Assembly: GCF_016862915.1 (NCBI RefSeq) | Contig: NZ_BONW01000050.1 | Location: 1 to 64,000, forward strand | Direction: 5' to 3' | Length of the DNA: 64,000 bases | Source of the DNA: Plantactinospora endophytica | GTDB taxonomy: Bacteria; Actinomycetota; Actinomycetes; Mycobacteriales; Micromonosporaceae | Shown here: positions 1 to 64,000 of the stretch, piece after piece | Position numbering within the stretch: the stretch's first letter is position 1 | How the letters are laid out: each line of letters begins with the position of its first letter | Translations under genes and position numbers: made by a program | The notes under the pieces: generated by a model | What the model saw: the letters and a program-made list of their open reading frames with translations, nothing else | Told to the model about the DNA's origin: nothing | Database searches by the model: none

Positions 1-50
1 ACCGGAGGTCCTTCCTCGTGTCACGCTCCCTCAGGGGCGACAACCTGTCC

Positions 51-72
51 GAGACCCTTATTTACCAGGCTC
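51..72. repeat. 22-bp inverted repeat, left copy
   Basis: The sequence around CCCTTATTTACCAGGCTC is the reverse complement of 3168-3189 with 21 of 22 bases matching. The two copies bracket the reductase/efflux/regulator cassette in inverted orientation. The right copy lies just past the 3' end of a broken IS110 transposase, so the left copy may be the matching end of a second element outside the window. That link is inference. Confidence 0.75.
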
Positions 73-146
73 AAACGGTTCCGTATCACCAGATCGAGGG
101 CGACCGGCGACCGACGACCGATAACGCCGCCCTGACCGAACGCCGG

Positions 147-734
147 CTACGACGCCCGGAACCGGTTGACGACGATGCCGCAGTCGTACACCTTGGTGGC
201 GATTGGCTGCAGCCGCAGCCCGTCGACGGCCGAGGCGAAGATCGTTGATCCGGCTCCGACCGCGGTGGGATTGACGAAGAACTGGTACTCGTCGACGAGC
301 CCGTTCGCCACCAGGGCAGAGGCGAATCCGGCGCCGCCGAAGCAGATGACGCGGGCGGCCGTACGGGTGAGTGCGGTGACCTCCGTGACGAGGCCGCCGG
401 TGGCGATCGTCGTCCTCGGCCAGCGTGACTCCATGGGTCGGCTCGTCACCACCACCTTGAAAGCCTTGGCGATGGTGCGCGCGAACGCGTACCGCGGATC
501 GTGCGGATGGGCTTCGGCCGTGCGTGTCCAGTGGTCGACGTAGCCCTCTTCGGCCATCTTGCGGCTCAGTAGCACGGTGTCGACCTGCTCGAACCCGGTG
601 TTGTAGTCGCGTTGCAGCTCGTCGTCCCAGGACCAGTCGGGTCCCCAGTCCCAGACCTGCCAACGCAGAGCTGGTCGTTGTGCCGAGACGAAACCGTCGA
701 CGGAGGTCTGCATCTGCAAGGTGAGGGTACCCAT
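147..734 (-). CDS. dihydrofolate reductase family protein (RibD C-terminal-like)
   Basis: A 195-residue protein of the RibD C-terminal/DHFR-like reductase family, which bind NAD(P)H and reduce pterin- or pyrimidine-type substrates; the substrate here is unknown. The start MGTLTLQMQTSVDGFV is typical of the family, as are the DWGPDWSWDDEL segment, a central VVVTSRPM strand and a late ICFGGAGFASAL nucleotide-binding-like turn. I chose the ATG at 734 because AGGAG sits just upstream and a longer frame adds only arginine-rich, non-family sequence. Family members of this size act as cytosolic homodimers. It lies downstream of the efflux pump on the same strand, 220 bp apart, so co-transcription is possible but unproven. 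Confidence 0.85.
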   Translation of the reverse strand: MGTLTLQMQTSVDGFVSAQRPALRWQVWDWGPDWSWDDELQRDYNTGFEQVDTVLLSRKMAEEGYVDHWTRTAEAHPHDPRYAFARTIAKAFKVVVTSRPMESRWPRTTIATGGLVTEVTALTRTAARVICFGGAGFASALVANGLVDEYQFFVNPTAVGAGSTIFASAVDGLRLQPIATKVYDCGIVVNRFRAS

Positions 735-953
735 CTGGTCTCCTGATCGTGTTCGTGTGGGCGACTCACGCCATCCGGCGCGGCGCGGGCGGCGTGGTGC
801 CGGACGGTGCCGGGCACGCCGCGGTCCTCGGTGGTACGCAATTGTGTAGGGCCGTGCCGCGACGTGGCCCTTGGTCAGGCCGCGCTGCCGCCCCGCCACG
901 CCAGCGCGATCGTGCAGGTCATCCTCCGCGCTCCAACCGTGCGAAACTGACCG

Positions 954-2402
954 CTACGCTCGATCGAGGGATTCCACCGGTGACCGCGATCCAGCGTGGA
1001 CGGGTGCCGGAGCCAGGCGCCGCCGTTCCGGCGAGAAGGTCGCGGTGATCGCGCCGACGATGGAGGCTGCGCCACCCAATATCAGCGCTGCCTGAAATCC
1101 GTCGATGGATGCCTCGGGTGAGTCGTAGCTGCCGTAGGCGATGAACATGGCGCTCAGGCAGACGACGCCGAAGACGGCGCCCACCTCTCGAACGGCACTG
1201 TTGGTGCCCGAGGCGACGCCGATGTCGTTCTGCGGGACCGATCCGAACACAGCGTTGATCACCGTCGGGATGGACATGGTGATCCCCACGCCGCCGATGA
1301 TCATGGGCAGGATCAGGCTGCCGTAGGCCATACCGGGCGCCGCGAGCCACGCGATCACTATGAGGGAGATGCCTTGCAGCAGCAGGCCGACGGTCATGAA
1401 CGGCCAGTTGCCGTACCGGTCAGCGAGCCGCCCGACGATCGGGGCCACCAGCAGCGGCATGAGGGTCCAGGGCAGCATGTGCAGTCCGGCGGCCATCGGC
1501 CCGTCGCCCAGCCCGACCTGGAACAGTTGGGCGAGCATGAACAATGACCCGATCAGGGCGAAATGCTGGAAGAACGCCACGATATTGACGACTGCGAACT
1601 GCTGGTTGCGAAAGTAGCTCAGCGGCAGCATCGGCTGTGGCGTGTGGCGCTCCCAGGCGACGAACGCCAGCAGTAACAGCGCGCCACCGACTGCCGTGAC
1701 GAGGACCTCCGAGCTGGCCCAACCCGCGTTGGGTCCCCGCACGAGAGCCCAGGTCAAGCCGAACAAACCCAACGAGACCAGGGTGAGACCGGTGAGGTCG
1801 AGTCTGGGCCGGGGGCCACGGCTTTCCCGCAACAGCAGGGCGGAGAGCAGGGCCGCGCCGAGCCCGAGCGGCACGTTCAGCCAGAAGATCCACGGCCAGG
1901 ACAGGACCTGGGTGATGAGCCCTCCGACGACTGGTCCGGCGGCTACCGCCAAGCCGGACACGCTGCCCCAGACCCCCATGGCCATGCCGCGTCTGTGCGG
2001 CGGGAACGCGTCGGTGAGCAACGTCAGGCTGACCGGCATGCACAGCGCGGCGCCGATGCCCAGCAGGACGCGTCCGATGATTAGCACCTCCACCGTCGTG
2101 GACATGGCGGCCACGACCGACGCCGCGGTGAAGACGACCAGCCCGATCACGTACATCCGCCGGCGGCCGAACCGGTCACCGAGGGCCGCGCCGGTGAGCA
2201 GCAGGCAGGCGAACGCCAGGGTGTAGGCGTTGACCGTCCACTCCAGGTCGGCCAGGCTGGCGCCCATTTCGGTACGGATGGTCGGCAGCGCCGTCACCAC
2301 CACCATCACGTCCAGCGCGGTCAGGAACGCGCAGATCGAGACCAAACCAAGCGCCCAGCCCGGCCGCATCGGCCGCGCGGTGCTGTCGACTTCCGTGCTC
2401 AT
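954..2402 (-). CDS. MFS drug efflux transporter, DHA2 (EmrB/QacA) family
   Basis: A 482-residue membrane protein, the usual length of 14-helix DHA2 proton/drug antiporters. Helix 1 carries the family signature LDVMVVVTALPTI. The inter-helix loop has GDRFGRRRMYVIG (motif A), and GPVVGGLI fits motif C of antiporters. It should export lipophilic or cationic compounds; the substrate cannot be read from sequence. The start follows a G-rich Shine-Dalgarno. It is divergent from an HxlR regulator with 86 bp between the starts, the standard layout of a pump under local control. The C-terminus is arginine-rich and ends 220 bp before the reductase gene. Confidence 0.9.
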   Translation of the reverse strand: MSTEVDSTARPMRPGWALGLVSICAFLTALDVMVVVTALPTIRTEMGASLADLEWTVNAYTLAFACLLLTGAALGDRFGRRRMYVIGLVVFTAASVVAAMSTTVEVLIIGRVLLGIGAALCMPVSLTLLTDAFPPHRRGMAMGVWGSVSGLAVAAGPVVGGLITQVLSWPWIFWLNVPLGLGAALLSALLLRESRGPRPRLDLTGLTLVSLGLFGLTWALVRGPNAGWASSEVLVTAVGGALLLLAFVAWERHTPQPMLPLSYFRNQQFAVVNIVAFFQHFALIGSLFMLAQLFQVGLGDGPMAAGLHMLPWTLMPLLVAPIVGRLADRYGNWPFMTVGLLLQGISLIVIAWLAAPGMAYGSLILPMIIGGVGITMSIPTVINAVFGSVPQNDIGVASGTNSAVREVGAVFGVVCLSAMFIAYGSYDSPEASIDGFQAALILGGAASIVGAITATFSPERRRLAPAPVHAGSRSPVESLDRA

Positions 2403-2488
2403 CGGTGCCCCCAGTCCTCAGTCCCTTGAGGAGACTTACCGTACAGCAAGATGGTTTCTTGAGGGAACTAACGTGCTAGGCTCACTCC
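2403..2488. promoter_or_regulatory. divergent promoter region of pump and HxlR regulator
   Basis: The gap between the two divergent starts holds a direct repeat, CTTGAGG at 2425-2431 and 2458-2464, exactly 33 bp apart. Between them lies the TTACCGTACAGCAAG stretch. HxlR-type regulators commonly bind such divergent intergenic regions, so these repeats are candidate operator half-sites. No clean -35/-10 pair could be fixed for either gene. Confidence 0.4.
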
Positions 2489-2953
2489 ATGCAGCGGACC
2501 CGCTTCGGCGACATGGCGTGCTCTATCGCCCGCACCATGGAAGTTGCGGGTGAGCCATGGTCACCGCTGATCATCCGGGACGTGTGGTCGGGCATCCACC
2601 GCTTCGACGAACTCCGCAGCGACCTGGGCATCTCCCGCAAGATCCTGACCGAGCGCCTCAAATGGCTGGTGGGCCAAGGAATCCTGGAGCAACGCGCCTA
2701 CTCCGAGCGTCCGCCGCGTCACGAGTACGTGCTCACCCGGAAGGGGCTGGAGTTCTGCGACGTGCTGCTGGCGATCAACGCGTGGGGCGACCGCTGGACC
2801 GCGGGCGACGCCGGACCGCCGAACCTGCTGCGGCACCGCGCCTGTGGCCGGCACACCAGCGCCGAGTTGCGGTGCGTCGAATGCGGCCAGCCACTGCATG
2901 CCGGAGACGTCGACATCGAACCCCAGACACAGCAGCCAGCTGCCACACGATGA
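2489..2953 (+). CDS. HxlR-family winged-helix transcriptional regulator
   Basis: A 154-residue DNA-binding protein. The N-terminal 100 residues are a classic HxlR domain: CSIARTMEVAGEPWSPLIIRD, then FDELRSDLGISRKILTERL as the recognition helix region, then a wing with RPPRHEYVLTRKGLEF. The C-terminal 40 residues add a CVECGQPL motif; together with the upstream RACGRH this could bind zinc. That extension is seen in some actinobacterial HxlR proteins. It is divergent from the DHA2 pump and is its likely local regulator, sensing an unknown effector or redox signal. Confidence 0.9.
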   Translation: MQRTRFGDMACSIARTMEVAGEPWSPLIIRDVWSGIHRFDELRSDLGISRKILTERLKWLVGQGILEQRAYSERPPRHEYVLTRKGLEFCDVLLAINAWGDRWTAGDAGPPNLLRHRACGRHTSAELRCVECGQPLHAGDVDIEPQTQQPAATR

Positions 2954-3167
2954 CGCACAGACAACCACCGCGCAGCCGGCGCCGGTCGCCGGGTGCGGTC
3001 GGGTTGCCGTACGCCTACGCCGCCTGTGCTCATGTGGACGGTGCGGCTGGAGGCGCAGCTGGCTGGGGCGGGCGCCGCGTAAGCAGGATGTCCCGCTCGT
3101 ACGACGCCGACGACGCCTCGGCGGTGTCATCAACGGATACCACCGAATAGCCTGACACGACTTCTAA

Positions 3168-3189
3168 GAGCCTGGTAAATAAGGGTTTC
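3168..3189. repeat. 22-bp inverted repeat, right copy
   Basis: Reverse complement of 51-72 with one mismatch. It lies 34 bp beyond the stop codon of the decayed IS110 transposase reading towards it, so it may be that element's terminus. The 214 bp between the HxlR gene and this repeat show no convincing gene. Confidence 0.75.
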
Positions 3190-3222
3190 AGGTGGATTGG
3201 TGGCGGGCGAGTCGGCGGGTCA

Positions 3223-4395
3223 TCACGATGAGGCGTAGAGGACGTCGACGCGGCGTCGGGCCAGGCAGAGCAGCGCGGCAGTGTGGTTCTTGCCCTAGGC
3301 GCGTTTCCGGGTCGTAGTAGACGGGACCTTCAGGCTGGCGAACGCCGACAGGTGGAGAGCGTGTTTCAGCGCCCCCGGTTCCCGCGCTGAGGGGGTCGCT
3401 CCCCGCGGATGGTGCGCCCTGACTGACGGGTCACCGGCGCGAGACCAGCGTAGGCGGCCAGGTGCGCGGAGCTGCGAAACGCGATGCCATCGCCGAGGGT
3501 GAGCAGCAACGCCACCGCGGTTCTCGCACCAACCCCGGGCATCGAGGTCAGCACGCCGGCGAGCGGATGCTGCTCCAACAGGGCGCCGGGATCCCGATCG
3601 ATGCGGACCGCTCATCGAGCACCATGAGCAGCTGGGCCGCGACCCCGCTGATCACTCGCCCGTACTGGGCTGTTGCCGGGATGACGACGCTCTGTTTAGC
3701 CAGCGCGGTGAGGATCTGCGCGGGCAGGCTCGCCGCGAGACGCGGCGATCGCGGCGCCAAGGCCCGTCGCAGCGCGGTCTCGTCGAGAGCACAAAGCTGC
3801 TGCGGCGTCCCAGCCAACGACAGCAGCTCGAGCACGCCGCGACGGCGCAGATGGTGACCTAGCAATCTTTCCAGCGGTGGGTGGACGTGTAGTAATGCGT
3901 CGTGCAGTCGGTTGGTCAATCGGGTCGCCTCGTTGGCCAGGTCGGCGTCGTATCCGGCAAGAACTCCCAGCGCGGCCACGGCCTGCTCATCCGGGCCGAC
4001 CCGGCGCAGCGTGTGTGGCAATGTGCGGGCGGCATCCGCGATGACGAACGCGTCTCGCGCGTCGGTCTTGCCTTCGCCCGGATAGACATCGGCGATGCGC
4101 GCATTGCGAGCCCGGGAAGATAGCCCACTTCGATTCCCATATCGCGCGCGACGGCGATGGCCAGCGCCCCGATCGACGCGGGCTGGTCAACCACCACCAG
4201 GACCTGCCCATGGACGGTGAGCTCGGTGAACAAGGTGCGCAAGGCGGCCTCGTCGTTGGGTAGCGGACGGTCGACCAGCCGCCGGCCTCCGTGATCCAGT
4301 GCGACCGCGTGGTGCGTCTCCCGGGCGACGTCGACACCGCAGAACACCTCGAACCCCTGACGCTCGCCGGGCTGCGCGATACCGGGTCTGGACAA
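3223..4395 (-). pseudogene. IS110-family transposase, broken
   Basis: Minus-strand remnant of an IS110 transposase. The N-terminal half has the RuvC-like start VFCGVDVARETHHAVALD and the VVVDQPASIGALA strand. Reading then shifts frame near 4110 (KTDARDAFVIADAAR continues in another frame), near 3595 (to LEQHPLAGVLTSMPGVG, the helix-hairpin-helix of the transposase_20 domain) and again near 3390. A TAG interrupts RKRA/GKNHTAALLCLARRR near the C-terminus. An upstream AAGGAG precedes the TTG start at 4395. IS110 elements usually lack long terminal repeats. This copy cannot make an active enzyme. Confidence 0.85.
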
Positions 4396-4689
4396 CGATC
4401 GCTCTCCTTGCTATCAGAGCAGGCCAGCCTTGGACGACGCGCCGGCAGCCACGTTACGAAGGCCTCCGCATGCGCGGGCCAGGTCCCTATCAGCGGTCAC
4501 GAACGCCCTGCGGTCCCGGTGACACCACCTCTGAGGTCATCAACGACAGGAGCCATAAGTCATGCCGGGACCGCCGGCCCGCACCCCTCCACGAGAGGCA
4601 CGAAGAAAGTAACGGGAGCCATGATCGGTTGCCGCTCTGTCGATGCCTGTGACACGGTGCAGATCTCCGACCCCCGCTCCGAGGCCCAG

Positions 4690-5178
4690 ATGACGATCTA
4701 CTTCTACGGTGCCGACGAGGTTCCGTACGGCTGCTTCTCCAACTTCTCCGGCCACGGCTTCGACCTCGACGGCCACTGGTGGACGACCTCCGAGCACTAT
4801 TTCCAGGCCCAGAAGTTCCCAGGTACCCGCCACGCCGAACTCATCCGGCGGACGGCGACCCCGTTGCGGGCCGCCGAGCTGGGCCGCGACCGGTCCCGGC
4901 TACTGCGCCGCGACTGGGAACGGGTCAAAGACGACGTGATGCGCCGGGCCGTGACGGCCAAGTTCACCGCCCACGCCGACATCCGCGCCATCCTGTTGGA
5001 CACCGGCGACGAGGAGATCATCGAGGACACCAGCACTGACCACTACTGGGGACGCGGCCGGAGTGGCACCGGCAAGAACATGCTCGGACGGATCTTGATG
5101 CGCACCCGTACCCAGCTACGGGCCGACCTCACTCAGAACGCCAACATCCAGGGCCGCCGACAGCGGCGATGGCACTGA
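4690..5178 (+). CDS. NADAR family protein (YbiA/DUF1768-like N-glycosidase)
   Basis: A 162-residue protein with the full NADAR signature: FYGADEVPYGCFSNFS at the start, then WWTTSEHYFQAQKF, and GKNMLGRILMRTR near the end. NADAR enzymes cleave N-glycosidic bonds. Characterised members hydrolyse intermediates of riboflavin synthesis or remove ADP-ribose from guanine in nucleic acids, and the family is often linked to conflict systems. The start at 4690 has GAGG five bases upstream and begins exactly at the domain; an in-frame ATG at 4621 would add 23 residues. It is a single gene beside IS110 debris, so its partner, if any, is not visible. Confidence 0.88.
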   Translation: MTIYFYGADEVPYGCFSNFSGHGFDLDGHWWTTSEHYFQAQKFPGTRHAELIRRTATPLRAAELGRDRSRLLRRDWERVKDDVMRRAVTAKFTAHADIRAILLDTGDEEIIEDTSTDHYWGRGRSGTGKNMLGRILMRTRTQLRADLTQNANIQGRRQRRWH

Positions 5179-5271
5179 ACGCAACCATCACGAACGCGCT
5201 GTCCGCGGCAGATCCGCGCGTTGGTACTTCGCCGCGAGCGTCGACTTGAGGTACGCCGATACCGTTGTGGC

Positions 5272-5685
5272 GTGGGCCAGGACGACGACCCCCGGGGGGT
5301 GCGACTGCTGAACGCGGTCGTGGCGGCGTTCGGCAGCCTGGAGGAGTTCGGGTTCCAGATCGCGCATCCGCGGATCGGCGGCGGTCGAGGGGCTCAGGTT
5401 CTCGTGGGCAGTGATGACGTGGCGATCGACGTTACCGCCGACTGGTACGACCGGGAGCTGTCCGTAGCGATCAAGGTTGCCGGTGCCGACTGGTTACCCA
5501 TCGCTCGTCTGCTGCCGGAACTTTCCGCAGCCATGCGACCACTGCCCTGCAACGCCAGGCGCGGGGTTATGCAAAAGCGTCTGGAGCGGATCTCCACCGG
5601 GCTTCGGCTCAACGCACCGGAGGTCCTGGCCGGCGGATCGGCCGCCCTCGCCCGCGTGCTACGGGCAGGCGCCGGACGAGAGTAG
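5272..5685 (+). CDS. hypothetical protein
   Basis: About 137 residues, not recognised. I chose the GTG at 5272 because a TACCGT hexamer lies six bases upstream, as in leaderless actinobacterial genes. The product is mixed alpha/beta: an N-terminal helix around LLNAVVAAFGSLEEFGF, a two-strand stretch VAIDVTADWYDRELSVAIKV, and a basic C-terminal helix MQKRLERISTGL. There is no signal peptide or membrane segment. It is followed head-on by a truncated lsr2 copy. It could be a small immunity-like or accessory protein, but nothing proves this. Confidence 0.5.
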   Translation: MGQDDDPRGVRLLNAVVAAFGSLEEFGFQIAHPRIGGGRGAQVLVGSDDVAIDVTADWYDRELSVAIKVAGADWLPIARLLPELSAAMRPLPCNARRGVMQKRLERISTGLRLNAPEVLAGGSAALARVLRAGAGRE

Positions 5686-5732
5686 TGGCAGTTCGCTCGA
5701 CTCGCCCGGGTAGCGGCAGATCCGTGCACCCT

Positions 5733-5924
5733 GCGGCCGAGTTTCTGACCCGAGGCGGTGTACGGGGCGAAGGCGTTCTGGAGCTTGTCGGCGTTTGCGG
5801 TGGCCAGTTCGATTTCGTACTGGACGCCGTCGAGGGAGAACTTGACGGTCTCGTCGGCATCGCCGCCGTCCAGGTCGTCGACCAACTTGTGACGTTCCGG
5901 TGCGGTCGGCGTGACTTGCCTCAT
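5733..5924 (-). pseudogene. truncated lsr2 copy
   Basis: Roughly the first 60 residues of an Lsr2 nucleoid protein, HKLVDDLDGGDADETVKFSL to YTASGQKLGRR, the N-terminal dimerisation domain. The DNA is very similar to the intact lsr2 at 18613-18966 over about 155 bp. The normal first residues are replaced by unrelated sequence, and the DNA-binding C-terminal domain is missing because homology stops near 5733. It looks like a partial duplication product and is unlikely to be functional, although a dimerisation-only fragment could in principle interfere with Lsr2. Confidence 0.7.
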
Positions 5925-5945
5925 CTCTTCGGTGGAATCAAGGGC

Positions 5946-5978
5946 TTGACCTTGACGCCTATGTCAGGGTTCTAGCGT
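5946..5978 (+). promoter_or_regulatory. MerR-type promoter with dyad operator
   Basis: TTGACC at 5946-5951 begins a long-spacer promoter typical of MerR control. ACCTTGAC (5949-5956) and GTCAGGGT (5963-5970) form a near-perfect inverted repeat (7 of 8) within the spacer. The -10 is probably within TCTAGCGT (5971-5978). It lies just upstream of the merR start at 5985, so autoregulation and control of the following pump are expected. Confidence 0.6.
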
Positions 5979-5984
5979 CGAGGC

Positions 5985-6398
5985 ATGGCTGAGGAGATCG
6001 TCACGATGCGCGTCGGTGAGGTGTCTGAACGGACTGGCGTCAGTCCTCGATCGCTGCGCTACTACGAGCAGCAGGGCCTCCTCGCACCGTGTCGGGCGGC
6101 GAACGGGTATCGGGAGTACGACGAGTTAAGCCTCGTCCGTGCTGCGAACATCCGTGACCTGATGGCGTCCGGGCTGACGGTTGAAGACATCCGCCTTTCT
6201 CTCGACGAGGGTTGTCTCGACCGGCCGCTGCACACGCTGCCGCCTTGTGAGGGGGCCCTGCAGGTCGCCGCCGACCGGTTGGCGGTGCTGGACAAGCGCA
6301 TCGGCGCGTTGCTGGAGTTGCGCGAGCGGCTGGCCGCGCAGGTTTCGCAGACGCGGGCCGCCGTGCAGCGGCAGAGCGGCGTGAGCATCCCCAACTGA
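5985..6398 (+). CDS. MerR-family transcriptional regulator
   Basis: A 137-residue regulator with the canonical MerR helix-turn-helix: MRVGEVSERTGVSPRSLRYYEQQGLLAP, then NGYREYDE. A dimerisation coiled coil follows (residues about 85-125). Cysteines in SLDEGCLDR and TLPPCEG lie where metal- or redox-sensing MerR proteins often hold ligands, but the pattern is not diagnostic of a known metal. MerR proteins twist over-long promoter spacers, and such a promoter with a dyad lies immediately upstream. The next genes, an MFS pump and an LLM-type oxidoreductase, are its likely targets. Confidence 0.9.
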   Translation: MAEEIVTMRVGEVSERTGVSPRSLRYYEQQGLLAPCRAANGYREYDELSLVRAANIRDLMASGLTVEDIRLSLDEGCLDRPLHTLPPCEGALQVAADRLAVLDKRIGALLELRERLAAQVSQTRAAVQRQSGVSIPN

Positions 6399-6588
6399 GC
6401 ACGGAGATCGAAACGCGGATCGTTGCTTGACCGGTTCCGCGTCGGTCAGCCATGCCCTACGGCCCCGATCGCGGCGCACCCGGATTCGACATGCGTCGAA
6501 CGTTCCGCGGCATCTGCCGGACTTTCCGAGGACCTCCTCGGCCTGCTTAGCCCACCCCAGCAGCGAACTTCCCGATTGGAATGCTCCG

Positions 6589-8058
6589 TTGATCACCGAA
6601 CCCGTAAATACCCCAGCTGCCTGTCCGGCGCCGATCCGGGAAAGGCGGCGACCACTGGCGCTCGGCGTTCTGTCCGGGGCGCTCGCTCTGGACATCGGCA
6701 GCCTTAACGTCGTCAACGCGGCGCTACCGGGAATCGGCACTCATTTCGGTTTGGAAGACGCAACTCTTCAGTGGACGATGACCGCCTACGCGGTCACCTT
6801 CGCCGGGTTCCTGCTGTTCGGCGGAAGGCTGGCGGACGTGCTCGGTCGCCGCTTCGTGTTCACCGCCGGGATTTCGCTGTTCACCGTCGCCGCGCTGGGG
6901 GGTGCGCTGGCACCGTCCGCGACCGTGCTGGTCGTTGCGCGTGCGCTGCAGGGCATCGGCGCCGCGCTGTGCGGACCGGCTGCGCTCGCGCTCCTGACTG
7001 AGATCTTCTCCAAGGGGACGGCACGCAACAGGGCGTTTGGCGTCTACGCGGCGGTCGGCGCCGCCAGCGGCAGCGGCGGGTTCGTGCTAGGCGGAGCGCT
7101 GACTCAGTTGTTCGGCTGGCGGTCGGTGTTCATGTTCTCCGTGGTGTCCGGCGTGGCCGTGCTGGCCGCAGCCAAGGCGGCGCTTCCCGCTGGTGTCCGG
7201 CGTCGTCAACCGCTCGACCTGCCCGGCGCTGCGACGGTGACGGCGGGCCTGTTACTGGCGGTATTCGGCATCAGCCACGGCGCGCAGGCTGGCTGGAATT
7301 GGGCCGACACGATGCTGCCCCTGGCTGCCGCCGTTGTGCTGCTGGCAGCGTTCGTGCTGTGGGAACTCCGCGCGCCGCAGCCGCTGCTGCCGATCGCGAT
7401 CTTCCGCGCCGCCCCGGTACGGGCCAGCACGTTGGCCGCGTTCCTGCTGACCACCGCAGCGATCGGGCTCCAGTTCTTCGCACCGCTGTACCTGCAAGGC
7501 ATGCTGGGCTACTCGCCACTCCAGTCCGGCCTTGCGGTGCTGCCGCTGTCATTGACCGTATTCGTGACGGCAACCTTCTGCACCGGCCGCCTGCTGTCCC
7601 GGGTCGGGCAGCGGCCTCTCCTGGTCGCCGGACTGGTGCTGATCGCGATGGGCGTCGCGACGTGGGCGTGGACCTCGGCCAGCGGCGACTACTGGCTGCG
7701 GATGCTGCCGGGCCTCGTCGTCATGGGCATCGGGATCGGGGTCGTCTTCCCGACGATGACCGCCGCCGCGCTGACCGGGGTTCCGCAGCACCAGCACGGC
7801 GTCGCTGGCGCGGTGAATGTCACCGCACAGCAGATCGGTGCCGGCGTCGGTGTGACGGCACTGGTCGTCGTCGCGGCGGTGGACACCGCCGGCACGGGCG
7901 CGGCCCTGCTCCCGGGCTACCACGCGGCGTACCTCACGGCGGGCGTCGCCTGCGGACTCGGCGCCCTGGTGATCGGGCTCGCCCGCGGATGGAACGGCGG
8001 CGCAACAACCCCGCAGCCGGAAGAGGCGCCTGCGGCCACCCGTGACGCCCTGCGATGA
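6589..8058 (+). CDS. MFS transporter, DHA2-like drug efflux
   Basis: A multi-helix transporter of about 489 residues. Helix 1 carries LDIGSLNVVNAALPGIG, the loop GGRLADVLGRRFV fits motif A, and ALQGIGAALCGPAALALL follows. A second half with further helices ends at GARG-like basic sequence. The frame opens at 6427, but the first 54 codons look non-coding, so I place the start at TTG 6589 after a weak GGA; this is uncertain. It follows the MerR gene by 190 bp and precedes the oxidoreductase by 75 bp, suggesting an inducible efflux/detoxification unit. Confidence 0.85.
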   Translation: MITEPVNTPAACPAPIRERRRPLALGVLSGALALDIGSLNVVNAALPGIGTHFGLEDATLQWTMTAYAVTFAGFLLFGGRLADVLGRRFVFTAGISLFTVAALGGALAPSATVLVVARALQGIGAALCGPAALALLTEIFSKGTARNRAFGVYAAVGAASGSGGFVLGGALTQLFGWRSVFMFSVVSGVAVLAAAKAALPAGVRRRQPLDLPGAATVTAGLLLAVFGISHGAQAGWNWADTMLPLAAAVVLLAAFVLWELRAPQPLLPIAIFRAAPVRASTLAAFLLTTAAIGLQFFAPLYLQGMLGYSPLQSGLAVLPLSLTVFVTATFCTGRLLSRVGQRPLLVAGLVLIAMGVATWAWTSASGDYWLRMLPGLVVMGIGIGVVFPTMTAAALTGVPQHQHGVAGAVNVTAQQIGAGVGVTALVVVAAVDTAGTGAALLPGYHAAYLTAGVACGLGALVIGLARGWNGGATTPQPEEAPAATRDALR

Positions 8059-8133
8059 CACCCGCCCGGACCGTGCAGCGACCGGTACCACCGACGTACT
8101 ACCCGTCCGAACACGCCGACCACGGAGCAGTCG

Positions 8134-9018
8134 ATGAAACTGGGTGTATCCCTCGAACCGCCGCAGTGGGCAAGCCAGGACGGCGACCTCGTCCTGCAAA
8201 CCGCCCGGAAGGCCGAACGCCTCGGCTTCCACTACCTCCTGATGTCTGGTCACGTGCTGGAGAACCGCAACGGCTCGGCCATGGATCCGCTGGTGATGTT
8301 GTCATCGGTCGCAGGCGCGACGTCCCGTATCGGCGTCGCGACGAGCGTCCTGGTGGTTCCGCACTACAACCCCGTAGTGCTGGCCAACCAGGCGGCCACG
8401 CTCGACGTGCTGTCGAACGGGCGTTTCGTCCTCGGGGTGGGCACGGGCTGGAATCCCGACGAGTTCGAGGCGGTCGGTGTGCCGCTGCGGGAGCGGGGAG
8501 CGCGCACCGACGAACACCTGGAGGTCATGAAGGCGCTGTGGATCGGGACCCCCACGGACTACGAGGGGCGGTTCACGTCGCTGCGGCAGGCAGTCGGCGG
8601 CATCGCGCCCCGCACCGCTGGCGGGCCCCCGGTCTGGATCGGCGGGCACAGCGACGCGGCGCTGCGGCGGGCGCTGCGCTTCGCCGACGGCTGGCACGGC
8701 GGCGGCATTGACCATCGCGCCGTGGCCGAGATCCGCGCCCGCCTCGCGGCCCTCGGCGAAAAGATCGGCCGGGATCCGGCGACGCTGCGGCTGACGGCTG
8801 TGTGCTTTCTGACCCCGCCCGGATTCGACCAGAACCGCCCCTCGCCGGGCCGTCTACTTGGCGGCCCGAAACCCAACGCCGCCAGCGTGCTGGAGGAGAT
8901 CGGCCAGCTCCAGGAAGCGGGGATCTCGATGTGCTCGCTGTGGATGCCAGTAGCCGGACCGCAACTAGCCGACGCGCTCGACTGGATCGCCCAGGAGGTC
9001 ATGCCCGGGATGCCGTAG
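8134..9018 (+). CDS. LLM class F420-dependent oxidoreductase
   Basis: A 294-residue luciferase-like (LLM) TIM-barrel protein. Its start MKLGVSLEPPQW and the strand-loop segments ATSVLVVPHYNPVVLANQ and GRFVLGVGTGWNPDEFEAVG are typical of actinobacterial F420-dependent members (family TIGR03619-like). GGAG precedes the ATG. Such enzymes use deazaflavin F420 or FMN to oxidise or reduce small molecules; the substrate is unknown. Its place behind a MerR-controlled pump suggests a role in xenobiotic metabolism. Confidence 0.88.
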   Translation: MKLGVSLEPPQWASQDGDLVLQTARKAERLGFHYLLMSGHVLENRNGSAMDPLVMLSSVAGATSRIGVATSVLVVPHYNPVVLANQAATLDVLSNGRFVLGVGTGWNPDEFEAVGVPLRERGARTDEHLEVMKALWIGTPTDYEGRFTSLRQAVGGIAPRTAGGPPVWIGGHSDAALRRALRFADGWHGGGIDHRAVAEIRARLAALGEKIGRDPATLRLTAVCFLTPPGFDQNRPSPGRLLGGPKPNAASVLEEIGQLQEAGISMCSLWMPVAGPQLADALDWIAQEVMPGMP

Positions 9019-9239
9019 CCCAGCCCGGCGGCTGCTCGGCGCGCCGTCGCCGACGGCTTCGTTGCTGGCGCCGCAACGACCCCGTCCAGAAGCGACGAGA
9101 ACGGACGGTACCCACGATTACGCTGATTGCCGCACCCGACTACTGCGACAGCCCATCATGATCTCCGGGTCGTGGGCGCAGAGGGCGGACGTTGCTCGGT
9201 CCGGCTGCGCGGCGGTGACTCGTGCAGGGCTGCGTCTAG

Positions 9240-9560
9240 CGCGTAGATGACCTGCGCGCTGCTGCGGCATCTGGGGACTTCCGGTAGCGTCGACCGCGCG
9301 GGCGTCACGTGATCGGAACGAAGTCCACTCTCGACCACCGTGGCGCCCTGGGCGGCAGGTCGGCGGCGGCCCGCCGGATCAGGTCGGTCGCCGGCTGCTC
9401 GGCCGGGGTCGCACCCAAGGTGTCGGTGAGCAGGCCGATTCGTCTGCCGTGCGGCGCGTCGGAGCGCATCGCGTCGGTGTAGCTGGCTGGGATTCGGCCG
9501 GTCGACTCGGCGGTGATTGGGTCGGCCGGGTCGTAGCCGACGGTGGCGTATCACGCCATG
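9240..9560 (-). pseudogene. amidase-family gene fragment
   Basis: Minus-strand remnant of an amidase-signature enzyme. GYDPADPITAESTGRIPASY followed by GRRIGLLTDTLGA matches the segment after the catalytic Ser-Ser-Lys region in this family. The reading frame then shifts to AAQGATVVES, the next conserved block. The N-terminal half with the catalytic residues is absent and no start is visible. The 220 bp on its right-hand neighbour's side (9019-9239) shows nothing I can identify. Confidence 0.5.
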
Positions 9561-9717
9561 ACTCAGGCTACGGAGCCCGCGAAAGCAGACAAGTGGGTTG
9601 TCTCCTGAGACAGCCGCAGTCTGGAGAACGACGGAGCCAGCGGACAGTTGCGGGTCGTCGACGGGGCGGCCCGTCTGACAACCCGCCACGGGCATCGGTG
9701 CGACAGTGAGTCCCGAA

Positions 9718-10462
9718 GATCATCACCGCTGCCGCCGGCCCGCCGGACGTCATCCTCGACGGCGAGATCGTCGTCCCCGGTCCCGACGGCTGTCCAGACT
9801 TCACCGCGCTGCGCGCACGTCTCGGCGTCGGCACTGACCGGGCCTGCGTACTAGCCGCCGTCCGCCCAGCGATCATCTACGCGTTCGACAGCCTCTGGCA
9901 CGACGGCAAGACCTCCGCCGGACCGCATTGGCCGGACGCCGCCAGCACCTCGAAACGCTGCCACTGACCGGAGCGGTAGCCCTCGTGGAGACGCACCCCG
10001 GCCAGGCGCAAGCCGTGCTCGACTTCGCCAGGCGGCAATCCTCGAGGGCATCGTCGTCAAGCGCGCCGACTCGCTGTACCGCTCCGGACGACGATCCGCG
10101 GCGTGGCAAAAGTTCAAGATCCGCCACCACCAGAAGCGGGTTTGGATCACCGCATGGATCCCCAGCCCTGAAGAAACTCGACCGGTACTGGGTCAGCCGA
10201 CCCGTCAACGGCCACTCACCCCGTCCGGTGAAGTTGCCCTCGGTCTCAAACCGGGCCAGGCGACGAAGCTCCGCCACATCTGCACGCGGCCGATCTCGGC
10301 GCCCGGCGCAGGAAGGGCCTGCGCCCGGTCGCACCCGTCGTCTCGATGACCGTCGCGGGACACGGCAAGCCGTCCGGGTGGCTACGAGACCCCGTGATCA
10401 GCGCAACGCACATCGACCCGTCGGGACCGCAGACCGGGTACCGCGCCCAGGAGGCCACGCCG
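9718..10462 (+). pseudogene. ATP-dependent DNA ligase fragment (LigD/LigC-like)
   Basis: Three reading frames together encode the middle and end of an ATP-dependent DNA ligase: VILDGEIVVPGPDG (motif III area) and IIYAFDSLWHDGK, a shift to LAGRRQHLETLPLTG, then a shift to LEGIVVKRADSLYRSGRR (motif IV) and WQKFKIRHH (motif V), ending with the OB-fold stretch EVALGLKPGQATKLR. The motif I lysine (KxDG) is missing, so it is 5'-truncated as well as frameshifted. Such ligases serve NHEJ repair in actinobacteria. It is non-functional. Confidence 0.75.
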
Positions 10463-10483
10463 TGAACAACGAAGCGCAACGGT

Positions 10484-10708
10484 TTGGACTGCTGGCAGTG
10501 CGCACCTTCGCCCGACGACGGCGCAGCCGTAACGCCGCTGATCGTCCAGCAGTCACACACGCCGATCTGGTTCGGCGAGACGAATAGCCGGCGGTCTGCC
10601 CACGGCTATCCCACCGGCGGTGGCCCGAAATGGGCGGTCCGAGACTGGCCGAGTGAGCCGGGTTCGGGTGGCGAGGAACGGCGGTTCACTCGGGGAGTCG
10701 GATGGTGA
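10484..10708 (+). CDS. possible small Cys-pair protein, weak
   Basis: A 74-residue frame starting at TTG, immediately after the ligase remnant. It opens with DCWQCAPSPDD, a CxxC pair, and continues through VQQSHTPIWFGETNSRR before becoming glycine-rich. The last 23 bp overlap the 3' end of the convergent gene at 10686-11798. A GTG at 10462 would join it only by a frameshift, so it may be part of the same decay zone. No function is assigned. Confidence 0.2.
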   Translation: MDCWQCAPSPDDGAAVTPLIVQQSHTPIWFGETNSRRSAHGYPTGGGPKWAVRDWPSEPGSGGEERRFTRGVGW

Positions 10709-11798
10709 CGGTCGCGGTGCTGCGTTTGCCTTCCTCGTTGACCTGGTAGCTGAAGCGGTCGATGCGGCCGTGGATGGGGTCCGGTTGGTAGAGGATCCGC
10801 CGATCTGTGAGGATGCGTGTGGTGCCGTACCGGGGCGGGTCGGTGACGGTCACCGTGGCGTACCGGGTGACGTAGTCGTTGGCGAGTACGTCGATGGTCA
10901 AGGCCCTGGCGCTGGTCAGCGCCACCCGATCGGTGTTGGCGTCGGGGGCCCGGACCAGGAGGAAGTCCCCGCCGACCCGGGTGTTGACGAAATAGCTGAC
11001 CTCGCCGGTCGTCTGGTTGACGGTGCGGGCATCGGGGTACCGGTCGCCGTTCGCGTTGACCGCCCGGGCGGTCCAGCGGGTGCGGTTGGTCGGGTCGAGT
11101 TCGAGTTGGCTCATCACGCCGCTGCGCCGGATCCGGACCACGCCGCTGCTGCCGTCCTCGCATCTGTTCGTGTAGCTGAGCAGGGTGCCATCGACGCCGT
11201 CCTCGGTCCAGTCGGCGAACCGCACCTCAGGGGTGTCGACGGAGCAGAAGCGGACGGGGCCGAGAGCCACGGTCGAGCCCTCGATGAGGTACTGCGCCAT
11301 CCCGCCGGGGCCGATGGCGTACGGACTGTACCGGCCTCCGGCACTGAACCTGCCCTTGCCGATGAACGCGGGTGTGGCCAGCGAGGACCGGTAGGTGGCC
11401 GCAGGCGCGAAGGTCGGCGGCTGGAGGACGAGTTGGTTGTAGTCCAGGGTGGACGGCGGCCCGGCGCTCCAGCCGATCCAAAGCTCGTCGGCCGGGTCGC
11501 CGTCGACGTTGACGGCCGTGCCGATGTCGGGACAGCGCGGGGTACTGCCGCCGTTGGGGGTGAGGTAGGTGTAGGCGATCGGTGGCAGGTAGACCCCAGG
11601 GGCCCCGCCGAACTCGACGATGGTGGAGCAGAGGTTGGGCGCGACCGAGCCGAGCACCGCCGCGTCCTGGATGCCGTCGGCGTTGTAGTCGCCGTAGAGG
11701 GTGTCTCCGGGGCCGTCGGCTTGGACGGGGAACGCTACCGTGCCGGTCGCGGCCAGGGTGACGAGGGCGAGCGTCGCGGGCCGGTACATGTTCCACAT
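10686..11798 (-). CDS. secreted protein with FG-GAP-like and Ig/cadherin-like parts
   Basis: A 370-residue exported protein. The ATG at 11798 follows AGGGGACC and gives a signal peptide (LALVTLAATGTVAFPVQADG). The mature part starts with GDYNADGIQDAAVLG, an FG-GAP-like calcium-loop motif, with a second NVDGDPADELW loop further on. The C-terminal 90 residues (VLANDYVTRYATVTVTDPP to the end) resemble the tandem bacterial Ig/cadherin-like fold that often follows a "VLANDY" signature. This suggests an extracellular, possibly adhesive or surface-associated role. No catalytic motif is seen, and it stands alone. Confidence 0.75.
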   Translation of the reverse strand: MWNMYRPATLALVTLAATGTVAFPVQADGPGDTLYGDYNADGIQDAAVLGSVAPNLCSTIVEFGGAPGVYLPPIAYTYLTPNGGSTPRCPDIGTAVNVDGDPADELWIGWSAGPPSTLDYNQLVLQPPTFAPAATYRSSLATPAFIGKGRFSAGGRYSPYAIGPGGMAQYLIEGSTVALGPVRFCSVDTPEVRFADWTEDGVDGTLLSYTNRCEDGSSGVVRIRRSGVMSQLELDPTNRTRWTARAVNANGDRYPDARTVNQTTGEVSYFVNTRVGGDFLLVRAPDANTDRVALTSARALTIDVLANDYVTRYATVTVTDPPRYGTTRILTDRRILYQPDPIHGRIDRFSYQVNEEGKRSTATVTIRLPE

Positions 11799-11954
11799 GG
11801 AGGTCCCCTTGCAGATGTTTTGTCGTGTGTAAGACGCTAGCCCGCGCGGATCGGCATCGATGGGCGGTGACCGTGATCCGACAGCCATACAGGCCACATA
11901 TCCGCACGTCAGAGCCGTTGATTGATGGCCGGGAAGGGTCGGTGTCTGGGGGAA

Positions 11955-12345
11955 TCACAGGCGCCGGCCGCCTCGTGCTGCTCGGGTTCGGCGTTCCTGG
12001 TGACCCTGACCGGCCTGCCGGCCCGGCGGGTGTTCGGCGCGCTTCCCCTCGCCGTGCCCACCTACATCGCCGCGTTCGCGTGGACCGCGACCGTGGACCG
12101 CTTCGAGGGGTTCTGGGCCGCCGCGCTGGTACTGACGCTCTGCTCGTACCTGTACGTCTTCCTACCGGTCGCCGCGGCGCTGCCCGACGGTGATCCGGCG
12201 TAGGAGGAGGGTGTCCCGGTCGTTGGGCCGGGGCGCCTGGCGGACCTTCACCGGGGTGACACTGCGACAGGTCCGCCCCGCGCTCACCGGCGGTGCGCTG
12301 CTGGTCGTCCTCTATGTACTGACTTCGGTGCGGTTTCCATCCTCC
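11955..12345 (+). pseudogene. Fe(III) ABC transporter permease fragment
   Basis: Two frames encode the middle of an FbpB-type iron permease: LVTLTGLPARRVFGALPL, AVPTYIAAFAWTATVDR and VLTLCSYLYVFLPVAAAL in one frame; after a shift near 12185, RSLGRGAWRTFTGVTLRQVRP, which is the EAA-type cytoplasmic loop that contacts the ATPase, then ALTGGALLVVLYVL. Both ends are missing. It sits 2 kb upstream of the efeUOB iron operon, so an older iron importer has decayed next to the functional one. Confidence 0.65.
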
Positions 12346-12464
12346 GCCCGCAGGTTATCCCCTACGGGAGGTAGCACAGAGCTTCTTTCGCACGTGCCGG
12401 CGGACGAGTGGGCGAAGGACTCCTGTGGAGTGCGGAAGAGTCGTACCAACGAGGCGGCCGGCCC

Positions 12465-12872
12465 TTACGGATCGGAGTCCTGGTGCAGAAGGTCCCGCAG
12501 GATCTGCTCATCCCGCTTGTCGAGTGTGCTGACGAACCGTCGCAGCACCGAGGTGTGGTCCGGTTCCGCGGCCAGCAGCCGACTCATCCGTTCGGCGACC
12601 AGACCGGCGGCGTCGCGCACGGCGCCGTAGCGGTATGCCCGTCCGTCTCGGTCCCGGGTGACGGCGCCCTTGTCGAACAGCCGGGTCAGGGTGGTCACCA
12701 CGGTGCTGTAGGAGAGGGTGCCGGCGACGTCGAGCCGGTCTCGGACCTCGCCGGGGGTCAACGGTGCGGCGGCCTCGACGAGAACGGTGACCACCTGGGC
12801 CTCGAGTTGCCCGGGACGCCGGCGCCCACCTTCGGCCGGGTCGCCCTCGGCAGGGGGCGGTGTTGTGCTCAT
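12465..12872 (-). CDS. BlaI/MecI/CopY-family transcriptional regulator
   Basis: A 135-residue winged-helix repressor. LEAQVVTVLVEAAAPLTPGE, then LSYSTVVTTLTRLFDKGAV and the wing DGRAYRYGAV match the BlaI N-terminal DNA-binding domain; the rest is a dimerisation helix pair. Such repressors are inactivated by a partner M56 membrane peptidase, and the divergent neighbour 92 bp away is exactly that. I found no clear TACTACA-type operator in the gap. In actinobacteria these pairs control cell-envelope or respiratory genes as well as beta-lactamase. Confidence 0.9.
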   Translation of the reverse strand: MSTTPPPAEGDPAEGGRRRPGQLEAQVVTVLVEAAAPLTPGEVRDRLDVAGTLSYSTVVTTLTRLFDKGAVTRDRDGRAYRYGAVRDAAGLVAERMSRLLAAEPDHTSVLRRFVSTLDKRDEQILRDLLHQDSDP

Positions 12873-12964
12873 CGTCGATGACTGTATCGGCCGGCGTGGT
12901 GGCCTTCATCATGCCCGCCCGCGTCACGACCGTGGCACACTCGACCGGTCGCGGACGGAGAGAC

Positions 12965-13873
12965 ATGTTCGACCATTTCGTCTGGTCGGTGGTGGTGGTC
13001 CCACCGCTGATCGTGCTGGCCGTGCGGCTGCTGGCCGACCGGTTCGCGCCCTCGGCCGCAGCGACCATCATGGCCTGGTCGGCTGCTGCGGCGGGCGCGG
13101 CCAGCATGACCAACCTCGCGGTGTTCGCGCTCAAGGCGATCGCCGAGGTGCCGGCTGTCGGCGCTATGTTCGGCTGGTCGGCCCGGGTGGTCGCGGACGA
13201 CACCGCGCATGTGGCCTGGGTGTCGTGGCTGAGCGCGGTGCTGCTCACGGCCTCGGTCGTGTCGGTTGCCTGGCGGTGGCGTCGACATCGTGCGGCGCTG
13301 CGTTCTGGCCGGGTCGCGTTGCCTGACGGTGACCGGCTCGTGGTACTGGCCGATCCGACCGCGCAGGCGTTCGCCGTGCCGGGTCGGCCAGGGCACGTCG
13401 TGGTGACCACCGGCATGCGCCAACTACTGACCGACCGTCAGTTCGACGCATTGCTCGCCCACGAGCACGCGCATCTGGCGGCCCGTCACCACCGGCTCAT
13501 CCGCCTGGCCGAGCTCGCCGCCGCGATGCATCCGGCGCTGTGGTGGGTGGTTCGGCAGGTGGACTACCTGGTGGAGCGGGCCGCCGACGAGCAGGCCGCG
13601 ATCGACGTCGGCAGTCGTCGTACGGTCGCGCAGGCCATCGGCGTGGCCGCGCTGGCCGCCAGCGGGAGGCCGGACACCTCGTACGGGTTGCACGCCGCGT
13701 CCGCTGGCGGGGTCGTGCCGCGCCGGGTCGCCCGGCTGTTGCATCCGAGGCCCACCGTTCGGTCGCGTGCGCTGCGCGTCCTGCCGGTGTCGCTGGCCTT
13801 GGCGTCGGTCGTCTGGACCGGCGAGGCGATCTACGACCTCTGTGAGCTACTGAGCGCGGCCCGACCCGGCTGA
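12965..13873 (+). CDS. M56-family (BlaR1-like) membrane metallopeptidase
   Basis: A 302-residue membrane protein. The zinc motif HEHAH lies near residues 166-170 (LLAHEHAHLAARHH) and is followed by YLVERAADEQA, the distal glutamate helix. Several hydrophobic segments span the N-terminal 110 residues, and another ends the protein. GGAGA precedes the ATG. There is no extracellular penicillin-binding sensor domain, as in most actinobacterial members, so the signal is unknown. It probably cleaves the divergently encoded BlaI-type repressor to induce its regulon. Confidence 0.88.
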   Translation: MFDHFVWSVVVVPPLIVLAVRLLADRFAPSAAATIMAWSAAAAGAASMTNLAVFALKAIAEVPAVGAMFGWSARVVADDTAHVAWVSWLSAVLLTASVVSVAWRWRRHRAALRSGRVALPDGDRLVVLADPTAQAFAVPGRPGHVVVTTGMRQLLTDRQFDALLAHEHAHLAARHHRLIRLAELAAAMHPALWWVVRQVDYLVERAADEQAAIDVGSRRTVAQAIGVAALAASGRPDTSYGLHAASAGGVVPRRVARLLHPRPTVRSRALRVLPVSLALASVVWTGEAIYDLCELLSAARPG

Positions 13874-14053
13874 TTGCCCACCCGAGGAGGGGGCGATGGC
13901 GACGACGGCCGCCGCCTGTGGTTGGCCGCTGGCTGGTCGTGAGCCGCCCGGCCGTCGCACGGCAGGCCCTCGGCTGAGCCCGGACCGGTCGCGCGCATCT
14001 GTCGAGTCGGATCAACCGCAGTACAGGTGGGGGCGTCCGGTGACGCTAGCGAC

Positions 14054-14072
14054 ATAGGTTAGGCTCTGCTAA
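14054..14072. promoter_or_regulatory. IdeR/DtxR-like iron box
   Basis: ATAGGTTAGGCTCTGCTAA matches the IdeR/DtxR 19-bp consensus at 15 of 19 positions, with the left half nearly perfect. It lies 128 bp upstream of efeU, within the 327-bp gap after the M56 gene. Iron-loaded IdeR binding here would repress efeUOB when iron is sufficient. Nothing else was identified in the gap. Confidence 0.65.
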
Positions 14073-14200
14073 CTTCTACAACCAGTAGAGGAGACGGGTC
14101 GGGTATCGGGTCGAGGACGGCTCGACGCCGCACCCGAATACCAGAGCAAGGCCCGCCTGGGACGCGGTTCGTTCAGGAGTGCCGGAGAAGGATCGGTTCG

Positions 14201-15079
14201 ATGTTCGCCACCTACCTGATCGGGCTACGCGAAGGGCTCGAAGCCACCCTGGTCGTCAGCATCCTGGTGGCGTTCCTGGTCAAGTCACAGCGGCGGGAAC
14301 GGCTGCCGCAGGTCTGGCTCGGGGTCGGCCTCGCCGTTGCCGTCTCGGTGTTCTTCGGCTGGCTGATCGAGTACACCTCCACCACCCTTCTCGGCACCAG
14401 CGATCAGCGGGAACTCTTCGAGGCGGTCACCTCGGTGGCGGCCGTCGTGTTCGTCACCTGGATGATCTTCTGGATGCGTCGGGCCGCCCGTTCGATCGCG
14501 GGCGAGCTGCGCAACCGGCTGACCGAGGCGCTCGCCGTCGGGTCGGTGGCGGTAGCGGCGATGGCCTTCCTGGCCGTGGTTCGGGAAGGACTGGAAACCG
14601 CCCTGATCTTCTACTCGGCGGCACAGGGGGCGGCGGGCGACACCGGGCCGCTGCTGGCGCTGATCGGTGGCATCGCCACCGCCGTGCTGCTCGGCGTGCT
14701 GATCTATGTCAGCGCGATGCGGATCAACCTGACCCGGTTCTTCACCTGGACCGGCGCGCTGCTGATTCTGGTCGCGGCCGGCATCCTCAAGTACGGCGTG
14801 CACGACTTCCAGGAGGCGGGTGTGCTGCCGGGCCTGAACAACCTCGCCTTCGACATCACCGCCGTGCTCGACCCGAGCACCTGGTACGCCACCCTGCTCG
14901 CCGGGATGTTCAACATCACCCCGGCCCCGACCGTGCTCGAGACGATCGCCTGGGTCGGGTACGCGGTGCCCGTACTCCTCCTCTTCCTGCGGCCCGGACG
15001 CCGGACACCAGCACCTGCCCCGGCGGCCCCACCCGCCACCGTGCCGACGGCCGACGTACCCGCGTCGCAGCACGCCTGA
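14201..15079 (+). CDS. efeU: iron uptake permease EfeU (FTR1 family)
   Basis: A 292-residue integral membrane permease of the FTR1/OFeT family. It has both signature REGLE iron-binding motifs, LREGLEATLVV near the N-terminus and VREGLETALIF in the middle, within seven predicted helices. A proline/alanine-rich cytosolic tail follows. With EfeO and EfeB downstream it forms the tripartite EfeUOB system that imports iron after periplasmic (here extracytoplasmic) handling. It is the first gene of the operon; efeO starts 23 bp later. An IdeR-like box lies upstream. Confidence 0.95.
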   Translation: MFATYLIGLREGLEATLVVSILVAFLVKSQRRERLPQVWLGVGLAVAVSVFFGWLIEYTSTTLLGTSDQRELFEAVTSVAAVVFVTWMIFWMRRAARSIAGELRNRLTEALAVGSVAVAAMAFLAVVREGLETALIFYSAAQGAAGDTGPLLALIGGIATAVLLGVLIYVSAMRINLTRFFTWTGALLILVAAGILKYGVHDFQEAGVLPGLNNLAFDITAVLDPSTWYATLLAGMFNITPAPTVLETIAWVGYAVPVLLLFLRPGRRTPAPAPAAPPATVPTADVPASQHA

Positions 15080-15102
15080 TTTCCACGAGGAGACCCGACC
15101 CG

Positions 15103-16236
15103 ATGCGTACCTCCCGATTCCTGGCGGCCGTCGCCGCAGGCGCCCTCGCCACCGCCGGCCTGGCCGGCTGCGGCGGCAAGGGCACCGACACGGCCACCGC
15201 GGCCGGCGGCCCGATCGCCGTCAAGGCCGACGACAGCACCTGCGAGGTAGCCCGCACCGATATCGCGGCCGGCACCGCCACGTTCAAGATCACAAACTCG
15301 GGTGCCAAGGTCACCGAGTTCTACGTCTACGCCGACGGCGACCGGGTGCTCGGCGAGGTCGAGAACATCGCCCCCGGGCTGAGCCGGGAACTGCGGGTGG
15401 AACTGCCGGCGGGGACGTACCAGACGGCCTGCAAGCCGGGGATGAGCGGCAAGGGCATCCGCAACGCGCTCACGGTCAGCGGATCGGCCGCGCCACTGAC
15501 CGCCGACGCCGCACTGGCCGACGCGACCGACAGCTACCAGCGGTACGTCAAGAGCCAGACCACCGCGCTGCTGGAGAAGACCGGCGAGTTCGTCGCCGCG
15601 ATCAAGGCCGGCGACGTGGCCAAGGCCAAGGCGCTCTACCCGGTGGCCCGCACCTACTGGGAACGGATCGAACCGGTCGCCGAGATCTTCGGCGACCTCG
15701 ACCCGAAGATCGACGGACGGGAGGAGGTCATCGAGGAGGGTATGGAGTTCACCGGCTTCCACCGGATCGAGAAAGACCTCTGGACCACCGGCGACATCAG
15801 CAAGGACGGCCCGCTCGCCGACCGGCTGATGGCCGACATCCAGGAGATCGTGGCCAAGGCCAACGCGGAAAAGCTCTCCCCGCTGCAACTCGCGAACGGC
15901 GCGAAGGAACTGCTCGATGAGGTCGCCACCGGCAAGATCACCGGCGAGGAGGACCGCTACTCGCACACCGACCTGTGGGACTTCAGCGCCAACCTGGAAG
16001 GCTCCAAGGCCGCCATCGCCGCGCTCCGCCCGGTGTTACAGAACCGAGCACCCGACCTGGTCGGCCAGCTCGACACGGAGTTCGCCAACGTCGAGACGCT
16101 GCTCGGCAAGCACCGCGCCGGGGACGGCTGGAAGCTGCACACCGCGCTGAGCCAGGCCGAGCTGAAGGAACTCTCCGACGGCATCAACGCGCTCGCCGAG
16201 CCGATCAGCAAGGTCGCCGCGGTCGTCGCCAAGTAG
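15103..16236 (+). CDS. efeO: iron uptake system lipoprotein EfeO (cupredoxin + M75)
   Basis: A 377-residue lipoprotein. The signal peptide ends in the lipobox LAGC. An N-terminal cupredoxin-like domain (about residues 40-125, with CEVARTDIAAGT and QTACKPGMSG) is followed by the M75/imelysin-like helical domain (about 130-375), which holds the HxxE metal site FHRIEKDLW. EfeO captures iron and passes it to the EfeU permease. Its start follows a CGAGGAG site. A longer frame opens upstream at 14179 but runs through efeU out of frame and is an artefact. It is 25 bp from efeB. Confidence 0.94.
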   Translation: MRTSRFLAAVAAGALATAGLAGCGGKGTDTATAAGGPIAVKADDSTCEVARTDIAAGTATFKITNSGAKVTEFYVYADGDRVLGEVENIAPGLSRELRVELPAGTYQTACKPGMSGKGIRNALTVSGSAAPLTADAALADATDSYQRYVKSQTTALLEKTGEFVAAIKAGDVAKAKALYPVARTYWERIEPVAEIFGDLDPKIDGREEVIEEGMEFTGFHRIEKDLWTTGDISKDGPLADRLMADIQEIVAKANAEKLSPLQLANGAKELLDEVATGKITGEEDRYSHTDLWDFSANLEGSKAAIAALRPVLQNRAPDLVGQLDTEFANVETLLGKHRAGDGWKLHTALSQAELKELSDGINALAEPISKVAAVVAK

Positions 16237-16261
16237 GTCGTACCAGTCGAGGGGAGGCCCG

Positions 16262-17533
16262 ATGGGCGAGCGAACCAGTCGACTCAGCCGGCGGCGGGCG
16301 ATGACGCTGGCCGGCACGGGGGTCGCCGGAGTGGTCGGCACGGCGGCCCTGGGTGCCAGCCGGCCCTGGGAACGGAGCGCGGCCGAGGACCACGCGGCGT
16401 CGGCGGTGCCGTTCCACGGCGAGCACCAGGCCGGGATCACCACCCCGGCGCAGGACCGGCTGCACTTCGTCGCGTTCGACGTCATCACCAAGGACCGGGC
16501 CAGGCTGGTCGCGCTCCTCCACGACTGGAGCACGGCGGCGGCCCGGATGACCGCCGGCCGGGACGCCGGGGAGATCGGCGCGGTCAGCGGCATCCCGCAG
16601 GCGCCGCCGGACGACACCGGCGAGGCGCTCGGGCTGCCACCGTCCCAGCTCACCCTGACCCTCGGCTTCGGTCCGTCGCTGTTCCGGGACGCGGACGGGC
16701 GGGACCGGTTCGGCCTCGCCGAGCGGCGGCCCGCCGCACTGGCCGCGCTGCCCCGGTTCCCCGGCGACGCGCTGCGCCCGGAGATCTCCGGCGGCGACCT
16801 GTGCGTACAGGCGTGCGCCAACGATCCGCAGGTGGCGGTGCACGCGATCCGGAACCTGGCCCGGCTCGGCATGGGCGTGGTCAGCGTCCGCTGGTCACAA
16901 CTGGGCTTCGGGCGTACCTCGTCGACATCCCGCGATCAGGCGACCCCGCGCAACCTGTTCGGCTTCAAGGACGGCACCGCCAACGTGAAGGCAGAGGACG
17001 ACGACTTGGCGCAGCAGCTCTGGGTGCAACCCGGTGACGGCCCGGACTGGATGACCGGCGGGTCATACCTGGTGACCCGCAAGATCCGGATGATCATCGA
17101 GACCTGGGACCGGACCTCACTGGGCGAGCAGGAGACGCTGATCGGCCGAACCAAGGGCAGCGGCGCGCCGTTGGGACAGACCGACGAGTTCGACGAGTTG
17201 GACCTGGAACTGACAGGCCCGGACGGCGAACCGGCAATCGCCGAGCAGGCGCATGTCCGGCTGGCCCACCCGAGCCAGCACAACGGCGCGCGGCTGCTCC
17301 GACGCGGCTACAACTTCGTCGACGGGTCCGACGGGCTGGGCCGGCTCGACGCCGGGCTATTCTTCATCGCCTACCAGCGGGATCCGCGCCGGCAGTTCGT
17401 ACCGATCCAGACCCAGCTCGCCCGGCACGACCTGCTCAACGAATACCTGCGGTACGTCTCCAGCGGGCTGTTCGCCTGCCCACCCGGCGTACGCGACGAC
17501 GCCGACCACTGGGGACGGGCGCTCTTCGCATGA
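16262..17533 (+). CDS. efeB: Tat-exported DyP-type heme peroxidase EfeB
   Basis: A 423-residue DyP peroxidase with a twin-arginine signal (SRRRAMTLAG). The distal-heme signature GxxDG is present as FGFKDGTANVK, and a late conserved block LLRRGYNFVDG follows the proximal HPSQHNG segment. It ends with the family's QFVPIQTQLARHDLLNEYL stretch. Last gene of efeUOB. EfeB is exported folded with heme and is thought to help oxidise ferrous iron or act on heme. Length and motifs look intact. Confidence 0.95.
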   Translation: MGERTSRLSRRRAMTLAGTGVAGVVGTAALGASRPWERSAAEDHAASAVPFHGEHQAGITTPAQDRLHFVAFDVITKDRARLVALLHDWSTAAARMTAGRDAGEIGAVSGIPQAPPDDTGEALGLPPSQLTLTLGFGPSLFRDADGRDRFGLAERRPAALAALPRFPGDALRPEISGGDLCVQACANDPQVAVHAIRNLARLGMGVVSVRWSQLGFGRTSSTSRDQATPRNLFGFKDGTANVKAEDDDLAQQLWVQPGDGPDWMTGGSYLVTRKIRMIIETWDRTSLGEQETLIGRTKGSGAPLGQTDEFDELDLELTGPDGEPAIAEQAHVRLAHPSQHNGARLLRRGYNFVDGSDGLGRLDAGLFFIAYQRDPRRQFVPIQTQLARHDLLNEYLRYVSSGLFACPPGVRDDADHWGRALFA

Positions 17534-17549
17534 GATCATCGCCCCTGCC

Positions 17550-17870
17550 AACCACTCGTGGTCCAGCTTGACGCGCATGGCCGTAGTCGCGGCGTGTATG
17601 TCGATCGCTGACCTGTCTGAGGCAATACGAAGTGCAACCCAGCTTCCGTGACGCTCAATCAACCAGGCGCGTTGGCTTCCAACACCACCTGCTGCTGTCC
17701 TCCCAGAGCTTGGGCTGCCATCCCGGCGCAGCGAGGATGGCAGCCAGGACCCGATTGGCGGGAGCAAGTCCATTGAAGCCGCAGGTCTGGGCGGCATAGC
17801 TCATGCCACCTGGGTCGTCGGCGGGGGACCAGTGCGGCGGCGCGTTCGGCCTTGGCGCGATCCGGGCGCC
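17550..17870 (-). pseudogene. decayed hypothetical gene
   Basis: Two minus-strand frames each carry protein-like sequence that would join after one frameshift near 17655. The first has SPADDPGGMSYAAQTCGFNG and PGWQPKLWEDSSRWCWKP; the second has WLIERHGSWVALRIASDRSA and HAATTAMRVKLDHEWLAGAM. No family was recognised. It lies head-on to efeB. Confidence 0.35.
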
Positions 17871-17911
17871 ATGGGAGGTGCTGCTGGTCCGGATGCTGCG
17901 GATGCCAGCTT

Positions 17912-18256
17912 CTACCACGGCATGCTGGCGTGTCTGGCTCGGATGGAAGCGAGTCGGTCGACCAGGTCGTTGACAGCATCGTAGATCTCGTTTTCGGCCG
18001 GCCCGTGTGGATCCAGCCACGGATGCCCGTCAACCCGGAACCATTCGAGGGCTTCGTGGACGGCCTCGTTGACGGCGTAGTTGGCGTACCGGTCGATCCA
18101 CCCGGCCTCATCTCGCTCGGCGAACACGATCTCGACATCGCCGCCGTCTTCCCATCCACCGTGGACGGTGGCGAAGCTGTCGTCGCGGGGGTGGTTCCAG
18201 TCGCCCGACGCGTCGATTTCCCTGCCGTAGGCGCACGGTATATCCGGCCCGGTCAA
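17912..18256 (-). CDS. hypothetical acidic protein
   Basis: A 114-residue acidic soluble protein, not recognised. Notable features are the tryptophans in SGDWNHPRDDSF and VHGGWEDGGDVEIVFAERDE, and a helical second half VNEAVHEALEWFRVDGHPW followed by EIYDAVNDLVDRLASI. There is no signal peptide. Size and acidity resemble small immunity-type proteins, but there is no direct evidence. The 356 bp upstream (18257-18612) shows no gene that I can support. Confidence 0.5.
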   Translation of the reverse strand: MTGPDIPCAYGREIDASGDWNHPRDDSFATVHGGWEDGGDVEIVFAERDEAGWIDRYANYAVNEAVHEALEWFRVDGHPWLDPHGPAENEIYDAVNDLVDRLASIRARHASMPW

Positions 18257-18612
18257 CTCACCTGGCCTAAACTCGCGGCGCTTCAGGCTGCGGGTTTAGG
18301 TGAGCTGGAACGAAACGCGAGCGGCGGCAGTATCAGCCAGGGGCGTCATCGGGCAGCCCTTGAGCTCGTCAGCGGGTGGGGTGAAAGGTTTCGTCGCGCC
18401 GCCACTGTGCCCCATGCTGGCCTGCCGACCCGCGACGATCCTCAGGCCAGTTCAAGGCCATCGACTTCGCGGTCTAAATTCGGCGATGCGCCTGCACTAA
18501 CCACCGCACCCGGATGCACCTATCGCGTTGGGCGTGTTTTCCTGATGCTCGGCGCGCCGACGCCGGCTCGAACGGAACCGCGCGGCGGTCGGCGCACCAG
18601 GGTCGGGTGTGG

Positions 18613-18966
18613 CTAGGACTTGCCGGCCTTGGCGTGGTACTCGTCGACGATCTCTTGTGGGATGCGGCCGCGGTCGGAGATGTCCCGACCTTCCTTCTTG
18701 GCCCATGCGCGGATCGCCTTGTTCTGCTCCCGATCCGCTACCGCGTTGCCGCGCCTGCGTGCGGCCCGGCTGCCGACCACGACGGCGCTGCGGCCGAGTT
18801 TCTGACCCGACCCGGTGTACGGCGCGAACGCGTTGCGGAGCTTGTCGGCGTTTGCGGTGGACAGGTCGATTTCGTACTGGACGCCGTCGAGGGAGAACTT
18901 GACGGTCTCGTCGGCATCGCCGCCGTCCAGGTCGTCGACCAACTTGTGAATGACCTGCTTGGCCAC
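18613..18966 (-). CDS. lsr2: Lsr2 nucleoid-associated protein
   Basis: A 117-residue Lsr2 protein starting at GTG 18966 (MAKQVIHKLVDDLDGG). The N-terminal half is the dimerisation domain; the C-terminal half (NKAIRAWAKKEGRDISDRGR, then IPQEIVDEYHAK) is the DNA-binding domain with the RGR minor-groove hook. Lsr2 silences AT-rich and horizontally acquired DNA in actinobacteria. It is probably an accessory paralogue, since it sits alone among mobile elements and a truncated copy lies at 5733-5924. The 330 bp to its right (19009-19337) shows no gene. Confidence 0.92.
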   Translation of the reverse strand: MAKQVIHKLVDDLDGGDADETVKFSLDGVQYEIDLSTANADKLRNAFAPYTGSGQKLGRSAVVVGSRAARRRGNAVADREQNKAIRAWAKKEGRDISDRGRIPQEIVDEYHAKAGKS

Positions 18967-19304
18967 GGGGGGTGTCCCTTCGAGCGGTTGTCTGTTTGAC
19001 GGTTGCACATTAGCGCGTAGCCCCGCGAAACGCTAAGTCCAAGTCCTGGGAAGCTGAGTCAAGAGATAGTCCACGGCGTGGATAGGCCCGGTTTCCGGGA
19101 CAGCTGCCTCGGCCACCCGTGGCCGGTCGACGCCGCAACGCATGGCGTCGTCAGCTCACCACGGCTGCGTCTGCTGTTGTGATGCACGGATGGTCAACGA
19201 TCGCTGCCATGTGAGCAGCCAGGCGCAATCGTCCCGCCCGTCGCCTCCCAAATCCGACAGCGCAGCTCCGATTCCCTCATCCATTCCAACCCGAGAGGTC
19301 CTGG

Positions 19305-19670
19305 TCAGCTGCCAAGTCCGACCAGGGCCTCGATCCGGAAGATTTCGAGTTGGTCAGGATGAGGGGTGGGTGGATCCGAGTCCGGCAGGAGATCTCCAGC
19401 TTCGGCGGCCAGGCGGTCGATCGTGTCGACCGGCATAAGGAAGGCGATGTGCCAGGTCTCGTCGTCCTGGCCGATCAGGGCCGTAACGGTGTCGTCGTCG
19501 TGCGCCCAGTGCACAGGTATGCCGGCGGCGTTGCCGATCTGTAACGCGCGTCGTGCGGCCCGGTCGGCTTCGCGGATGGACTGCAGGCGGGCAACCTTGC
19601 TGAGGTGGGCGCAGAAGTGGAACTCCCGTTGACCATCGGGGGAAGGATGACAGACAGGATCCGAGGGCAT
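19305..19670 (-). pseudogene. unknown gene A, copy 1 (64-bp deletion at the start)
   Basis: Encodes the body of an unknown protein: FHFCAHLSKVARLQSIREAD, then TALIGQDDETWHIAFLMPVD and a proline-rich end. Compared with copy 2 (29452-29817), 64 bp are missing around 19620, so the ATG of copy 2 is out of frame here and the open frame runs upstream without a credible start. Its C-terminus extends EIFRIEALVGLGS beyond the copy 2 end, so this copy keeps the original 3' end. Confidence 0.45.
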
Positions 19671-20191
19671 GTGCCGGGCGTTGTGTTGGTCCGGCGTGCC
19701 CCTACGTGCCCGTATACGCGGGGGTTCCCTATGGGTTTCGTTGGGGCTCGAATGTCACCAGTGGTCGTCGAGTTCAGCGATGCGGCGGCGGAGTGCGCGG
19801 GCATCGTGCCTCGGCAGGGGATGGATGATGATGTGCAGGATGTGGCGTAGTTCGATGGGGTCGGGGCAGCAGGCGAGGACGCCGCAGCCGTTTGTCGGGT
19901 CGAACAGGCGGTGATAGGGGTCGCGGAGGAGGTGAGTCCAAGCGTCGAGGGCCTCACGTGCCGCGCCGGGCCATAGCCGGGTTCGTTCGAGTTGGGCTAT
20001 CGCGGCGCGGCCGCGTGGGCTGAGGCCGGGGATGCTGGGGACGGGCTGGTCAAGGCGGTGGTGTGCGGCGGTGCGTACTCGCGCCGGTGACCTACGCGCC
20101 ATCGCCCTTTCTGGTGCTCGTCATGACGACCATGGTCGCACGCGGCTGATCTCATGCTGCCCTGGGCGTCGGCGGCTGGTAGGGACCTTTG
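19338..20191. repeat. segmental duplication, copy 1
   Basis: This stretch is highly similar to 29456-30372. Both copies carry the same two minus-strand unknown genes in the same order and end at the shared GGTAGGGACCTTTG. Copy 1 lacks 64 bp present in copy 2, which disrupts the first part of the left gene. Confidence 0.85.
19755..20102 (-). CDS. unknown gene B, copy 1
   Basis: A 115-residue basic protein with no recognised domain. A conserved-looking core runs through WPGAAREALDAWTHLLRDPY, FDPTNGCGVLACCPDP and RHILHIIIHPLP, ending in a helix ARALRRRIAELDDHW. The three cysteines and several histidines could bind metal. Copy 2 at 29936-30283 differs at about nine positions, including ALDAWTH/VLDAWTR and HPLPRH/HALPKQ. 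It is probably co-transcribed with gene A. Confidence 0.5.
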   Translation of the reverse strand: MARRSPARVRTAAHHRLDQPVPSIPGLSPRGRAAIAQLERTRLWPGAAREALDAWTHLLRDPYHRLFDPTNGCGVLACCPDPIELRHILHIIIHPLPRHDARALRRRIAELDDHW

Positions 20192-20242
20192 AGCTGTCGC
20201 CGTCACCGTGATCTGGTCCGCCATCTCGTCGCTGTCTGCGAC

Positions 20243-20270
20243 CTAGTGCGGTGACCGCGAAGGTTCACCG
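20243..20270. repeat. left terminal inverted repeat of the IS630 element
   Basis: 28 bp beginning CTAGTGCGGTGACCG. It pairs with 21816-21843 with three mismatches and lies 42 bp upstream of the Imm53 ATG. Confidence 0.8.
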
Positions 20271-20312
20271 GGTTGCCAGCCCAGCGGCGCAGGTCGGTTA
20301 ACATCCACGTCC

Positions 20313-20621
20313 ATGTCCGAATCCGAGCAGGTCCTTGGCTGGCTGCAGAGCTGGTATGCCTCACAGTGCGACGGCGACTGGGAACACGAGTGGGGGTTGA
20401 AGATCGAAACGCTCGACAACCCCGGCTGGTCGGTCCTGATCGACCTTGAGGAGACGGAGTTGGCGGACCGGGAGTACCCCCGGCAGCGGATCACACGGGG
20501 CGAGCACGACTGGGTGATGGCCTGGACATCCGAGAAGGCCTTCCACGTCGCGTGCGGGCCTCGCAATCTGGCCGAGGCCCTCACCCTGTTCCGTGACTGG
20601 GCATCTGAGAGCGGCCAGTGA
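20313..20621 (+). CDS. Imm53 family immunity protein, IS passenger
   Basis: A 102-residue acidic protein with the Imm53 pattern: LGWLQSWYASQCDGDWEHEW, then IETLDNPGWSVLIDLEETEL, and a C-terminal helix EALTLFRDWASE. Imm53 proteins are predicted antitoxins of polymorphic toxin systems, neutralising a cognate nuclease-type effector in the cytosol. No toxin is adjacent. It lies entirely between the inverted repeats of an IS630 element, convergent with the transposase and only 16 bp from its stop. A TAACAT hexamer at 20299-20304, eight bases before the ATG, could be a -10 giving a near-leaderless transcript. Confidence 0.85.
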   Translation: MSESEQVLGWLQSWYASQCDGDWEHEWGLKIETLDNPGWSVLIDLEETELADREYPRQRITRGEHDWVMAWTSEKAFHVACGPRNLAEALTLFRDWASESGQ

Positions 20622-20637
20622 GGCGGTGAAAGGGCCG

Positions 20638-21756
20638 TCACATGGCATGCGCCGGTCGGCCGCCCCAGCGGATGCCCTTCTCGCTGCGGACGCGGGCACG
20701 TTCACGGCGTTGAGCGGCCAGGACGTCGGGGTGGCGGGCGTTGGCGTTGCGCCAGCGCAGGTAGGCGTGCAGGGCCCGGGTCTGGGCGGTGTGGTTGCGG
20801 TGGTGGGAGTTGGCGATGGTGAACTGGCGCAGCGGGCCGAAGTGGGCCTCGATCGGGTTGGCCCAGGATGCGTAGGTCGGGGTGAAGCACAACTCGACGC
20901 GGTTCTTGCGGGCCCAGTGGCGGATCGTCTCGCCCTGGTGAGCGGACAGGTTGTCCAGGATCACGTAGATCGAGGCGCCGTCGGGCCGGGCGGTGCGGAT
21001 CGACTTGAGCGCGGCCAGGGTGTTCACGGTGCCCTTGCGCCGGCGGTTGACGCCCCACAGCCTGTCATCGCCCACCGAGTAGCAGCCGTGGAAGTACCGG
21101 ACGCCGTGAGTGCGGCGGTAGGTGGCCGGCAGCCGCTGCGGGTGTCCCTGCGCTGCCCAGCCCGCACTGGCGGTGGGGCGGATCCCGAGCGGCCCGAACT
21201 CGTCGAACGCGAAGACCCGCTGCGGGAACCGGTCCAGGACCTCTTCGATCCGGTCGAGCTTGGCGTCGCGGTCGGGGTCCGAAGACTCCTTCCACGTCTT
21301 GGTCCGCTGGAACGTCACGCCACGGCGGGCCAGCAGACAGCGCAGGGCCTCGCGGCCGATGCGGATGACCCGTCCGTGGACTCTGCGCAGGTAGGCGGCG
21401 AGTTTGCGTAGCGACCAGCGGGTGAACGGCTGGCCGAGCTTGACCGGGCGGGTGGTGGCCGTCGCGACGACGAAGTCCTCGTCGTCAGGACTGAGCAGGC
21501 GGGGACGGCCTCCCGCCCACTGAGATTCCAGGCAGGCCAGGCCGATCTGATTGAACCGGTGGATCACGTCACGGACGGTGTCCTCGTCGGCCTAGACCAG
21601 TTGGGCGATGACCGGGACCCGGTTGCCGCCCGCGGATGCCAGCAGCATCATCGCGCGCCGGTAGCGCACCGAACTGGTGCTGCCCCGCCGCACGATCTGC
21701 TGCAGCTTCTGCCCTTCCTGGTCGGTCAACCTGCGTACACGGACAGGCTCGGCCAC
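20638..21756 (-). pseudogene. IS630-family transposase with one nonsense codon
   Basis: Reading from GTG 21756 gives a full IS630 transposase except for one in-frame TAG at about 21593 (QLV*ADEDTVRDV, probably a CAG to TAG change). The N-terminal helix-turn-helix region is before and around the stop; the DDE core follows: FAFDEFGPLG (first Asp), YVILDNLSAHQ (second Asp) and WANPIEAHFG (Glu). Either the element is now immobile or the lower frame from 21567 is expressed as an N-truncated protein lacking DNA-binding sequence. Confidence 0.85.
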
Positions 21757-21787
21757 CTTGCCTCCAGGTGTCGGATCGGATGTCGGG

Positions 21788-22339
21788 CTACATCCAATCG
21801 CGACAACCGCTAACACGGCGAACCTTCCCGGTCACAGCACTAGCTAGGCGCAGGACGTGGAGGTGCTCGTCGTGTACCAGTCCGTCGCCGAACCGCTTGT
21901 GAGGCGGAAGCACCTTTTCCAGCGTGAAGCCCGCTGCGCGGGCTACGCGGCACGATGCCACGTTCTCGACCGCGTGGGTTAGGGCGATCCGGTCGAGGCG
22001 CAGCGCCGTGAACGCCCATTCCGACAGCGTGCGCAGGCAGGTCCTGGCGACACCGCGCCCGCGTGTCCATGGGGCCACCCGGTAGCCGACATACGCGGAC
22101 CTGCCATGCCAGTTGATGTCGTGCAGGCTGATTGTGCCGGCGTAGGCGCCGGTGGCGTCGTCGATGATCGAGAAGGTGGTGTGGGTGCCGTCGGACCAGT
22201 CGGCACCCGTCAGGCAGTCGGCGATTGCGGCGGCCTCGTCGGGGATCTGGCAGCGCGGGTTCCACAGCCGCACGTCCGGATCGCCGGCAAGTGCCAGGAC
22301 GGCGGGCGCCTCGCCGACGTGGGGCGGTCGCATCAGCAT
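21788..22339 (-). CDS. GNAT-family N-acetyltransferase, C-terminus altered by IS630
   Basis: About 183 residues of a RimJ/RimL-type GNAT. The strand TTFSIIDDATGAYAGTISLH is followed by VGYRVAPWTRGRGVARTC, which holds the acetyl-CoA pyrophosphate loop, and by the late motif NVASCRVARAAGFTLEKVL. I place the start at ATG 22339; residues like VELRAAG just upstream suggest coding may once have begun earlier, but the frame would run into the enolase gene. The last 16 residues (AVTGKVRRVSGCRDWM) come from the IS630 end and replace the original tail. It probably acetylates a protein N-terminus or small amine. Confidence 0.75.
   Translation of the reverse strand: MLMRPPHVGEAPAVLALAGDPDVRLWNPRCQIPDEAAAIADCLTGADWSDGTHTTFSIIDDATGAYAGTISLHDINWHGRSAYVGYRVAPWTRGRGVARTCLRTLSEWAFTALRLDRIALTHAVENVASCRVARAAGFTLEKVLPPHKRFGDGLVHDEHLHVLRLASAVTGKVRRVSGCRDWM
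21816..21843. repeat. right terminal inverted repeat of the IS630 element
   Basis: 28 bp ending CGGTCACAGCACTAG. It pairs with 20243-20270 and overlaps the altered 3' end of the GNAT gene. Confidence 0.8.
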
Positions 22340-22440
22340 GCCGGCCGCCCTCAGTTCGACCGGCGCGATCCCCGCTGGTGGCCCACCTCCCGGCAGTGAC
22401 GTCGCGGTGTATTCGGGTCCAGAGGCGGCCGGCCGGTCGA

Positions 22441-23730
<1,290 letters not shown>

Positions 23731-24067
23731 GCAGCGAACCCTCGGATCTAGAGCCGCCCGGCGTCATCGGTGCGTAGCACCGGCGCGCTGGAACGTAGCG
23801 GGGTGGAAATTCACACGCTCGACCACGCCGTCGATCATGAGCCAGCCAGCACTGTAACCGTGCCGCACAACCGCGAGCCGCGACAGCCGGCGGGCGTTTT
23901 CGTCGGATGGCTCGGCCGCGAGCCGGTACCGGCGCGCCTGATCTGTTGGGCCAAGTTCTGGGCGAGAGGGGAGTGCCCAGTGGGGTGTTGACCGCCGGGC
24001 GGGCGTCACAGTAGGCCTCCACACGCACGCTCCGGCGGGGGACGACTGCCACGGCTTGACCCTAGGA
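23731..24067. other. intergenic region with coding-like debris
   Basis: No intact gene. On the minus strand, 23770-23930 can be read as YRLAAEPSDENARRL then LAVVRHGYSAGWLMIDGVVE, which looks like the tail of a real protein, but I find no start, domain or frame continuity. It may be a gene remnant. Confidence 0.3.
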
Positions 24068-24098
24068 CGCATATCCTACTCGCATAGTGGGATATGCG
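24068..24098. promoter_or_regulatory. 13-bp palindrome upstream of the SfnB-like gene
   Basis: CGCATATCCTACT and AGTGGGATATGCG form an inverted repeat (12 of 13) around the 5-base loop CGCAT. It is AT-rich against a GC-rich background, lies 131 bp before the flavoprotein start, and fits an operator for a dimeric repressor better than a terminator, as no T-tract follows. Confidence 0.5.
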
Positions 24099-24229
24099 TG
24101 TCAGTTGATTGACGGGTGCTGGTGGCGCTGGTGCAGTGATCACATGCCCGCCGTCCACCACCTGTCCGGTGACTAGCCGGCTGACGAGGCAGGGCCGCCC
24201 TGCCACCGGCTGATGCGATTGGATGCCGA

Positions 24230-25540
24230 ATGCCCGAAAACCGTGCCGCCTCGGTCCACGCCCCACCGCGGGACGAACCCGTGGACTCCGCCGCCCCGGG
24301 TGTCAGCCAGCGACCTGATGGTGCCCGCGTGACCGAGCCAGCCGTACCGCTGCTGCACACCCACGACGACGCGGTGGCGGCCGCGCACCAGGTCGCGCAG
24401 GCGCTGCGCCCCGGAGTGATCGACCGGGACCGCGCCGGCGCGAACACCGTCCCCCGAGAGGCGCTCGCCATCCTCGACAGCTCCGGCCTGCTCGGCATCA
24501 CCGTTCCCGTCGCGCACGGCGGGCCGGGCCTGGGGCCTCGTACGCTGGCCGAGGTTACCCGGGTGCTGGCAAGCGTCGATCCGGCCATCGCACAAATACC
24601 GCAGGGGCACTTCCTCATCGTCGACGTCCTCACGGTGTGCGGTGGCCCCGAGGTCCGCGAGCGGCTCTTCGCCCAGGTGCTCTCCGGCCGACGCATCGGC
24701 AACGCGCTCGCCGAACGCGGCGGCCGGCACGCCCAGGACCTCACCACCCGGCTGACCGTCGACAGCGCCGGCGCGCTGCGGTTGCACGGTCGTAAGTACT
24801 ACTGCACCGGCACACTGACGGCGGCCTGGATCGCGGTGAGCGCGCTCGACGACGAGGGGCGCCTTTGCCTGGCCCTCGTGCCCCGCGACGCGGACGGCGT
24901 CAGTGTCGACACGGACTGGAACGTGATGGGGCAACGGGCCACGACGAGCGGCACCACCACCCTGGAGGCTGTCGCGGTCGACCCCCGGCTCGTGCTGGAC
25001 TACGCGTCCGCGTACGCCGTGCCGCAGCAACTCGGCGCCCGGGCGCAGCTCGTGCACGCGGCGATCGAAACCGGTATCGCCGGCGGCACCGTCCACGACA
25101 CCCGCGCCTACCTGCGCGAACATGCCCGCCCCAGCAGCGAGGCGGTACGCACCGGAGCCGCGACGGTGGCCGGCGACCCGCACGTACTGCATCGCTACGG
25201 CCGGCTCGCCACGCGGGTGCGGGCGGCGGAGGCGCTGCTCGCCGACGCCGCCCGGACCCTCGAACGAGTCGGTCTCCTACCGACTGACGCGCGGGCCGCG
25301 GCGACCGGATCGCTGGCTGTCGCCGCAGCGAAGGCGTTCGCCAGCGAGGTGGCCGTCGAGGCGGGCAGCGAGCTGTTCGCACTGTGCGGCGCCAGCGCCA
25401 CCGACGAGCGCTGGGACCTGCACCGGCACTGGCGCAACGCCCGCACCCACAGCGTCCACGACCCGGTCGACTGGAAGTACCACCACCTCGGCGCCTACGA
25501 CATCGGTGACGTCCTGCCACCCAACCACGGTCAGCTGTAG
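24230..25540 (+). CDS. SfnB-like acyl-CoA dehydrogenase family oxidoreductase
   Basis: A 436-residue flavoprotein of the acyl-CoA dehydrogenase fold, closest in appearance to the SfnB/DszC sulfur-acquisition branch. The N-terminal helical domain (LDSSGLLGITVPVAHGGPGL) is followed by the beta domain (GRKYYCTGTLTAAWIAVSAL, MGQRATTSGTTTLEAV) and the C-terminal helical domain ending NARTHSVHDPVDWKYHHLG, a segment typical of SfnB/DszC members. It probably uses reduced flavin and oxygen on a sulfur compound such as a sulfone or sulfonate. No sulfonate transporter or monooxygenase is adjacent. Confidence 0.85.
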   Translation: MPENRAASVHAPPRDEPVDSAAPGVSQRPDGARVTEPAVPLLHTHDDAVAAAHQVAQALRPGVIDRDRAGANTVPREALAILDSSGLLGITVPVAHGGPGLGPRTLAEVTRVLASVDPAIAQIPQGHFLIVDVLTVCGGPEVRERLFAQVLSGRRIGNALAERGGRHAQDLTTRLTVDSAGALRLHGRKYYCTGTLTAAWIAVSALDDEGRLCLALVPRDADGVSVDTDWNVMGQRATTSGTTTLEAVAVDPRLVLDYASAYAVPQQLGARAQLVHAAIETGIAGGTVHDTRAYLREHARPSSEAVRTGAATVAGDPHVLHRYGRLATRVRAAEALLADAARTLERVGLLPTDARAAATGSLAVAAAKAFASEVAVEAGSELFALCGASATDERWDLHRHWRNARTHSVHDPVDWKYHHLGAYDIGDVLPPNHGQL

Positions 25541-25608
25541 GGCAGGCGGGTGGCGGTGGCGAAGAAGCGGTGTGACGGGTCGTGCAAAGGAAACCGGACT
25601 CGGGTGGA

Positions 25609-25758
25609 CTGCTCCCCGTGCAAGCGGGGGTGATCCGAGCACCTGGCCGTGCACCGCTCGGCCGCTCTCCTGCTCCTCGCGCACGCGGGGTTGATCCACC
25701 AACTCATCGCCCCGCTTTCCCACAGGGTGGCTGATCCCCGCGCACGAGGGGGTGCCGC
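25609..25758 (+). CRISPR. degenerate three-repeat type I-E CRISPR array
   Basis: Three repeat-like units start at 25609, 25670 and 25731, exactly 61 bp apart, the 29+32 spacing of type I-E arrays. Repeat 2, CTGCTCCTCGCGCACGCGGG plus GTTGATCC, is close to the actinobacterial I-E repeat. Repeat 1 has a few changes, and repeat 3 is degenerate at both ends. The two spacers are 32-33 bp. No cas gene is in the window, so it is an orphan remnant. Confidence 0.7.
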
Positions 25759-25833
25759 AGGACGACGGTCGCATCCCGCGCCGAATCCGTGGCGCGGGAT
25801 GCAGCCGTCGTCAGGCTGTGCCAGCGATATCTG

Positions 25834-26217
25834 CTAGCAGAGCCACCGTCGTTCGGATTCAATGTTGCCCATTGGCGTTCTGGCCAGCGTGTAGTAGTTT
25901 CCGGCGCCAGTGCTGCTGCAGTAGGCGTATGCGGTGACCGGGCTGTAGCCCCTGGGACAGCAGCCTGCCCGCACATCGAATGGACCAGCTACATCGATCC
26001 AAATCTCGACGTTGACGACTTGGGAACCGCATCCGCCGATCCCGGAGATGACATCGCCGTTCCGACCCGGCGGGTAGGCGTACGGCTGGTATCCGTTGCA
26101 GGCATTTTCGGCTGCGGCCGAGGCGGGTTTCGCCGGTGCCGCCGACGCCGTCGTGGTCCATGGCACGAAGAGGCCCAGCGCCACTGTGAGGACCAACAGG
26201 GTTCGTCGCAAAACCAT
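25834..26217 (-). CDS. small secreted cysteine-containing protein
   Basis: A 127-residue protein with a clear signal peptide (MVLRRTLLVLTVALGLFVPW, cleavage probably after ASA). GGGAGA precedes the ATG. The mature part is about 100 residues with an even number of cysteines (NACNGY, GIGGCGSQ, AGCCPRG, AYAYCSS, final C), suggesting two or three disulfides. Tyrosine- and glycine-rich, not recognised. An extracellular structural, inhibitor or toxin-like role is possible. Confidence 0.7.
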   Translation of the reverse strand: MVLRRTLLVLTVALGLFVPWTTTASAAPAKPASAAAENACNGYQPYAYPPGRNGDVISGIGGCGSQVVNVEIWIDVAGPFDVRAGCCPRGYSPVTAYAYCSSTGAGNYYTLARTPMGNIESERRWLC

Positions 26218-26452
26218 TCGTCTTCTCCCGTCTTAGCGCCAACAGGCATCGTTCGAAGTTGATGGTTGCATGTCGGAGCCTGTCGCGGCGCAGGATCCCT
26301 GCCAAAAATCGCCATTCTTGGTCGGATCAGCCTAGGTCGCGTCAGTACTTGCCTGTGAGGCTGGTGACGTCAGTGCGCCGACAGAGTGAGGTCAGCGAGA
26401 CGACAGTGGGCGACTGCATCCTTGGCAGGCCGAGTTGCCAACAGGGGGCTGA

Positions 26453-27451
26453 GTGGTCGGGTTTCTATCGGTGTCCGTGTACGTTCCGCAGCGAGTCCAC
26501 ACCGCGAGCCTGGGGCTGGCGGCGGAGGTGTTCGGAGATGGACCTGCACCCGGCCTCCCGTCGATAGAAATGGTCTACTGCTCCGACCAGCCAGGACCGT
26601 TGGCGACGGACCTTGGTTTGTCGTTTGTGGTCGAGCACGGCCTGGATCGACTGGCTCAATCCGACTTGGTGGTGCTGCTGTCGGCGAGACAGCCGCAGGA
26701 GCCTTCCGTCGACCTGGCTGCTGCTGTCTGTGAGGCACACAGGCGCGGCGCAATAGTCATAGGGCAATACCTCGGCCCGTACGCTCTAGCAGCGACAGGT
26801 CTGTTGGATGGCCTTCGGGCCACGACCCACCGGACACTTGTCGACGACTTCGCAACCCGATATCCCGCAGTCGACGTCGTACCCCATGTTCTGTATGTCG
26901 ATGAGGGGCAGATCATCACCGGCGCTGGTGCGGACGTCGATGTCTACCTACATCTGGTCCGTCGAGAGCATGGCACGGCTGCGGCCAACGCGATCGCCCG
27001 GAACGTCATTTCCGCGCCGCACCAGGATCGCGGACGGACAGAATTTGCGCCAGCGCCGACCGTGGCAGACGGCGAAATGGACCGCCTTGCGGAAGTCCTG
27101 GAATGGACGGCCACAAACCTGCATCGTTCCCCGCAGGTGAGCGAGCTGGCGGGACGGGCGTTCATGAGCCCGCGCACATTCATCCGGCGGTTCAAGGCGG
27201 TGACGGGAACGACGCCGCACGCGTGGTTGCAGCGTCAGCGGCAGATCCGTTCCGAGGAACTGCTGAAGTCGACCAACCTGTCAATCGAGGAGATTGCCCG
27301 GCGGGTCGGGTACGCCAGCACTGCGGGGCTCCGTGAACAGTTCGTCAAGCGACACGGCATTCCGCCACTCGCCTACCGCCGCGCGTTCGCCGCTGCTACC
27401 GCCCCGCAACGTCAGGACCTCAACTGCCTCCGGCGTGTCGCGGACCGTTGA
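26453..27451 (+). CDS. GlxA-type regulator (DJ-1/PfpI + AraC HTH)
   Basis: A 332-residue transcription regulator. Residues about 1-190 form a class-I glutamine-amidotransferase-like (DJ-1/PfpI) sensor; the nucleophile-elbow cysteine usual in this family appears to be replaced (IGQYLGPYALAATGLLDG), so it is a binding, not catalytic, domain. Residues about 215-310 form two AraC helix-turn-helices: VSELAGRAFMSPRTFIRRFK and IEEIARRVGYASTAGLREQF. The GTG start follows a GGGGG site. Target genes are unknown; no divergent partner is obvious. Confidence 0.9.
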   Translation: MVGFLSVSVYVPQRVHTASLGLAAEVFGDGPAPGLPSIEMVYCSDQPGPLATDLGLSFVVEHGLDRLAQSDLVVLLSARQPQEPSVDLAAAVCEAHRRGAIVIGQYLGPYALAATGLLDGLRATTHRTLVDDFATRYPAVDVVPHVLYVDEGQIITGAGADVDVYLHLVRREHGTAAANAIARNVISAPHQDRGRTEFAPAPTVADGEMDRLAEVLEWTATNLHRSPQVSELAGRAFMSPRTFIRRFKAVTGTTPHAWLQRQRQIRSEELLKSTNLSIEEIARRVGYASTAGLREQFVKRHGIPPLAYRRAFAAATAPQRQDLNCLRRVADR

Positions 27452-27597
27452 CGTCCGTTCGCCTGACCTTCCAAACTGTCCGACCGCGTCAGCCAACCCG
27501 TGCAGGTAGGGACGCCAGCCCACGGAAACCGGAAAGGGCAGCTAGTACGGCAGCCGCCGTTCGCGATCTTCGGTCGACCTGCTGTGTCTGGTGGTCT

Positions 27598-28029
27598 TTA
27601 CGAGTGCGCTGCTTGGAGGATCGCGGTGAGATCGTTGATCGTTTGCTGCGCCTCGGCCTGGTCGGCTTCGGTGGTCCATCCTTGATGCCATGGCCCGCCG
27701 GGACCGGCCACGAAGTGCAGCGCTTCGAGCGCGGACGTGGCAAGGTCCGGCACTGGCTCGGGCAGAATCACCGGGTCTGGTTCGTCGGACACTTGCGTAA
27801 GGCGGTGCTGTAGGTGCTCGCCGCCGGGGAGGGTAGCGGCAACGAGGGCTGCCGCCGCGACTACTTCGTCGGGGAAGTATTCCCGCCAGAGGAGGTCGCG
27901 GTTGGCAAGGACGTAGCCGAGCATCTGTCGTAGTGCCTCGGCGCGCTGTTGTGGTGGTCGCTCGGTGAGTTCGTCAAGGAAGTCCAGTGCGCCGTCACTG
28001 CTGAACGGTCCGGTTCCAAACGTGCCCAC
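27598..28029 (-). CDS. DUF4259 domain protein, IS passenger
   Basis: A 143-residue acidic protein beginning MGTFGTGPFSSDGALDFLDE, the hallmark N-terminus of DUF4259. It continues AEALRQMLGYVLANRDL and YFPDEVVAAAALVAATLPGG, then a proline-rich linker and a C-terminal helix AQQTINDLTAILQAAHS. I chose the GTG at 28029 because GAGGG precedes it and the domain starts there. The function of DUF4259 is not established to my knowledge. It lies wholly within the inverted repeats of an IS701 element and is divergent from its transposase. Confidence 0.85.
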   Translation of the reverse strand: MGTFGTGPFSSDGALDFLDELTERPPQQRAEALRQMLGYVLANRDLLWREYFPDEVVAAAALVAATLPGGEHLQHRLTQVSDEPDPVILPEPVPDLATSALEALHFVAGPGGPWHQGWTTEADQAEAQQTINDLTAILQAAHS

Positions 28030-28074
28030 ATCGCCCTCGCCTCGATAGACGGCCACCGCCGATCATCAACGGTT

Positions 28075-29430
28075 GTGGACCTAACTGAAGATCGTGCGGT
28101 GACCGCGTGCGACAGCGTAAACCCTGACCGGTGGCAGCGGATTCTGGCCGGGGTACTCGACTCGTTCGCAGGCCGGTTCGGGCGGGTGGAGCCTCGTCGC
28201 ACCGCGGCGGCGTTCGTGACGGGCCTGCTGTCCGATCTTGAGGTGAAGACGTGCTGGCAGTTGGCGGAGCAGGCTGGACACGCCCGGCCGGACGCGATGC
28301 AGCGGCTGCTGTTCCGGGCGGTGTGGGACGCCGACGCTGTTCGTAACGACCTGCGGCAGTTGATCGCCGAACGGTTCGGAGCTCCGGACGCGGTCTTGAT
28401 CCCGGACGAGACCGGCGATCTGAAGAAGGGCGTGCACACGGTTGGGGTGCAGCGGCAATACACCGGCACTGCGGGGCGGATCGAGAACAGCCAGGTCGGG
28501 GTGTTCCTCGCCTACGCGAGCGAGCACGGCCACACCTTGATCGACCGGCGGGTCTACCTGCCGGTGTCGTGGACCGACGACCGCGATCGGTGTCGGGCCG
28601 CCGCAGTGCCTGACGACGTGGGGTTCGCCACGCGGTCCGAACTGGCAGCCGACATGCTCACCGCAGCCCTGGACGCGGGGATGCCTGCGGGGTGGGTCGC
28701 CGCGGACGAGGCCTACGGCAACAGCAGTGTCTTCCGTGCCCACCTGCGCGAACACGGGCTCGGCTACGTCCTCGCGGTGTCCCGCAGCCACCTGATCCCA
28801 CTCGACGGCGGCAAGACCCGAGTCCGCGCCGACCAGGTCGCCGCCGACCTACCCGACTCGGCGTGGCAACGCCGCAGCGCCGGCGCCGGCTCCAAGGGTC
28901 CACGCGTCTACGACTGGGCCTGGCTTGATGACGTGTGCACCGACGCAGACCCCGACGACGGCGGCCGGCACAGCCTCCTGATCCGCCGCAACAGCACCAC
29001 CAGAGAGTTGGCCTTCTACCGCTGCTGGACGCCACACCCAACAACACTCGCCCAACTCGTCCGGGTCGCCGGCATCCGGTGGACCGTCGAAGAGAGCTTC
29101 CAAGCCGCCAAGAGCCAGGTCGGTCTGGACCAGCACCAAGTCCGCCGCTGGGACTCCTGGCACCGCTTCACCATCCTCGCACTGGCAGCCCTCGCCGTCC
29201 TGGCGATCTGCGCCGCCGACGCCGCGACCCACGAGAGCGACGCGCCCACCGACAGCGGCTTGATCAGGCTGACCGCCAACGAGATCCGCCGTCTAATCAA
29301 CACCTGCATCATCCGCCCGATCAGCGACCTCGCCCACCGCTTCCACTGGTCACAGTGGCGGCGACGTCACCAAGCCCGAGCCCGACAATCCCACTACACA
29401 CGCCGACTCAACCTCGAACTACAACAGTGA
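28075..29430 (+). CDS. IS701-family transposase
   Basis: About 451 residues, an apparently intact DDE transposase of the IS701 group (DDE_5 superfamily). Landmarks are PRRTAAAFVTGLLSDLE, the first catalytic segment VLIPDETGDLKKG, PAGWVAADEAYGNSSVFR with the second Asp, and GIRWTVEESFQAAKSQVGLD with the catalytic Glu. The C-terminus is arginine-rich (WRRRHQARARQSHY). The start may be GTG 28075 or GTG 28099. No stop or frameshift is seen, so the element could be active. The stop codon overlaps the right terminal repeat. Confidence 0.9.
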   Translation: MDLTEDRAVTACDSVNPDRWQRILAGVLDSFAGRFGRVEPRRTAAAFVTGLLSDLEVKTCWQLAEQAGHARPDAMQRLLFRAVWDADAVRNDLRQLIAERFGAPDAVLIPDETGDLKKGVHTVGVQRQYTGTAGRIENSQVGVFLAYASEHGHTLIDRRVYLPVSWTDDRDRCRAAAVPDDVGFATRSELAADMLTAALDAGMPAGWVAADEAYGNSSVFRAHLREHGLGYVLAVSRSHLIPLDGGKTRVRADQVAADLPDSAWQRRSAGAGSKGPRVYDWAWLDDVCTDADPDDGGRHSLLIRRNSTTRELAFYRCWTPHPTTLAQLVRVAGIRWTVEESFQAAKSQVGLDQHQVRRWDSWHRFTILALAALAVLAICAADAATHESDAPTDSGLIRLTANEIRRLINTCIIRPISDLAHRFHWSQWRRRHQARARQSHYTRRLNLELQQ

Positions 29431-29451
29431 TCACGAACGGCGGCTGCCGTA

Positions 29452-29817
29452 CTAGAAGGTTTCGGATTGGTCAGGATGAGTGGTGGGTGGATCCGGGTCT
29501 GGCAGGAGGCCTCCAGCTGCGGCGGCCAGGCGGTCGATCGTGTCGACCGGCATGAGGAAGGCGATGTGCCAGGTCTCGTCGTCGTGGCCGATCAGGGCTG
29601 TGACGGTGTCGCCGTCGTACGCCCAGTGCACCGGTATGCCGGCGGCGTCGCCGATCTGCAACGCGCGTCGCGCGGACCAGTCGGCTTCGCGGATGGACCG
29701 TAGGCGGGCAACCTCGCTGATGTGGGCACAGAAGTGGAACTCCCATGATGGCGCTTGCAGCATCACCATGACGACCGCTGGATCGTCCGCGCTGCGGTCG
29801 ATCATCACGTTGACCAT
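29452..29817 (-). CDS. unknown gene A, copy 2
   Basis: About 121 residues from ATG 29817 (MVNVMIDRSADDPAVVMVML), with no recognised domain. The core matches copy 1: SIREADWSARRALQIGDAAG, then TALIGHDDETWHIAFLMPVD. The ATG lacks a clear Shine-Dalgarno. Its stop (TAG) is formed by the CTAG at the IS701 boundary, giving an end ETF instead of the EIFRIEALVGLGS tail of copy 1. It is therefore probably truncated by about ten residues. Confidence 0.5.
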   Translation of the reverse strand: MVNVMIDRSADDPAVVMVMLQAPSWEFHFCAHISEVARLRSIREADWSARRALQIGDAAGIPVHWAYDGDTVTALIGHDDETWHIAFLMPVDTIDRLAAAAGGLLPDPDPPTTHPDQSETF

Positions 29818-30372
29818 CGGGGAAGGATGACAGACATGATCCGAGGGCATGTGCCGGGCGTTGTGTTGGTCCGGCGTGCCCCCTACGTGCCCGCACACGC
29901 GGGGGTTCCCTATGAATTTCGTCAAGGGTCGAATGTCACCACTGGTCGTCGAGTTCAGCGATGCGGCGCCGCAGTGCGCGGGCATCCTGCTTCGGCAGGG
30001 CGTGGATGATGATGTGCAGGATGTGGCGTAGTGCGATCGGGTCGGGGCAGCAGGCGAGGACGCCGCAGCCGTTTGTCGGGTCGAACAGGCGGTGATAGGG
30101 GTCGCGCAGGAAGCGAGTCCAAGCGTCGAGCACCTCACGTGCCGCGCCGGGCCATAGCCGGGTTCGTTCGAGTTGGGCTATCGCGGCACGGCCGCGTGGG
30201 CTGAGGCCGGGGATGCTGGGAACGGGCTGGTCAAGGCGGTGGTGTGCGGCGGCGCGTACTCGCGCCGGTGACCTACGCGCCATCGCCCTTTCTGCTGCTC
30301 GTCATGACGACCATCATCGCACGCAGTCGATCTCATGCCGTCCTGGGTGTCGGCGGCTGGTAGGGACCTTTG
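29456..30372. repeat. segmental duplication, copy 2
   Basis: Highly similar to 19338-20191 but with 64 extra bp at about 29745-29808. The left edge coincides with the right end of the IS701 element, and the right edge is the shared GGTAGGGACCTTTG. Flanking sequences outside the segment are unrelated. Confidence 0.85.
29936..30283 (-). CDS. unknown gene B, copy 2
   Basis: A 115-residue basic protein nearly identical to that at 19755-20102. Shared core: RLFDPTNGCGVLACCPDP then LRHILHIIIHALPKQDARA. Both copies of this gene stay open while gene A decayed in copy 1, hinting that gene B is the one under selection; that is inference from two sequences. It lies 118 bp upstream of gene A on the same strand. 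Confidence 0.5.
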   Translation of the reverse strand: MARRSPARVRAAAHHRLDQPVPSIPGLSPRGRAAIAQLERTRLWPGAAREVLDAWTRFLRDPYHRLFDPTNGCGVLACCPDPIALRHILHIIIHALPKQDARALRRRIAELDDQW

Positions 30373-30517
30373 TCGCGGAGCGTGAACAGGACATCAGGGC
30401 GGCATCGAAGGCTCGGGCGAGCATGGTCCGGCCACCTCATGCCCCGTTGCGCGCGGGAACGTTCCCAAGCAGGATCAGTGCCATGACGTACGGGAAGGGC
30501 GCGCGGCGCCTCGTGCA

Positions 30518-32296
30518 GTGAACGGCCCGGCGTCGGGGGCAGCGCCGACGGGCAGGCAGTGGTTGGATGACGGGCTCGCCTCGGGCGAAGTTCTGGATCC
30601 TGGGAACGACGTGCGGGAGCACATCTCCTTTTTCGTTCGGGGCGATCGGGACGGGTTGATGACCCGTCGCCTGTTGGCCTTCATGACCGACCCTCGCGCA
30701 TCGGTGCGGCGGACGACGTTCGAGTTGCTGGACCAGTTGTGCTCTGGGCACTCCGACTGGCGTCTGGTGGCGGACGCCGCCGAGTCGGCTCTGAGTGACG
30801 TGGACCCGTGGGTGCGCCGTGTCGCGGCGGTGTTGCTGGTGAGGACCGCTGGACCTGATCGGGCCGTGGCGGTGTTGACCGCTTCGACTGATCTGGTCGT
30901 CCGGACCGCCATCGTGGAGGCTATGCCCTGGCACAGGGTTATGCGGCCGGAAGTGACCCTGGAAGGCCTGCGGTCGGATCCAGTCCCGGCCGTCCGGCTG
31001 CTGGCCCACGCCGCGGTATTGAGCGAGGACGACTCGTGGCCGGCGCTGGACGCTGCGATCCGTGCCGCTCTTCAGGCCCGCGCCGGTGATCCGGATCCGC
31101 CAGGGTCCCGGCTGGCGAAGTCCGCAGGTGAGCACTGGGCAGGGGCGCTGGTCCGCGTCGACCGTGAGAAGGACTGCTGCGTCTGGGCACAACGGCTGAC
31201 AGATTCGGTCGAAGCTGCAGAGGTCAGGCGCGAAGGCGTACGGATGGCGGTCACGGCGATGCGTGCGTGGCGCGCCGCACCCGGACGGGTGACACCGACG
31301 CTGACGACCCTGCTGAAGGAAGAACCGTCCGAGGTACGGACGGCGGCGCTGCACGCCTTGGCGGCATCGTTGACCGCGTCCCGGCTGGCCGCCGACGACC
31401 TCGCGGCGGTACTCGACGATCCCGACCTCGGTGCGGTGGCCGCCATCGCGCTGGGCAGCATCGGCGACCACCGAGCGGTGCCGCACCTGGTCCGGCTGAT
31501 GCTCTCCGACAGCTCTGAGCCCCGCCTGGCCGGGGCCTTCAGGGCTGTTGCCCGGACAGGCGGGGATCCGGCTGCGCCGGTGGCTGCCGCTTGGCGGATT
31601 CTGGCCGCGTTGCCGGTTTCGTGCGCGCCGGAACTGCCGATGCGGGTGCTGGCCGCGTTCGGTCCCGGCGCGGCCGCCGCCGTACCGGAACTCGTCGCCA
31701 GGCTCGACGGGGCCGAGAACGACACCCCGGACTGGACGTTCTACGTCCTGGAACAGATCGGCCCCGCCGCCGCGGTCGCGGTCTCACGTCTGCGGGAGTA
31801 TCCGGTGCAAGGCGCGACGTCGGCACTGCTCCACATCACGCAGGACCGGACTGTCGCCGAGCGGTACCTCGCCGAATGCCAGGAAGAACCTCGCCGTGGT
31901 CGCTTCACGTCGAAGTTGCTGACCTGGCTCGCCGAGCACGGCGGCCTCAGCGTCCGTCAGCACAGGCAGGTACGAAGTCTGTTCAAAGTTCCTGGATTCG
32001 AGCAGGTGGAATCGGCCGGCGCGCTGTGGCTCCATGAAGGCCCGGCGGCAGCCGCGCAACTACTGGAAGTCCTGCCGAAGTACCTGTCCGACGACCTGCG
32101 CGGGCCGCAAGCGCTGCGGGTGCTCGCGATGATGGGACCGCACGCGCGGCCGATCCTCGACCGCCTGGACCGGTCCATCGCCGCACGGCGTCGAACACAG
32201 TTCGGCATCGGTGACGACGACGCCGAGATGCGCGCGGACGAGAGACTGCTCGCCGCGACGATCGCCACCTGCGGGCAGATCGCTGGGGGAGTCTGA
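30518..32296 (+). CDS. HEAT-repeat protein
   Basis: A 592-residue soluble protein composed of helical HEAT/PBS-lyase-like repeats, for example DPRASVRRTTFELLDQLCSG, DVDPWVRRVAAVLLVRTAG, PVPAVRLLAHAAVLSEDD, PSEVRTAALHALAASLTA and DPDLGAVAAIALGSIGDHRA. No catalytic domain or signal peptide is seen. HEAT solenoids act as scaffolds for protein-protein contacts. The GTG start overlaps the stop of a short upstream frame (GTGA), so translational coupling is possible. It is a single gene. Confidence 0.8.
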   Translation: MNGPASGAAPTGRQWLDDGLASGEVLDPGNDVREHISFFVRGDRDGLMTRRLLAFMTDPRASVRRTTFELLDQLCSGHSDWRLVADAAESALSDVDPWVRRVAAVLLVRTAGPDRAVAVLTASTDLVVRTAIVEAMPWHRVMRPEVTLEGLRSDPVPAVRLLAHAAVLSEDDSWPALDAAIRAALQARAGDPDPPGSRLAKSAGEHWAGALVRVDREKDCCVWAQRLTDSVEAAEVRREGVRMAVTAMRAWRAAPGRVTPTLTTLLKEEPSEVRTAALHALAASLTASRLAADDLAAVLDDPDLGAVAAIALGSIGDHRAVPHLVRLMLSDSSEPRLAGAFRAVARTGGDPAAPVAAAWRILAALPVSCAPELPMRVLAAFGPGAAAAVPELVARLDGAENDTPDWTFYVLEQIGPAAAVAVSRLREYPVQGATSALLHITQDRTVAERYLAECQEEPRRGRFTSKLLTWLAEHGGLSVRQHRQVRSLFKVPGFEQVESAGALWLHEGPAAAAQLLEVLPKYLSDDLRGPQALRVLAMMGPHARPILDRLDRSIAARRRTQFGIGDDDAEMRADERLLAATIATCGQIAGGV

Positions 32297-32378
32297 GCGT
32301 GCTGCCCCGACCACACACCTGACACGCAGACACCGCCGGTCTGTTCGTGCACGCCCACGAGTAACCTCGCCGCTGCCG

Positions 32379-32675
32379 CTACCACAGGTCAGTGATCTCC
32401 TCACCGGTTCGCCGGTCGACGACGGTGACTCTCACGTCGCCGGCCATTGGCCGCCAGAACACCAGTCCGTCCTTGTGCATTGCCAGATCGATTTCCTGCC
32501 GCTGCGCCGTGTCGAAGGTGATCGTCAGATGATCGCCCGGCGCGATGAACCGATCGCCGCCTTCGGGCTCGAAGAAGGTGGTAAAGCCCGGTGCGTCGTC
32601 CGCGCACTGAAGCTGGATCACCGCGACATGCCGGTGCTCCGGCCTCTCCTCAGAAGTACCATGCGTCTCACCCAC
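32379..32675 (-). CDS. hypothetical beta-rich protein
   Basis: About 98 residues from GTG 32675, though the frame is open to 32756 and the start is uncertain. The sequence alternates strands and turns: HVAVIQLQCADDAPGFTTFF, GDRFIAPGDHLTITFDTAQR, DGLVFWRPMAGDVRVTVVD. No family is recognised. It is convergent with the HEAT-repeat gene, 82 bp apart. Confidence 0.45.
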   Translation of the reverse strand: MGETHGTSEERPEHRHVAVIQLQCADDAPGFTTFFEPEGGDRFIAPGDHLTITFDTAQRQEIDLAMHKDGLVFWRPMAGDVRVTVVDRRTGEEITDLW

Positions 32676-33029
32676 GAGATCATGCTGCCAGACCCCGACA
32701 GCACGACCACGATCGTTTCTTGGTGAGAGCGAGGCCAACCAAGACCGCTCGAACACCGTGGCCAGCGAGCTACCGCCGCCTCCGACTTAGGCCGCTGGAG
32801 GCGAAATGAGGCCAGGTTTTCGCGATCAGACCAGGCGTCATCGACAATGATCCTAGGATGGTTAGAGCGTGTGCGAGGCCCGACCCCCTCACGGCGCTCA
32901 CCCTGTGGATTAGGGACGCCCCTCAGCTCTCGCATCACCTCCCTCGACCGGCGCAGACGCGGACTGTCCAAGCGTTGAGGTACGACAAGCCGACGCGCAT
33001 CCGTGTGGAGTCGGTATTGCAAAGCGGTG

Positions 33030-33410
33030 GCGGCCTTGCCCGGTCGGGTCCAGGCTCATCATCGCGAGGTGGACGCACTTGAGCGCGGCCGCCTCGTTCG
33101 GAAAGTGGCCACGGGCTCGGACCGCGCGGCGGAGCCGGGCGTTGACCGACTCGATCGCGTTCGTGCTGCAGACGACGGTGCGGATCTCGGCGTCGAAGGT
33201 CAGGAACGGCACGAACTCGGGCCAGGCCTTGTCCCACAACCTGACGATCGCCGGATACCGGCCGCCCCAGGCGTCGGCGAACTCGGCGAAGCGTTCCTTC
33301 GCCGACGCCTCCGTCGGTGCGGTGTAGACCGGCCGCAGGGCCCTGGCGATGCCGTCCCAGTGCTGCCGGCCGGCGAGTGATGGTGTTTCCGTCAGCAGAT
33401 GCTCGGTGGT
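33030..33410 (-). pseudogene. IS256-family transposase C-terminal fragment
   Basis: Encodes the C-terminal third of an IS256/Mutator transposase: GIARALRPVYTAPTEASAKE, then FLTFDAEIRTVVCSTNAIES, the conserved block holding the asparagine before the final glutamate region, and ARGHFPNEAAALKCVHLA. The N-terminal DDE half is absent and the end decays after DPTGQG. It abuts the 3' end of the next gene. The 115 bp before 32870 are non-coding. Confidence 0.8.
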
Positions 33411-34741
33411 CAAAGGAGCTTGATCGCGGCTCCTGCCAGGATCAGTCCAATGGCGACCGCGAGTGCGATGCCAACGACCACAGGTCGGCGTCGCTGCCGG
33501 GCGGCTTGGCCATAGTCCGCAAGGGGAGTTGGTGGCCGGCTGTCCGTGGGGTTGGCGGGTCCAGATCCCATGTCGGACTGTGTCGGACGGGTGTCGGGTT
33601 TCGTGGAACGGTTGTCGGGAGGATTCCCGACAATGGATGTGCCGGTCGGTGGGTGCGGCGCTGTACTGGCGTCGGTGGTGGCGTTGAGCGCGTCGGCGAT
33701 CTGCCAGAACGGGTCTTCGACGGTCCGCCTGCGGGCGTGCGCGGCGAGTTCCCGGATCGTGTGGGGGTCGGCTTTGAGAACCTCCGCGAGTTCGTGCAGT
33801 TCGGGGCCGGTGGGTACCCGTTGGGCAGCCAACGTTTCGTAGATGGTTTCAGCGTGCAAGCCTGCTCGCACCGACAGTTCGGCCGGGGTGATGCCGGCGA
33901 ACTCAGCGTAGACACACAGGTAGCGGGCTAGTGCTCGGCATGCTGGCGGTGCATTCGGATCGATGGTCTGCACCAGGTGGCCCAACCGGACCCGCTGCCG
34001 CGCGTCCGGCAGTGCGGGCAGGTCGACGAGGGGCGTGGTTCGTAGACCGGGGGCCTGGAGCAGTTCCAACTGGACGGCCTGCCGGGCGTACGCCTCGCGG
34101 AGAGTCGCGACCTCTGCGGCGCTGACCTGCAGTCCGAGACGAGCTTGTCGCTCTCGGTGATAATCGGCTTCGTGGCGATCCGCACGCCGTTCGGCCTCCC
34201 GTCGGATGCTTTTCTCCTTTTTCAGGGTCTCCAGCAGGTGAGCCGTGTCGGCGGCGAGGCGTTCCTTGAGCTGGGCAATCTTCGCCTGTAGCTGCGGAAT
34301 GTTCGGCCCACTTTCCGGGACGTTCTCCAGGGGTTGACTGTCCGGCGGCATGCTGACCGGGCCCTTGTACCGGGGCGGGTGCTCGCGCCGGGCACGGATG
34401 TACCAGCCGGCGGCAGTGGCGCGGATGCTGGCGGTGTCGCAGATGTCAGGCAGGCAGGCGATGACGACGTCGGTTGTCGACCAGTTGGGCCCGTGCTTGT
34501 ACCTGCCGTTGAGCTGCTCGGACAGTGCCTGACGGTTCAAGCCTGCCGGCAGGATTCCTCTGCGGCCCGCGATCCGCAGGACCTCTGCCTGCCCGCCGAG
34601 TCCCAGGTAGTAGTCGATGAGGTGCCGTATGTACAGGGTGTACTCCGCCGCGTCAGAGTCCGCGCACCGGGAACGGACTGTCGCCTCGTCGACCGTGTGC
34701 GCGCGGGTGCGGCGTCGTTTCGGGTCAGGACCCGTGGTCAT
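33410..34741 (-). CDS. tail-anchored HTH/coiled-coil protein
   Basis: A 443-residue protein of unknown role. The N-terminal 120 residues are helical (AEYTLYIRHLIDYYLGLGGQ, LNRQALSEQLNGRYKHG) and look like a small HTH-type domain. Residues about 147-230 form a charged coiled coil (LKKEKSIRREAERRADRHEA). Residues about 275-345 look like an XRE-type HTH (FAGITPAELSVRAGLHAETI). A Pro/Thr-rich linker leads to one C-terminal helix (VVVGIALAVAIGLILAGAAI), so the protein faces the cytosol on a membrane anchor. GAGGA precedes the ATG at 34741. Two TTGTCGGG palindromes, one upstream and one internal, may be its own sites. Confidence 0.75.
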   Translation of the reverse strand: MTTGPDPKRRRTRAHTVDEATVRSRCADSDAAEYTLYIRHLIDYYLGLGGQAEVLRIAGRRGILPAGLNRQALSEQLNGRYKHGPNWSTTDVVIACLPDICDTASIRATAAGWYIRARREHPPRYKGPVSMPPDSQPLENVPESGPNIPQLQAKIAQLKERLAADTAHLLETLKKEKSIRREAERRADRHEADYHRERQARLGLQVSAAEVATLREAYARQAVQLELLQAPGLRTTPLVDLPALPDARQRVRLGHLVQTIDPNAPPACRALARYLCVYAEFAGITPAELSVRAGLHAETIYETLAAQRVPTGPELHELAEVLKADPHTIRELAAHARRRTVEDPFWQIADALNATTDASTAPHPPTGTSIVGNPPDNRSTKPDTRPTQSDMGSGPANPTDSRPPTPLADYGQAARQRRRPVVVGIALAVAIGLILAGAAIKLL

Positions 34742-34766
34742 GCTCGTCGTCCTCGCACGAAAGGGG

Positions 34767-34790
34767 CCCGACAACCGCAATGTTGTCGGG
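34767..34790. promoter_or_regulatory. perfect 9-bp inverted repeat before the tail-anchored HTH gene
   Basis: CCCGACAAC and GTTGTCGGG flank the loop CGCAAT, 26-49 bp upstream of the minus-strand start at 34741. The same TTGTCGGGA / TCCCGACAA arms recur inside that gene at 33612-33633. It could be an operator or a 5' leader stem. Confidence 0.5.
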
Positions 34791-34967
34791 AATGCGCGGT
34801 GCGACTCTTCCCCGACGCGCGTGCCGTCGGCGAGAGTTCCTTCGGCCGGCCCGCCCCCCTGACGGACGGGTCGGCCAGGGTCCTTCGTGTCGCCAGCGCT
34901 CTCCAGCCACGGCGCCGCGAAGGACCCACCCTCTCAAGATCACGCAATGTGAAAGGATGATGACAGG

Positions 34968-35153
34968 ATGCCTGATCGAGGCAAGTCTTGGCGAGTCCCG
35001 CTGGTCGCGGTCGGCGTGGCGGTAGCCATCGGTGTGCCCGCCGCATGGCGTTGGTGTCGGCCAGAACGGACAACTACGCCAAATGCTCCGTCCGGCTCAA
35101 TGGTAGGAACACGTCGGCCCGGAGGCCGAGCCCGTCATCGTAAAAGCCGCTGA
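34968..35153 (+). CDS. possible small single-helix membrane protein, degenerate
   Basis: A 61-residue frame starting MPDRGKSWRVPLVAVGVAVA with one hydrophobic segment, then a basic tail. Other frames just downstream (VGPEAEPVIVKAAEVAGSCA and a frame through 35390) also look coding-like, so a longer exported protein may have been broken by frameshifts. It points away from the HTH gene. Confidence 0.25.
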   Translation: MPDRGKSWRVPLVAVGVAVAIGVPAAWRWCRPERTTTPNAPSGSMVGTRRPGGRARHRKSR

Positions 35154-35438
35154 GGTAGCCGGGAGTTGCGCGACAGCGATCGACAGCGAAGCACCTACTT
35201 GATGCGCGGATCAACCACACCGTTCGAGCCCGAGCTAGTCCTGTTGTCCAGGTCGAGCGCTCGGATCGACCGGGTCCCGGACACCACCGAGATCGTCATC
35301 ACCGTATGTCCCGAACCCCATCGCCGACGGGGCGCTGCCCGTGACCGCGGAGGCGGCCAGGGACCCGACTTCCAACTTCTTACCCAGTAGGCCATCCACT
35401 GCCGGCATCCATCACAAGATGTCAAGACGCCGTCAATG

Positions 35439-35475
35439 TGATGCGAGGCCCGAACCAGGTCCGGGCCTCGCATCA
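35439..35475 (+). terminator. strong hairpin, terminator-like
   Basis: TGATGCGAGGCCCG and CGGGCCTCGCATCA are perfect 14-bp arms around a 9-base loop, followed by TTGGGTTACG. It lies in a stretch of about 530 bp without an intact gene (35154-35689), so it probably ended the now-decayed gene upstream. Confidence 0.6.
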
Positions 35476-35689
35476 TTGGGTTACGTTATCGGCCGTCCTA
35501 CTACCAGAAGTCGATCAAGAGCGCCGGGCTGCCTCGGTTCTACGAGGCGCCCCCGGCTAGAGATGACCTGTACGGCTCGACCGTGGCATTCCCTTCGTTG
35601 AGCTGGGCGGATGTGCAAGCTGAACTCGTATTTGAGCTGCCATGGCGGTTGCAGGTTGGCGGTTCTGACCGCACCTTTGTTCGCTGACG

Positions 35690-36028
35690 GAGGCCCTTGC
35701 CTGGTACGACGAGATTAACGACGACTACCACGGATGCGGGGCGCTCGAGCGGCTCGGACTAATCGACCTCGACCTCGACCTCGGCCGACTGGACCAGGCG
35801 GCGGCCATGCTGGGCCGCGCCGTCGACCGGGCGCGCCGGGCCCGGTACCCGATGGGCGAGGCGGAGGCCCTGATCGGCCTGGCCCGCGCCTGGCGGCCGC
35901 TCGGCGCCGTGGACAAGGCGCTCGGCTGCGCCCAGGAGGCGATCGCGATAGCGGACGCGCTCGGCCTGACTCGGGTACGGGCCCAGGCGGACGCCGAGCA
36001 CGCCGCCGCTTACCGACGACGCGCATGA
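35690..36028 (+). pseudogene. TPR-domain C-terminal fragment
   Basis: Reads as tetratricopeptide-like helices: LAWYDEINDDYHGCGALERL, LDLGRLDQAAAMLGRAVD, PMGEAEALIGLARAWRPLG and KALGCAQEAIAIADALGL, ending YRRRA. This is the tail pattern of AfsR/SARP- or NB-ARC-type regulators. No upstream part is present. Confidence 0.55.
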
Positions 36029-36198
36029 CATCGAGCATGCGTTCGCCCGGCCCGGGGGAGTATGTAGATCACACTTCGGGTGGGCCCACGCGCACTTCCG
36101 CGACAGCCTGCCACAGCCCTGTCTAGTCCTCGACGCCGAGCCACAGGAGGTTTCGCTCCAACGGATCCATTACTGTCCCTAGAGTCTCGGGTTGCCCG

Positions 36199-36310
36199 GA
36201 AGTGCGCTGCCGCCTGACCGGCGGCAACCGCCACGACGTCACCCAGCTGATACCCCGGGTCGACGCGATCCCACCCATACCCGGTAAGCCCAGCCGGCCC
36301 CGACACGGGT
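36199..36310 (+). pseudogene. IS5-family transposase fragment
   Basis: About 37 residues match the middle of an IS5-type transposase: CRLTGGNRHDVTQLIPRVDA then IPPIPGKPSRPRHG. It is truncated at both sides and fused to SARP debris. Confidence 0.6.
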
Positions 36311-36311
36311 C

Positions 36312-36590
36312 GACAGGAAAGAGATACCCACCGGAGCTGCGCAGAGTATCAACGCCGGCCGGTGCGAGCGCCTGGCGCAGCCGGGAAACGCAGCCGTAGA
36401 GCGTGCTGCGGCGCTGGTGCGGCGTTTCGTCACCTCATACCCGGTGGACAAGCTGATCCACCAGTAGCAGGCTGCCCGCCTCCGCCAGCAGGGCCGCCAA
36501 GACGAGGTGCTGGCGGGCGTGCCCAAGTTTCAGCGGCAAGCCGTCGATCCGCGCCTCAACGGCGCCGAGCAGCCGGGATTCCGTACTCAT
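36312..36590 (-). pseudogene. SARP-family regulator N-terminal fragment
   Basis: Starts at ATG 36590 (MSTESRLLGAVEARIDG) and follows the OmpR-like DNA-binding domain of SARP regulators: LVLAALLAEAGSLLLVDQLV, then RSTLYGCVSRLRQALAPAG and a GGYLF turn. A TGA replaces the expected Trp in HRV*GDETP, and the gene is cut at the IS5 fragment. It is non-functional. Confidence 0.65.
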
Positions 36591-36703
36591 CACGATTTTT
36601 CATTGACTGTGCACGATGTCGAGACGCGCGAAGATTGGTCTCGACATCGGCCACGGGGTACGGCAACTGGGGGATTCTGAGGCGGCTGACACCCTCGACT
36701 GCG

Positions 36704-38635
36704 TCAGTCCGCGGTGAGCGAGAGATCGTCGAGCACAAAGGACGTTTGCAACGACGAGTCCTCCGCACCGGTGAAGCTGATCGTCACCGTTCGGCCCGCA
36801 TACCCGCCCACGTTGAACGTCCGCAGCTTGTACGGGCCCTCGTCGATGTTGCTGTAGGTAGCGAGTACGGTCGAGCCGATCCGAATGGTAAACGTGTCGT
36901 ACGGGATGACGTTGATGAACTCGTCCGTATGGATCTTCAGATACAGGCTCAGCCGCATGTTGGTACAGCCCGCCGGGAGGGCTACCGTCTGCTCCAGCCT
37001 TTCAGTACGGACCTGCCCATCGCCGCTGACCCAGGCTGCCTGCGTGCCGGAACGCGGCGCGTTGGCGCCGGTCCACCGGCCGATGGTGTGCGTGGCGTTC
37101 GCCCAACCCACGTCGCCGTTTTCGAAGCCCGGGTTTACCAGCTTCTGGCCCGGACTCACACAGCCGCCGCTCGCCGGGGTCACGGTCCACGTAAACGACA
37201 CGCTGCCGGATCGGCTGTCAGCGTCGGTCGCGTTGACCGTGGCGGTGGAGACGCCCGAGGTGCTCACCGTGCCGGAAATCAACCCAGAGGCCGAATTGAT
37301 CGACAGGCCGGCTGGCAGCCCGGCGGCCGACCACCTGTACGGCGGGGTGCCGCCGGACGCGGACATCGGCAGGTTCACGGCCGCGCCGGCGGTGTCGGTC
37401 CGGTTGCCCGGATCGGCGACCACCGGGCTGCCGGGATGGCCACCGCCGCCCTCGACGTACAGCAGCCGGTTGGGCGTGCCGGGGCCGGCGTCGATAATCC
37501 GGTCCGGCGTGGCGGCATCGAACATGGTGCTGGCCACCTGATCCGGGGTTAGGCCGGGGTTGGCGCCGAGCAGCAGGGCGGCCGCGCCGGCGACGTGCGG
37601 GGTTGCCATGGACGTGCCGTCGATCGTGTTGGTGTCGGTGTCGCTGCCGTTCCAGGCGGAGGTGATGCCGTAGCCAGGCGCGAAGATGTCGGTGCATGTG
37701 CCGTAGTTGGCGAAGATGGCCCGGTAGTCGTCGGTGTCGGACGCGCTCACGGTGATCGCCTCGGTGACGTTTGCCGGTGAGTGGGCGCAGGCGTCGCCGT
37801 ACTCGTTGCCGGCGGCGACCGCGTAGGTCACCCCGTCGGCGATCGACGCGCGCACGGCGTTCTCCAAGACCGGTTGCGGGGCGAGGTTGCCGAGGCTCAT
37901 GTTCGCCACCGCGGGCCCATCGGTGTGGTGACCGGTGACCCAGTCGACGCCGGCGGTCACCGAGGAGGTGGTGCCCGCACCTTCGCAGTTGAGCACCTTC
38001 ACGGCAATGAGCCGCACGCTCTTGGCCACCCCGTAGGGGGCCCCGCCGACCGTACCCGCGACATGGGTGCCGTGGCCGCGGCAGTCGGTGTTGACGCTGT
38101 CCACGGTGTTGGTGCCCCAGCTGGCGCGGCTTCCGAATGCGTGGTGGCTGGTGCGGATTCCGGTGTCGATGATGTATGCGGTGACGTTGGCGGCGGTGTT
38201 TGGGTAGCTGTAGCTGCTATCGAGCGGCAGATCGCGCTGGTCGATCCGGTCCAGGCCCCACGACGGCGGGTTCGGCTGAGTGTCGGTGGCCCGTATCGTC
38301 GCGTCCTGCTGCACGTACGCGACGGCCGGCTCGGCGGCCAGCTTCCTTGCGGTGTCCTTGCTGAACGTGCCGGCGAACCCGCGCAGTGCGTGCCGGAAAG
38401 TGTGCTTCGGGGTGACGGCGTACTCGGCGGCCAACTGGCCGGTGAGAGTGTCCACGCCGCGGGTTGACACGGTCGAATCCTTGTAGACGACGATGTAGCT
38501 GTCTTCGATCGCGGCCGGGTTGGTCGCGCCGACGATTTCCTGTGCCGCTGCGGAGGGCGCGGGTGACGCGGTGACGACGAGCGCAGCGACCGCGGCGACT
38601 GCGCCCAGGGCCGCGAGGCGTCGCGAGCCTTTCAT
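36704..38635 (-). CDS. secreted S8 subtilisin-family protease
   Basis: A 643-residue secreted subtilase. There is a signal peptide (residues 1-32) and an I9-type propeptide (SYIVVYKDSTVSTRGVDTL to about 115), with the catalytic triad near D157 (AYIIDTGIRTSHH), H188 (CRGHGTHVAG) and S342 (DGTSMATPHVAG). A putative Ig-like domain (TPPYRWSAAGLPAGLSIN) and a C-terminal jelly-roll-like domain (about 500-643, GFENGDVGWANATHTIG) follow. AAAGGA precedes the ATG at 38635. It begins 22 bp after the RHS gene on the same strand, so the two are probably co-transcribed and the protease may process the RHS protein. Confidence 0.92.
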   Translation of the reverse strand: MKGSRRLAALGAVAAVAALVVTASPAPSAAAQEIVGATNPAAIEDSYIVVYKDSTVSTRGVDTLTGQLAAEYAVTPKHTFRHALRGFAGTFSKDTARKLAAEPAVAYVQQDATIRATDTQPNPPSWGLDRIDQRDLPLDSSYSYPNTAANVTAYIIDTGIRTSHHAFGSRASWGTNTVDSVNTDCRGHGTHVAGTVGGAPYGVAKSVRLIAVKVLNCEGAGTTSSVTAGVDWVTGHHTDGPAVANMSLGNLAPQPVLENAVRASIADGVTYAVAAGNEYGDACAHSPANVTEAITVSASDTDDYRAIFANYGTCTDIFAPGYGITSAWNGSDTDTNTIDGTSMATPHVAGAAALLLGANPGLTPDQVASTMFDAATPDRIIDAGPGTPNRLLYVEGGGGHPGSPVVADPGNRTDTAGAAVNLPMSASGGTPPYRWSAAGLPAGLSINSASGLISGTVSTSGVSTATVNATDADSRSGSVSFTWTVTPASGGCVSPGQKLVNPGFENGDVGWANATHTIGRWTGANAPRSGTQAAWVSGDGQVRTERLEQTVALPAGCTNMRLSLYLKIHTDEFINVIPYDTFTIRIGSTVLATYSNIDEGPYKLRTFNVGGYAGRTVTISFTGAEDSSLQTSFVLDDLSLTAD

Positions 38636-38657
38636 CAAATTTCCTTTCGGATAGCCG

Positions 38658-41600
38658 TCAGATCGACCAGAGAGGACCCAATTTGTCGACCAGGAGGCCG
38701 TATCCGATACCGAAACTAACGCCGGGCGGAGAGGTTCCGTATTCGATCGCGTGGTGGGTCTGGGTTACGGCGATGCCCAGGAATGCGGACCTCCCCAGAC
38801 TCACGCTAGCCGACCCTGCCGCCCCTTCCGGGAAACTGCTGACATCAGCGCTGGTGGCCCGTCGCTGGTTCCTGTCGTAGACCCATCCCACCTTGACCGC
38901 GAAGCCGAAGCCCCCGATGTCGACGCCTGCGCTCATTCCACGCTCGCCGGAGGCGTAGACCTGTCCGGTCCGGGTGACCGTCACCGCGATCGCGATGTGC
39001 TGACCCTTGATCCCGAAGCTCACCGAGAGTGTCAGATAGTCGGGCGCCGCCGCGGCGCACAACGCCTTGTGCTGACCGCAGAAGGCAGCGACATACGCGC
39101 GGTTGAAAGCTTTGCTTATTTCCTCTTCGACCTTGGCGCATCGGCCGCCCACGTCGGGGACCGTGGCCAGGCACATTTTGAAACGCGCCTTGCCGATTGC
39201 GGTTTTCGCGGCCCCGTCGGCAGCCGCGTACAGCGCGTCTTCGACGGTTGTGGCCTTCGGTGTGGTTCGTTTCCACGGCGGAACGCGCTCGGCCTTGGGC
39301 AGCTTGTCGCAGTTCTTTCCCTGGTACCAGCACTGTTCCCGGGTCTTGGCGAGGTCCTTCTGCTTGCCCCGCAACGCGTCGGCGTCCGGCATGCAGGTGC
39401 TCTTCTTGGTGCTGGAGCAGCTGGCCAGGCCGCTCGGGTCCGTCCGGCTGACCGGGTTGTTGCCCGCGTAGGCGTAGCTGTTCATCCACTGCGGGTTGCG
39501 CAGGTCCAGCGCCGGGTCTGGGCTGATGAACCTGCCGACGGACGGGTCGTAGTATCGCGCGGACAGCAGACTCAGGCCGGTGTCGGCGTCCTCGGTCTTG
39601 CCGAGGAAACCGCGATCGGTGGCGGTGATGTCGTCACGGCCGCCCCGGTGCCCGCCGAACGGCAGGTAACGCTGTCGGTCGACACGGCCCGTGTCGTCGT
39701 CGATGGCGAGTTGCTCGCTGCGCTGCGGATCGGCGGCCAGCCAGGTCAGCCCTCGCTCGCTGCGCACGGCCACCACGGCGCCGTCGCCGGCGACGTAGTA
39801 GCGGGTGGCGGTGACCGAGGTGCCGGCTGCGCGCAGCTCCATGTCACCCAGGTAGACGGTGGTGCTACCCGGTTCCCGCCGGACCAGGCGCTCCCCGTCG
39901 GCCTGGTAGAGGTATTCGGTGGACTGGCCGGCGGTGGTGCTGCGGCGCAGGCGGCCCTCCTCGTCCCAGCTGAGGTCGGTCGTCGTTCCCGCCACCGTGC
40001 GCGACGTCATCTGGCCGGGGTCGTTGTAGCGGTAGCTGTCCGTGCGGTCGGGATAGGTGACGGCGGTGACGGCGTTGGGCCGGGCCGACCCCGTGGCTGG
40101 GTAGGCGTAGCTGCCCCGGCGCCCGTCCGTTTCGACGCTGGCGATGTTGCCGATCTCGTCGTAGGTGAACGTCTGCCGGTACGGATCGGGGCCCTTGCCG
40201 TCTGGGCTGTTCTGCGGACCAGCGGAGCAGTCCGGTTTGGTGGTGGTCCACGCGAAGGTGAGCCGGTTGCCGGTGTCGTAGGTGAAGCACTCCGACTGCA
40301 CGCCGAGTTGGCCGTCGACGATGGCGGTCTTGTCGGCGACGCGGATGACGTTGTCGCTGTTGTCGTAGGAGAAGCTGTCGTCCTGCACCGTCACCGGCGC
40401 GGTGGTGTCCGCTTTAGTCAGGGTCGTCACGTTGGCCAGCCGGTCCGTCGCCGGGTCCCAGGTCAGCCTGCGGGAGATGTGCCCGAGAGCGCCGTACGAG
40501 CGCTGGCTGAGCTTGCCGGTACCGGTGTAGGTGGTGTCCTTGACGTAGACCGTTCCGGCGAGGTTGGAGGTGAGCGCGTTCGCCTGTCCCTGGTCGTTGT
40601 AGGTCGTGGTCACCTTTTCGGCGGGCAGCCCGCCGACGGCGGGCATGCCGATCTCGGTGCGCTGTCCCGCCCGATTGTAGGCGGCGGTGAACGAGTAGGT
40701 TCCGGCCAGCGCACCCTCGGCCGCCGGGATGGTGATCCGGGTGGCCGTGGGGCGGTTGTCGGCGTCGTACCCGGTGATCTCGTATCGGTAGGCGTCGGAC
40801 CCGACCCACCGGGTCGCGGAGTCAAGCTGCCCGTCGGCCACGTTGTCGTAGGTCCATTCGGCGAGCTTGGTGCCGGTGTCCTGCTCTCCCGCCCACTGGG
40901 ACGTTTTGCGTCCCAGGTCGTCGTAGCCGTACGAGATCTTCTGTCCCCGTCCGTCGACCGTTGACGTGAGGCGACCAGCGAGGTCGTAGCTCTTCGTGTT
41001 GCTGCCCGAGTCGGGGTCGGTGACGGCGACGACGCGGCCCTGCCAGTCGTACTGGAAGGTGCGCACGTTGCCCCGGGCGTCGATGATTTTGGTGACGTTG
41101 CCGTCGGTGTCGTACTCGTACCGCGTCTGCCGGGACACCCCTGGCTGCACCGCCTCGACGACTCGGACGACCCGCTCCTCGCGGTCGAACCAGTACTCGG
41201 TGCTGCCACCGGTGGGCGGGCTCACCGTGACCAGGTCCTCCCCGGCGTACGTGGCCCGCACCTGCCGCTGGTCGACCCCGTTGGTCGTGTGCACAGCCGC
41301 GGTGGTTCGCTCGGCGCCGTCGCGCACATACCTGGTCGCGATGGGGATGGCGGCCCTGGCGGGGTTGAGCAGACCAGCGCCGGGGGCGGCGGCGTTGTGC
41401 ATTGGCGAGGTGTTGACCGCCAGCTGGCCTCGGCCGTCGTACTGGCTCGCCACCACGATCCGGCCGCCGGCCGGCGAGGGGGTCTGCGCCTCGCGGATGC
41501 GCCCGAACCCGTCGTCGTAGGCGTAGCTGGCCTGCCATCGGGCGCTGGCTCCGGTGCCGGACAGGAGCTTCTCCGTCAAGGTCCGCACGGGCGCGGTCGG

Positions 41601-44600
41601 CTGGCCCGTGCTGCCGTTGTACGCGAGCGTGTACGACATCCGGCTGCTCGGCGTGCCGCCGCCACGGGGTTCACCCGGCCCCCAAGCGGCAGTGGCGCGG
41701 CCGAGCGGGTCGTAGTCCAGCTCGGTCATCCGGCCCTGCGCGTCGCGGATCCTTACCGGCTGCCCATGCGCGCGGCTGGACCAGGTCGTGGTCTCGTGGT
41801 TGGCCGGGTTGGTGGTGGTCACGCCCGCGTCGGGGAACCCGACGGGCGGGTTGTACGTCGTGGTGGTGATCTTGCCGACCGGGTCGGTCACCGAGACGAC
41901 CCGGCCGTAGTCGTCGAACGCCGTTCTGGTCACAGCGATGCGGCTGGCGTCGACCCACCGGCGCTCCTGGGTGGCGTTGCCGTCGGCGGGCTGGGTGGCG
42001 TTGTCGTAGGCCAGTTCCGTCCGTCCGGTGATCGCGCCGGCGGTGCAGGTGTCGCCCGTGCGCTCCTCGATGACGACGGGAAAGGAGATCAACCATTGCG
42101 TGGTGTTCCGGGCGTACCTCGTCGTGGTGCAGGTGTTGTCGGTGGCGAGACCGTCGACGCCGTAGTCGTTGCGGCGGGTCGGCAGACCGTACGTGTCATA
42201 GGTGGTACGCAGGTCGGTGTAGCGGAAGCCCCCCGCGTTCAGCGCTTGGCGGCCGCGCGTTCGCACGTCGTCCACGCGCCCTGGGTCGAGCACACCGGGA
42301 CCGTCACCGGTGGTCACGCGCGCGAACTCGTGCCGGGTCGACTCGGTTTCGGCGTACTGGCGCGGCGAGTAGCTCGTCATGTTCCACTGCGTTTTTTGAA
42401 GCGAGCGGCCGGCGAACACCGCGAGGTCGTCCCACACGCCGCCGTCGAAGTCGGTGAGCCGGAGCTGTTTTCGGGTGCCGTCGGCGTAGACATCGTCGAA
42501 CATGCCACGGAAGAACGTGTCGGTGGTGACCGTGTACCCGGCCGGGTCGGTGCCGGATCCTTTGAGGGTGCGCACGGTCTCGTAGCCGCGTGCCTCGCTC
42601 CAGGACGCGGTCTCGAGTTGGGCGGTGCCCCCGGATGTGGGGACGGTGAGCTTCGTGCCGAGGTAGTTCACCGGAAACGCCCACGCCGGCCGGCCCTGGT
42701 AATCGTAGGATGTCACGACGTCCGGGGACGCGGCGACGGTGTCGCGTTCGACGACCCTGGTGACGTGGTACTTGTGGTAGACGCCCCACATCACCTCGGG
42801 GCCGCCGCCGAACGGCATCCAGAAGTCGTACGTGCGGAAGCAGTCCTGGTTGTTGCGGTCCCACCGGAGCGCGTTGTACCAGTCGGAGTAACCGTCGGCC
42901 TCCGCGCCGCCGTCGGGGCACGCGTTCGGTCTGCCGTAGGTCACCTCAATCCGCCCGCCGTAGCCGTTGTGCACGGTGGCGATGCGCGGCAGGATCGCCT
43001 TCGGCTTGATCAGGAAGAAGTCGGCGCCCCAGTCCACGCGCCCGTTGAGTTCGATCGCGTCGAAGTCCACCGGGGGCAGCCGCACCTCGCCTGAGCCGAT
43101 CAGGCCGACCGGACGGATGTAGTCCAGCCACAGCGTCGGCGTGCAGCAGCCGTTGCTGCCTGCCTCCGGCGAGCGGACGTACTTGAAGCGCAACTGCAGC
43201 TTGTGGACGTCGTCCCACGCACCGGTCGCGCCGTCGAGGGCGTAGGTCACGACCGAGTCCAGCCGCCGCATGATAAAAAACGCGGGCGAGCCGTTGTTGC
43301 ACTGATAGGTTTCGCACCGGACGAGGTCGTCCGGCACGTCCCAGGAGCCGCCGCACATCAGGTTCCCGGTTCCGGTGTCGATCGGGTACGGGCTGGCCAA
43401 CGGGTCGTCGCGTTCCGTGGTGCTCGAGCAGCGCGACACCATGTTGAACGCGATTTTCGTGGTGGGCCGGCTCGCGGCGATGCTGGTGTTCGAACCCCAC
43501 TCGATGCGATCAAGGTAGCCGCCGCGATCGTAGTCAATCGGCGTGTAGACGGACGTCGGCGGGTCGGTGCAGCAACTTCCCGTCTCGTAGTAGAGGTACT
43601 TGCCCGACTCTCGCTTCCAGTGGTAAGTGGTCAGGTTTTCGTTGGCGTCGACGATCTGGTCGAGGTTCCAGCGCCACGGCGCGAAGCACATGCCGGGGTA
43701 GTCCCGGCCGCCGTTGGCGTACTGGTCGTTGCACGGCTCCCCCGGGTCGTCACCCGCGTACGGGATCTGCCACATCGAGTTCCGCTCGAAGCCGAAGCGG
43801 TGGACGTCGCCGGCCTGTGTGGTGACAAGCCAGTAGGGCTGGCCGCCGGCGCCGCCGTCGACATGCACGATTTTCCAGCCGTAGTCCTCCTCCGTTTTCC
43901 ACGTTCCGGTAAGCCGGTCCTTGACGATTCGACTGGAACGACCGCCCAGTGACAGGTACAGATCCGAGTTAGTAGGGTCCGTTGTCTCGGCCTGCCCATC
44001 GTTTTCGTCCGGCGACTCCCAACAGAAATGGCCCCAGTTCTTCTGCTTGGACTTCTTGCCGGGTCCGGTGGCGTCCTCAGCGCACGGCTTGTAACGGCGC
44101 TCGATGTAGTCCGAACCGAGCTGCCAGCCCAGGCCCGTCCAACCCGCCTGGGCGTTGGTGGCCGCCGTCATCCCGTCGACCGCGGACGAGTTGTACCGGA
44201 ACGCGAGCTCCGGGCCCTTGCCCTGCGGTGAGGCGGGCACCGGCACCGGGTAGCTGTAAGTGAACGACCCGGACGACAACCCGGTCTGCCAACTCCCGGT
44301 CGGTGCGAGATCGGTAGCGCCGAAGTTGCCCGAGAACGATCCGCCCGCGGCCGTGGCAAGCATCAGCACCGGCGCCGGCTCACTAGCGGGCCCGGGCGTC
44401 ACCTCGACCACCAGCCGTTGCCGGGACAGGTCGTTGCGCGCCGGCACCCACTCGCGCTCAGGCATCCTGACCACTCGCAACCGGCCAGCGAAGCCACCAC
44501 CGTGGGCGTTGGCGAAGCCGGAATAGTTCATCTCCAGCCGCACCTTCTCGGCGGAGCGCCGGTCATCCACACGCCACACCCGAACACCGAGCCCCGTGCC

Positions 44601-44912
44601 ACCCAGCCGGGCGACGTTCTCCGGGTCCAGGGTCTCCACGGTCACCTCGGTGGTGCCCGTAGCGTCGACACGTGGCAGGGACACTCGGTTGCGCCCAGCG
44701 ACCGGGTACACCGACGTACGCCGGGTAAGCGGCCGCGTCATGTCCTCAGCCCCTGGCTCCCGCTGCGCGGCTGGCACGGGGGTTCCAGCGACCATCGGAT
44801 CAGCCTGCGAATCGCCGTCCTCCGTCGGCGCCTGCGGCGAGCCGGCGGTGAGCAACGACAGAATCAGCGCGCACGCAGCCGTCAACAGACCGGTCGACCT
44901 GCGTCTGTTCAT
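38658..44912 (-). CDS. RHS/YD-repeat secreted polymorphic toxin-like protein
   Basis: A 2084-residue protein from ATG 44912, behind a strong AAGGAGGT. It has a signal peptide, an N-terminal SpvB/insecticidal-like beta region (GSFTYSYPVPVPASPQGKGP), many YD repeats through the middle (YDTDGNVTKIIDARGNVR, YDDLGRKTSQ), and the RHS core end RYYDPSVGRFISPDPALDL. The last 255 residues after DPSGL are a variable tip: a lysine/cysteine-rich helical part, then glycine-rich amphipathic strands (TLSVSFGIKGQHIAIAVTV). The YD shell should encapsulate this tip. I could not assign the tip or find an adjacent immunity gene. Confidence 0.9.
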   Translation of the reverse strand: MNRRRSTGLLTAACALILSLLTAGSPQAPTEDGDSQADPMVAGTPVPAAQREPGAEDMTRPLTRRTSVYPVAGRNRVSLPRVDATGTTEVTVETLDPENVARLGGTGLGVRVWRVDDRRSAEKVRLEMNYSGFANAHGGGFAGRLRVVRMPEREWVPARNDLSRQRLVVEVTPGPASEPAPVLMLATAAGGSFSGNFGATDLAPTGSWQTGLSSGSFTYSYPVPVPASPQGKGPELAFRYNSSAVDGMTAATNAQAGWTGLGWQLGSDYIERRYKPCAEDATGPGKKSKQKNWGHFCWESPDENDGQAETTDPTNSDLYLSLGGRSSRIVKDRLTGTWKTEEDYGWKIVHVDGGAGGQPYWLVTTQAGDVHRFGFERNSMWQIPYAGDDPGEPCNDQYANGGRDYPGMCFAPWRWNLDQIVDANENLTTYHWKRESGKYLYYETGSCCTDPPTSVYTPIDYDRGGYLDRIEWGSNTSIAASRPTTKIAFNMVSRCSSTTERDDPLASPYPIDTGTGNLMCGGSWDVPDDLVRCETYQCNNGSPAFFIMRRLDSVVTYALDGATGAWDDVHKLQLRFKYVRSPEAGSNGCCTPTLWLDYIRPVGLIGSGEVRLPPVDFDAIELNGRVDWGADFFLIKPKAILPRIATVHNGYGGRIEVTYGRPNACPDGGAEADGYSDWYNALRWDRNNQDCFRTYDFWMPFGGGPEVMWGVYHKYHVTRVVERDTVAASPDVVTSYDYQGRPAWAFPVNYLGTKLTVPTSGGTAQLETASWSEARGYETVRTLKGSGTDPAGYTVTTDTFFRGMFDDVYADGTRKQLRLTDFDGGVWDDLAVFAGRSLQKTQWNMTSYSPRQYAETESTRHEFARVTTGDGPGVLDPGRVDDVRTRGRQALNAGGFRYTDLRTTYDTYGLPTRRNDYGVDGLATDNTCTTTRYARNTTQWLISFPVVIEERTGDTCTAGAITGRTELAYDNATQPADGNATQERRWVDASRIAVTRTAFDDYGRVVSVTDPVGKITTTTYNPPVGFPDAGVTTTNPANHETTTWSSRAHGQPVRIRDAQGRMTELDYDPLGRATAAWGPGEPRGGGTPSSRMSYTLAYNGSTGQPTAPVRTLTEKLLSGTGASARWQASYAYDDGFGRIREAQTPSPAGGRIVVASQYDGRGQLAVNTSPMHNAAAPGAGLLNPARAAIPIATRYVRDGAERTTAAVHTTNGVDQRQVRATYAGEDLVTVSPPTGGSTEYWFDREERVVRVVEAVQPGVSRQTRYEYDTDGNVTKIIDARGNVRTFQYDWQGRVVAVTDPDSGSNTKSYDLAGRLTSTVDGRGQKISYGYDDLGRKTSQWAGEQDTGTKLAEWTYDNVADGQLDSATRWVGSDAYRYEITGYDADNRPTATRITIPAAEGALAGTYSFTAAYNRAGQRTEIGMPAVGGLPAEKVTTTYNDQGQANALTSNLAGTVYVKDTTYTGTGKLSQRSYGALGHISRRLTWDPATDRLANVTTLTKADTTAPVTVQDDSFSYDNSDNVIRVADKTAIVDGQLGVQSECFTYDTGNRLTFAWTTTKPDCSAGPQNSPDGKGPDPYRQTFTYDEIGNIASVETDGRRGSYAYPATGSARPNAVTAVTYPDRTDSYRYNDPGQMTSRTVAGTTTDLSWDEEGRLRRSTTAGQSTEYLYQADGERLVRREPGSTTVYLGDMELRAAGTSVTATRYYVAGDGAVVAVRSERGLTWLAADPQRSEQLAIDDDTGRVDRQRYLPFGGHRGGRDDITATDRGFLGKTEDADTGLSLLSARYYDPSVGRFISPDPALDLRNPQWMNSYAYAGNNPVSRTDPSGLASCSSTKKSTCMPDADALRGKQKDLAKTREQCWYQGKNCDKLPKAERVPPWKRTTPKATTVEDALYAAADGAAKTAIGKARFKMCLATVPDVGGRCAKVEEEISKAFNRAYVAAFCGQHKALCAAAAPDYLTLSVSFGIKGQHIAIAVTVTRTGQVYASGERGMSAGVDIGGFGFAVKVGWVYDRNQRRATSADVSSFPEGAAGSASVSLGRSAFLGIAVTQTHHAIEYGTSPPGVSFGIGYGLLVDKLGPLWSI

Positions 44913-45262
44913 GAGTCGGTACCTCCTTGAGCGGATGGGCAAGGCACCGTCGCCCGACTATGTGCCCCAACCACACCGAAACGCGCCGGTCCGGCGTCGT
45001 GATCATGTCCGAGCCCACCTTGGGCGAGCCTTCTGCAAACGTTGAGTCCGCAGGTCATTGACCGCGTCACAGGGCATTTGCCCGCTACTTCGGCGTTTGC
45101 CGCCATCGCGACGGCAGACAGGTCGCCGTCCGGCGATGACCTCTTCGGCGAAGCCGCGTTGTCCAGAGCCCGGCATGATCAAATTGCCTGGTTGGCCAAC
45201 TTCGACCGTGGGGCTCGTCCGCATCGCACCATGGACGAACCCCACGGCCGGGTGGGCGTCCG

Positions 45263-47551
45263 TTACAGGGTCAGTGCCCAACTGTCGAGGTGGCCAGTGT
45301 CCCCCGTGGCCGCGTCCCGTACCCGCAGCCGCCAGGTGCCGGCCCGGGCCTCGCCGGAGAGATCCAGGGTGTATGTCTCGTCGATGTCCTGCGTGCTCCC
45401 GCCGGCCCGGTCGTGCAGCACGTAGACACTGCCGTCCGGCGCCACCAGGCTGACGACCAGATCACCGATCCAGGTGTGCACGATATGCACCTCGACCGTG
45501 CTGGTCGCCGAGGCGTTCCCGGCACAGCCGGCGATCGTGACCCCGCTCGTCACGGTCGACATGTCGGGGATCGTGACGTCCGTCGGGTTACTGCCGACGC
45601 AGCGAACCGGGGTGCCGCCACCGGCGAGGTTGAGCGTCCAGGAGTCGATGAAGCCGGTGTCCTGCGACGCCACGTCCTCTACCCGCAGCCGCCACGTGCC
45701 GTTGGCGGCCTCGCCGGCCAGGTTCACGGTGTACGTCTCATCGACATTGTCGGCCCCGCCCCCGGTCAGACCACGCAGCAGATAGCTGCTGCCGTCGGGT
45801 GCCAGCAGGGTGAGGATCAGGTCCTCGACCCAGGTGTGCACGATGTGCACCTCGACCGTGCTGGTCGCCGAGGCGTTCCCGGCACAGCCGGCGACGGTCA
45901 CCGCGCTCTCCACGATCGACTCGTCCTCGATCGTGACGTCGGTGGGGTTCGACTGGGAACATCCGGGTGGGCCGGTGACGGTCAGGGTGAACGTCGCGGT
46001 ACGCGCGGCGTAGCTGCCCGTGCCGGTGACGGTGACCGGGTAACTGCCCGGTGGCGTCGCGGCGCCGGTCTGGACCACGAGCGTGGCGGATCCGCCCGAC
46101 GTGATCGACGACGGGGTGAACGACGCGGTCGCGCCCGCCGGAAGACCGCTCGCGGCGAGCGTGACGGGCTGCCCGGAGCCGGCCGTGACCGTGGTGGCGA
46201 CCGTCGCGGTCACCGACCCGCCCGGCTCGGTGGCCCCGTCGGCCGGGGAGAGAGCGATGGCGAAGTCGTGGGCCGGCGGCGGCGCGTTCGGGACGTACAG
46301 CAGCACGTTAGGAGACCCGGCGCCGGGGCTGGTGACCACCCCGGTGGTGCCGTTGTTCACGAGGTGGTCGCGGATCTGCTGCGGGGTGAACGAGGGATTC
46401 TGCGCGAGGACGAGCGCGGCGGCGCCGGCGACGTGCGGGCTGGCCATCGACGTACCGTCCCAGCCATCGCTGGAGGTGTTGCTGTCCATGGTCGAGGAGG
46501 TGATGTTCACACCCGGCGCGAAGATGTCCACGCAGTTGCCGTAGTTGGAAAAGCTGGCGCGGGCGTCGTTTCCGCCGTAACTGCCCTCCGCGCCGCCCGT
46601 GGCGGCCACGGTGATGGCCTTGGGCTCGCTGGCCGGAGAGCTACCGCACGCGTTGATGTTGTCGTTGCCGGCGGCGACCGCGAACGTGACACCGTCGTCG
46701 ATCGCACGGGCGACCGCGAGGTTGATCGCGCTGTCCGCAGGTCCGCCGATGCTCATGTTCGCGACCGCCAGCTCACCCGGGTCGTGGTCGCCGGCGACCC
46801 AGTCGACACCGGCCATGACCTGCCCCCACGTGCCATCGCCCACGCAGTCGAGCACGCGTACGGCGACCAGGGTGACGCCCTTGGCGACCCCGTACGGGCC
46901 GCCACCCACCGTTCCGGCCACGTGTGTGCCGTGCCCGTGGCAGTCGTCGGCGGATCCGCCGTCGATGGCGTCGAAGCCCGAGACCGCCCGCCCGCCGAAC
47001 GCGGTGTGGGAGAACCTGATCCCGGTGTCGACGACGTACGCCCGCACCCCGCTGCCGATGACCGGGTAGGTGTAGCTGTTGTTCAACGGTAGCGATCGCT
47101 GGTCGATGCGGTCCAGTCCCCAGGACGGGGTGGGGCTCTGGGTGTCCCTGACCCGGACGCGATGGTTCTGCTCGACGAAGGCGACCGCCGGATCCGCCGC
47201 GATCCGCTTGGCCACCGCCGCGGGCGCGGTCAGCTCGAAGCCGCGCAGCGCGTGCCGGTACGTCCGCACGACCGTCCCGCCGCCGGAGCGGTCGGCGGTC
47301 TCCCGCGCCTGGCTGCGTACCGCGGTGGCGCTCACCCGCGCGTCCTTGAAGACGACCAGGTAGCTGTCCACGACCGCGGTCGGGCCGCCGGTGTGCCGGA
47401 TGACGCCGTCGGCCGGCCCGGCGGCGACGGCCGGTACGGCGGGTGCGAACAGCGCCGCCGCCAGCACGCCGGCCGCGCCGGTCAGCGCGCTAAGCAGTCT
47501 GCCGCGGCCAGGCGGCCGGGTCCGGCCGCCTTCCCCCGTTGGAGTTCCCAT
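45263..47551 (-). CDS. secreted S8 subtilase with two P-domains
   Basis: A 762-residue secreted protease. There is a signal peptide (to about 45) and an I9-like propeptide (SYLVVFKDARVSATAVRS), with the catalytic triad near D175 (AYVVDTGIRFSH), H207 (CHGHGTHVAG) and S368 (DGTSMASPHVAG). After an Ig-like linker come two tandem proprotein-convertase P-domains of about 115 residues, each with NPTDVTI, EVHIVHTW and GTWRLRV. AGAGGGG precedes the ATG. It lies 350 bp upstream of the RHS gene on the same strand; a second subtilase follows that gene. The P-domains probably aid folding or substrate binding. Confidence 0.93.
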   Translation of the reverse strand: MGTPTGEGGRTRPPGRGRLLSALTGAAGVLAAALFAPAVPAVAAGPADGVIRHTGGPTAVVDSYLVVFKDARVSATAVRSQARETADRSGGGTVVRTYRHALRGFELTAPAAVAKRIAADPAVAFVEQNHRVRVRDTQSPTPSWGLDRIDQRSLPLNNSYTYPVIGSGVRAYVVDTGIRFSHTAFGGRAVSGFDAIDGGSADDCHGHGTHVAGTVGGGPYGVAKGVTLVAVRVLDCVGDGTWGQVMAGVDWVAGDHDPGELAVANMSIGGPADSAINLAVARAIDDGVTFAVAAGNDNINACGSSPASEPKAITVAATGGAEGSYGGNDARASFSNYGNCVDIFAPGVNITSSTMDSNTSSDGWDGTSMASPHVAGAAALVLAQNPSFTPQQIRDHLVNNGTTGVVTSPGAGSPNVLLYVPNAPPPAHDFAIALSPADGATEPGGSVTATVATTVTAGSGQPVTLAASGLPAGATASFTPSSITSGGSATLVVQTGAATPPGSYPVTVTGTGSYAARTATFTLTVTGPPGCSQSNPTDVTIEDESIVESAVTVAGCAGNASATSTVEVHIVHTWVEDLILTLLAPDGSSYLLRGLTGGGADNVDETYTVNLAGEAANGTWRLRVEDVASQDTGFIDSWTLNLAGGGTPVRCVGSNPTDVTIPDMSTVTSGVTIAGCAGNASATSTVEVHIVHTWIGDLVVSLVAPDGSVYVLHDRAGGSTQDIDETYTLDLSGEARAGTWRLRVRDAATGDTGHLDSWALTL

Positions 47552-47838
47552 GCTTCCCCTCTCACATTCGGACGTCGGATACCGACGTCACCACCAGATA
47601 TCACCGCGATGTTCCGCGCCGCCCATATTTGATCGACGGACGCGCATAGCTAATTGCACTTATTGCCGCACACCCGCTGGATCCGATCTCCCGGCCACAG
47701 CCCGCCGAAACCCGGACAGTCATCGTCGAAGCAGAAACGCGAAATCGTCTTCCGACCCGAGGTGCTCTCCCGGAAAGCCCTTTCGCGCGACAGCTCGGGA
47801 ATGCGCGCATCCGCTTCGCTGCGGCGGAATCGGGCGTC

Positions 47839-48438
47839 ATGACTGGCGCCAATATCCTTGCTGCTGAGGGGGAGGCCCGCGAGGCGCCTTCGGCCTATGC
47901 GTCTACGTTAAAATGGGCAAAGACACCCAACCTTAGAGACCCCGTCCACCAGGAAATGGACCGTGCAGCCACTTGGATCAGGCAGACCTTCGGCTGCACC
48001 GTCGCACGGGAGGGGGCAAACTACTTCCAGTGCTGTCCGGTGGCGTTGGCTCACACCAGAGTTGGACTTTCAGTCGGCGGCTAAGCGCGCAAGCGCTGCT
48101 CGCTTTGCGGTGACGATCTGTCCGAGTTTCCACACCTCCCGGATGTTGCCTATCTCGTGCCGCGTGGAAACAGCGATCTTGTGTGGTGCCGGGTATGCCT
48201 CCGCGAGCAGAGTTGCGAGCACCTCAGCGATCAGACGTATCGAGCCGCCCTGGTTTCGACGATCGGCGAGATGACCCTTGAAGAGGTAAGTATGGTTGCA
48301 AAGCCAGCCCATCCGGACGCAAGGGGAGCCCGTTCGGTCGGAGCGCGAGATCGGCTACAAGAAAGGGAACACAACTCGATCATGAAAGACTCATTCCGTT
48401 CACTCTCGCAAGGCCCGCCGTCTCCTTGTCCCACCTGA
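47839..48438 (+). pseudogene. zinc-ribbon-type gene with one in-frame TAA
   Basis: One reading frame encodes a coherent protein of about 199 residues, interrupted only by TAA at 48082-48084 between ALAHTRVGLSVGG and ARKRCSLCGDDLSEFPHL. The second half has paired cysteines (CSLCGDD, VWCRVCLREQSCEHL) suggesting a zinc ribbon, then VSMVAKPAHPDARGARSV. The first half has LKWAKTPNLRDPVHQEMDRA. Family not recognised. The frame around the stop stays open on both sides, so the change is recent. No Shine-Dalgarno is evident at the ATG. Confidence 0.6.
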
Positions 48439-48863
48439 CCACCACCACCCGCCCCTCCGACCATGCCCATCGACCGTCACGATGGCACCGACACCAGCGC
48501 CGCGCCAAACAGACCCACTACCAGCGAAGACACCGAATCAACCAGCCGCGGCTGCAGCGGAGGCCTGCTCAGATATTGGCGTCCCAGCGGAAGCTTTGGA
48601 AAGGGCTCAGGGTCGTCCCGGACAGGGTGGAACCTGTCCGGCCTGCTTGTAGCGATGTCCCGGACGCTTGTCCGAAGGCCAACCGGGCAGGGGAACTCGC
48701 TCCCGCATCGTGGCCCTACGGGAGCAACAGGTACGTACTGCGGGTGGACGGTCAGGCGTGTGTGGGCATCAGGGGATCGGACGCCTCCGAGGGCACCGAG
48801 GCGGTGACGAGACGCTGCGTGGGCAAGGGCGGGCAGATCTTCATCATTGAAGCTGCGTCGTAA
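48426..48863 (+). pseudogene. chimeric ORF: IS701-like tail plus unknown
   Basis: The start reads SRWHRHQRRAKQTHYQRR, resembling the arginine-rich tail of the IS701 transposase at 28075-29430. It then continues into LRVVPDRVEPVRPACSDVPD and WPYGSNRYVLRVDGQACVG, an unknown segment with an orderly beta pattern and three or four cysteines. Probably a fusion of debris. Confidence in expression is low. Confidence 0.25.
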
Positions 48864-48963
48864 CGGTCCGCCTACAGCGCAAGAAAGATGGACGTGTCGG
48901 TGGTCCCGTCGCCGCCAACGGTTGGGGCTGAGAACCTACGATCGTGCTCAGCGACGCTTCACA

Positions 48964-49257
48964 CTCGGCCCTCTCCGGTGAGGTCGGCGGTGTACTCGAT
49001 CAAGTTCGTACCGGCGCGGGCCTGCCAGCCGTAGACGGTGACGCCATCGTCGGCGAGGACGTCGGTCGCCCAGCCGCACGCCTGGTCGGTCTGGGCGGCG
49101 GTTCGTGGTCGGCGACCGGCTTGTCGTCGGCCAGCACGATGCAGCAGGCGCCCAGCCGATGACCAGCGCCCGCTTCCGGCGGAATCCTTACCTCTGACCG
49201 CGCGGGGGTCGGGATCACGTACACAACGTAATCCTGCACTTCATCTCGTGAGGTCAC
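48964..49257 (-). pseudogene. decayed small hypothetical gene
   Basis: The first part (DYVVYVIPTPARSEVRIPPE, GACCIVLADDKPVADH) and, after a frameshift near 49100, QTDQACGWATDVLADDGV and GWQARAGTNLIEYTADLTG form one plausible protein of about 95 residues. No family recognised. The acidic second half resembles small immunity-like proteins. Confidence 0.35.
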
Positions 49258-49266
49258 CGGTCCGGC

Positions 49267-50463
49267 TTAGACCGGAGCGGCGCACGCCCAGTGGCGGAAG
49301 TCCCTGGTACGGCTCCACACGGTCCGGGCCGCCGCCACGTTCCAGTGCAGGTCCAGCGCGGCGCGCGAATCCGCGCCGAGCGCCAGCAGTTCCACGTCGG
49401 AGAACTGGAACAGCCCCCACCGGCGGGATCCGTTCGCAAAGCCCATGATCCAGTACGGATCCAGTCGTGCCAGGCAGGTGGCGAGCCGTACGGCGCCCGC
49501 GGGATCCTCCGGAAACGCCTCCCTCAGTGTCCACTCGACCTCGCTCCTCGGCCAGAAGGGGACCTTGAGCGAGTCGGCGTGCAGGGCCCGTTTCACCCGG
49601 TCGTCCACGATCGAGGTCGACGGCAGGCCGGCCATGACCTGGAACGCCATCACCCGGATCTTGGTATAGGGCCCGAACCAGCCATCGACCGGCAGGTCGA
49701 AGCCGTGCGCCCGCAACCGCTCCTGCAGGACCTGCACGCAGCTGCTGTTCGCCCCCATCACCATGGTCGCCGGGCAGTCGCTCCACAGCACCAACGGCGT
49801 GCCGGCCTCCGTACGCCGGGCATCAGCGGAGGGCCCGACCACGACGACCAGAACGGCGGCCAGGGCAGCGACCACGACTCCCGCCACGACGATCACGACC
49901 CGACGGGTACGACCGAGCCGCCCCGCCCTCCGGCGAAGCCCGGCAAACAGGCCCGGCACTCCCAGCAGCACCCCCGACTCGCCCGACACCCCCGACAGCC
50001 CAGATTCGCGTCCCAGCCCTGACTCGACTGGTGTTGTCGATTGGACGTCGACGGTCGCGGTATCTGTGGTCTGATCCGCCGTCCGGCCGGCGTGGAGCGG
50101 GATGTCAGCAAATGTCGGACCCGTCGCAGCCGTCTCCGGTGGATCGGCCCGGCCCGCCGCGATCCGCTGCCGGACCGTCAGCCAACGCTCGACCTCCGGC
50201 GAATCGCGACCGCAGGCGGTCAACAGCGCGACGACCAGATCCTCACGGGGCAGGGTGGGCCGACCGAGCATGGTGGCCAGCGTGCTCCGGGGCAACCAGT
50301 GCCCGGCCCCGACGCAGCGGCGCTCGATTTCCCGATAGGTCAGACCGGAGCGCTCCCGCACCTGTCGCAGCAGTGCGACGTAGTCGCCGGCCGTGGCCGC
50401 CGTGGCAACGTCGGTCCGGTCGGCGTCTCCGCGCGGTACACGTTTCGGCTGAGGCAGCGGCAC
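49267..50463 (-). CDS. membrane protein: HTH, TM, peptidoglycan-binding, lysozyme-like end
   Basis: A 398-residue protein; GTG 50463 follows AAGGGGGA. The N-terminal domain is HTH-like (YVALLRQVRERSGLTYREIE, LPRSTLATMLGRPTLPREDL), residues about 28-100. A long Ser/Gly/Pro linker leads to one transmembrane helix (VVIVVAGVVVAALAAVLVV, about 190-211). Outside are a PG_binding_1 domain (SCVQVLQERLRAHGFDLPVD to about 296) and a C-terminal segment (LDPYWIMGFANGSRRWGLFQ) resembling a transglycosylase/lysozyme fold; I do not see a certain catalytic glutamate. It could couple cell-wall state to a cytosolic partner. Confidence 0.75.
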   Translation of the reverse strand: MPLPQPKRVPRGDADRTDVATAATAGDYVALLRQVRERSGLTYREIERRCVGAGHWLPRSTLATMLGRPTLPREDLVVALLTACGRDSPEVERWLTVRQRIAAGRADPPETAATGPTFADIPLHAGRTADQTTDTATVDVQSTTPVESGLGRESGLSGVSGESGVLLGVPGLFAGLRRRAGRLGRTRRVVIVVAGVVVAALAAVLVVVVGPSADARRTEAGTPLVLWSDCPATMVMGANSSCVQVLQERLRAHGFDLPVDGWFGPYTKIRVMAFQVMAGLPSTSIVDDRVKRALHADSLKVPFWPRSEVEWTLREAFPEDPAGAVRLATCLARLDPYWIMGFANGSRRWGLFQFSDVELLALGADSRAALDLHWNVAAARTVWSRTRDFRHWACAAPV

Positions 50464-50626
50464 ACGTTCCCCCTTGAGGCACTCGTCACCGTCACACACC
50501 TTGCCGCACCAGTACACGTCGATATCGGACGCTGGCGCAAGCCGCGTCGCCGGCCCTCGGGCCGCCCGGGACAGCCATCCGGCAAGGCCGTGTGAGCGGC
50601 ACAGGGCTCGTGTGATGCCTACGCGG

Positions 50627-50815
50627 TCGGGGCGGGATCGTCTGCTCCATGATTTGCGCCGCACGGTGCTCCGCCTCGGGCAGTACGTCCACATAGAAGT
50701 CGTTCGTGGTGCGGTGCTGGGCGTGCCGTAGCCGCTTCTGCATGACGTGCTGGGGAACGCCGTGTTCGGCGCCTACCGTCGCGTTGGAGGCCCGGCCGTC
50801 GTGCAGGACGATGAA
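50627..50815 (-). pseudogene. tyrosine recombinase C-terminal fragment
   Basis: About 63 residues resemble the end of a phage-type integrase: LHDGRASNATVGAEHGVPQ, then HVMQKRLRHAQHRTTNDFY and VDVLPEAEHRAAQIMEQ. The expected HDLRHT arginine region is altered and the catalytic core is absent. A remnant of an integrated element. Confidence 0.5.
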
Positions 50816-50894
50816 GGGCCGAGGACGGCATCGCCGACGAGGTCGCCGTGGCCGCCCCAGGCTCGCCCGATGACGGGGCGCCACGCCTGGACGT

Positions 50895-51040
50895 TGGTGG
50901 CGGCGCAACGTCGTGGAACGCTGCTTCAACCGACTCAAGCAATGGGGCGACCTGGCCACCCGCTACGCCAAACCGGCATCCCTGTATCGGGCCGGCCTCG
51001 TACTCATCGCCACCATCATCTGGCTCATGACCGCTCGGAT
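50895..51040 (+). pseudogene. IS5-family transposase C-terminal fragment
   Basis: Reads RNVVERCFNRLKQWGDLATR then YAKPASLYRAGLVLIATIIW, the conserved end of IS5-type transposases with the catalytic glutamate in VVERCF. Its end overlaps the 3' end of the minus-strand gene at 51025. Confidence 0.75.
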
Positions 51041-51342
51041 GCGTCATCCAGGGTCACAAGCCCGTTCAGCTCACCGATGACCCGCAGGTCTAGATCCCAA
51101 CGTCGCGCGAGATCGGTGATCACCGCGTACTCCTCACCTGTCAGCCGGACCCGGTAGTCGAGGGCGTTGACGCAGAGCGTCTCCAGCCCGAGTTGCTCCT
51201 CGCCCGCCATCACATCCACCAGCGAGTCCGCAAGCCGTGGATCGAGAGGTGCACCCATCTCGGCCTCAGCCTGCACATCCGCCCGTCCCGACAGCGCCTC
51301 GACCAGACGCTCAAAACGCCGGCGGTCCTCGGTCCAGTACAC
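51025..51342 (-). CDS. possible MafI-like immunity protein
   Basis: A 105-residue acidic helical protein from GTG 51342. The core (EQLGLETLCVNALDYRVRLT, GEEYAVITDLARRWDLDLRV) has the pattern of MafI-type immunity proteins: a helix, a short acidic turn, then an LTxEEY helix. That assignment is by eye. It is an orphan, beside integrase and IS5 debris, and its last residues overlap the IS5 fragment, so the C-terminus may have been changed by the insertion. Confidence 0.45.
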   Translation of the reverse strand: MYWTEDRRRFERLVEALSGRADVQAEAEMGAPLDPRLADSLVDVMAGEEQLGLETLCVNALDYRVRLTGEEYAVITDLARRWDLDLRVIGELNGLVTLDDASERS

Positions 51343-51600
51343 GATCGAAGCATGTCATGACCAGGACCGACGATTCATGATCGACAGGACACGCCCTAGG
51401 CGCCCAGCCCACCTCGGCACGCCGCCCCTTCAAATGGGCGAAGCGGCGCGGTGTTCGCCCGGCTATCCGAGCGGGTCATCACGCCAAAGCCCGCAGTCAT
51501 CCGGTATCTCCCGAACCCGGTGCTTCGCTGGTTACATGACTGTCACAGCAGGGTCGCGGCACGCGACCACAACCTGCCCCCGCACCCCCGGGAGGTACCC

Positions 51601-52242
51601 ATGCGACGCCGCATCCGGCTCGTCCTCGCCACGACCGTCGCCACCGCCGCGGTCGCCACGACCACCCTCGTCGCCGCACCCGCCGGCGCCACCCCGCCCG
51701 GCATCCCATCGAAGGCCACCGCCCAGTCGAACCTGAACGCGTTAACCGTCGCCGCCGAGTCCGGCAGCGGCTACAACCGAGACCTGTTCCCGCACTGGAT
51801 CACGATCAGCGGCGCCTGCAACACCCGCGAGACGGTGCTGCGGCGCGACGGCAGCGGAGTCGGCGTGGACAGTTCCTGCTACCCGACCTCGGGAAGCTGG
51901 TACAGCCCGTACGACGGGGCGACCTGGACCAACCCGGCCGACGTCGACATCGACCACATCGTGCCCCTCGCCGAAGCCTGGCGGTCCGGGGCGAACTCGT
52001 GGACGACGAGCCGTCGCCAGTCGTTCGCCAACGACCTGAACGGCCCGCAACTGATCGCCGTCACCGACAACGTCAACCAGAGCAAGGGTGACCAGGACCC
52101 GTCCACCTGGCAGCCGTCCCGGACCGCCTACCGCTGCACGTACGCCAAGATGTGGATCCGCACCAAGTACAACTGGAGCCTGCGATTGCAGTCGGCGGAG
52201 AAGTCGGCGTTGCAGACCATGCTCAACACCTGCACCTCCTGA
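51601..52242 (+). CDS. secreted HNH/DUF1524-type nuclease
   Basis: A 213-residue exported nuclease. The ATG at 51601 follows GGGAGGT and gives a signal peptide (MRRRIRLVLATTVATAAVAT, cleavage near AGA). The GmrSD C-terminal/HNH core has DVDIDHIVPLAEAW (metal/general base D118-H119), NDLNGPQLIAVTDNVNQSKG and QDPSTWQPSRTAYRCTYAKM. A DHIVPL block with a late NQSKGD block is typical of secreted actinobacterial DUF1524 nucleases. Likely cleaves extracellular DNA for nutrition or competition. A hairpin terminator follows. Confidence 0.9.
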   Translation: MRRRIRLVLATTVATAAVATTTLVAAPAGATPPGIPSKATAQSNLNALTVAAESGSGYNRDLFPHWITISGACNTRETVLRRDGSGVGVDSSCYPTSGSWYSPYDGATWTNPADVDIDHIVPLAEAWRSGANSWTTSRRQSFANDLNGPQLIAVTDNVNQSKGDQDPSTWQPSRTAYRCTYAKMWIRTKYNWSLRLQSAEKSALQTMLNTCTS

Positions 52243-52252
52243 CGGTTGCAGC

Positions 52253-52277
52253 GGCCCGGCCCGGGGTGTGCCGGGCC
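52253..52277 (+). terminator. hairpin after the nuclease gene
   Basis: GGCCCGGC and GCCGGGCC (8-bp arms, 9-base loop) begin 11 bp after the nuclease stop codon. No T-tract follows, as is usual for actinobacterial terminators. Confidence 0.5.
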
Positions 52278-52538
52278 TATCGGCTTGGGGCGGACGGTGG
52301 CGGAGTTCGGCACTCGCTCGCGTTGCGCTTCGCCGCGTCGGTGCACCTCGTGGCAGTCCGGCCGCTGCCCAGACATCGGGCCTGCTTGATCGGCCCGCCG
52401 CGCGGTTGTCGGTGCGGTGGTGTGTCAGGTGCGAGACGAGGCTGACGATGCTGTGGATCTCGTCGGTCGCGGTGCGTGCCGGCCAGCGGGTGGCTGATGT
52501 TGCCCTGCCCGGTTTGTGGTCACCAGTTGTGATGTCAC

Positions 52539-52566
52539 TTTACAGATGATCTTCAGGGTCTATAGA
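52539..52566 (+). promoter_or_regulatory. sigma-70-like promoter of the VCBS/LamG gene
   Basis: TTTACA (52539-52544) and TATAGA (52561-52566), 16 bp apart, are unusually close to consensus for this GC-rich DNA. They lie 36 bp upstream of the start at 52602. Confidence 0.55.
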
Positions 52567-52601
52567 GTCTGCGCGCTGTTACATCTTGACCACGGGGGGT
52601 T

Positions 52602-55600
52602 GTGGTGGGTGCTGGTCGTGTGTCGACGCTGCCGCGTCGTTGGTGGGCGCGTAAGAGGCAGCGTTGGGTGGCGGCCGGTGTCGCGTTGACGCTTGCGATT
52701 GGAGCCGCGCCGGCATTGGCTGAACGGCCTGTGGCGGCGCAGGTGGGATGCGTGGCCGAGGTTGCGTCGGAGGCGCAAGCGGTCGCGGCTGCTGGGGCGT
52801 GTGATGGGCCGGTAGTAGTGGGCTCGTCGTGGTCGGAGTTCGCGCGGGTGGTGGCCCAGCCGGATGGTGGCTTGACCTTCGAGTCCGGGGTGGTGCCGTT
52901 GTGGGCGCGGCGGGCGGATGGTAGTTGGGCGGATGTCGACCTGCGTCTGTCTGCGGGGGGCGATGGCCGGCTGCGGCCGGCGGTCTCGGTCGCGGACGTG
53001 ACATTCTCCAATGGCGGTACGGGTCCGCTGGTGTCGCTGACCCGGGAGGGGCGGACGTTCACTGTCGGGTGGGCGGCGGGGCTGCCGGTGCCGTCGGTGT
53101 CGGGTGACACCGCCACCTACGCGGAGGTGCTGCCGGGCGTCGATTTGACGGTGCAGGCGACCCGGACCGGGTTCTCGCACCTGTTGGTGGTCAAGACGGT
53201 GCAGGCGGCGGCGAATCCCGCGGTCCGGCAGATCCACTTCGACCTCGGCGGTAGCGCCCGAGCTGTCGGTCTGCCGAGTGGGGCGCTGCGGGCCCAACAA
53301 GACGCTCAGGTGGTGGCGTCGGCGGAGCCGGCGGTGATGTGGAACTCGGCCGACCAGACTCCTGCGGCGGGCCGGGCCGCGGGGGTGGCGGGGGAGTCGA
53401 CGGCTGATGGGCCGGCCGCTGGGGCGGAGACGGCGCCGGTGCGGACGGCGGTGACCGCCGAGGGTGACCTGGTGTTGACACCGGACGTGGAGATGTTGAC
53501 CGGTGCGCCGGAGGAGTTTCCGGTGTTCATCGACCCGGCATGGTCGGTGCGGCAGAGCCGGTGGGCGTACGCGACCGACGACAACTGCTCGAACGCCGAC
53601 TACACCGTGGCGCGGATGGGCTACAGCCCAGAGGGTCCCTGTATCGGGAGTGTTTTCCGGTCATTCTTCCAGTTCCCGACGACCAGCAGTGGAGTGTCAC
53701 TGGCGGGAAAGCACATCGCAGACGCGTACGTGCAGATGAAGCTGACGCACTCGTACTCGTGCGGTGACACCTGGGCGTACATGTATCAGACGCCGGTGAT
53801 CGATCACGCGATGAAGGCGACGTGGTCGAAGATGTCGTTGGGCACCTTGCTGGACGGTACGGCCGGGCACGCAAACGAGGAGGGCGGGTGCGGCGCCCTC
53901 CAACCCGACATGATCATGAACTTTGACTCGTCGGTGGTGACGACCAAGGTCCAGGCGGTGGCGGACCACTGGGCGACGTCGTGGACGGTGGGGTTCTCCG
54001 CGCGGGACAGCGAGGGCGCGAACGAGGGAACGTTGGATCGGTGGAAGAAGTTCGTGCCGGCGGACGCCAAGCTGGTTGTCGAGTACGACTCGAAGCCGGG
54101 TAAGCCGACGGGCCTGCAGGTGGCGGGTGTGGCGTGCCCGCCGTCGAGCGGCGTCGGGATCGGCACCCTGACCCCGACGTTCTCGGCTGTCTACCCGGAT
54201 GCCGACAACACCCAGTCGTTGACGGGAACGTATGAGTGGGTTGAGGTGCCGGCCGGTGGTATCGGCCTGGTCACGGACACGTTCCCGGTGCGGCTGCCGC
54301 GGCCGCCGACGGCGTCAGCGGCGGCGAACGAGCGTGCCACCACGGTCTCGGTGACCGGGTTGGCGGAGGGAAAGACGTACGCGTTCCGGGTGACGTCGGT
54401 GGATCCGTACGCGCAGTGGAGCGGCTGGTCGGTATGGTGCCAGTTCACCGTCGACAACCACGGCCCACCTGCGCCGGTGATCAACCCGCCGGCGCAGGCG
54501 GGTGGCCCGGGCAGCCCGGTCACCTTCCAGGTCAGCGTCAGTGATGCCGATGTGACGAAGTTCCGGTACTCGTGGACCGGTGACCCAGCCGCGACCGCAC
54601 GGGTCCGCGTGCACCCGGGCACCGGAACGGGCGGGTTGACGGAGACGTGGTCGGAGCCGGCGGTCGGCTGGCAGGTCGACGGCAGCACCGTGTTCAGCCC
54701 GGGTGACCTGTCCGGTGATGGCAAGCCGGACGTGGTGTTCCGCCGCGCCACCGACCGCAGCCTCCAACTGGTGACCGGCAACGGCGCGGGCGGATTCACC
54801 GCCGCGCCCCAGACGCTCGACTCCGGAAACTGGTCGACGGCCCAGTACCTGTTCTCCCCGGGCGACTTCTCCGGCGACGGGCGGCCCGACCTGCTCTACC
54901 GCAATGCCGGCGACCTGCACCTGTACATGCGTCGCGGCACCGCTACCGGCGGCCTGGAGAGCACCGCGGTGCAGGTCGGCGTCGGCTGGTCCGCCGCGAA
55001 CTGGATCTTCTCCCCGGGCGACTTCACCGGTGACGGAAAGCCGGACGTGCTGTACCGCAGCTCGGCCAACTCGGCCCTCTACATGGTGCGGGGTAACGGC
55101 ACGGGTGGCTGGGCTACCGGCAGGTCGGAGCCGATCGGGAACAGTTGGGGCGCGCTGGAACTGCTGGCTGGGCAGGGGGACTTCTCCGGGGATGGCAAGC
55201 CCGACCTGCTGTACCGGCACAGGAGCGACAACAGCCTGAGGATGACCCGTGGCAACGGCACGGGCGGCTGGGCCACCGGTATGTCGGAGCTGATCGCCCC
55301 GGGATGGGGTGACGTGTCTGGGCTCGTCACCCCGGGGGACTTCACCGGTGACGGCAAGCGGGACGTCCTGGCGGTGCTCCCGACCGCCAACTTCGGCGAG
55401 GTCACCGCGTCCGGTACGCCGGTGAAGACCGCTCAGATCACGGTGATGGTGCCCGGCTATGGGCAGAACACGTTGTGGGTCCGGGCCACCGACTCGACGG
55501 GGAATCTCGGCCACCTCGCGTCCAGAACCCTCCAACTGGTGGGCCCGCGGTCGCCGACGGCGTCGTGGGGCCTGGAGACCAATCCGGGACGTACCCGGAC

Positions 55601-57023
55601 GCAGGCGCTCGAGGACCTGCGACCTGACCCCGACGATGACGACGGGCCTACCAACCTGACGGCGTCGAACGTGGCTTGGCGGGCTGACGGCCGGCTCGTC
55701 GGCGGCGAAACGGTCTCCTTCAACGGCACCTCCTCCTACCTGACCGCCGCACCCCAGGCCTTGGACACCTCGGAAAGCTTCTCCGTCGCGGGATGGGTGA
55801 ATCTCGCTGACAAGTCGGCCGACCGGACGGTCCTGGCCAAGGACGCCAACGGCAACGAGTCGCTGCGGCTGCTGTACCAGCAGAGCACGGACCGGTGGCT
55901 GGCCCGGGTGCCGTCTGCCGCGACGGGCACGGTCACCTGGTCGGAAGTCCGGTCCACGACGGTGCCCGCCACCGGAGTGTGGACCCACCTCGCCGTCGCG
56001 TACGACAGCGCCGAGGACACCCTCAGCCTCTACGTCAATGGCATGGTCGAGGACCGTGTCGACGGGGTGGCCACGTTCAACGACACCGGGCATTCGACGT
56101 GGGTGGGGCGGTCGAAGACGACGTGGTGGAAGGGTGAGATCGCCGATGTGCAGGTCTTCGACCGGACACTGGTCGCGCACGACTTCACCGGACAGTTGGC
56201 GAAGGACCCCACCTCCGGCGGGGTCAGCCACCCCGGCGTCCTGACCCCTACAAGGGTCGCGGACTGGACCTTCGACGACGCCTTCCCCTGCTACGAGCCG
56301 GTCGTCGAACCCGACGTCTGCCAGGCCCTCGACAGGGGTCCGTTCCAGCGTCGGCTCGCTCTCTCGGAGGGGGTGAACGTCGGTCAGGGAACGCGTGGCC
56401 CCGGGCTGGTCCTGAACGACACCTGGGACCTGGACCCGTTCGATCCCCGGTCCGGGGAGTTGAGCACTGAATACGGTTGGTCCCAGACCAACAGCGGAAC
56501 ACCCCAGGTGCCGGTCTGGCAGGACGGGGCGGTGCTGCGGACCGACGACTCCTACACCGTCTCCGTCTGGGCCTACCGTGATGGTGACGTCGGCGAGCGA
56601 ACTTTGCTGTCGCAGCCTGGAACGAGCACATCCGCGTTCTCGATCAGGCACACGCCGGACGGTGACGGCGAGTGGCAGTTCATCGTCAGTGACGAGGACA
56701 GTTCGGCAAGCCTCCACGCATCCGTGGAGTCCCAGATGCCGGCAGGAGAGGACGCCTGGGTCCATCTGGTTGGCGTCTTCGACGCCGCTCGAGGCCAGAT
56801 GCGCCTGTACGTGCAGGGGCAGCCGGCGGGGATGACGTTGCTGCCGTGGACGCCGATGGCGTCGACCGGCCCGTTGCAGGTGGGACGCAGTTTGTCCAAT
56901 CCGACGCAGCCCGAGTACTGGCTCGGCGGTGTAGAGGACCTGCGGGTGTATCAGGGCGCGATGACCGACGCCCAGGTGGAGAGCCTCCACCACGAGCAGG
57001 CCGTCGATCTGCCAGCCATGTGA
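52602..57023 (+). CDS. large secreted VCBS/FG-GAP and LamG-domain protein
   Basis: A 1473-residue exported protein from GTG 52602 (signal RWVAAGVALTLAIGAAPALA). After a beta-rich N-terminal half (DNRLRE-like surface region with IDPAWSVRQSRWAYATD and a fibronectin-like stretch) come five VCBS/FG-GAP repeats (residues about 698-925, GDFSGDGKPDLLYR type). Two LamG/concanavalin-like domains follow (about 1040-1185, SESFSVAGWVNLADKSADRT; about 1313-1465). In actinomycetes such proteins often lie directly upstream of an RHS gene, as here, and may display or present it at the cell surface. Confidence 0.88.
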   Translation: MVGAGRVSTLPRRWWARKRQRWVAAGVALTLAIGAAPALAERPVAAQVGCVAEVASEAQAVAAAGACDGPVVVGSSWSEFARVVAQPDGGLTFESGVVPLWARRADGSWADVDLRLSAGGDGRLRPAVSVADVTFSNGGTGPLVSLTREGRTFTVGWAAGLPVPSVSGDTATYAEVLPGVDLTVQATRTGFSHLLVVKTVQAAANPAVRQIHFDLGGSARAVGLPSGALRAQQDAQVVASAEPAVMWNSADQTPAAGRAAGVAGESTADGPAAGAETAPVRTAVTAEGDLVLTPDVEMLTGAPEEFPVFIDPAWSVRQSRWAYATDDNCSNADYTVARMGYSPEGPCIGSVFRSFFQFPTTSSGVSLAGKHIADAYVQMKLTHSYSCGDTWAYMYQTPVIDHAMKATWSKMSLGTLLDGTAGHANEEGGCGALQPDMIMNFDSSVVTTKVQAVADHWATSWTVGFSARDSEGANEGTLDRWKKFVPADAKLVVEYDSKPGKPTGLQVAGVACPPSSGVGIGTLTPTFSAVYPDADNTQSLTGTYEWVEVPAGGIGLVTDTFPVRLPRPPTASAAANERATTVSVTGLAEGKTYAFRVTSVDPYAQWSGWSVWCQFTVDNHGPPAPVINPPAQAGGPGSPVTFQVSVSDADVTKFRYSWTGDPAATARVRVHPGTGTGGLTETWSEPAVGWQVDGSTVFSPGDLSGDGKPDVVFRRATDRSLQLVTGNGAGGFTAAPQTLDSGNWSTAQYLFSPGDFSGDGRPDLLYRNAGDLHLYMRRGTATGGLESTAVQVGVGWSAANWIFSPGDFTGDGKPDVLYRSSANSALYMVRGNGTGGWATGRSEPIGNSWGALELLAGQGDFSGDGKPDLLYRHRSDNSLRMTRGNGTGGWATGMSELIAPGWGDVSGLVTPGDFTGDGKRDVLAVLPTANFGEVTASGTPVKTAQITVMVPGYGQNTLWVRATDSTGNLGHLASRTLQLVGPRSPTASWGLETNPGRTRTQALEDLRPDPDDDDGPTNLTASNVAWRADGRLVGGETVSFNGTSSYLTAAPQALDTSESFSVAGWVNLADKSADRTVLAKDANGNESLRLLYQQSTDRWLARVPSAATGTVTWSEVRSTTVPATGVWTHLAVAYDSAEDTLSLYVNGMVEDRVDGVATFNDTGHSTWVGRSKTTWWKGEIADVQVFDRTLVAHDFTGQLAKDPTSGGVSHPGVLTPTRVADWTFDDAFPCYEPVVEPDVCQALDRGPFQRRLALSEGVNVGQGTRGPGLVLNDTWDLDPFDPRSGELSTEYGWSQTNSGTPQVPVWQDGAVLRTDDSYTVSVWAYRDGDVGERTLLSQPGTSTSAFSIRHTPDGDGEWQFIVSDEDSSASLHASVESQMPAGEDAWVHLVGVFDAARGQMRLYVQGQPAGMTLLPWTPMASTGPLQVGRSLSNPTQPEYWLGGVEDLRVYQGAMTDAQVESLHHEQAVDLPAM
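54695..55380 (+). repeat. five VCBS/FG-GAP coding repeats
   Basis: Five imperfect units of about 45-50 codons, each with a calcium-loop GDxSGDGKPDxLYR-type motif, begin near 54698, 54851, 55010, 55175 and 55330. The last is degenerate (GDFTGDGKRDVLAVL). They should fold as beta-propeller blades. Confidence 0.8.
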
Positions 57024-57368
57024 CCACGGCCCACCACCCGCAGCCTCTCGTCCCTGCCCGTCGCCCTACCCGACAGCGTCATCGACATCTGTTGCCCGAT
57101 CGCGGAGGATCCCGTGTTCAAGCAGTCCCCACCCTGGCAGCGACTCACGCGGCAGACCGACGACGGCACGGCACGGCCCGCCGTGCCCGGCGCGGTGCCC
57201 ACCGGCCACCCAGCCGTGAATGATGACCACGATCCCGCTGCTCACCGCCGCGCGGAGGCGGTATCCGAGGTGGCATCGGTCGGCGCCGCCCGGGCGGGTG
57301 TCGGCGCGAGGGGGAGGGCAAGTGCCAGGTTTCGTGCTCGGCTCGCGCGATCAGGGTGGGAGGCAGTC

Positions 57369-60300
57369 GTGAACGGTGCTTTGAGCCGGTGGTCCGGCGT
57401 GGCACAGGCGCTGCGACCGGCGCCCCGGTCCGCGCGTGTGCTGGTCGCCGGCGCGGTCACCGCCGTCACGGTGGCGAGTTTCCTGCACGTGCCGCCAGCT
57501 GCGGCAGCACCCCCCGACAGGTCTGCCCGGACGGCCGGCCAACCGGACATGGGGCCCCCGGCCCCGCCGGCGAAGGGCACGGCGTGGCCGTCGAAACGGG
57601 CCGCCAGCGCCGCGCTGCCCGCACCGGTGTGGCCCAAGCCTGGCACCGCCCGGGTGACCCTTCCCACCGCAAGCGGCCAGCGGGCGGCGGCCAGCGGTGG
57701 CGCGCAGGTGCCGGGGCTGCCGATACGGGTGGCCCCCACGCCGGCTAGCGGCTCGCTGTCCGAGGTGAGCGTGGAGATCCTCGACCGCACGACCGCGAAG
57801 GGATGGCGTGACGGGCTCCTCGTCCGGGTGAAGCCGGTCACGCCCGCGAACGCCACGCCAGTGCCGATGAAGGTGTCGATCGACTACGGAGGCTTCCGGT
57901 ACGCCTACGGCGGCAACTGGGGGTCGCGGCTGCGACTGTGGCAGCTACCAACCGCGTGCGCGGAGCAGACACCGGGATCTGACGATTGCCGGCCGAAGCC
58001 GCTGGCGTCAGTGAACAACGCCGCCGGCGGCACGGTCACCGCCGACGTCGTCGCAGCTCCGGCCGGCGCGCTGGTGGCGTTGGCAGCCGCCCCGTCCGGG
58101 CCGGAGGGCGACTTCACCGCCACCCCGCTGGCGCCGTCGGCGACCTGGTCGTCGGGCGGAAACACGGGAGACTTCACCTGGTCGTATCCGATGCGTGTGC
58201 CGCCGTCGCTGGGCGGACCGACACCTAACCTCGCCCTGTCGTACTCGTCGTCAAGCACCGACGGCCGATCCAGCGCGGACAACAACCAACCCTCCTGGGT
58301 GGGCGAGGGCTTCGAGTACACCCCCGGCTTCATCGAGCGCAGCTACGTGCCCTGTATCGATGACATGACCGACGGCAACAACAGCGAGAAAACCGGCGAC
58401 CTGTGCTGGCGGTCGGACAACGCCACCATGTCCCTCAACGGCAGCGGCACCGAGCTGATCTTCCAGGAAGGCAAAGGCTGGCACGCCCGCAACGAGAACG
58501 GCGCGAAGATCGAAAAGCTGCCGGGTGCGAGCAACGGAGCCCGGGGCGGCGAGCACTGGAGGGTGACCACCACCGACGGCGTCCAGTACTACTTCGGCCT
58601 CAACAACCTCGCCGGCCAGACATCGACGACGAACTCGACCTGGACGGTACCGGTCGCCGGCAACCACGACAACGAGGAATGCCACAGCGCTACCGGAGGC
58701 TTCGACGACTCGTTCTGCACCCAGGCGTGGCGGTGGAACCTCGACTACGTCATCGACCCCCGCGGGAACACCACGTCCTACTGGTACAACACGGAGACGA
58801 ACTTCTACGCGAAGAACATGGGCGAGGGCGACAATGTCTCCTACATCCGGGGCGGAACGCTGAGGCAGATCGACTACGGCACCTGGGACCGGACCCTTCC
58901 CAACGGAACGACGAGCCGCTCGACCATCCCCACCGCCCGCGTGGTGTTCGAATCCGCCAACCGGTGCGAATCCGACTGCGGCGTCCACGACGCCACCAGT
59001 TGGAAGGACGTGCCGTGGGACCAGGACTGCGCCAGCGCCACCGCCGACTGCGACGACAACAACTCGCCGACGTTCTGGTCCACCAAGCGGCTGGAGAAGG
59101 TCACCACCCAGGTCTGGGACACCACCAAAACCCCTGCGGCGTTCCAGGACGTCGACTCCTGGACGCTCGACCACACCTACCCGCCCGTCGGTGACGGCAG
59201 TGAATACGCCGGCATGTGGTTGAACTCGATCACCCGAACCGGCCTCGTCGTCAACAGCGGTGCCACCGGACCCACGCCCCTGGCCCCAGTGTCGCTCCCG
59301 CCGGTGACGTTCGAGCCGACATCGATGCCGAACCGGGTCCTGACGGCCCACAACACCAGCAACAACCGCAACCGGATCGGGAACATCGTCACCGAGACCG
59401 GTGCGAAGATCCAAATCACCTACAAGCAGCCCGAATGCACGGCCGGAAACACTTCCGAGCCGCACATGAACACAAAACTGTGCTACCCCGTCATCGGCCC
59501 GAACCCGACTAACCCGACCGGGCCGGAGATCCGGGAGTGGTGGCACAAGTACGTCGTGGAAAAGATCTCCGAGTACGACGTGCGAATGATCGTCGACGAC
59601 ACCGACCACAGTGCCCCGGCCAAGCACACCCACTACACCTATCTAGAGGAGCCGGCCTGGCACTACGCGGACGACGACGGCCTCGTCAAGCCGAAACGCA
59701 AGACGTGGAGCCAGTTCCGCGGCTACAAGGCCGTGGAGACACGCGTCGGTGAAGCCCCCAGCCAGACCCTGACGGTGACGACGTACCTGCGTGGCATGCA
59801 CGGCGACCGGGAAGCTCCGTCCGGCGGCACCCGCACGGTGCTCGTGCCCGCCAGTCTCGGCAACGAGACCGTGCAGGACGAGGACCAGTTCGCCGGCATG
59901 GTCCGGGAACAGGTCGTCTACAACGGCGTCGACACCAAGCCCGTCTCGAAGACCGTCAACGTTCCCTGGCGCTCACCAGCCCTGGCGTCCCGGACCATCA
60001 ACGGCGACACCGTCACCGCCCGGTTCACCAACACGACCATCACCCACACCGCGACCGCCCTCGGCACCGACGGCCAGGCCGGCTGGCGCACCACACGCAC
60101 CCAAGCCGCCTTCCACGACACCTACGGCACCCTCGAATCGCTGCGCGACGACGGCGACACCGCCAAGACCGGCGACGAGAAATGCACCACCCACCACTAC
60201 AACCGCAACACCGGCAAGAACCTCACCAGCACGGTGAAGCAGACCACCGTGACAGCCCTGGCCTGTGGCACCAACCCGGCCAGCACGGCCGACATCATCA

Positions 60301-63300
60301 GCGACACCCGCAACTACTACGACGGCGCCACCAGCACCGACACCCCAACCACCACCGGCGCCATCACCAAGGTCGAAACACTCAAGGACTGGACCGCCAC
60401 CACAGGCACGGCGTGGCAGACCACCGCCACGAGCACCTACGACGCCTTCGGACGCACCCTGACCGCCACTGACGTCCGCGAGAACGCCACCACAACCACC
60501 TACACCCCCGACACCGGACCAGTCACCAAGATCACCACCACCACCCGCGACCCGAACAACGGCCCGGCCTGGACCAGCAGCGTCGACACCCGCCCGTACT
60601 GGGGAACGCCGATCAAGACCACCGACCCCAACGGACGGGTCAACGAACTGGCATACGACCCACTCGGCCGCATCACCAAAGTCTGGAAAAACGGTTGGGA
60701 CCGGGCAAACCGCGAAGGTAGCCCCTCCGTCGGATTCACCTACCACTACGCACCCGGGCGGGACGCCTACCCCTACACCGTCACAAGGACCCTGCACGCC
60801 GGCGGGAACTACCGCACCCTCTACGAGATCTTCGACGGCCTGCTCCGGCCCCGACAGACCCAGACCGAAGCGGTCGGCGGCGGCCGGATCGTCTCCGACA
60901 CCCGCTACGACAAGGCCGGACGCCCGGAGATGACCTACGCCCCCCACCACGAACTCGGCACCGCCGAGGGCGGACTCTGGGGCAAAGCCGAGTGGCACGT
61001 ACCCGCGGTAACGAAAACGGTATACGACGACGCCTCCCGACCCCTCGCCGCCATCTTCCTCACCTCCGGCAGCGACGACACCAGCCTCTTCGAGAAATGG
61101 CGGACCACCACCGTCCACACCGGTGACAGCACCCGCGTCACACCCCCGGACGGCGGCACCCCGACCACCATAGTCACCGACGCCCAAGGCCGTACCGTCG
61201 AACTACGCGAGCACACCACCACCCAAGGGGTCAACGGCCCGTACCAGGCCACCCGCTACACCTACAACGGCAAGGGACAACTCGTCACCGTCGCCGACCC
61301 CGACGACAACGAGTGGACCTACACCTTCGATGTCAAGGGCCGCCAGGTCCAGGCCAAAGACCCGGACAGCGGCGTCGTCACCTCCGACTACAACGACTAC
61401 AACGACCTGACCAAGACCACCGACGCCCGCGGCGAGGTCCTCGCCTACAGCTACGACCTGCTCGGCCGCAAGACCGGCGTCTACGACGACACCGTCACCC
61501 CAGCGACCAAGCGCGCGGAGTGGAAGTACGACAAGCTGTCGAGCGGACCCACCGTCCGCGGACAGCTCACCGAGACGATCCGCTACGACCCACCGGGCTC
61601 CGCCAACGCATACAAGATGCAAATCCGGGCGATGAACGCCCGCTACCAGCCCACCAGCATCAACTACATCATCCCTGCGGCGGAAGCCGCAGGCCTGCAA
61701 GGCACCTGGACCTTCCTACCGTCGTACTCCCTGTACGACGGCACCCCGACCAGCAGCTCCCACCCCGCTGCAGGCGGACTCGGCGCCGAAGCCGTCACCA
61801 CGGTCTACCACGAAACCACCGGACTGCCGGTCAAACTGGAATCCAACGCCATCGGCGTCAGCGGCTACGTCACCAACCAGCAGTACACACCCTTCGGCGA
61901 GCCGTACCGCACCACCCGCGCCAGCACCAACGCCGACCCGGTCGAAGACACCGTCACCTACGACGAGGCAACCCGCCGGATCAAGCGAATCGACGTCAAG
62001 TTCGGGGACGCTGCCGAGAACGACGTCCTCTCCAACCGCAGCTACGAACACGACCCCGCCGGCAACGTCACCTCCATCACCGAAAGCCCCTACGGCGGCC
62101 CCGTCGACATCCAATGCTTCCGCCACGACACCCTGCGGCGCCTCACCTCCGCGTGGACTCCGAAGACCAGCGTGAACTGTGAGACCGACCCCACCGTGCC
62201 CAACCTCGGCGGACCGGCCCCCTACTGGCACGACTGGACGTTCGACAAAGTCGGGAACCGACTCACCGAAACCACCCACGCCGCCGGCGGGAACACCACC
62301 CGCACCTACGCCGTCCCCACCGGCGGTAAGGACGTCGCCCGGCCACACGCCGTCACCTCCGTCACCACCCAAGCCCCCGGCCAACCCGCAGTCGTCACCA
62401 ACTACAGCTACGACGCCGCAGGGAACACCACCTGCCGACCCACCAGCAGCACCGCCAACACCTGCCCACCAGGCGCAAACTCCCAACACCTCGCCTGGGA
62501 CGCCGAAAACCGACTCACCAGCATCTCCGGCGACGCCCCCACCGCCGGCAGCAACATCTACGACGCCGACGGCAACCGACTCCTCCGCCGCGACGCCACC
62601 GGCACCACCCTCTACCTCCCCAACCAGGAAGTACGGACCGAAGGCGCCACCACTACTGCCACTCGCTACTACACCTTCGCCGGCAAACTCATCGCCTCCC
62701 GCACCTCCACCGCACTGAACTGGACGTACACCGACCACCACGGCACCCAACACACCACCATCAACGCCGCCAGCGAAGCGATCACCACCCGCCGCCAAAC
62801 CCCCTACGGCACCCCCCGCGGCACGGCACCGATCTGGCCGAACCAGAAGGGCTTCGTCGGCGGCGACACCGACCCCAGCGGACTCACCCACCTCGGCGCC
62901 CGCGAATACGACCCCGCAGTCGGCCGGTTCATCTCCGTCGACCCCATTCAAGACCTCACCGACCCACAGCAGTGGCACGGCTACGCCTACGGTCACAACA
63001 ACCCGATCAACTTCAGCGACCCCAGCGGCCTCAGAGACTGCGACTTCGCCGACTGCAACCACGACGGCAGCAACAAGTACCCCACCAACCCGGGCACACC
63101 CGAATACGGGGGAGGCGCACCCGGCGGCGGACGACTCGACCCCGAAGACGTACCCACCTACAACCCGCCACCACCCCCGCCCACCATCCACGGATACACC
63201 GTGCCCAAAGGCGGCCCAGACCTCGCCGAACTCGCACGCCTTGTCGATGGTCACAAACGGTATAGCCCCGAACTCGAACCGATGCACATCGCGGGAATCA

Positions 63301-64000
63301 TCTACGACCTGTGCTACCCAATGCAGTGGGGCGGCGCCAAGATCAAATGCAGCATGGAATTCATGATGGCGGTTGCCGCTACTTCTTCAGTAACAGACCC
63401 GGTCGCCCGAAGGGCGGCAATAGAAGCTGAGGCAGGCAGCGCGTACGCCGGTCCCAAGGGCATCCTCGGAGGCAAGGGCCCACGTCCGAGCGGGTGCGGG
63501 CTGCGCAGCTTCGCCGGCAACACGCACGTCCTCATGGCAGACGGCACCCGCAAGCCCATCGAGGACGTTCGAGTCGGAGATCAAGTCCTCGCAACTGACC
63601 CAGAGACTGGCGAGCAGGGCCCACGTACCGTCACGGCCCTGTGGGTACACGAGGACCAACTCGTGGACCTGCGACTTACCGACGGCACAGGAGTCTCTAC
63701 TACCGAAGACCATCCCTTCTGGAACCAGAGTGATCGGCAGTGGCAAGAGGCCCAAGAGCTCGACCATGGTGACCTCTTGCTCGGTGTCGATGGGGCTCGG
63801 CTGCCGGTCGGCGGTCTTCTAGCCGCGACAGCCTCTCGTGGAACGGCCTACAACCTCACCATCGCGGACATCCACACGTATTATGTGCTTGCCGGCAATA
63901 CCCCGGTCCTCGTACACAACGTCGGTTGCGGCGCTGAAAAATGGACGAGCCAGGGGAACCTCGATGCCCACTTCGCTCGGCATGGTGAAGAAATGAAATT
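57369..64000 (+). CDS. RHS-repeat protein with Hint domain, 3' end beyond window
   Basis: At least 2210 residues; no stop before the window end. GTG 57369 follows GGGAGG and starts a signal peptide (RVLVAGAVTAVTVASFLHVP); GTG 57114 is an in-frame alternative, and I see no other gene in the 345-bp gap. The order is an SpvB-like N-terminal region (GDFTWSYPMRVPPSLGGPTP), YD repeats, the RHS core end (REYDPAVGRFISVDPIQDL, about 1845-1865), a proline-rich linker, and a Hint domain (residues about 2043-2184) from SGCGLRSFAGNTHVLMADG to TPVLVHN. Hint domains self-cleave after the final Asn, releasing a tip that begins VGCGAEKWTSQGNLDAHFAR and is cut by the window. Confidence 0.93.
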   Translation, partial: MNGALSRWSGVAQALRPAPRSARVLVAGAVTAVTVASFLHVPPAAAAPPDRSARTAGQPDMGPPAPPAKGTAWPSKRAASAALPAPVWPKPGTARVTLPTASGQRAAASGGAQVPGLPIRVAPTPASGSLSEVSVEILDRTTAKGWRDGLLVRVKPVTPANATPVPMKVSIDYGGFRYAYGGNWGSRLRLWQLPTACAEQTPGSDDCRPKPLASVNNAAGGTVTADVVAAPAGALVALAAAPSGPEGDFTATPLAPSATWSSGGNTGDFTWSYPMRVPPSLGGPTPNLALSYSSSSTDGRSSADNNQPSWVGEGFEYTPGFIERSYVPCIDDMTDGNNSEKTGDLCWRSDNATMSLNGSGTELIFQEGKGWHARNENGAKIEKLPGASNGARGGEHWRVTTTDGVQYYFGLNNLAGQTSTTNSTWTVPVAGNHDNEECHSATGGFDDSFCTQAWRWNLDYVIDPRGNTTSYWYNTETNFYAKNMGEGDNVSYIRGGTLRQIDYGTWDRTLPNGTTSRSTIPTARVVFESANRCESDCGVHDATSWKDVPWDQDCASATADCDDNNSPTFWSTKRLEKVTTQVWDTTKTPAAFQDVDSWTLDHTYPPVGDGSEYAGMWLNSITRTGLVVNSGATGPTPLAPVSLPPVTFEPTSMPNRVLTAHNTSNNRNRIGNIVTETGAKIQITYKQPECTAGNTSEPHMNTKLCYPVIGPNPTNPTGPEIREWWHKYVVEKISEYDVRMIVDDTDHSAPAKHTHYTYLEEPAWHYADDDGLVKPKRKTWSQFRGYKAVETRVGEAPSQTLTVTTYLRGMHGDREAPSGGTRTVLVPASLGNETVQDEDQFAGMVREQVVYNGVDTKPVSKTVNVPWRSPALASRTINGDTVTARFTNTTITHTATALGTDGQAGWRTTRTQAAFHDTYGTLESLRDDGDTAKTGDEKCTTHHYNRNTGKNLTSTVKQTTVTALACGTNPASTADIISDTRNYYDGATSTDTPTTTGAITKVETLKDWTATTGTAWQTTATSTYDAFGRTLTATDVRENATTTTYTPDTGPVTKITTTTRDPNNGPAWTSSVDTRPYWGTPIKTTDPNGRVNELAYDPLGRITKVWKNGWDRANREGSPSVGFTYHYAPGRDAYPYTVTRTLHAGGNYRTLYEIFDGLLRPRQTQTEAVGGGRIVSDTRYDKAGRPEMTYAPHHELGTAEGGLWGKAEWHVPAVTKTVYDDASRPLAAIFLTSGSDDTSLFEKWRTTTVHTGDSTRVTPPDGGTPTTIVTDAQGRTVELREHTTTQGVNGPYQATRYTYNGKGQLVTVADPDDNEWTYTFDVKGRQVQAKDPDSGVVTSDYNDYNDLTKTTDARGEVLAYSYDLLGRKTGVYDDTVTPATKRAEWKYDKLSSGPTVRGQLTETIRYDPPGSANAYKMQIRAMNARYQPTSINYIIPAAEAAGLQGTWTFLPSYSLYDGTPTSSSHPAAGGLGAEAVTTVYHETTGLPVKLESNAIGVSGYVTNQQYTPFGEPYRTTRASTNADPVEDTVTYDEATRRIKRIDVKFGDAAENDVLSNRSYEHDPAGNVTSITESPYGGPVDIQCFRHDTLRRLTSAWTPKTSVNCETDPTVPNLGGPAPYWHDWTFDKVGNRLTETTHAAGGNTTRTYAVPTGGKDVARPHAVTSVTTQAPGQPAVVTNYSYDAAGNTTCRPTSSTANTCPPGANSQHLAWDAENRLTSISGDAPTAGSNIYDADGNRLLRRDATGTTLYLPNQEVRTEGATTTATRYYTFAGKLIASRTSTALNWTYTDHHGTQHTTINAASEAITTRRQTPYGTPRGTAPIWPNQKGFVGGDTDPSGLTHLGAREYDPAVGRFISVDPIQDLTDPQQWHGYAYGHNNPINFSDPSGLRDCDFADCNHDGSNKYPTNPGTPEYGGGAPGGGRLDPEDVPTYNPPPPPPTIHGYTVPKGGPDLAELARLVDGHKRYSPELEPMHIAGIIYDLCYPMQWGGAKIKCSMEFMMAVAATSSVTDPVARRAAIEAEAGSAYAGPKGILGGKGPRPSGCGLRSFAGNTHVLMADGTRKPIEDVRVGDQVLATDPETGEQGPRTVTALWVHEDQLVDLRLTDGTGVSTTEDHPFWNQSDRQWQEAQELDHGDLLLGVDGARLPVGGLLAATASRGTAYNLTIADIHTYYVLAGNTPVLVHNVGCGAEKWTSQGNLDAHFARHGEEMK

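Follow-up and report, generated by a model that had tools for sequence, protein, structure and literature searches.

Insertion sequences (ISs) that carry passenger genes are said to have been grouped as transporter ISs (tISs) by Siguier, Gagnevin and Chandler in 2009. The concept is already in print in passages of PMC9330008, PMC3129680 and PMC7986276, and a passage of the last of these names one tIS member for the IS6 family. As these passages present it, a tIS holds a lone transposase and an unrelated passenger within one pair of ends and moves as a unit. Imm53 (PF15580) is introduced in the relevant part of PMC3482391 as a polymorphic-toxin immunity protein paired with Ntox24 and Ntox10 toxins. 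Immunity genes may also occur without their toxins: a section of PMC5361080 describes type VI secretion clusters with horizontally acquired arrays of orphan immunity genes from which the toxin is absent.

The window analysed here, the whole stretch of 64,000 nucleotides of Plantactinospora endophytica DNA, holds an element that resembles each of these systems in part. It shares with the tISs of those passages the lone transposase and the unrelated passenger within one pair of ends; the difference is that in its IS630 clade cargo is usual, the contents of the slot are unrelated and immunity genes are recurrent. With the IS630 family it shares the DDE_3 and HTH_32 domains, the CTAG ends and plain relatives of about 1.24 kb, but it is about 0.35 kb longer because of an Imm53 passenger. 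As in the type VI arrays, at least as that section describes them, the immunity gene comes without a toxin and by horizontal acquisition, whereas those arrays involve replacement at a fixed locus and the window element the transposition of a self-contained unit. No title or abstract among the matches listed from the open literature (subscription journals and ISfinder lie outside it) describes an IS630 clade with usual cargo and recurrent immunity genes.

The window element and its passenger

We read positions 20243-21843 with high confidence as a tIS in which inverted repeats enclose a transposase and a passenger Imm53 gene, and which is part of a clade with swappable passengers. Its features are as follows.

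20243-21843, whole element of IS630 type, 1601 bases, with inverted ends
20243..20274, plus strand, left terminal inverted repeat, begins CTAG
20299..20304, plus strand, -10-like box TAACAT, 8 nt upstream of the Imm53 start
20313..20621, plus strand, Imm53 family immunity gene (passenger), 102 aa, intact
20638..21756, minus strand, IS630-family transposase gene, GTG start, nonsense codon at 21592-21594
21812..21843, minus strand, right terminal inverted repeat, ends CTAG
21844..22330, minus strand, GNAT acetyltransferase gene (target flank), last codons apparently displaced by the insertion

The preliminary description had reported 28-bp repeats alike at 25 of 28 positions, each with a terminal CTAG, around an element some 0.4 kb over normal length. 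Realignment of the ends gave the same 25/28 for the outermost positions (28/32 overall), with CTAG at both ends, whereas the best score among 12 shuffles of the two end regions (300 bases each) was 19/28. Likewise, 294 kb of sequence obtained by single-base shuffling of 40 of 80 relatives' loci contained no end-like site (five mismatches or fewer). The excess length comes to about 0.35 kb when the 1601 bases are set against the 1242-1253 of plain relatives. The inverted repeats (25/28) flank a transposase in which the part after the nonsense codon matches DDE_3 (PF13358; 59.6 bits, cut-off 28.6), the catalytic domain, and the helix-turn-helix family HTH_32 (PF13565; 48.9 bits, cut-off 33.7), in agreement with the IS630 family. 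A composite transposon was ruled out, as the element has a single transposase and not two complete flanking IS copies. A phage origin was also considered, and no match was found among 50,697 phage records.

The Imm53 gene lies within the same ends and is unrelated to transposition. Its product matches PF15580 over nearly its full length (E=4.7e-33, 113.3 bits, cut-off 25), and the W, WE, PGW and W motifs given for Imm53 in the part of PMC3482391 that treats it are visible in the protein. The two genes are convergent, with stops 16 bases apart, so that coordinates and Pfam bear out the arrangement first reported. The difference from the Imm53 of polymorphic-toxin systems is that the window gene rides an IS, with no recognised toxin family beside it: none was recognised among the nearby window proteins scanned, and a search of the same genome for Ntox24 gave no match, with controls equally silent. 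The likeliest role of this Imm53 would be protection from toxins made by others. In an alignment by eye of 20 Imm53 genes associated with the IS, 15 have TAGCAT at the position of the -10-like box, which suggests a putative short-leader or leaderless promoter travelling with Imm53; the passenger thus probably has its own promoter.

The transposase contains a single in-frame stop, at codon 55 (21592-21594; X in the translation), the one nonsense codon previously noted. The element is single in its own genome (9.7 Mb in 90 contigs, an assembly that may have collapsed repeats), where the sole other match to it covers 231 bases at 67%. Since the transposase is broken and the copy is single in the assembly, the window copy is probably stranded and immobile by itself, and the earlier suggestion that it may be trapped now appears likely.

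IS630 elements insert at TA/CTAG with duplication of the TA. Here the element sits at the 3′ end of the GNAT gene. From position 21846 the flank is matched by a damaged GNAT paralogue elsewhere in this genome, an independent support for the right edge. This paralogue (L216; contig 57, 11000-13600) is a partial damaged copy, 90% identical over 391 bases with gaps. To the left, about 0.9 kb (19338-20191) is duplicated some 10 kb away at 29455-30372 with 91-93% identity, the second copy having about 60 extra bases; this match ends about 52 bases short of the element, so that independent support for the edges exists on the right side only, and neither duplicate supplied an empty site with a collapsed CTAG.

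Relatives of the element

A BLASTN search of 72,556 plasmid records matched 154, of which 142 are from Streptomyces. Six plasmid loci were opened. Two (L023 and L024) enclose Imm53 between their ends, though not on the side of the transposase where the window has it; three have Imm51 (L025), DUF6368 (L027) or a methyltransferase (L028), and L026 is a plain copy of 1243 bases. The genome contigs were surveyed by transposase, taking the best 80 of 389 relatives and accepting ends with at most five mismatches, relaxed to eight where no better end existed (L086 and L109). Within these best 80, both ends are recognisable at 72 loci, and 59 of the 72 contain 0.35-2.6 kb of extra internal DNA, which in 58 of the 59 follows the transposase stop. 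The 13 plain elements (1242-1253 bases, among them L086 with one poor end and L070 with a further good end beyond) end 37-49 bases past the transposase. Of 33 copies compared, all except L085 and L108 have CTAG at both ends. When flanks were joined at a collapsed CTAG for 55 of the 72 elements (four from plant-pathogenic Streptomyces and 13 with too little flank were left aside), the reading frames were indistinguishable, because stop-free frames are long in G+C-rich DNA.

The query alignment of this first census had been built mostly from cargo carriers, and a second sample was therefore drawn by transposase. It comprised 22 places, spread over 12 of 61 Streptomyces genomes; both ends are present at 15 of the places, and 14 of these 15 have extra DNA while one is plain. 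Eight of the 15 were already among the earlier loci (L257, L259 and L261-L264 are first-set loci, L258 is the element of L027 and L267 that of the Imm51 locus L227); six of the seven new elements carry extra DNA, one of them with a truncated transposase. The genus of the window has a plain copy, L003, which is 1245 bases long. The transposase nearest to that of the window is L075 from Catellatospora (92%), where an apparent gene of no known family lies 5′ of the transposase, bounded by a poor end (six mismatches). Members of this clade occur in Streptomyces and related actinomycetes, and most of them carry a swappable passenger.

Movement of the cargo with the element

The proposal that the immunity gene is a passenger moving with the IS is supported in relatives of the window copy, itself single, because identical element-plus-cargo copies sit in unrelated flanks. 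Three Imm51 units (L119, L121 and L122) are 100% identical over 1657 bases, two units of 1944 bases (L063 and L065) are also 100% identical, although the right flank of L063 amounts to one base, and the 2015-base units of L097 and L100 are 99.8% identical; all lie in unrelated flanks. Units with the same cargo in different species are 85-98% alike, with no flank match within 500 bases. For Imm53, a single genome has two copies that match at 96.4% over 1547 bases; on one side the match runs to the end of the element, and on the other it breaks off 50 bases short of the end, at a rearrangement in the second copy. Eight full-length elements, including that of the window, have Imm53 inside their ends, and a Streptomyces plasmid element with the same arrangement and a broken transposase (L142) has its outer end 69 bases before Imm53; the alternative that Imm53 lies only in the host flank at this locus was not what we found. 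Among the relatives no intact second copy of the exact window arrangement was found, those that share it being ruins.

The tight packing of the two stops, 16 bp apart, and the repeated association of Imm53 with the IS would also fit a gene kept for the sake of the element, serving the transposase as an addiction or regulatory partner. We regard this as very improbable: one strain has five identical plain copies without a passenger, the passengers form many unrelated clusters, and the position and orientation of Imm53 vary between elements.

Imm53 and Imm51 as recurrent passengers

A search of 392 Streptomyces genomes found PF15580 in 42 of them, at 42 places in all. Within flanks of 1.5-3 kb, an IS of the window type or its remains lies near 16 of the 42 (15 of 41 without the centre genome), four of the 16 having a full-length transposase and both ends, and 26 of the 42 are without the IS. 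In Micromonosporaceae, the family of the window, the IS adjoins none of 27 other Imm53 places, some of which are fragments. Imm51 (PF15595) occurs at 18 places in 17 of 295 genomes, with the IS at eight of the 18: it is present at eight of the 11 places at least 76% identical to the IS-borne form (two of them by an end with six or seven mismatches alone), compared with none of the seven below 76%. Among 19 control loci from unrelated queries, the only IS signal came from the locus overlapping the window element. In addition, 17 Leptospira plasmid records have Imm53-like genes (two to six places each among those listed), which are mostly annotated as immunity proteins.

On the IS, Imm53 takes one of three arrangements. 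In the convergent one, that of the window and of Streptomyces ruins, the gene follows the transposase; in the divergent one it precedes the transposase, and in the co-directional one it again follows. A transposase tree made by a quick method places Imm53 on about five transposase lineages. The distance from Imm53 to the outer end is -69/-70 in four of five convergent cases (L188, -98), +363/+364 in six of eight divergent cases (L144, +388; L187, +383) and +358 to +364 in four co-directional ones. The smallest well-supported group that includes the window Imm53 comprises nine rows (support 98/97), namely six convergent genes, two Streptomyces genes without IS remains and one of the window's family, and 16 of 21 other rows of that family form a clade elsewhere; the tree has few columns and many of its forks are open. 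Since the window gene groups with IS-borne genes of Streptomyces, it was probably imported, from a Streptomyces-type pool. The Imm53 pairs are mostly under purifying selection, with dN/dS of 0.08-0.22 in 12 of 15 pairs; the remaining three (0.35, 0.56 and 0.99) are all at low dS. Paired with each of four relatives of the same arrangement, the window gene gives values of 0.155-0.22.

These observations bear on whether the window configuration arose by chance, a plain IS630 having landed beside a resident Imm53 with a solo end happening to lie beyond. Such an intermediate is seen at L070, which has good ends 49 and 613 bases past the transposase, and solo ends and ruins are common. A chance origin is nevertheless very unlikely, considering that the Imm53-to-outer-end distance is similar within each arrangement, that full-length Imm53 elements in different genomes have different bases outside their ends, that identical cargo units repeat within genomes, that the window Imm53 falls outside the main lineage of its family, and that second intact copies at other sites were found for the sister Imm53 arrangements. 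We thus retain the reading as a tIS.

Diversity of the cargo

The preliminary description had advised a search for other small genes in this slot, and such genes turned out to be common among the relatives. Length and codon-position G+C served to call the cargo genes, and some calls are wrong (L067 and L118, which are antisense, the former to Imm53; L091, L094 and L114, a transposase tail); L089 is doubtful, and the slot of L095 mostly reads like another transposase. With an ABC pair counted once, 26 named families match cargo proteins above curated cut-offs, and nine of 40 scanned cargo proteins have no family match. Five of the families are immunity families (Imm53, Imm51, MafI, CdiI_3 and SUKH). 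Viomycin and chloramphenicol phosphotransferases both exceed NCBIfam equivalog cut-offs, whereas D-Ala-D-Ala dipeptidase-like and LD-carboxypeptidase-like proteins have a Pfam match only and lie under the NCBIfam cut-offs. Other cargo comprises an APH-like kinase, an ABC-2 exporter pair, GNATs, MarR, HxlR and hydrolases, as well as an OMP decarboxylase, S1, DUF6368, a pentapeptide protein, a luciferase-like enzyme and others. Anti-phage defence models gave no match among ten proteins (nine cargo proteins and the window Imm53).

The viomycin phosphotransferase belongs to a clade element of Streptosporangium sandarakinum (L111, 4594-5535; NCBIfam equivalog 428 bits, cut-off 400). A recurrent cargo protein of 213-234 aa accompanies one transposase lineage in five strains (L077, L081, L087, L108 and L134); searches of Pfam, NCBIfam and PADLOC found nothing for the copy in L077. 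We consider this protein a candidate protective protein of an unrecognised family.

When mapped on a 90-row transposase tree (seven rows unlabelled), the cargo labels require 48 changes, for a minimum of 41 and a shuffled mean of 66.7; on this comparison, cargo is inherited for a time but is exchanged as well. S1, MarR plus hydrolase, AAA_33, Imm51 and Imm53 each change more than once. We may wonder at this stage whether the cargo is neutral baggage that an undiscriminating element picks up by chance, protective genes no more than others. Many cargo families are indeed housekeeping or of no known family, and the OMP decarboxylase, the S1 protein and the luciferase-like enzyme are not obviously protective. 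Against this stand the presence of five immunity families, the frequency of Imm53 (about 0.11 per Streptomyces genome, 42 in 392, compared with two of 59 cargo units, although this is not a full background count), its occurrence at some five points of the transposase tree and the purifying selection in most Imm53 pairs. Neutral carriage is, in our judgement, rather unlikely.

A possible route of capture

The slots themselves suggest how passengers may be taken up. At nine of them the outer end is like the plain IS over at least 45 bases, past the repeat itself. The outer 214 bases of L096 are the 3′ end of a second copy, with a decayed inner end retained; in L120, L103, L126 and L079 the outer 46-73 bp are an inverted 5′ end, and in L084, L092, L101 and L067 the outer end is a direct 3′ end. 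Decayed inner ends are also found in L068, L069, L078, L080, L025 and L027. Because of these IS-like outer ends and decayed inner ends, a second end beyond the neighbouring gene seems to take over. Capture would probably begin when a gene comes to have a complete copy on one side and, on the other, a further end that belongs to another copy or its ruin; the inner end would then decay, and the outer pair would define a larger unit. At L070 (4608-5230), a lipoprotein-like gene unmatched in Pfam stands between a plain copy and a second good end, a possible cargo unit in formation.

Passage from one backbone to another may use the promoter of the passenger. The -10-like box of Imm53 reads CTAGCAT in the co-directional L140, where the inner end of the element lies directly against it; several divergent copies have CTAG, the target, within this box. 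A copy thus probably landed at this site and re-mobilised an Imm53 gene that was still attached to an old end. Once carried, the passenger may guard its carrier from the toxins of neighbours, which would explain the repeated recruitment of Imm53. The clade as a whole may then be a shared cassette system for single protective genes, with one backbone and one slot, in which a pool of immunity and self-resistance genes is captured, passed between backbones when a new copy lands at CTAG in the promoter of stranded cargo, and spread across genera without the toxins; we give this wider proposal an even chance of being right.

It is usually unclear by what means immunity genes spread in the absence of their toxins. 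The window element represents a minimal vehicle, a 1.6-kb unit of one transposase and one immunity gene in a passenger-swapping clade. By the ends of such elements, one can trace how toxin immunity and antibiotic self-resistance spread in streptomycetes. Finally, reading the contents of the slot is a way to find new immunity genes, several small slot proteins matching no known family.
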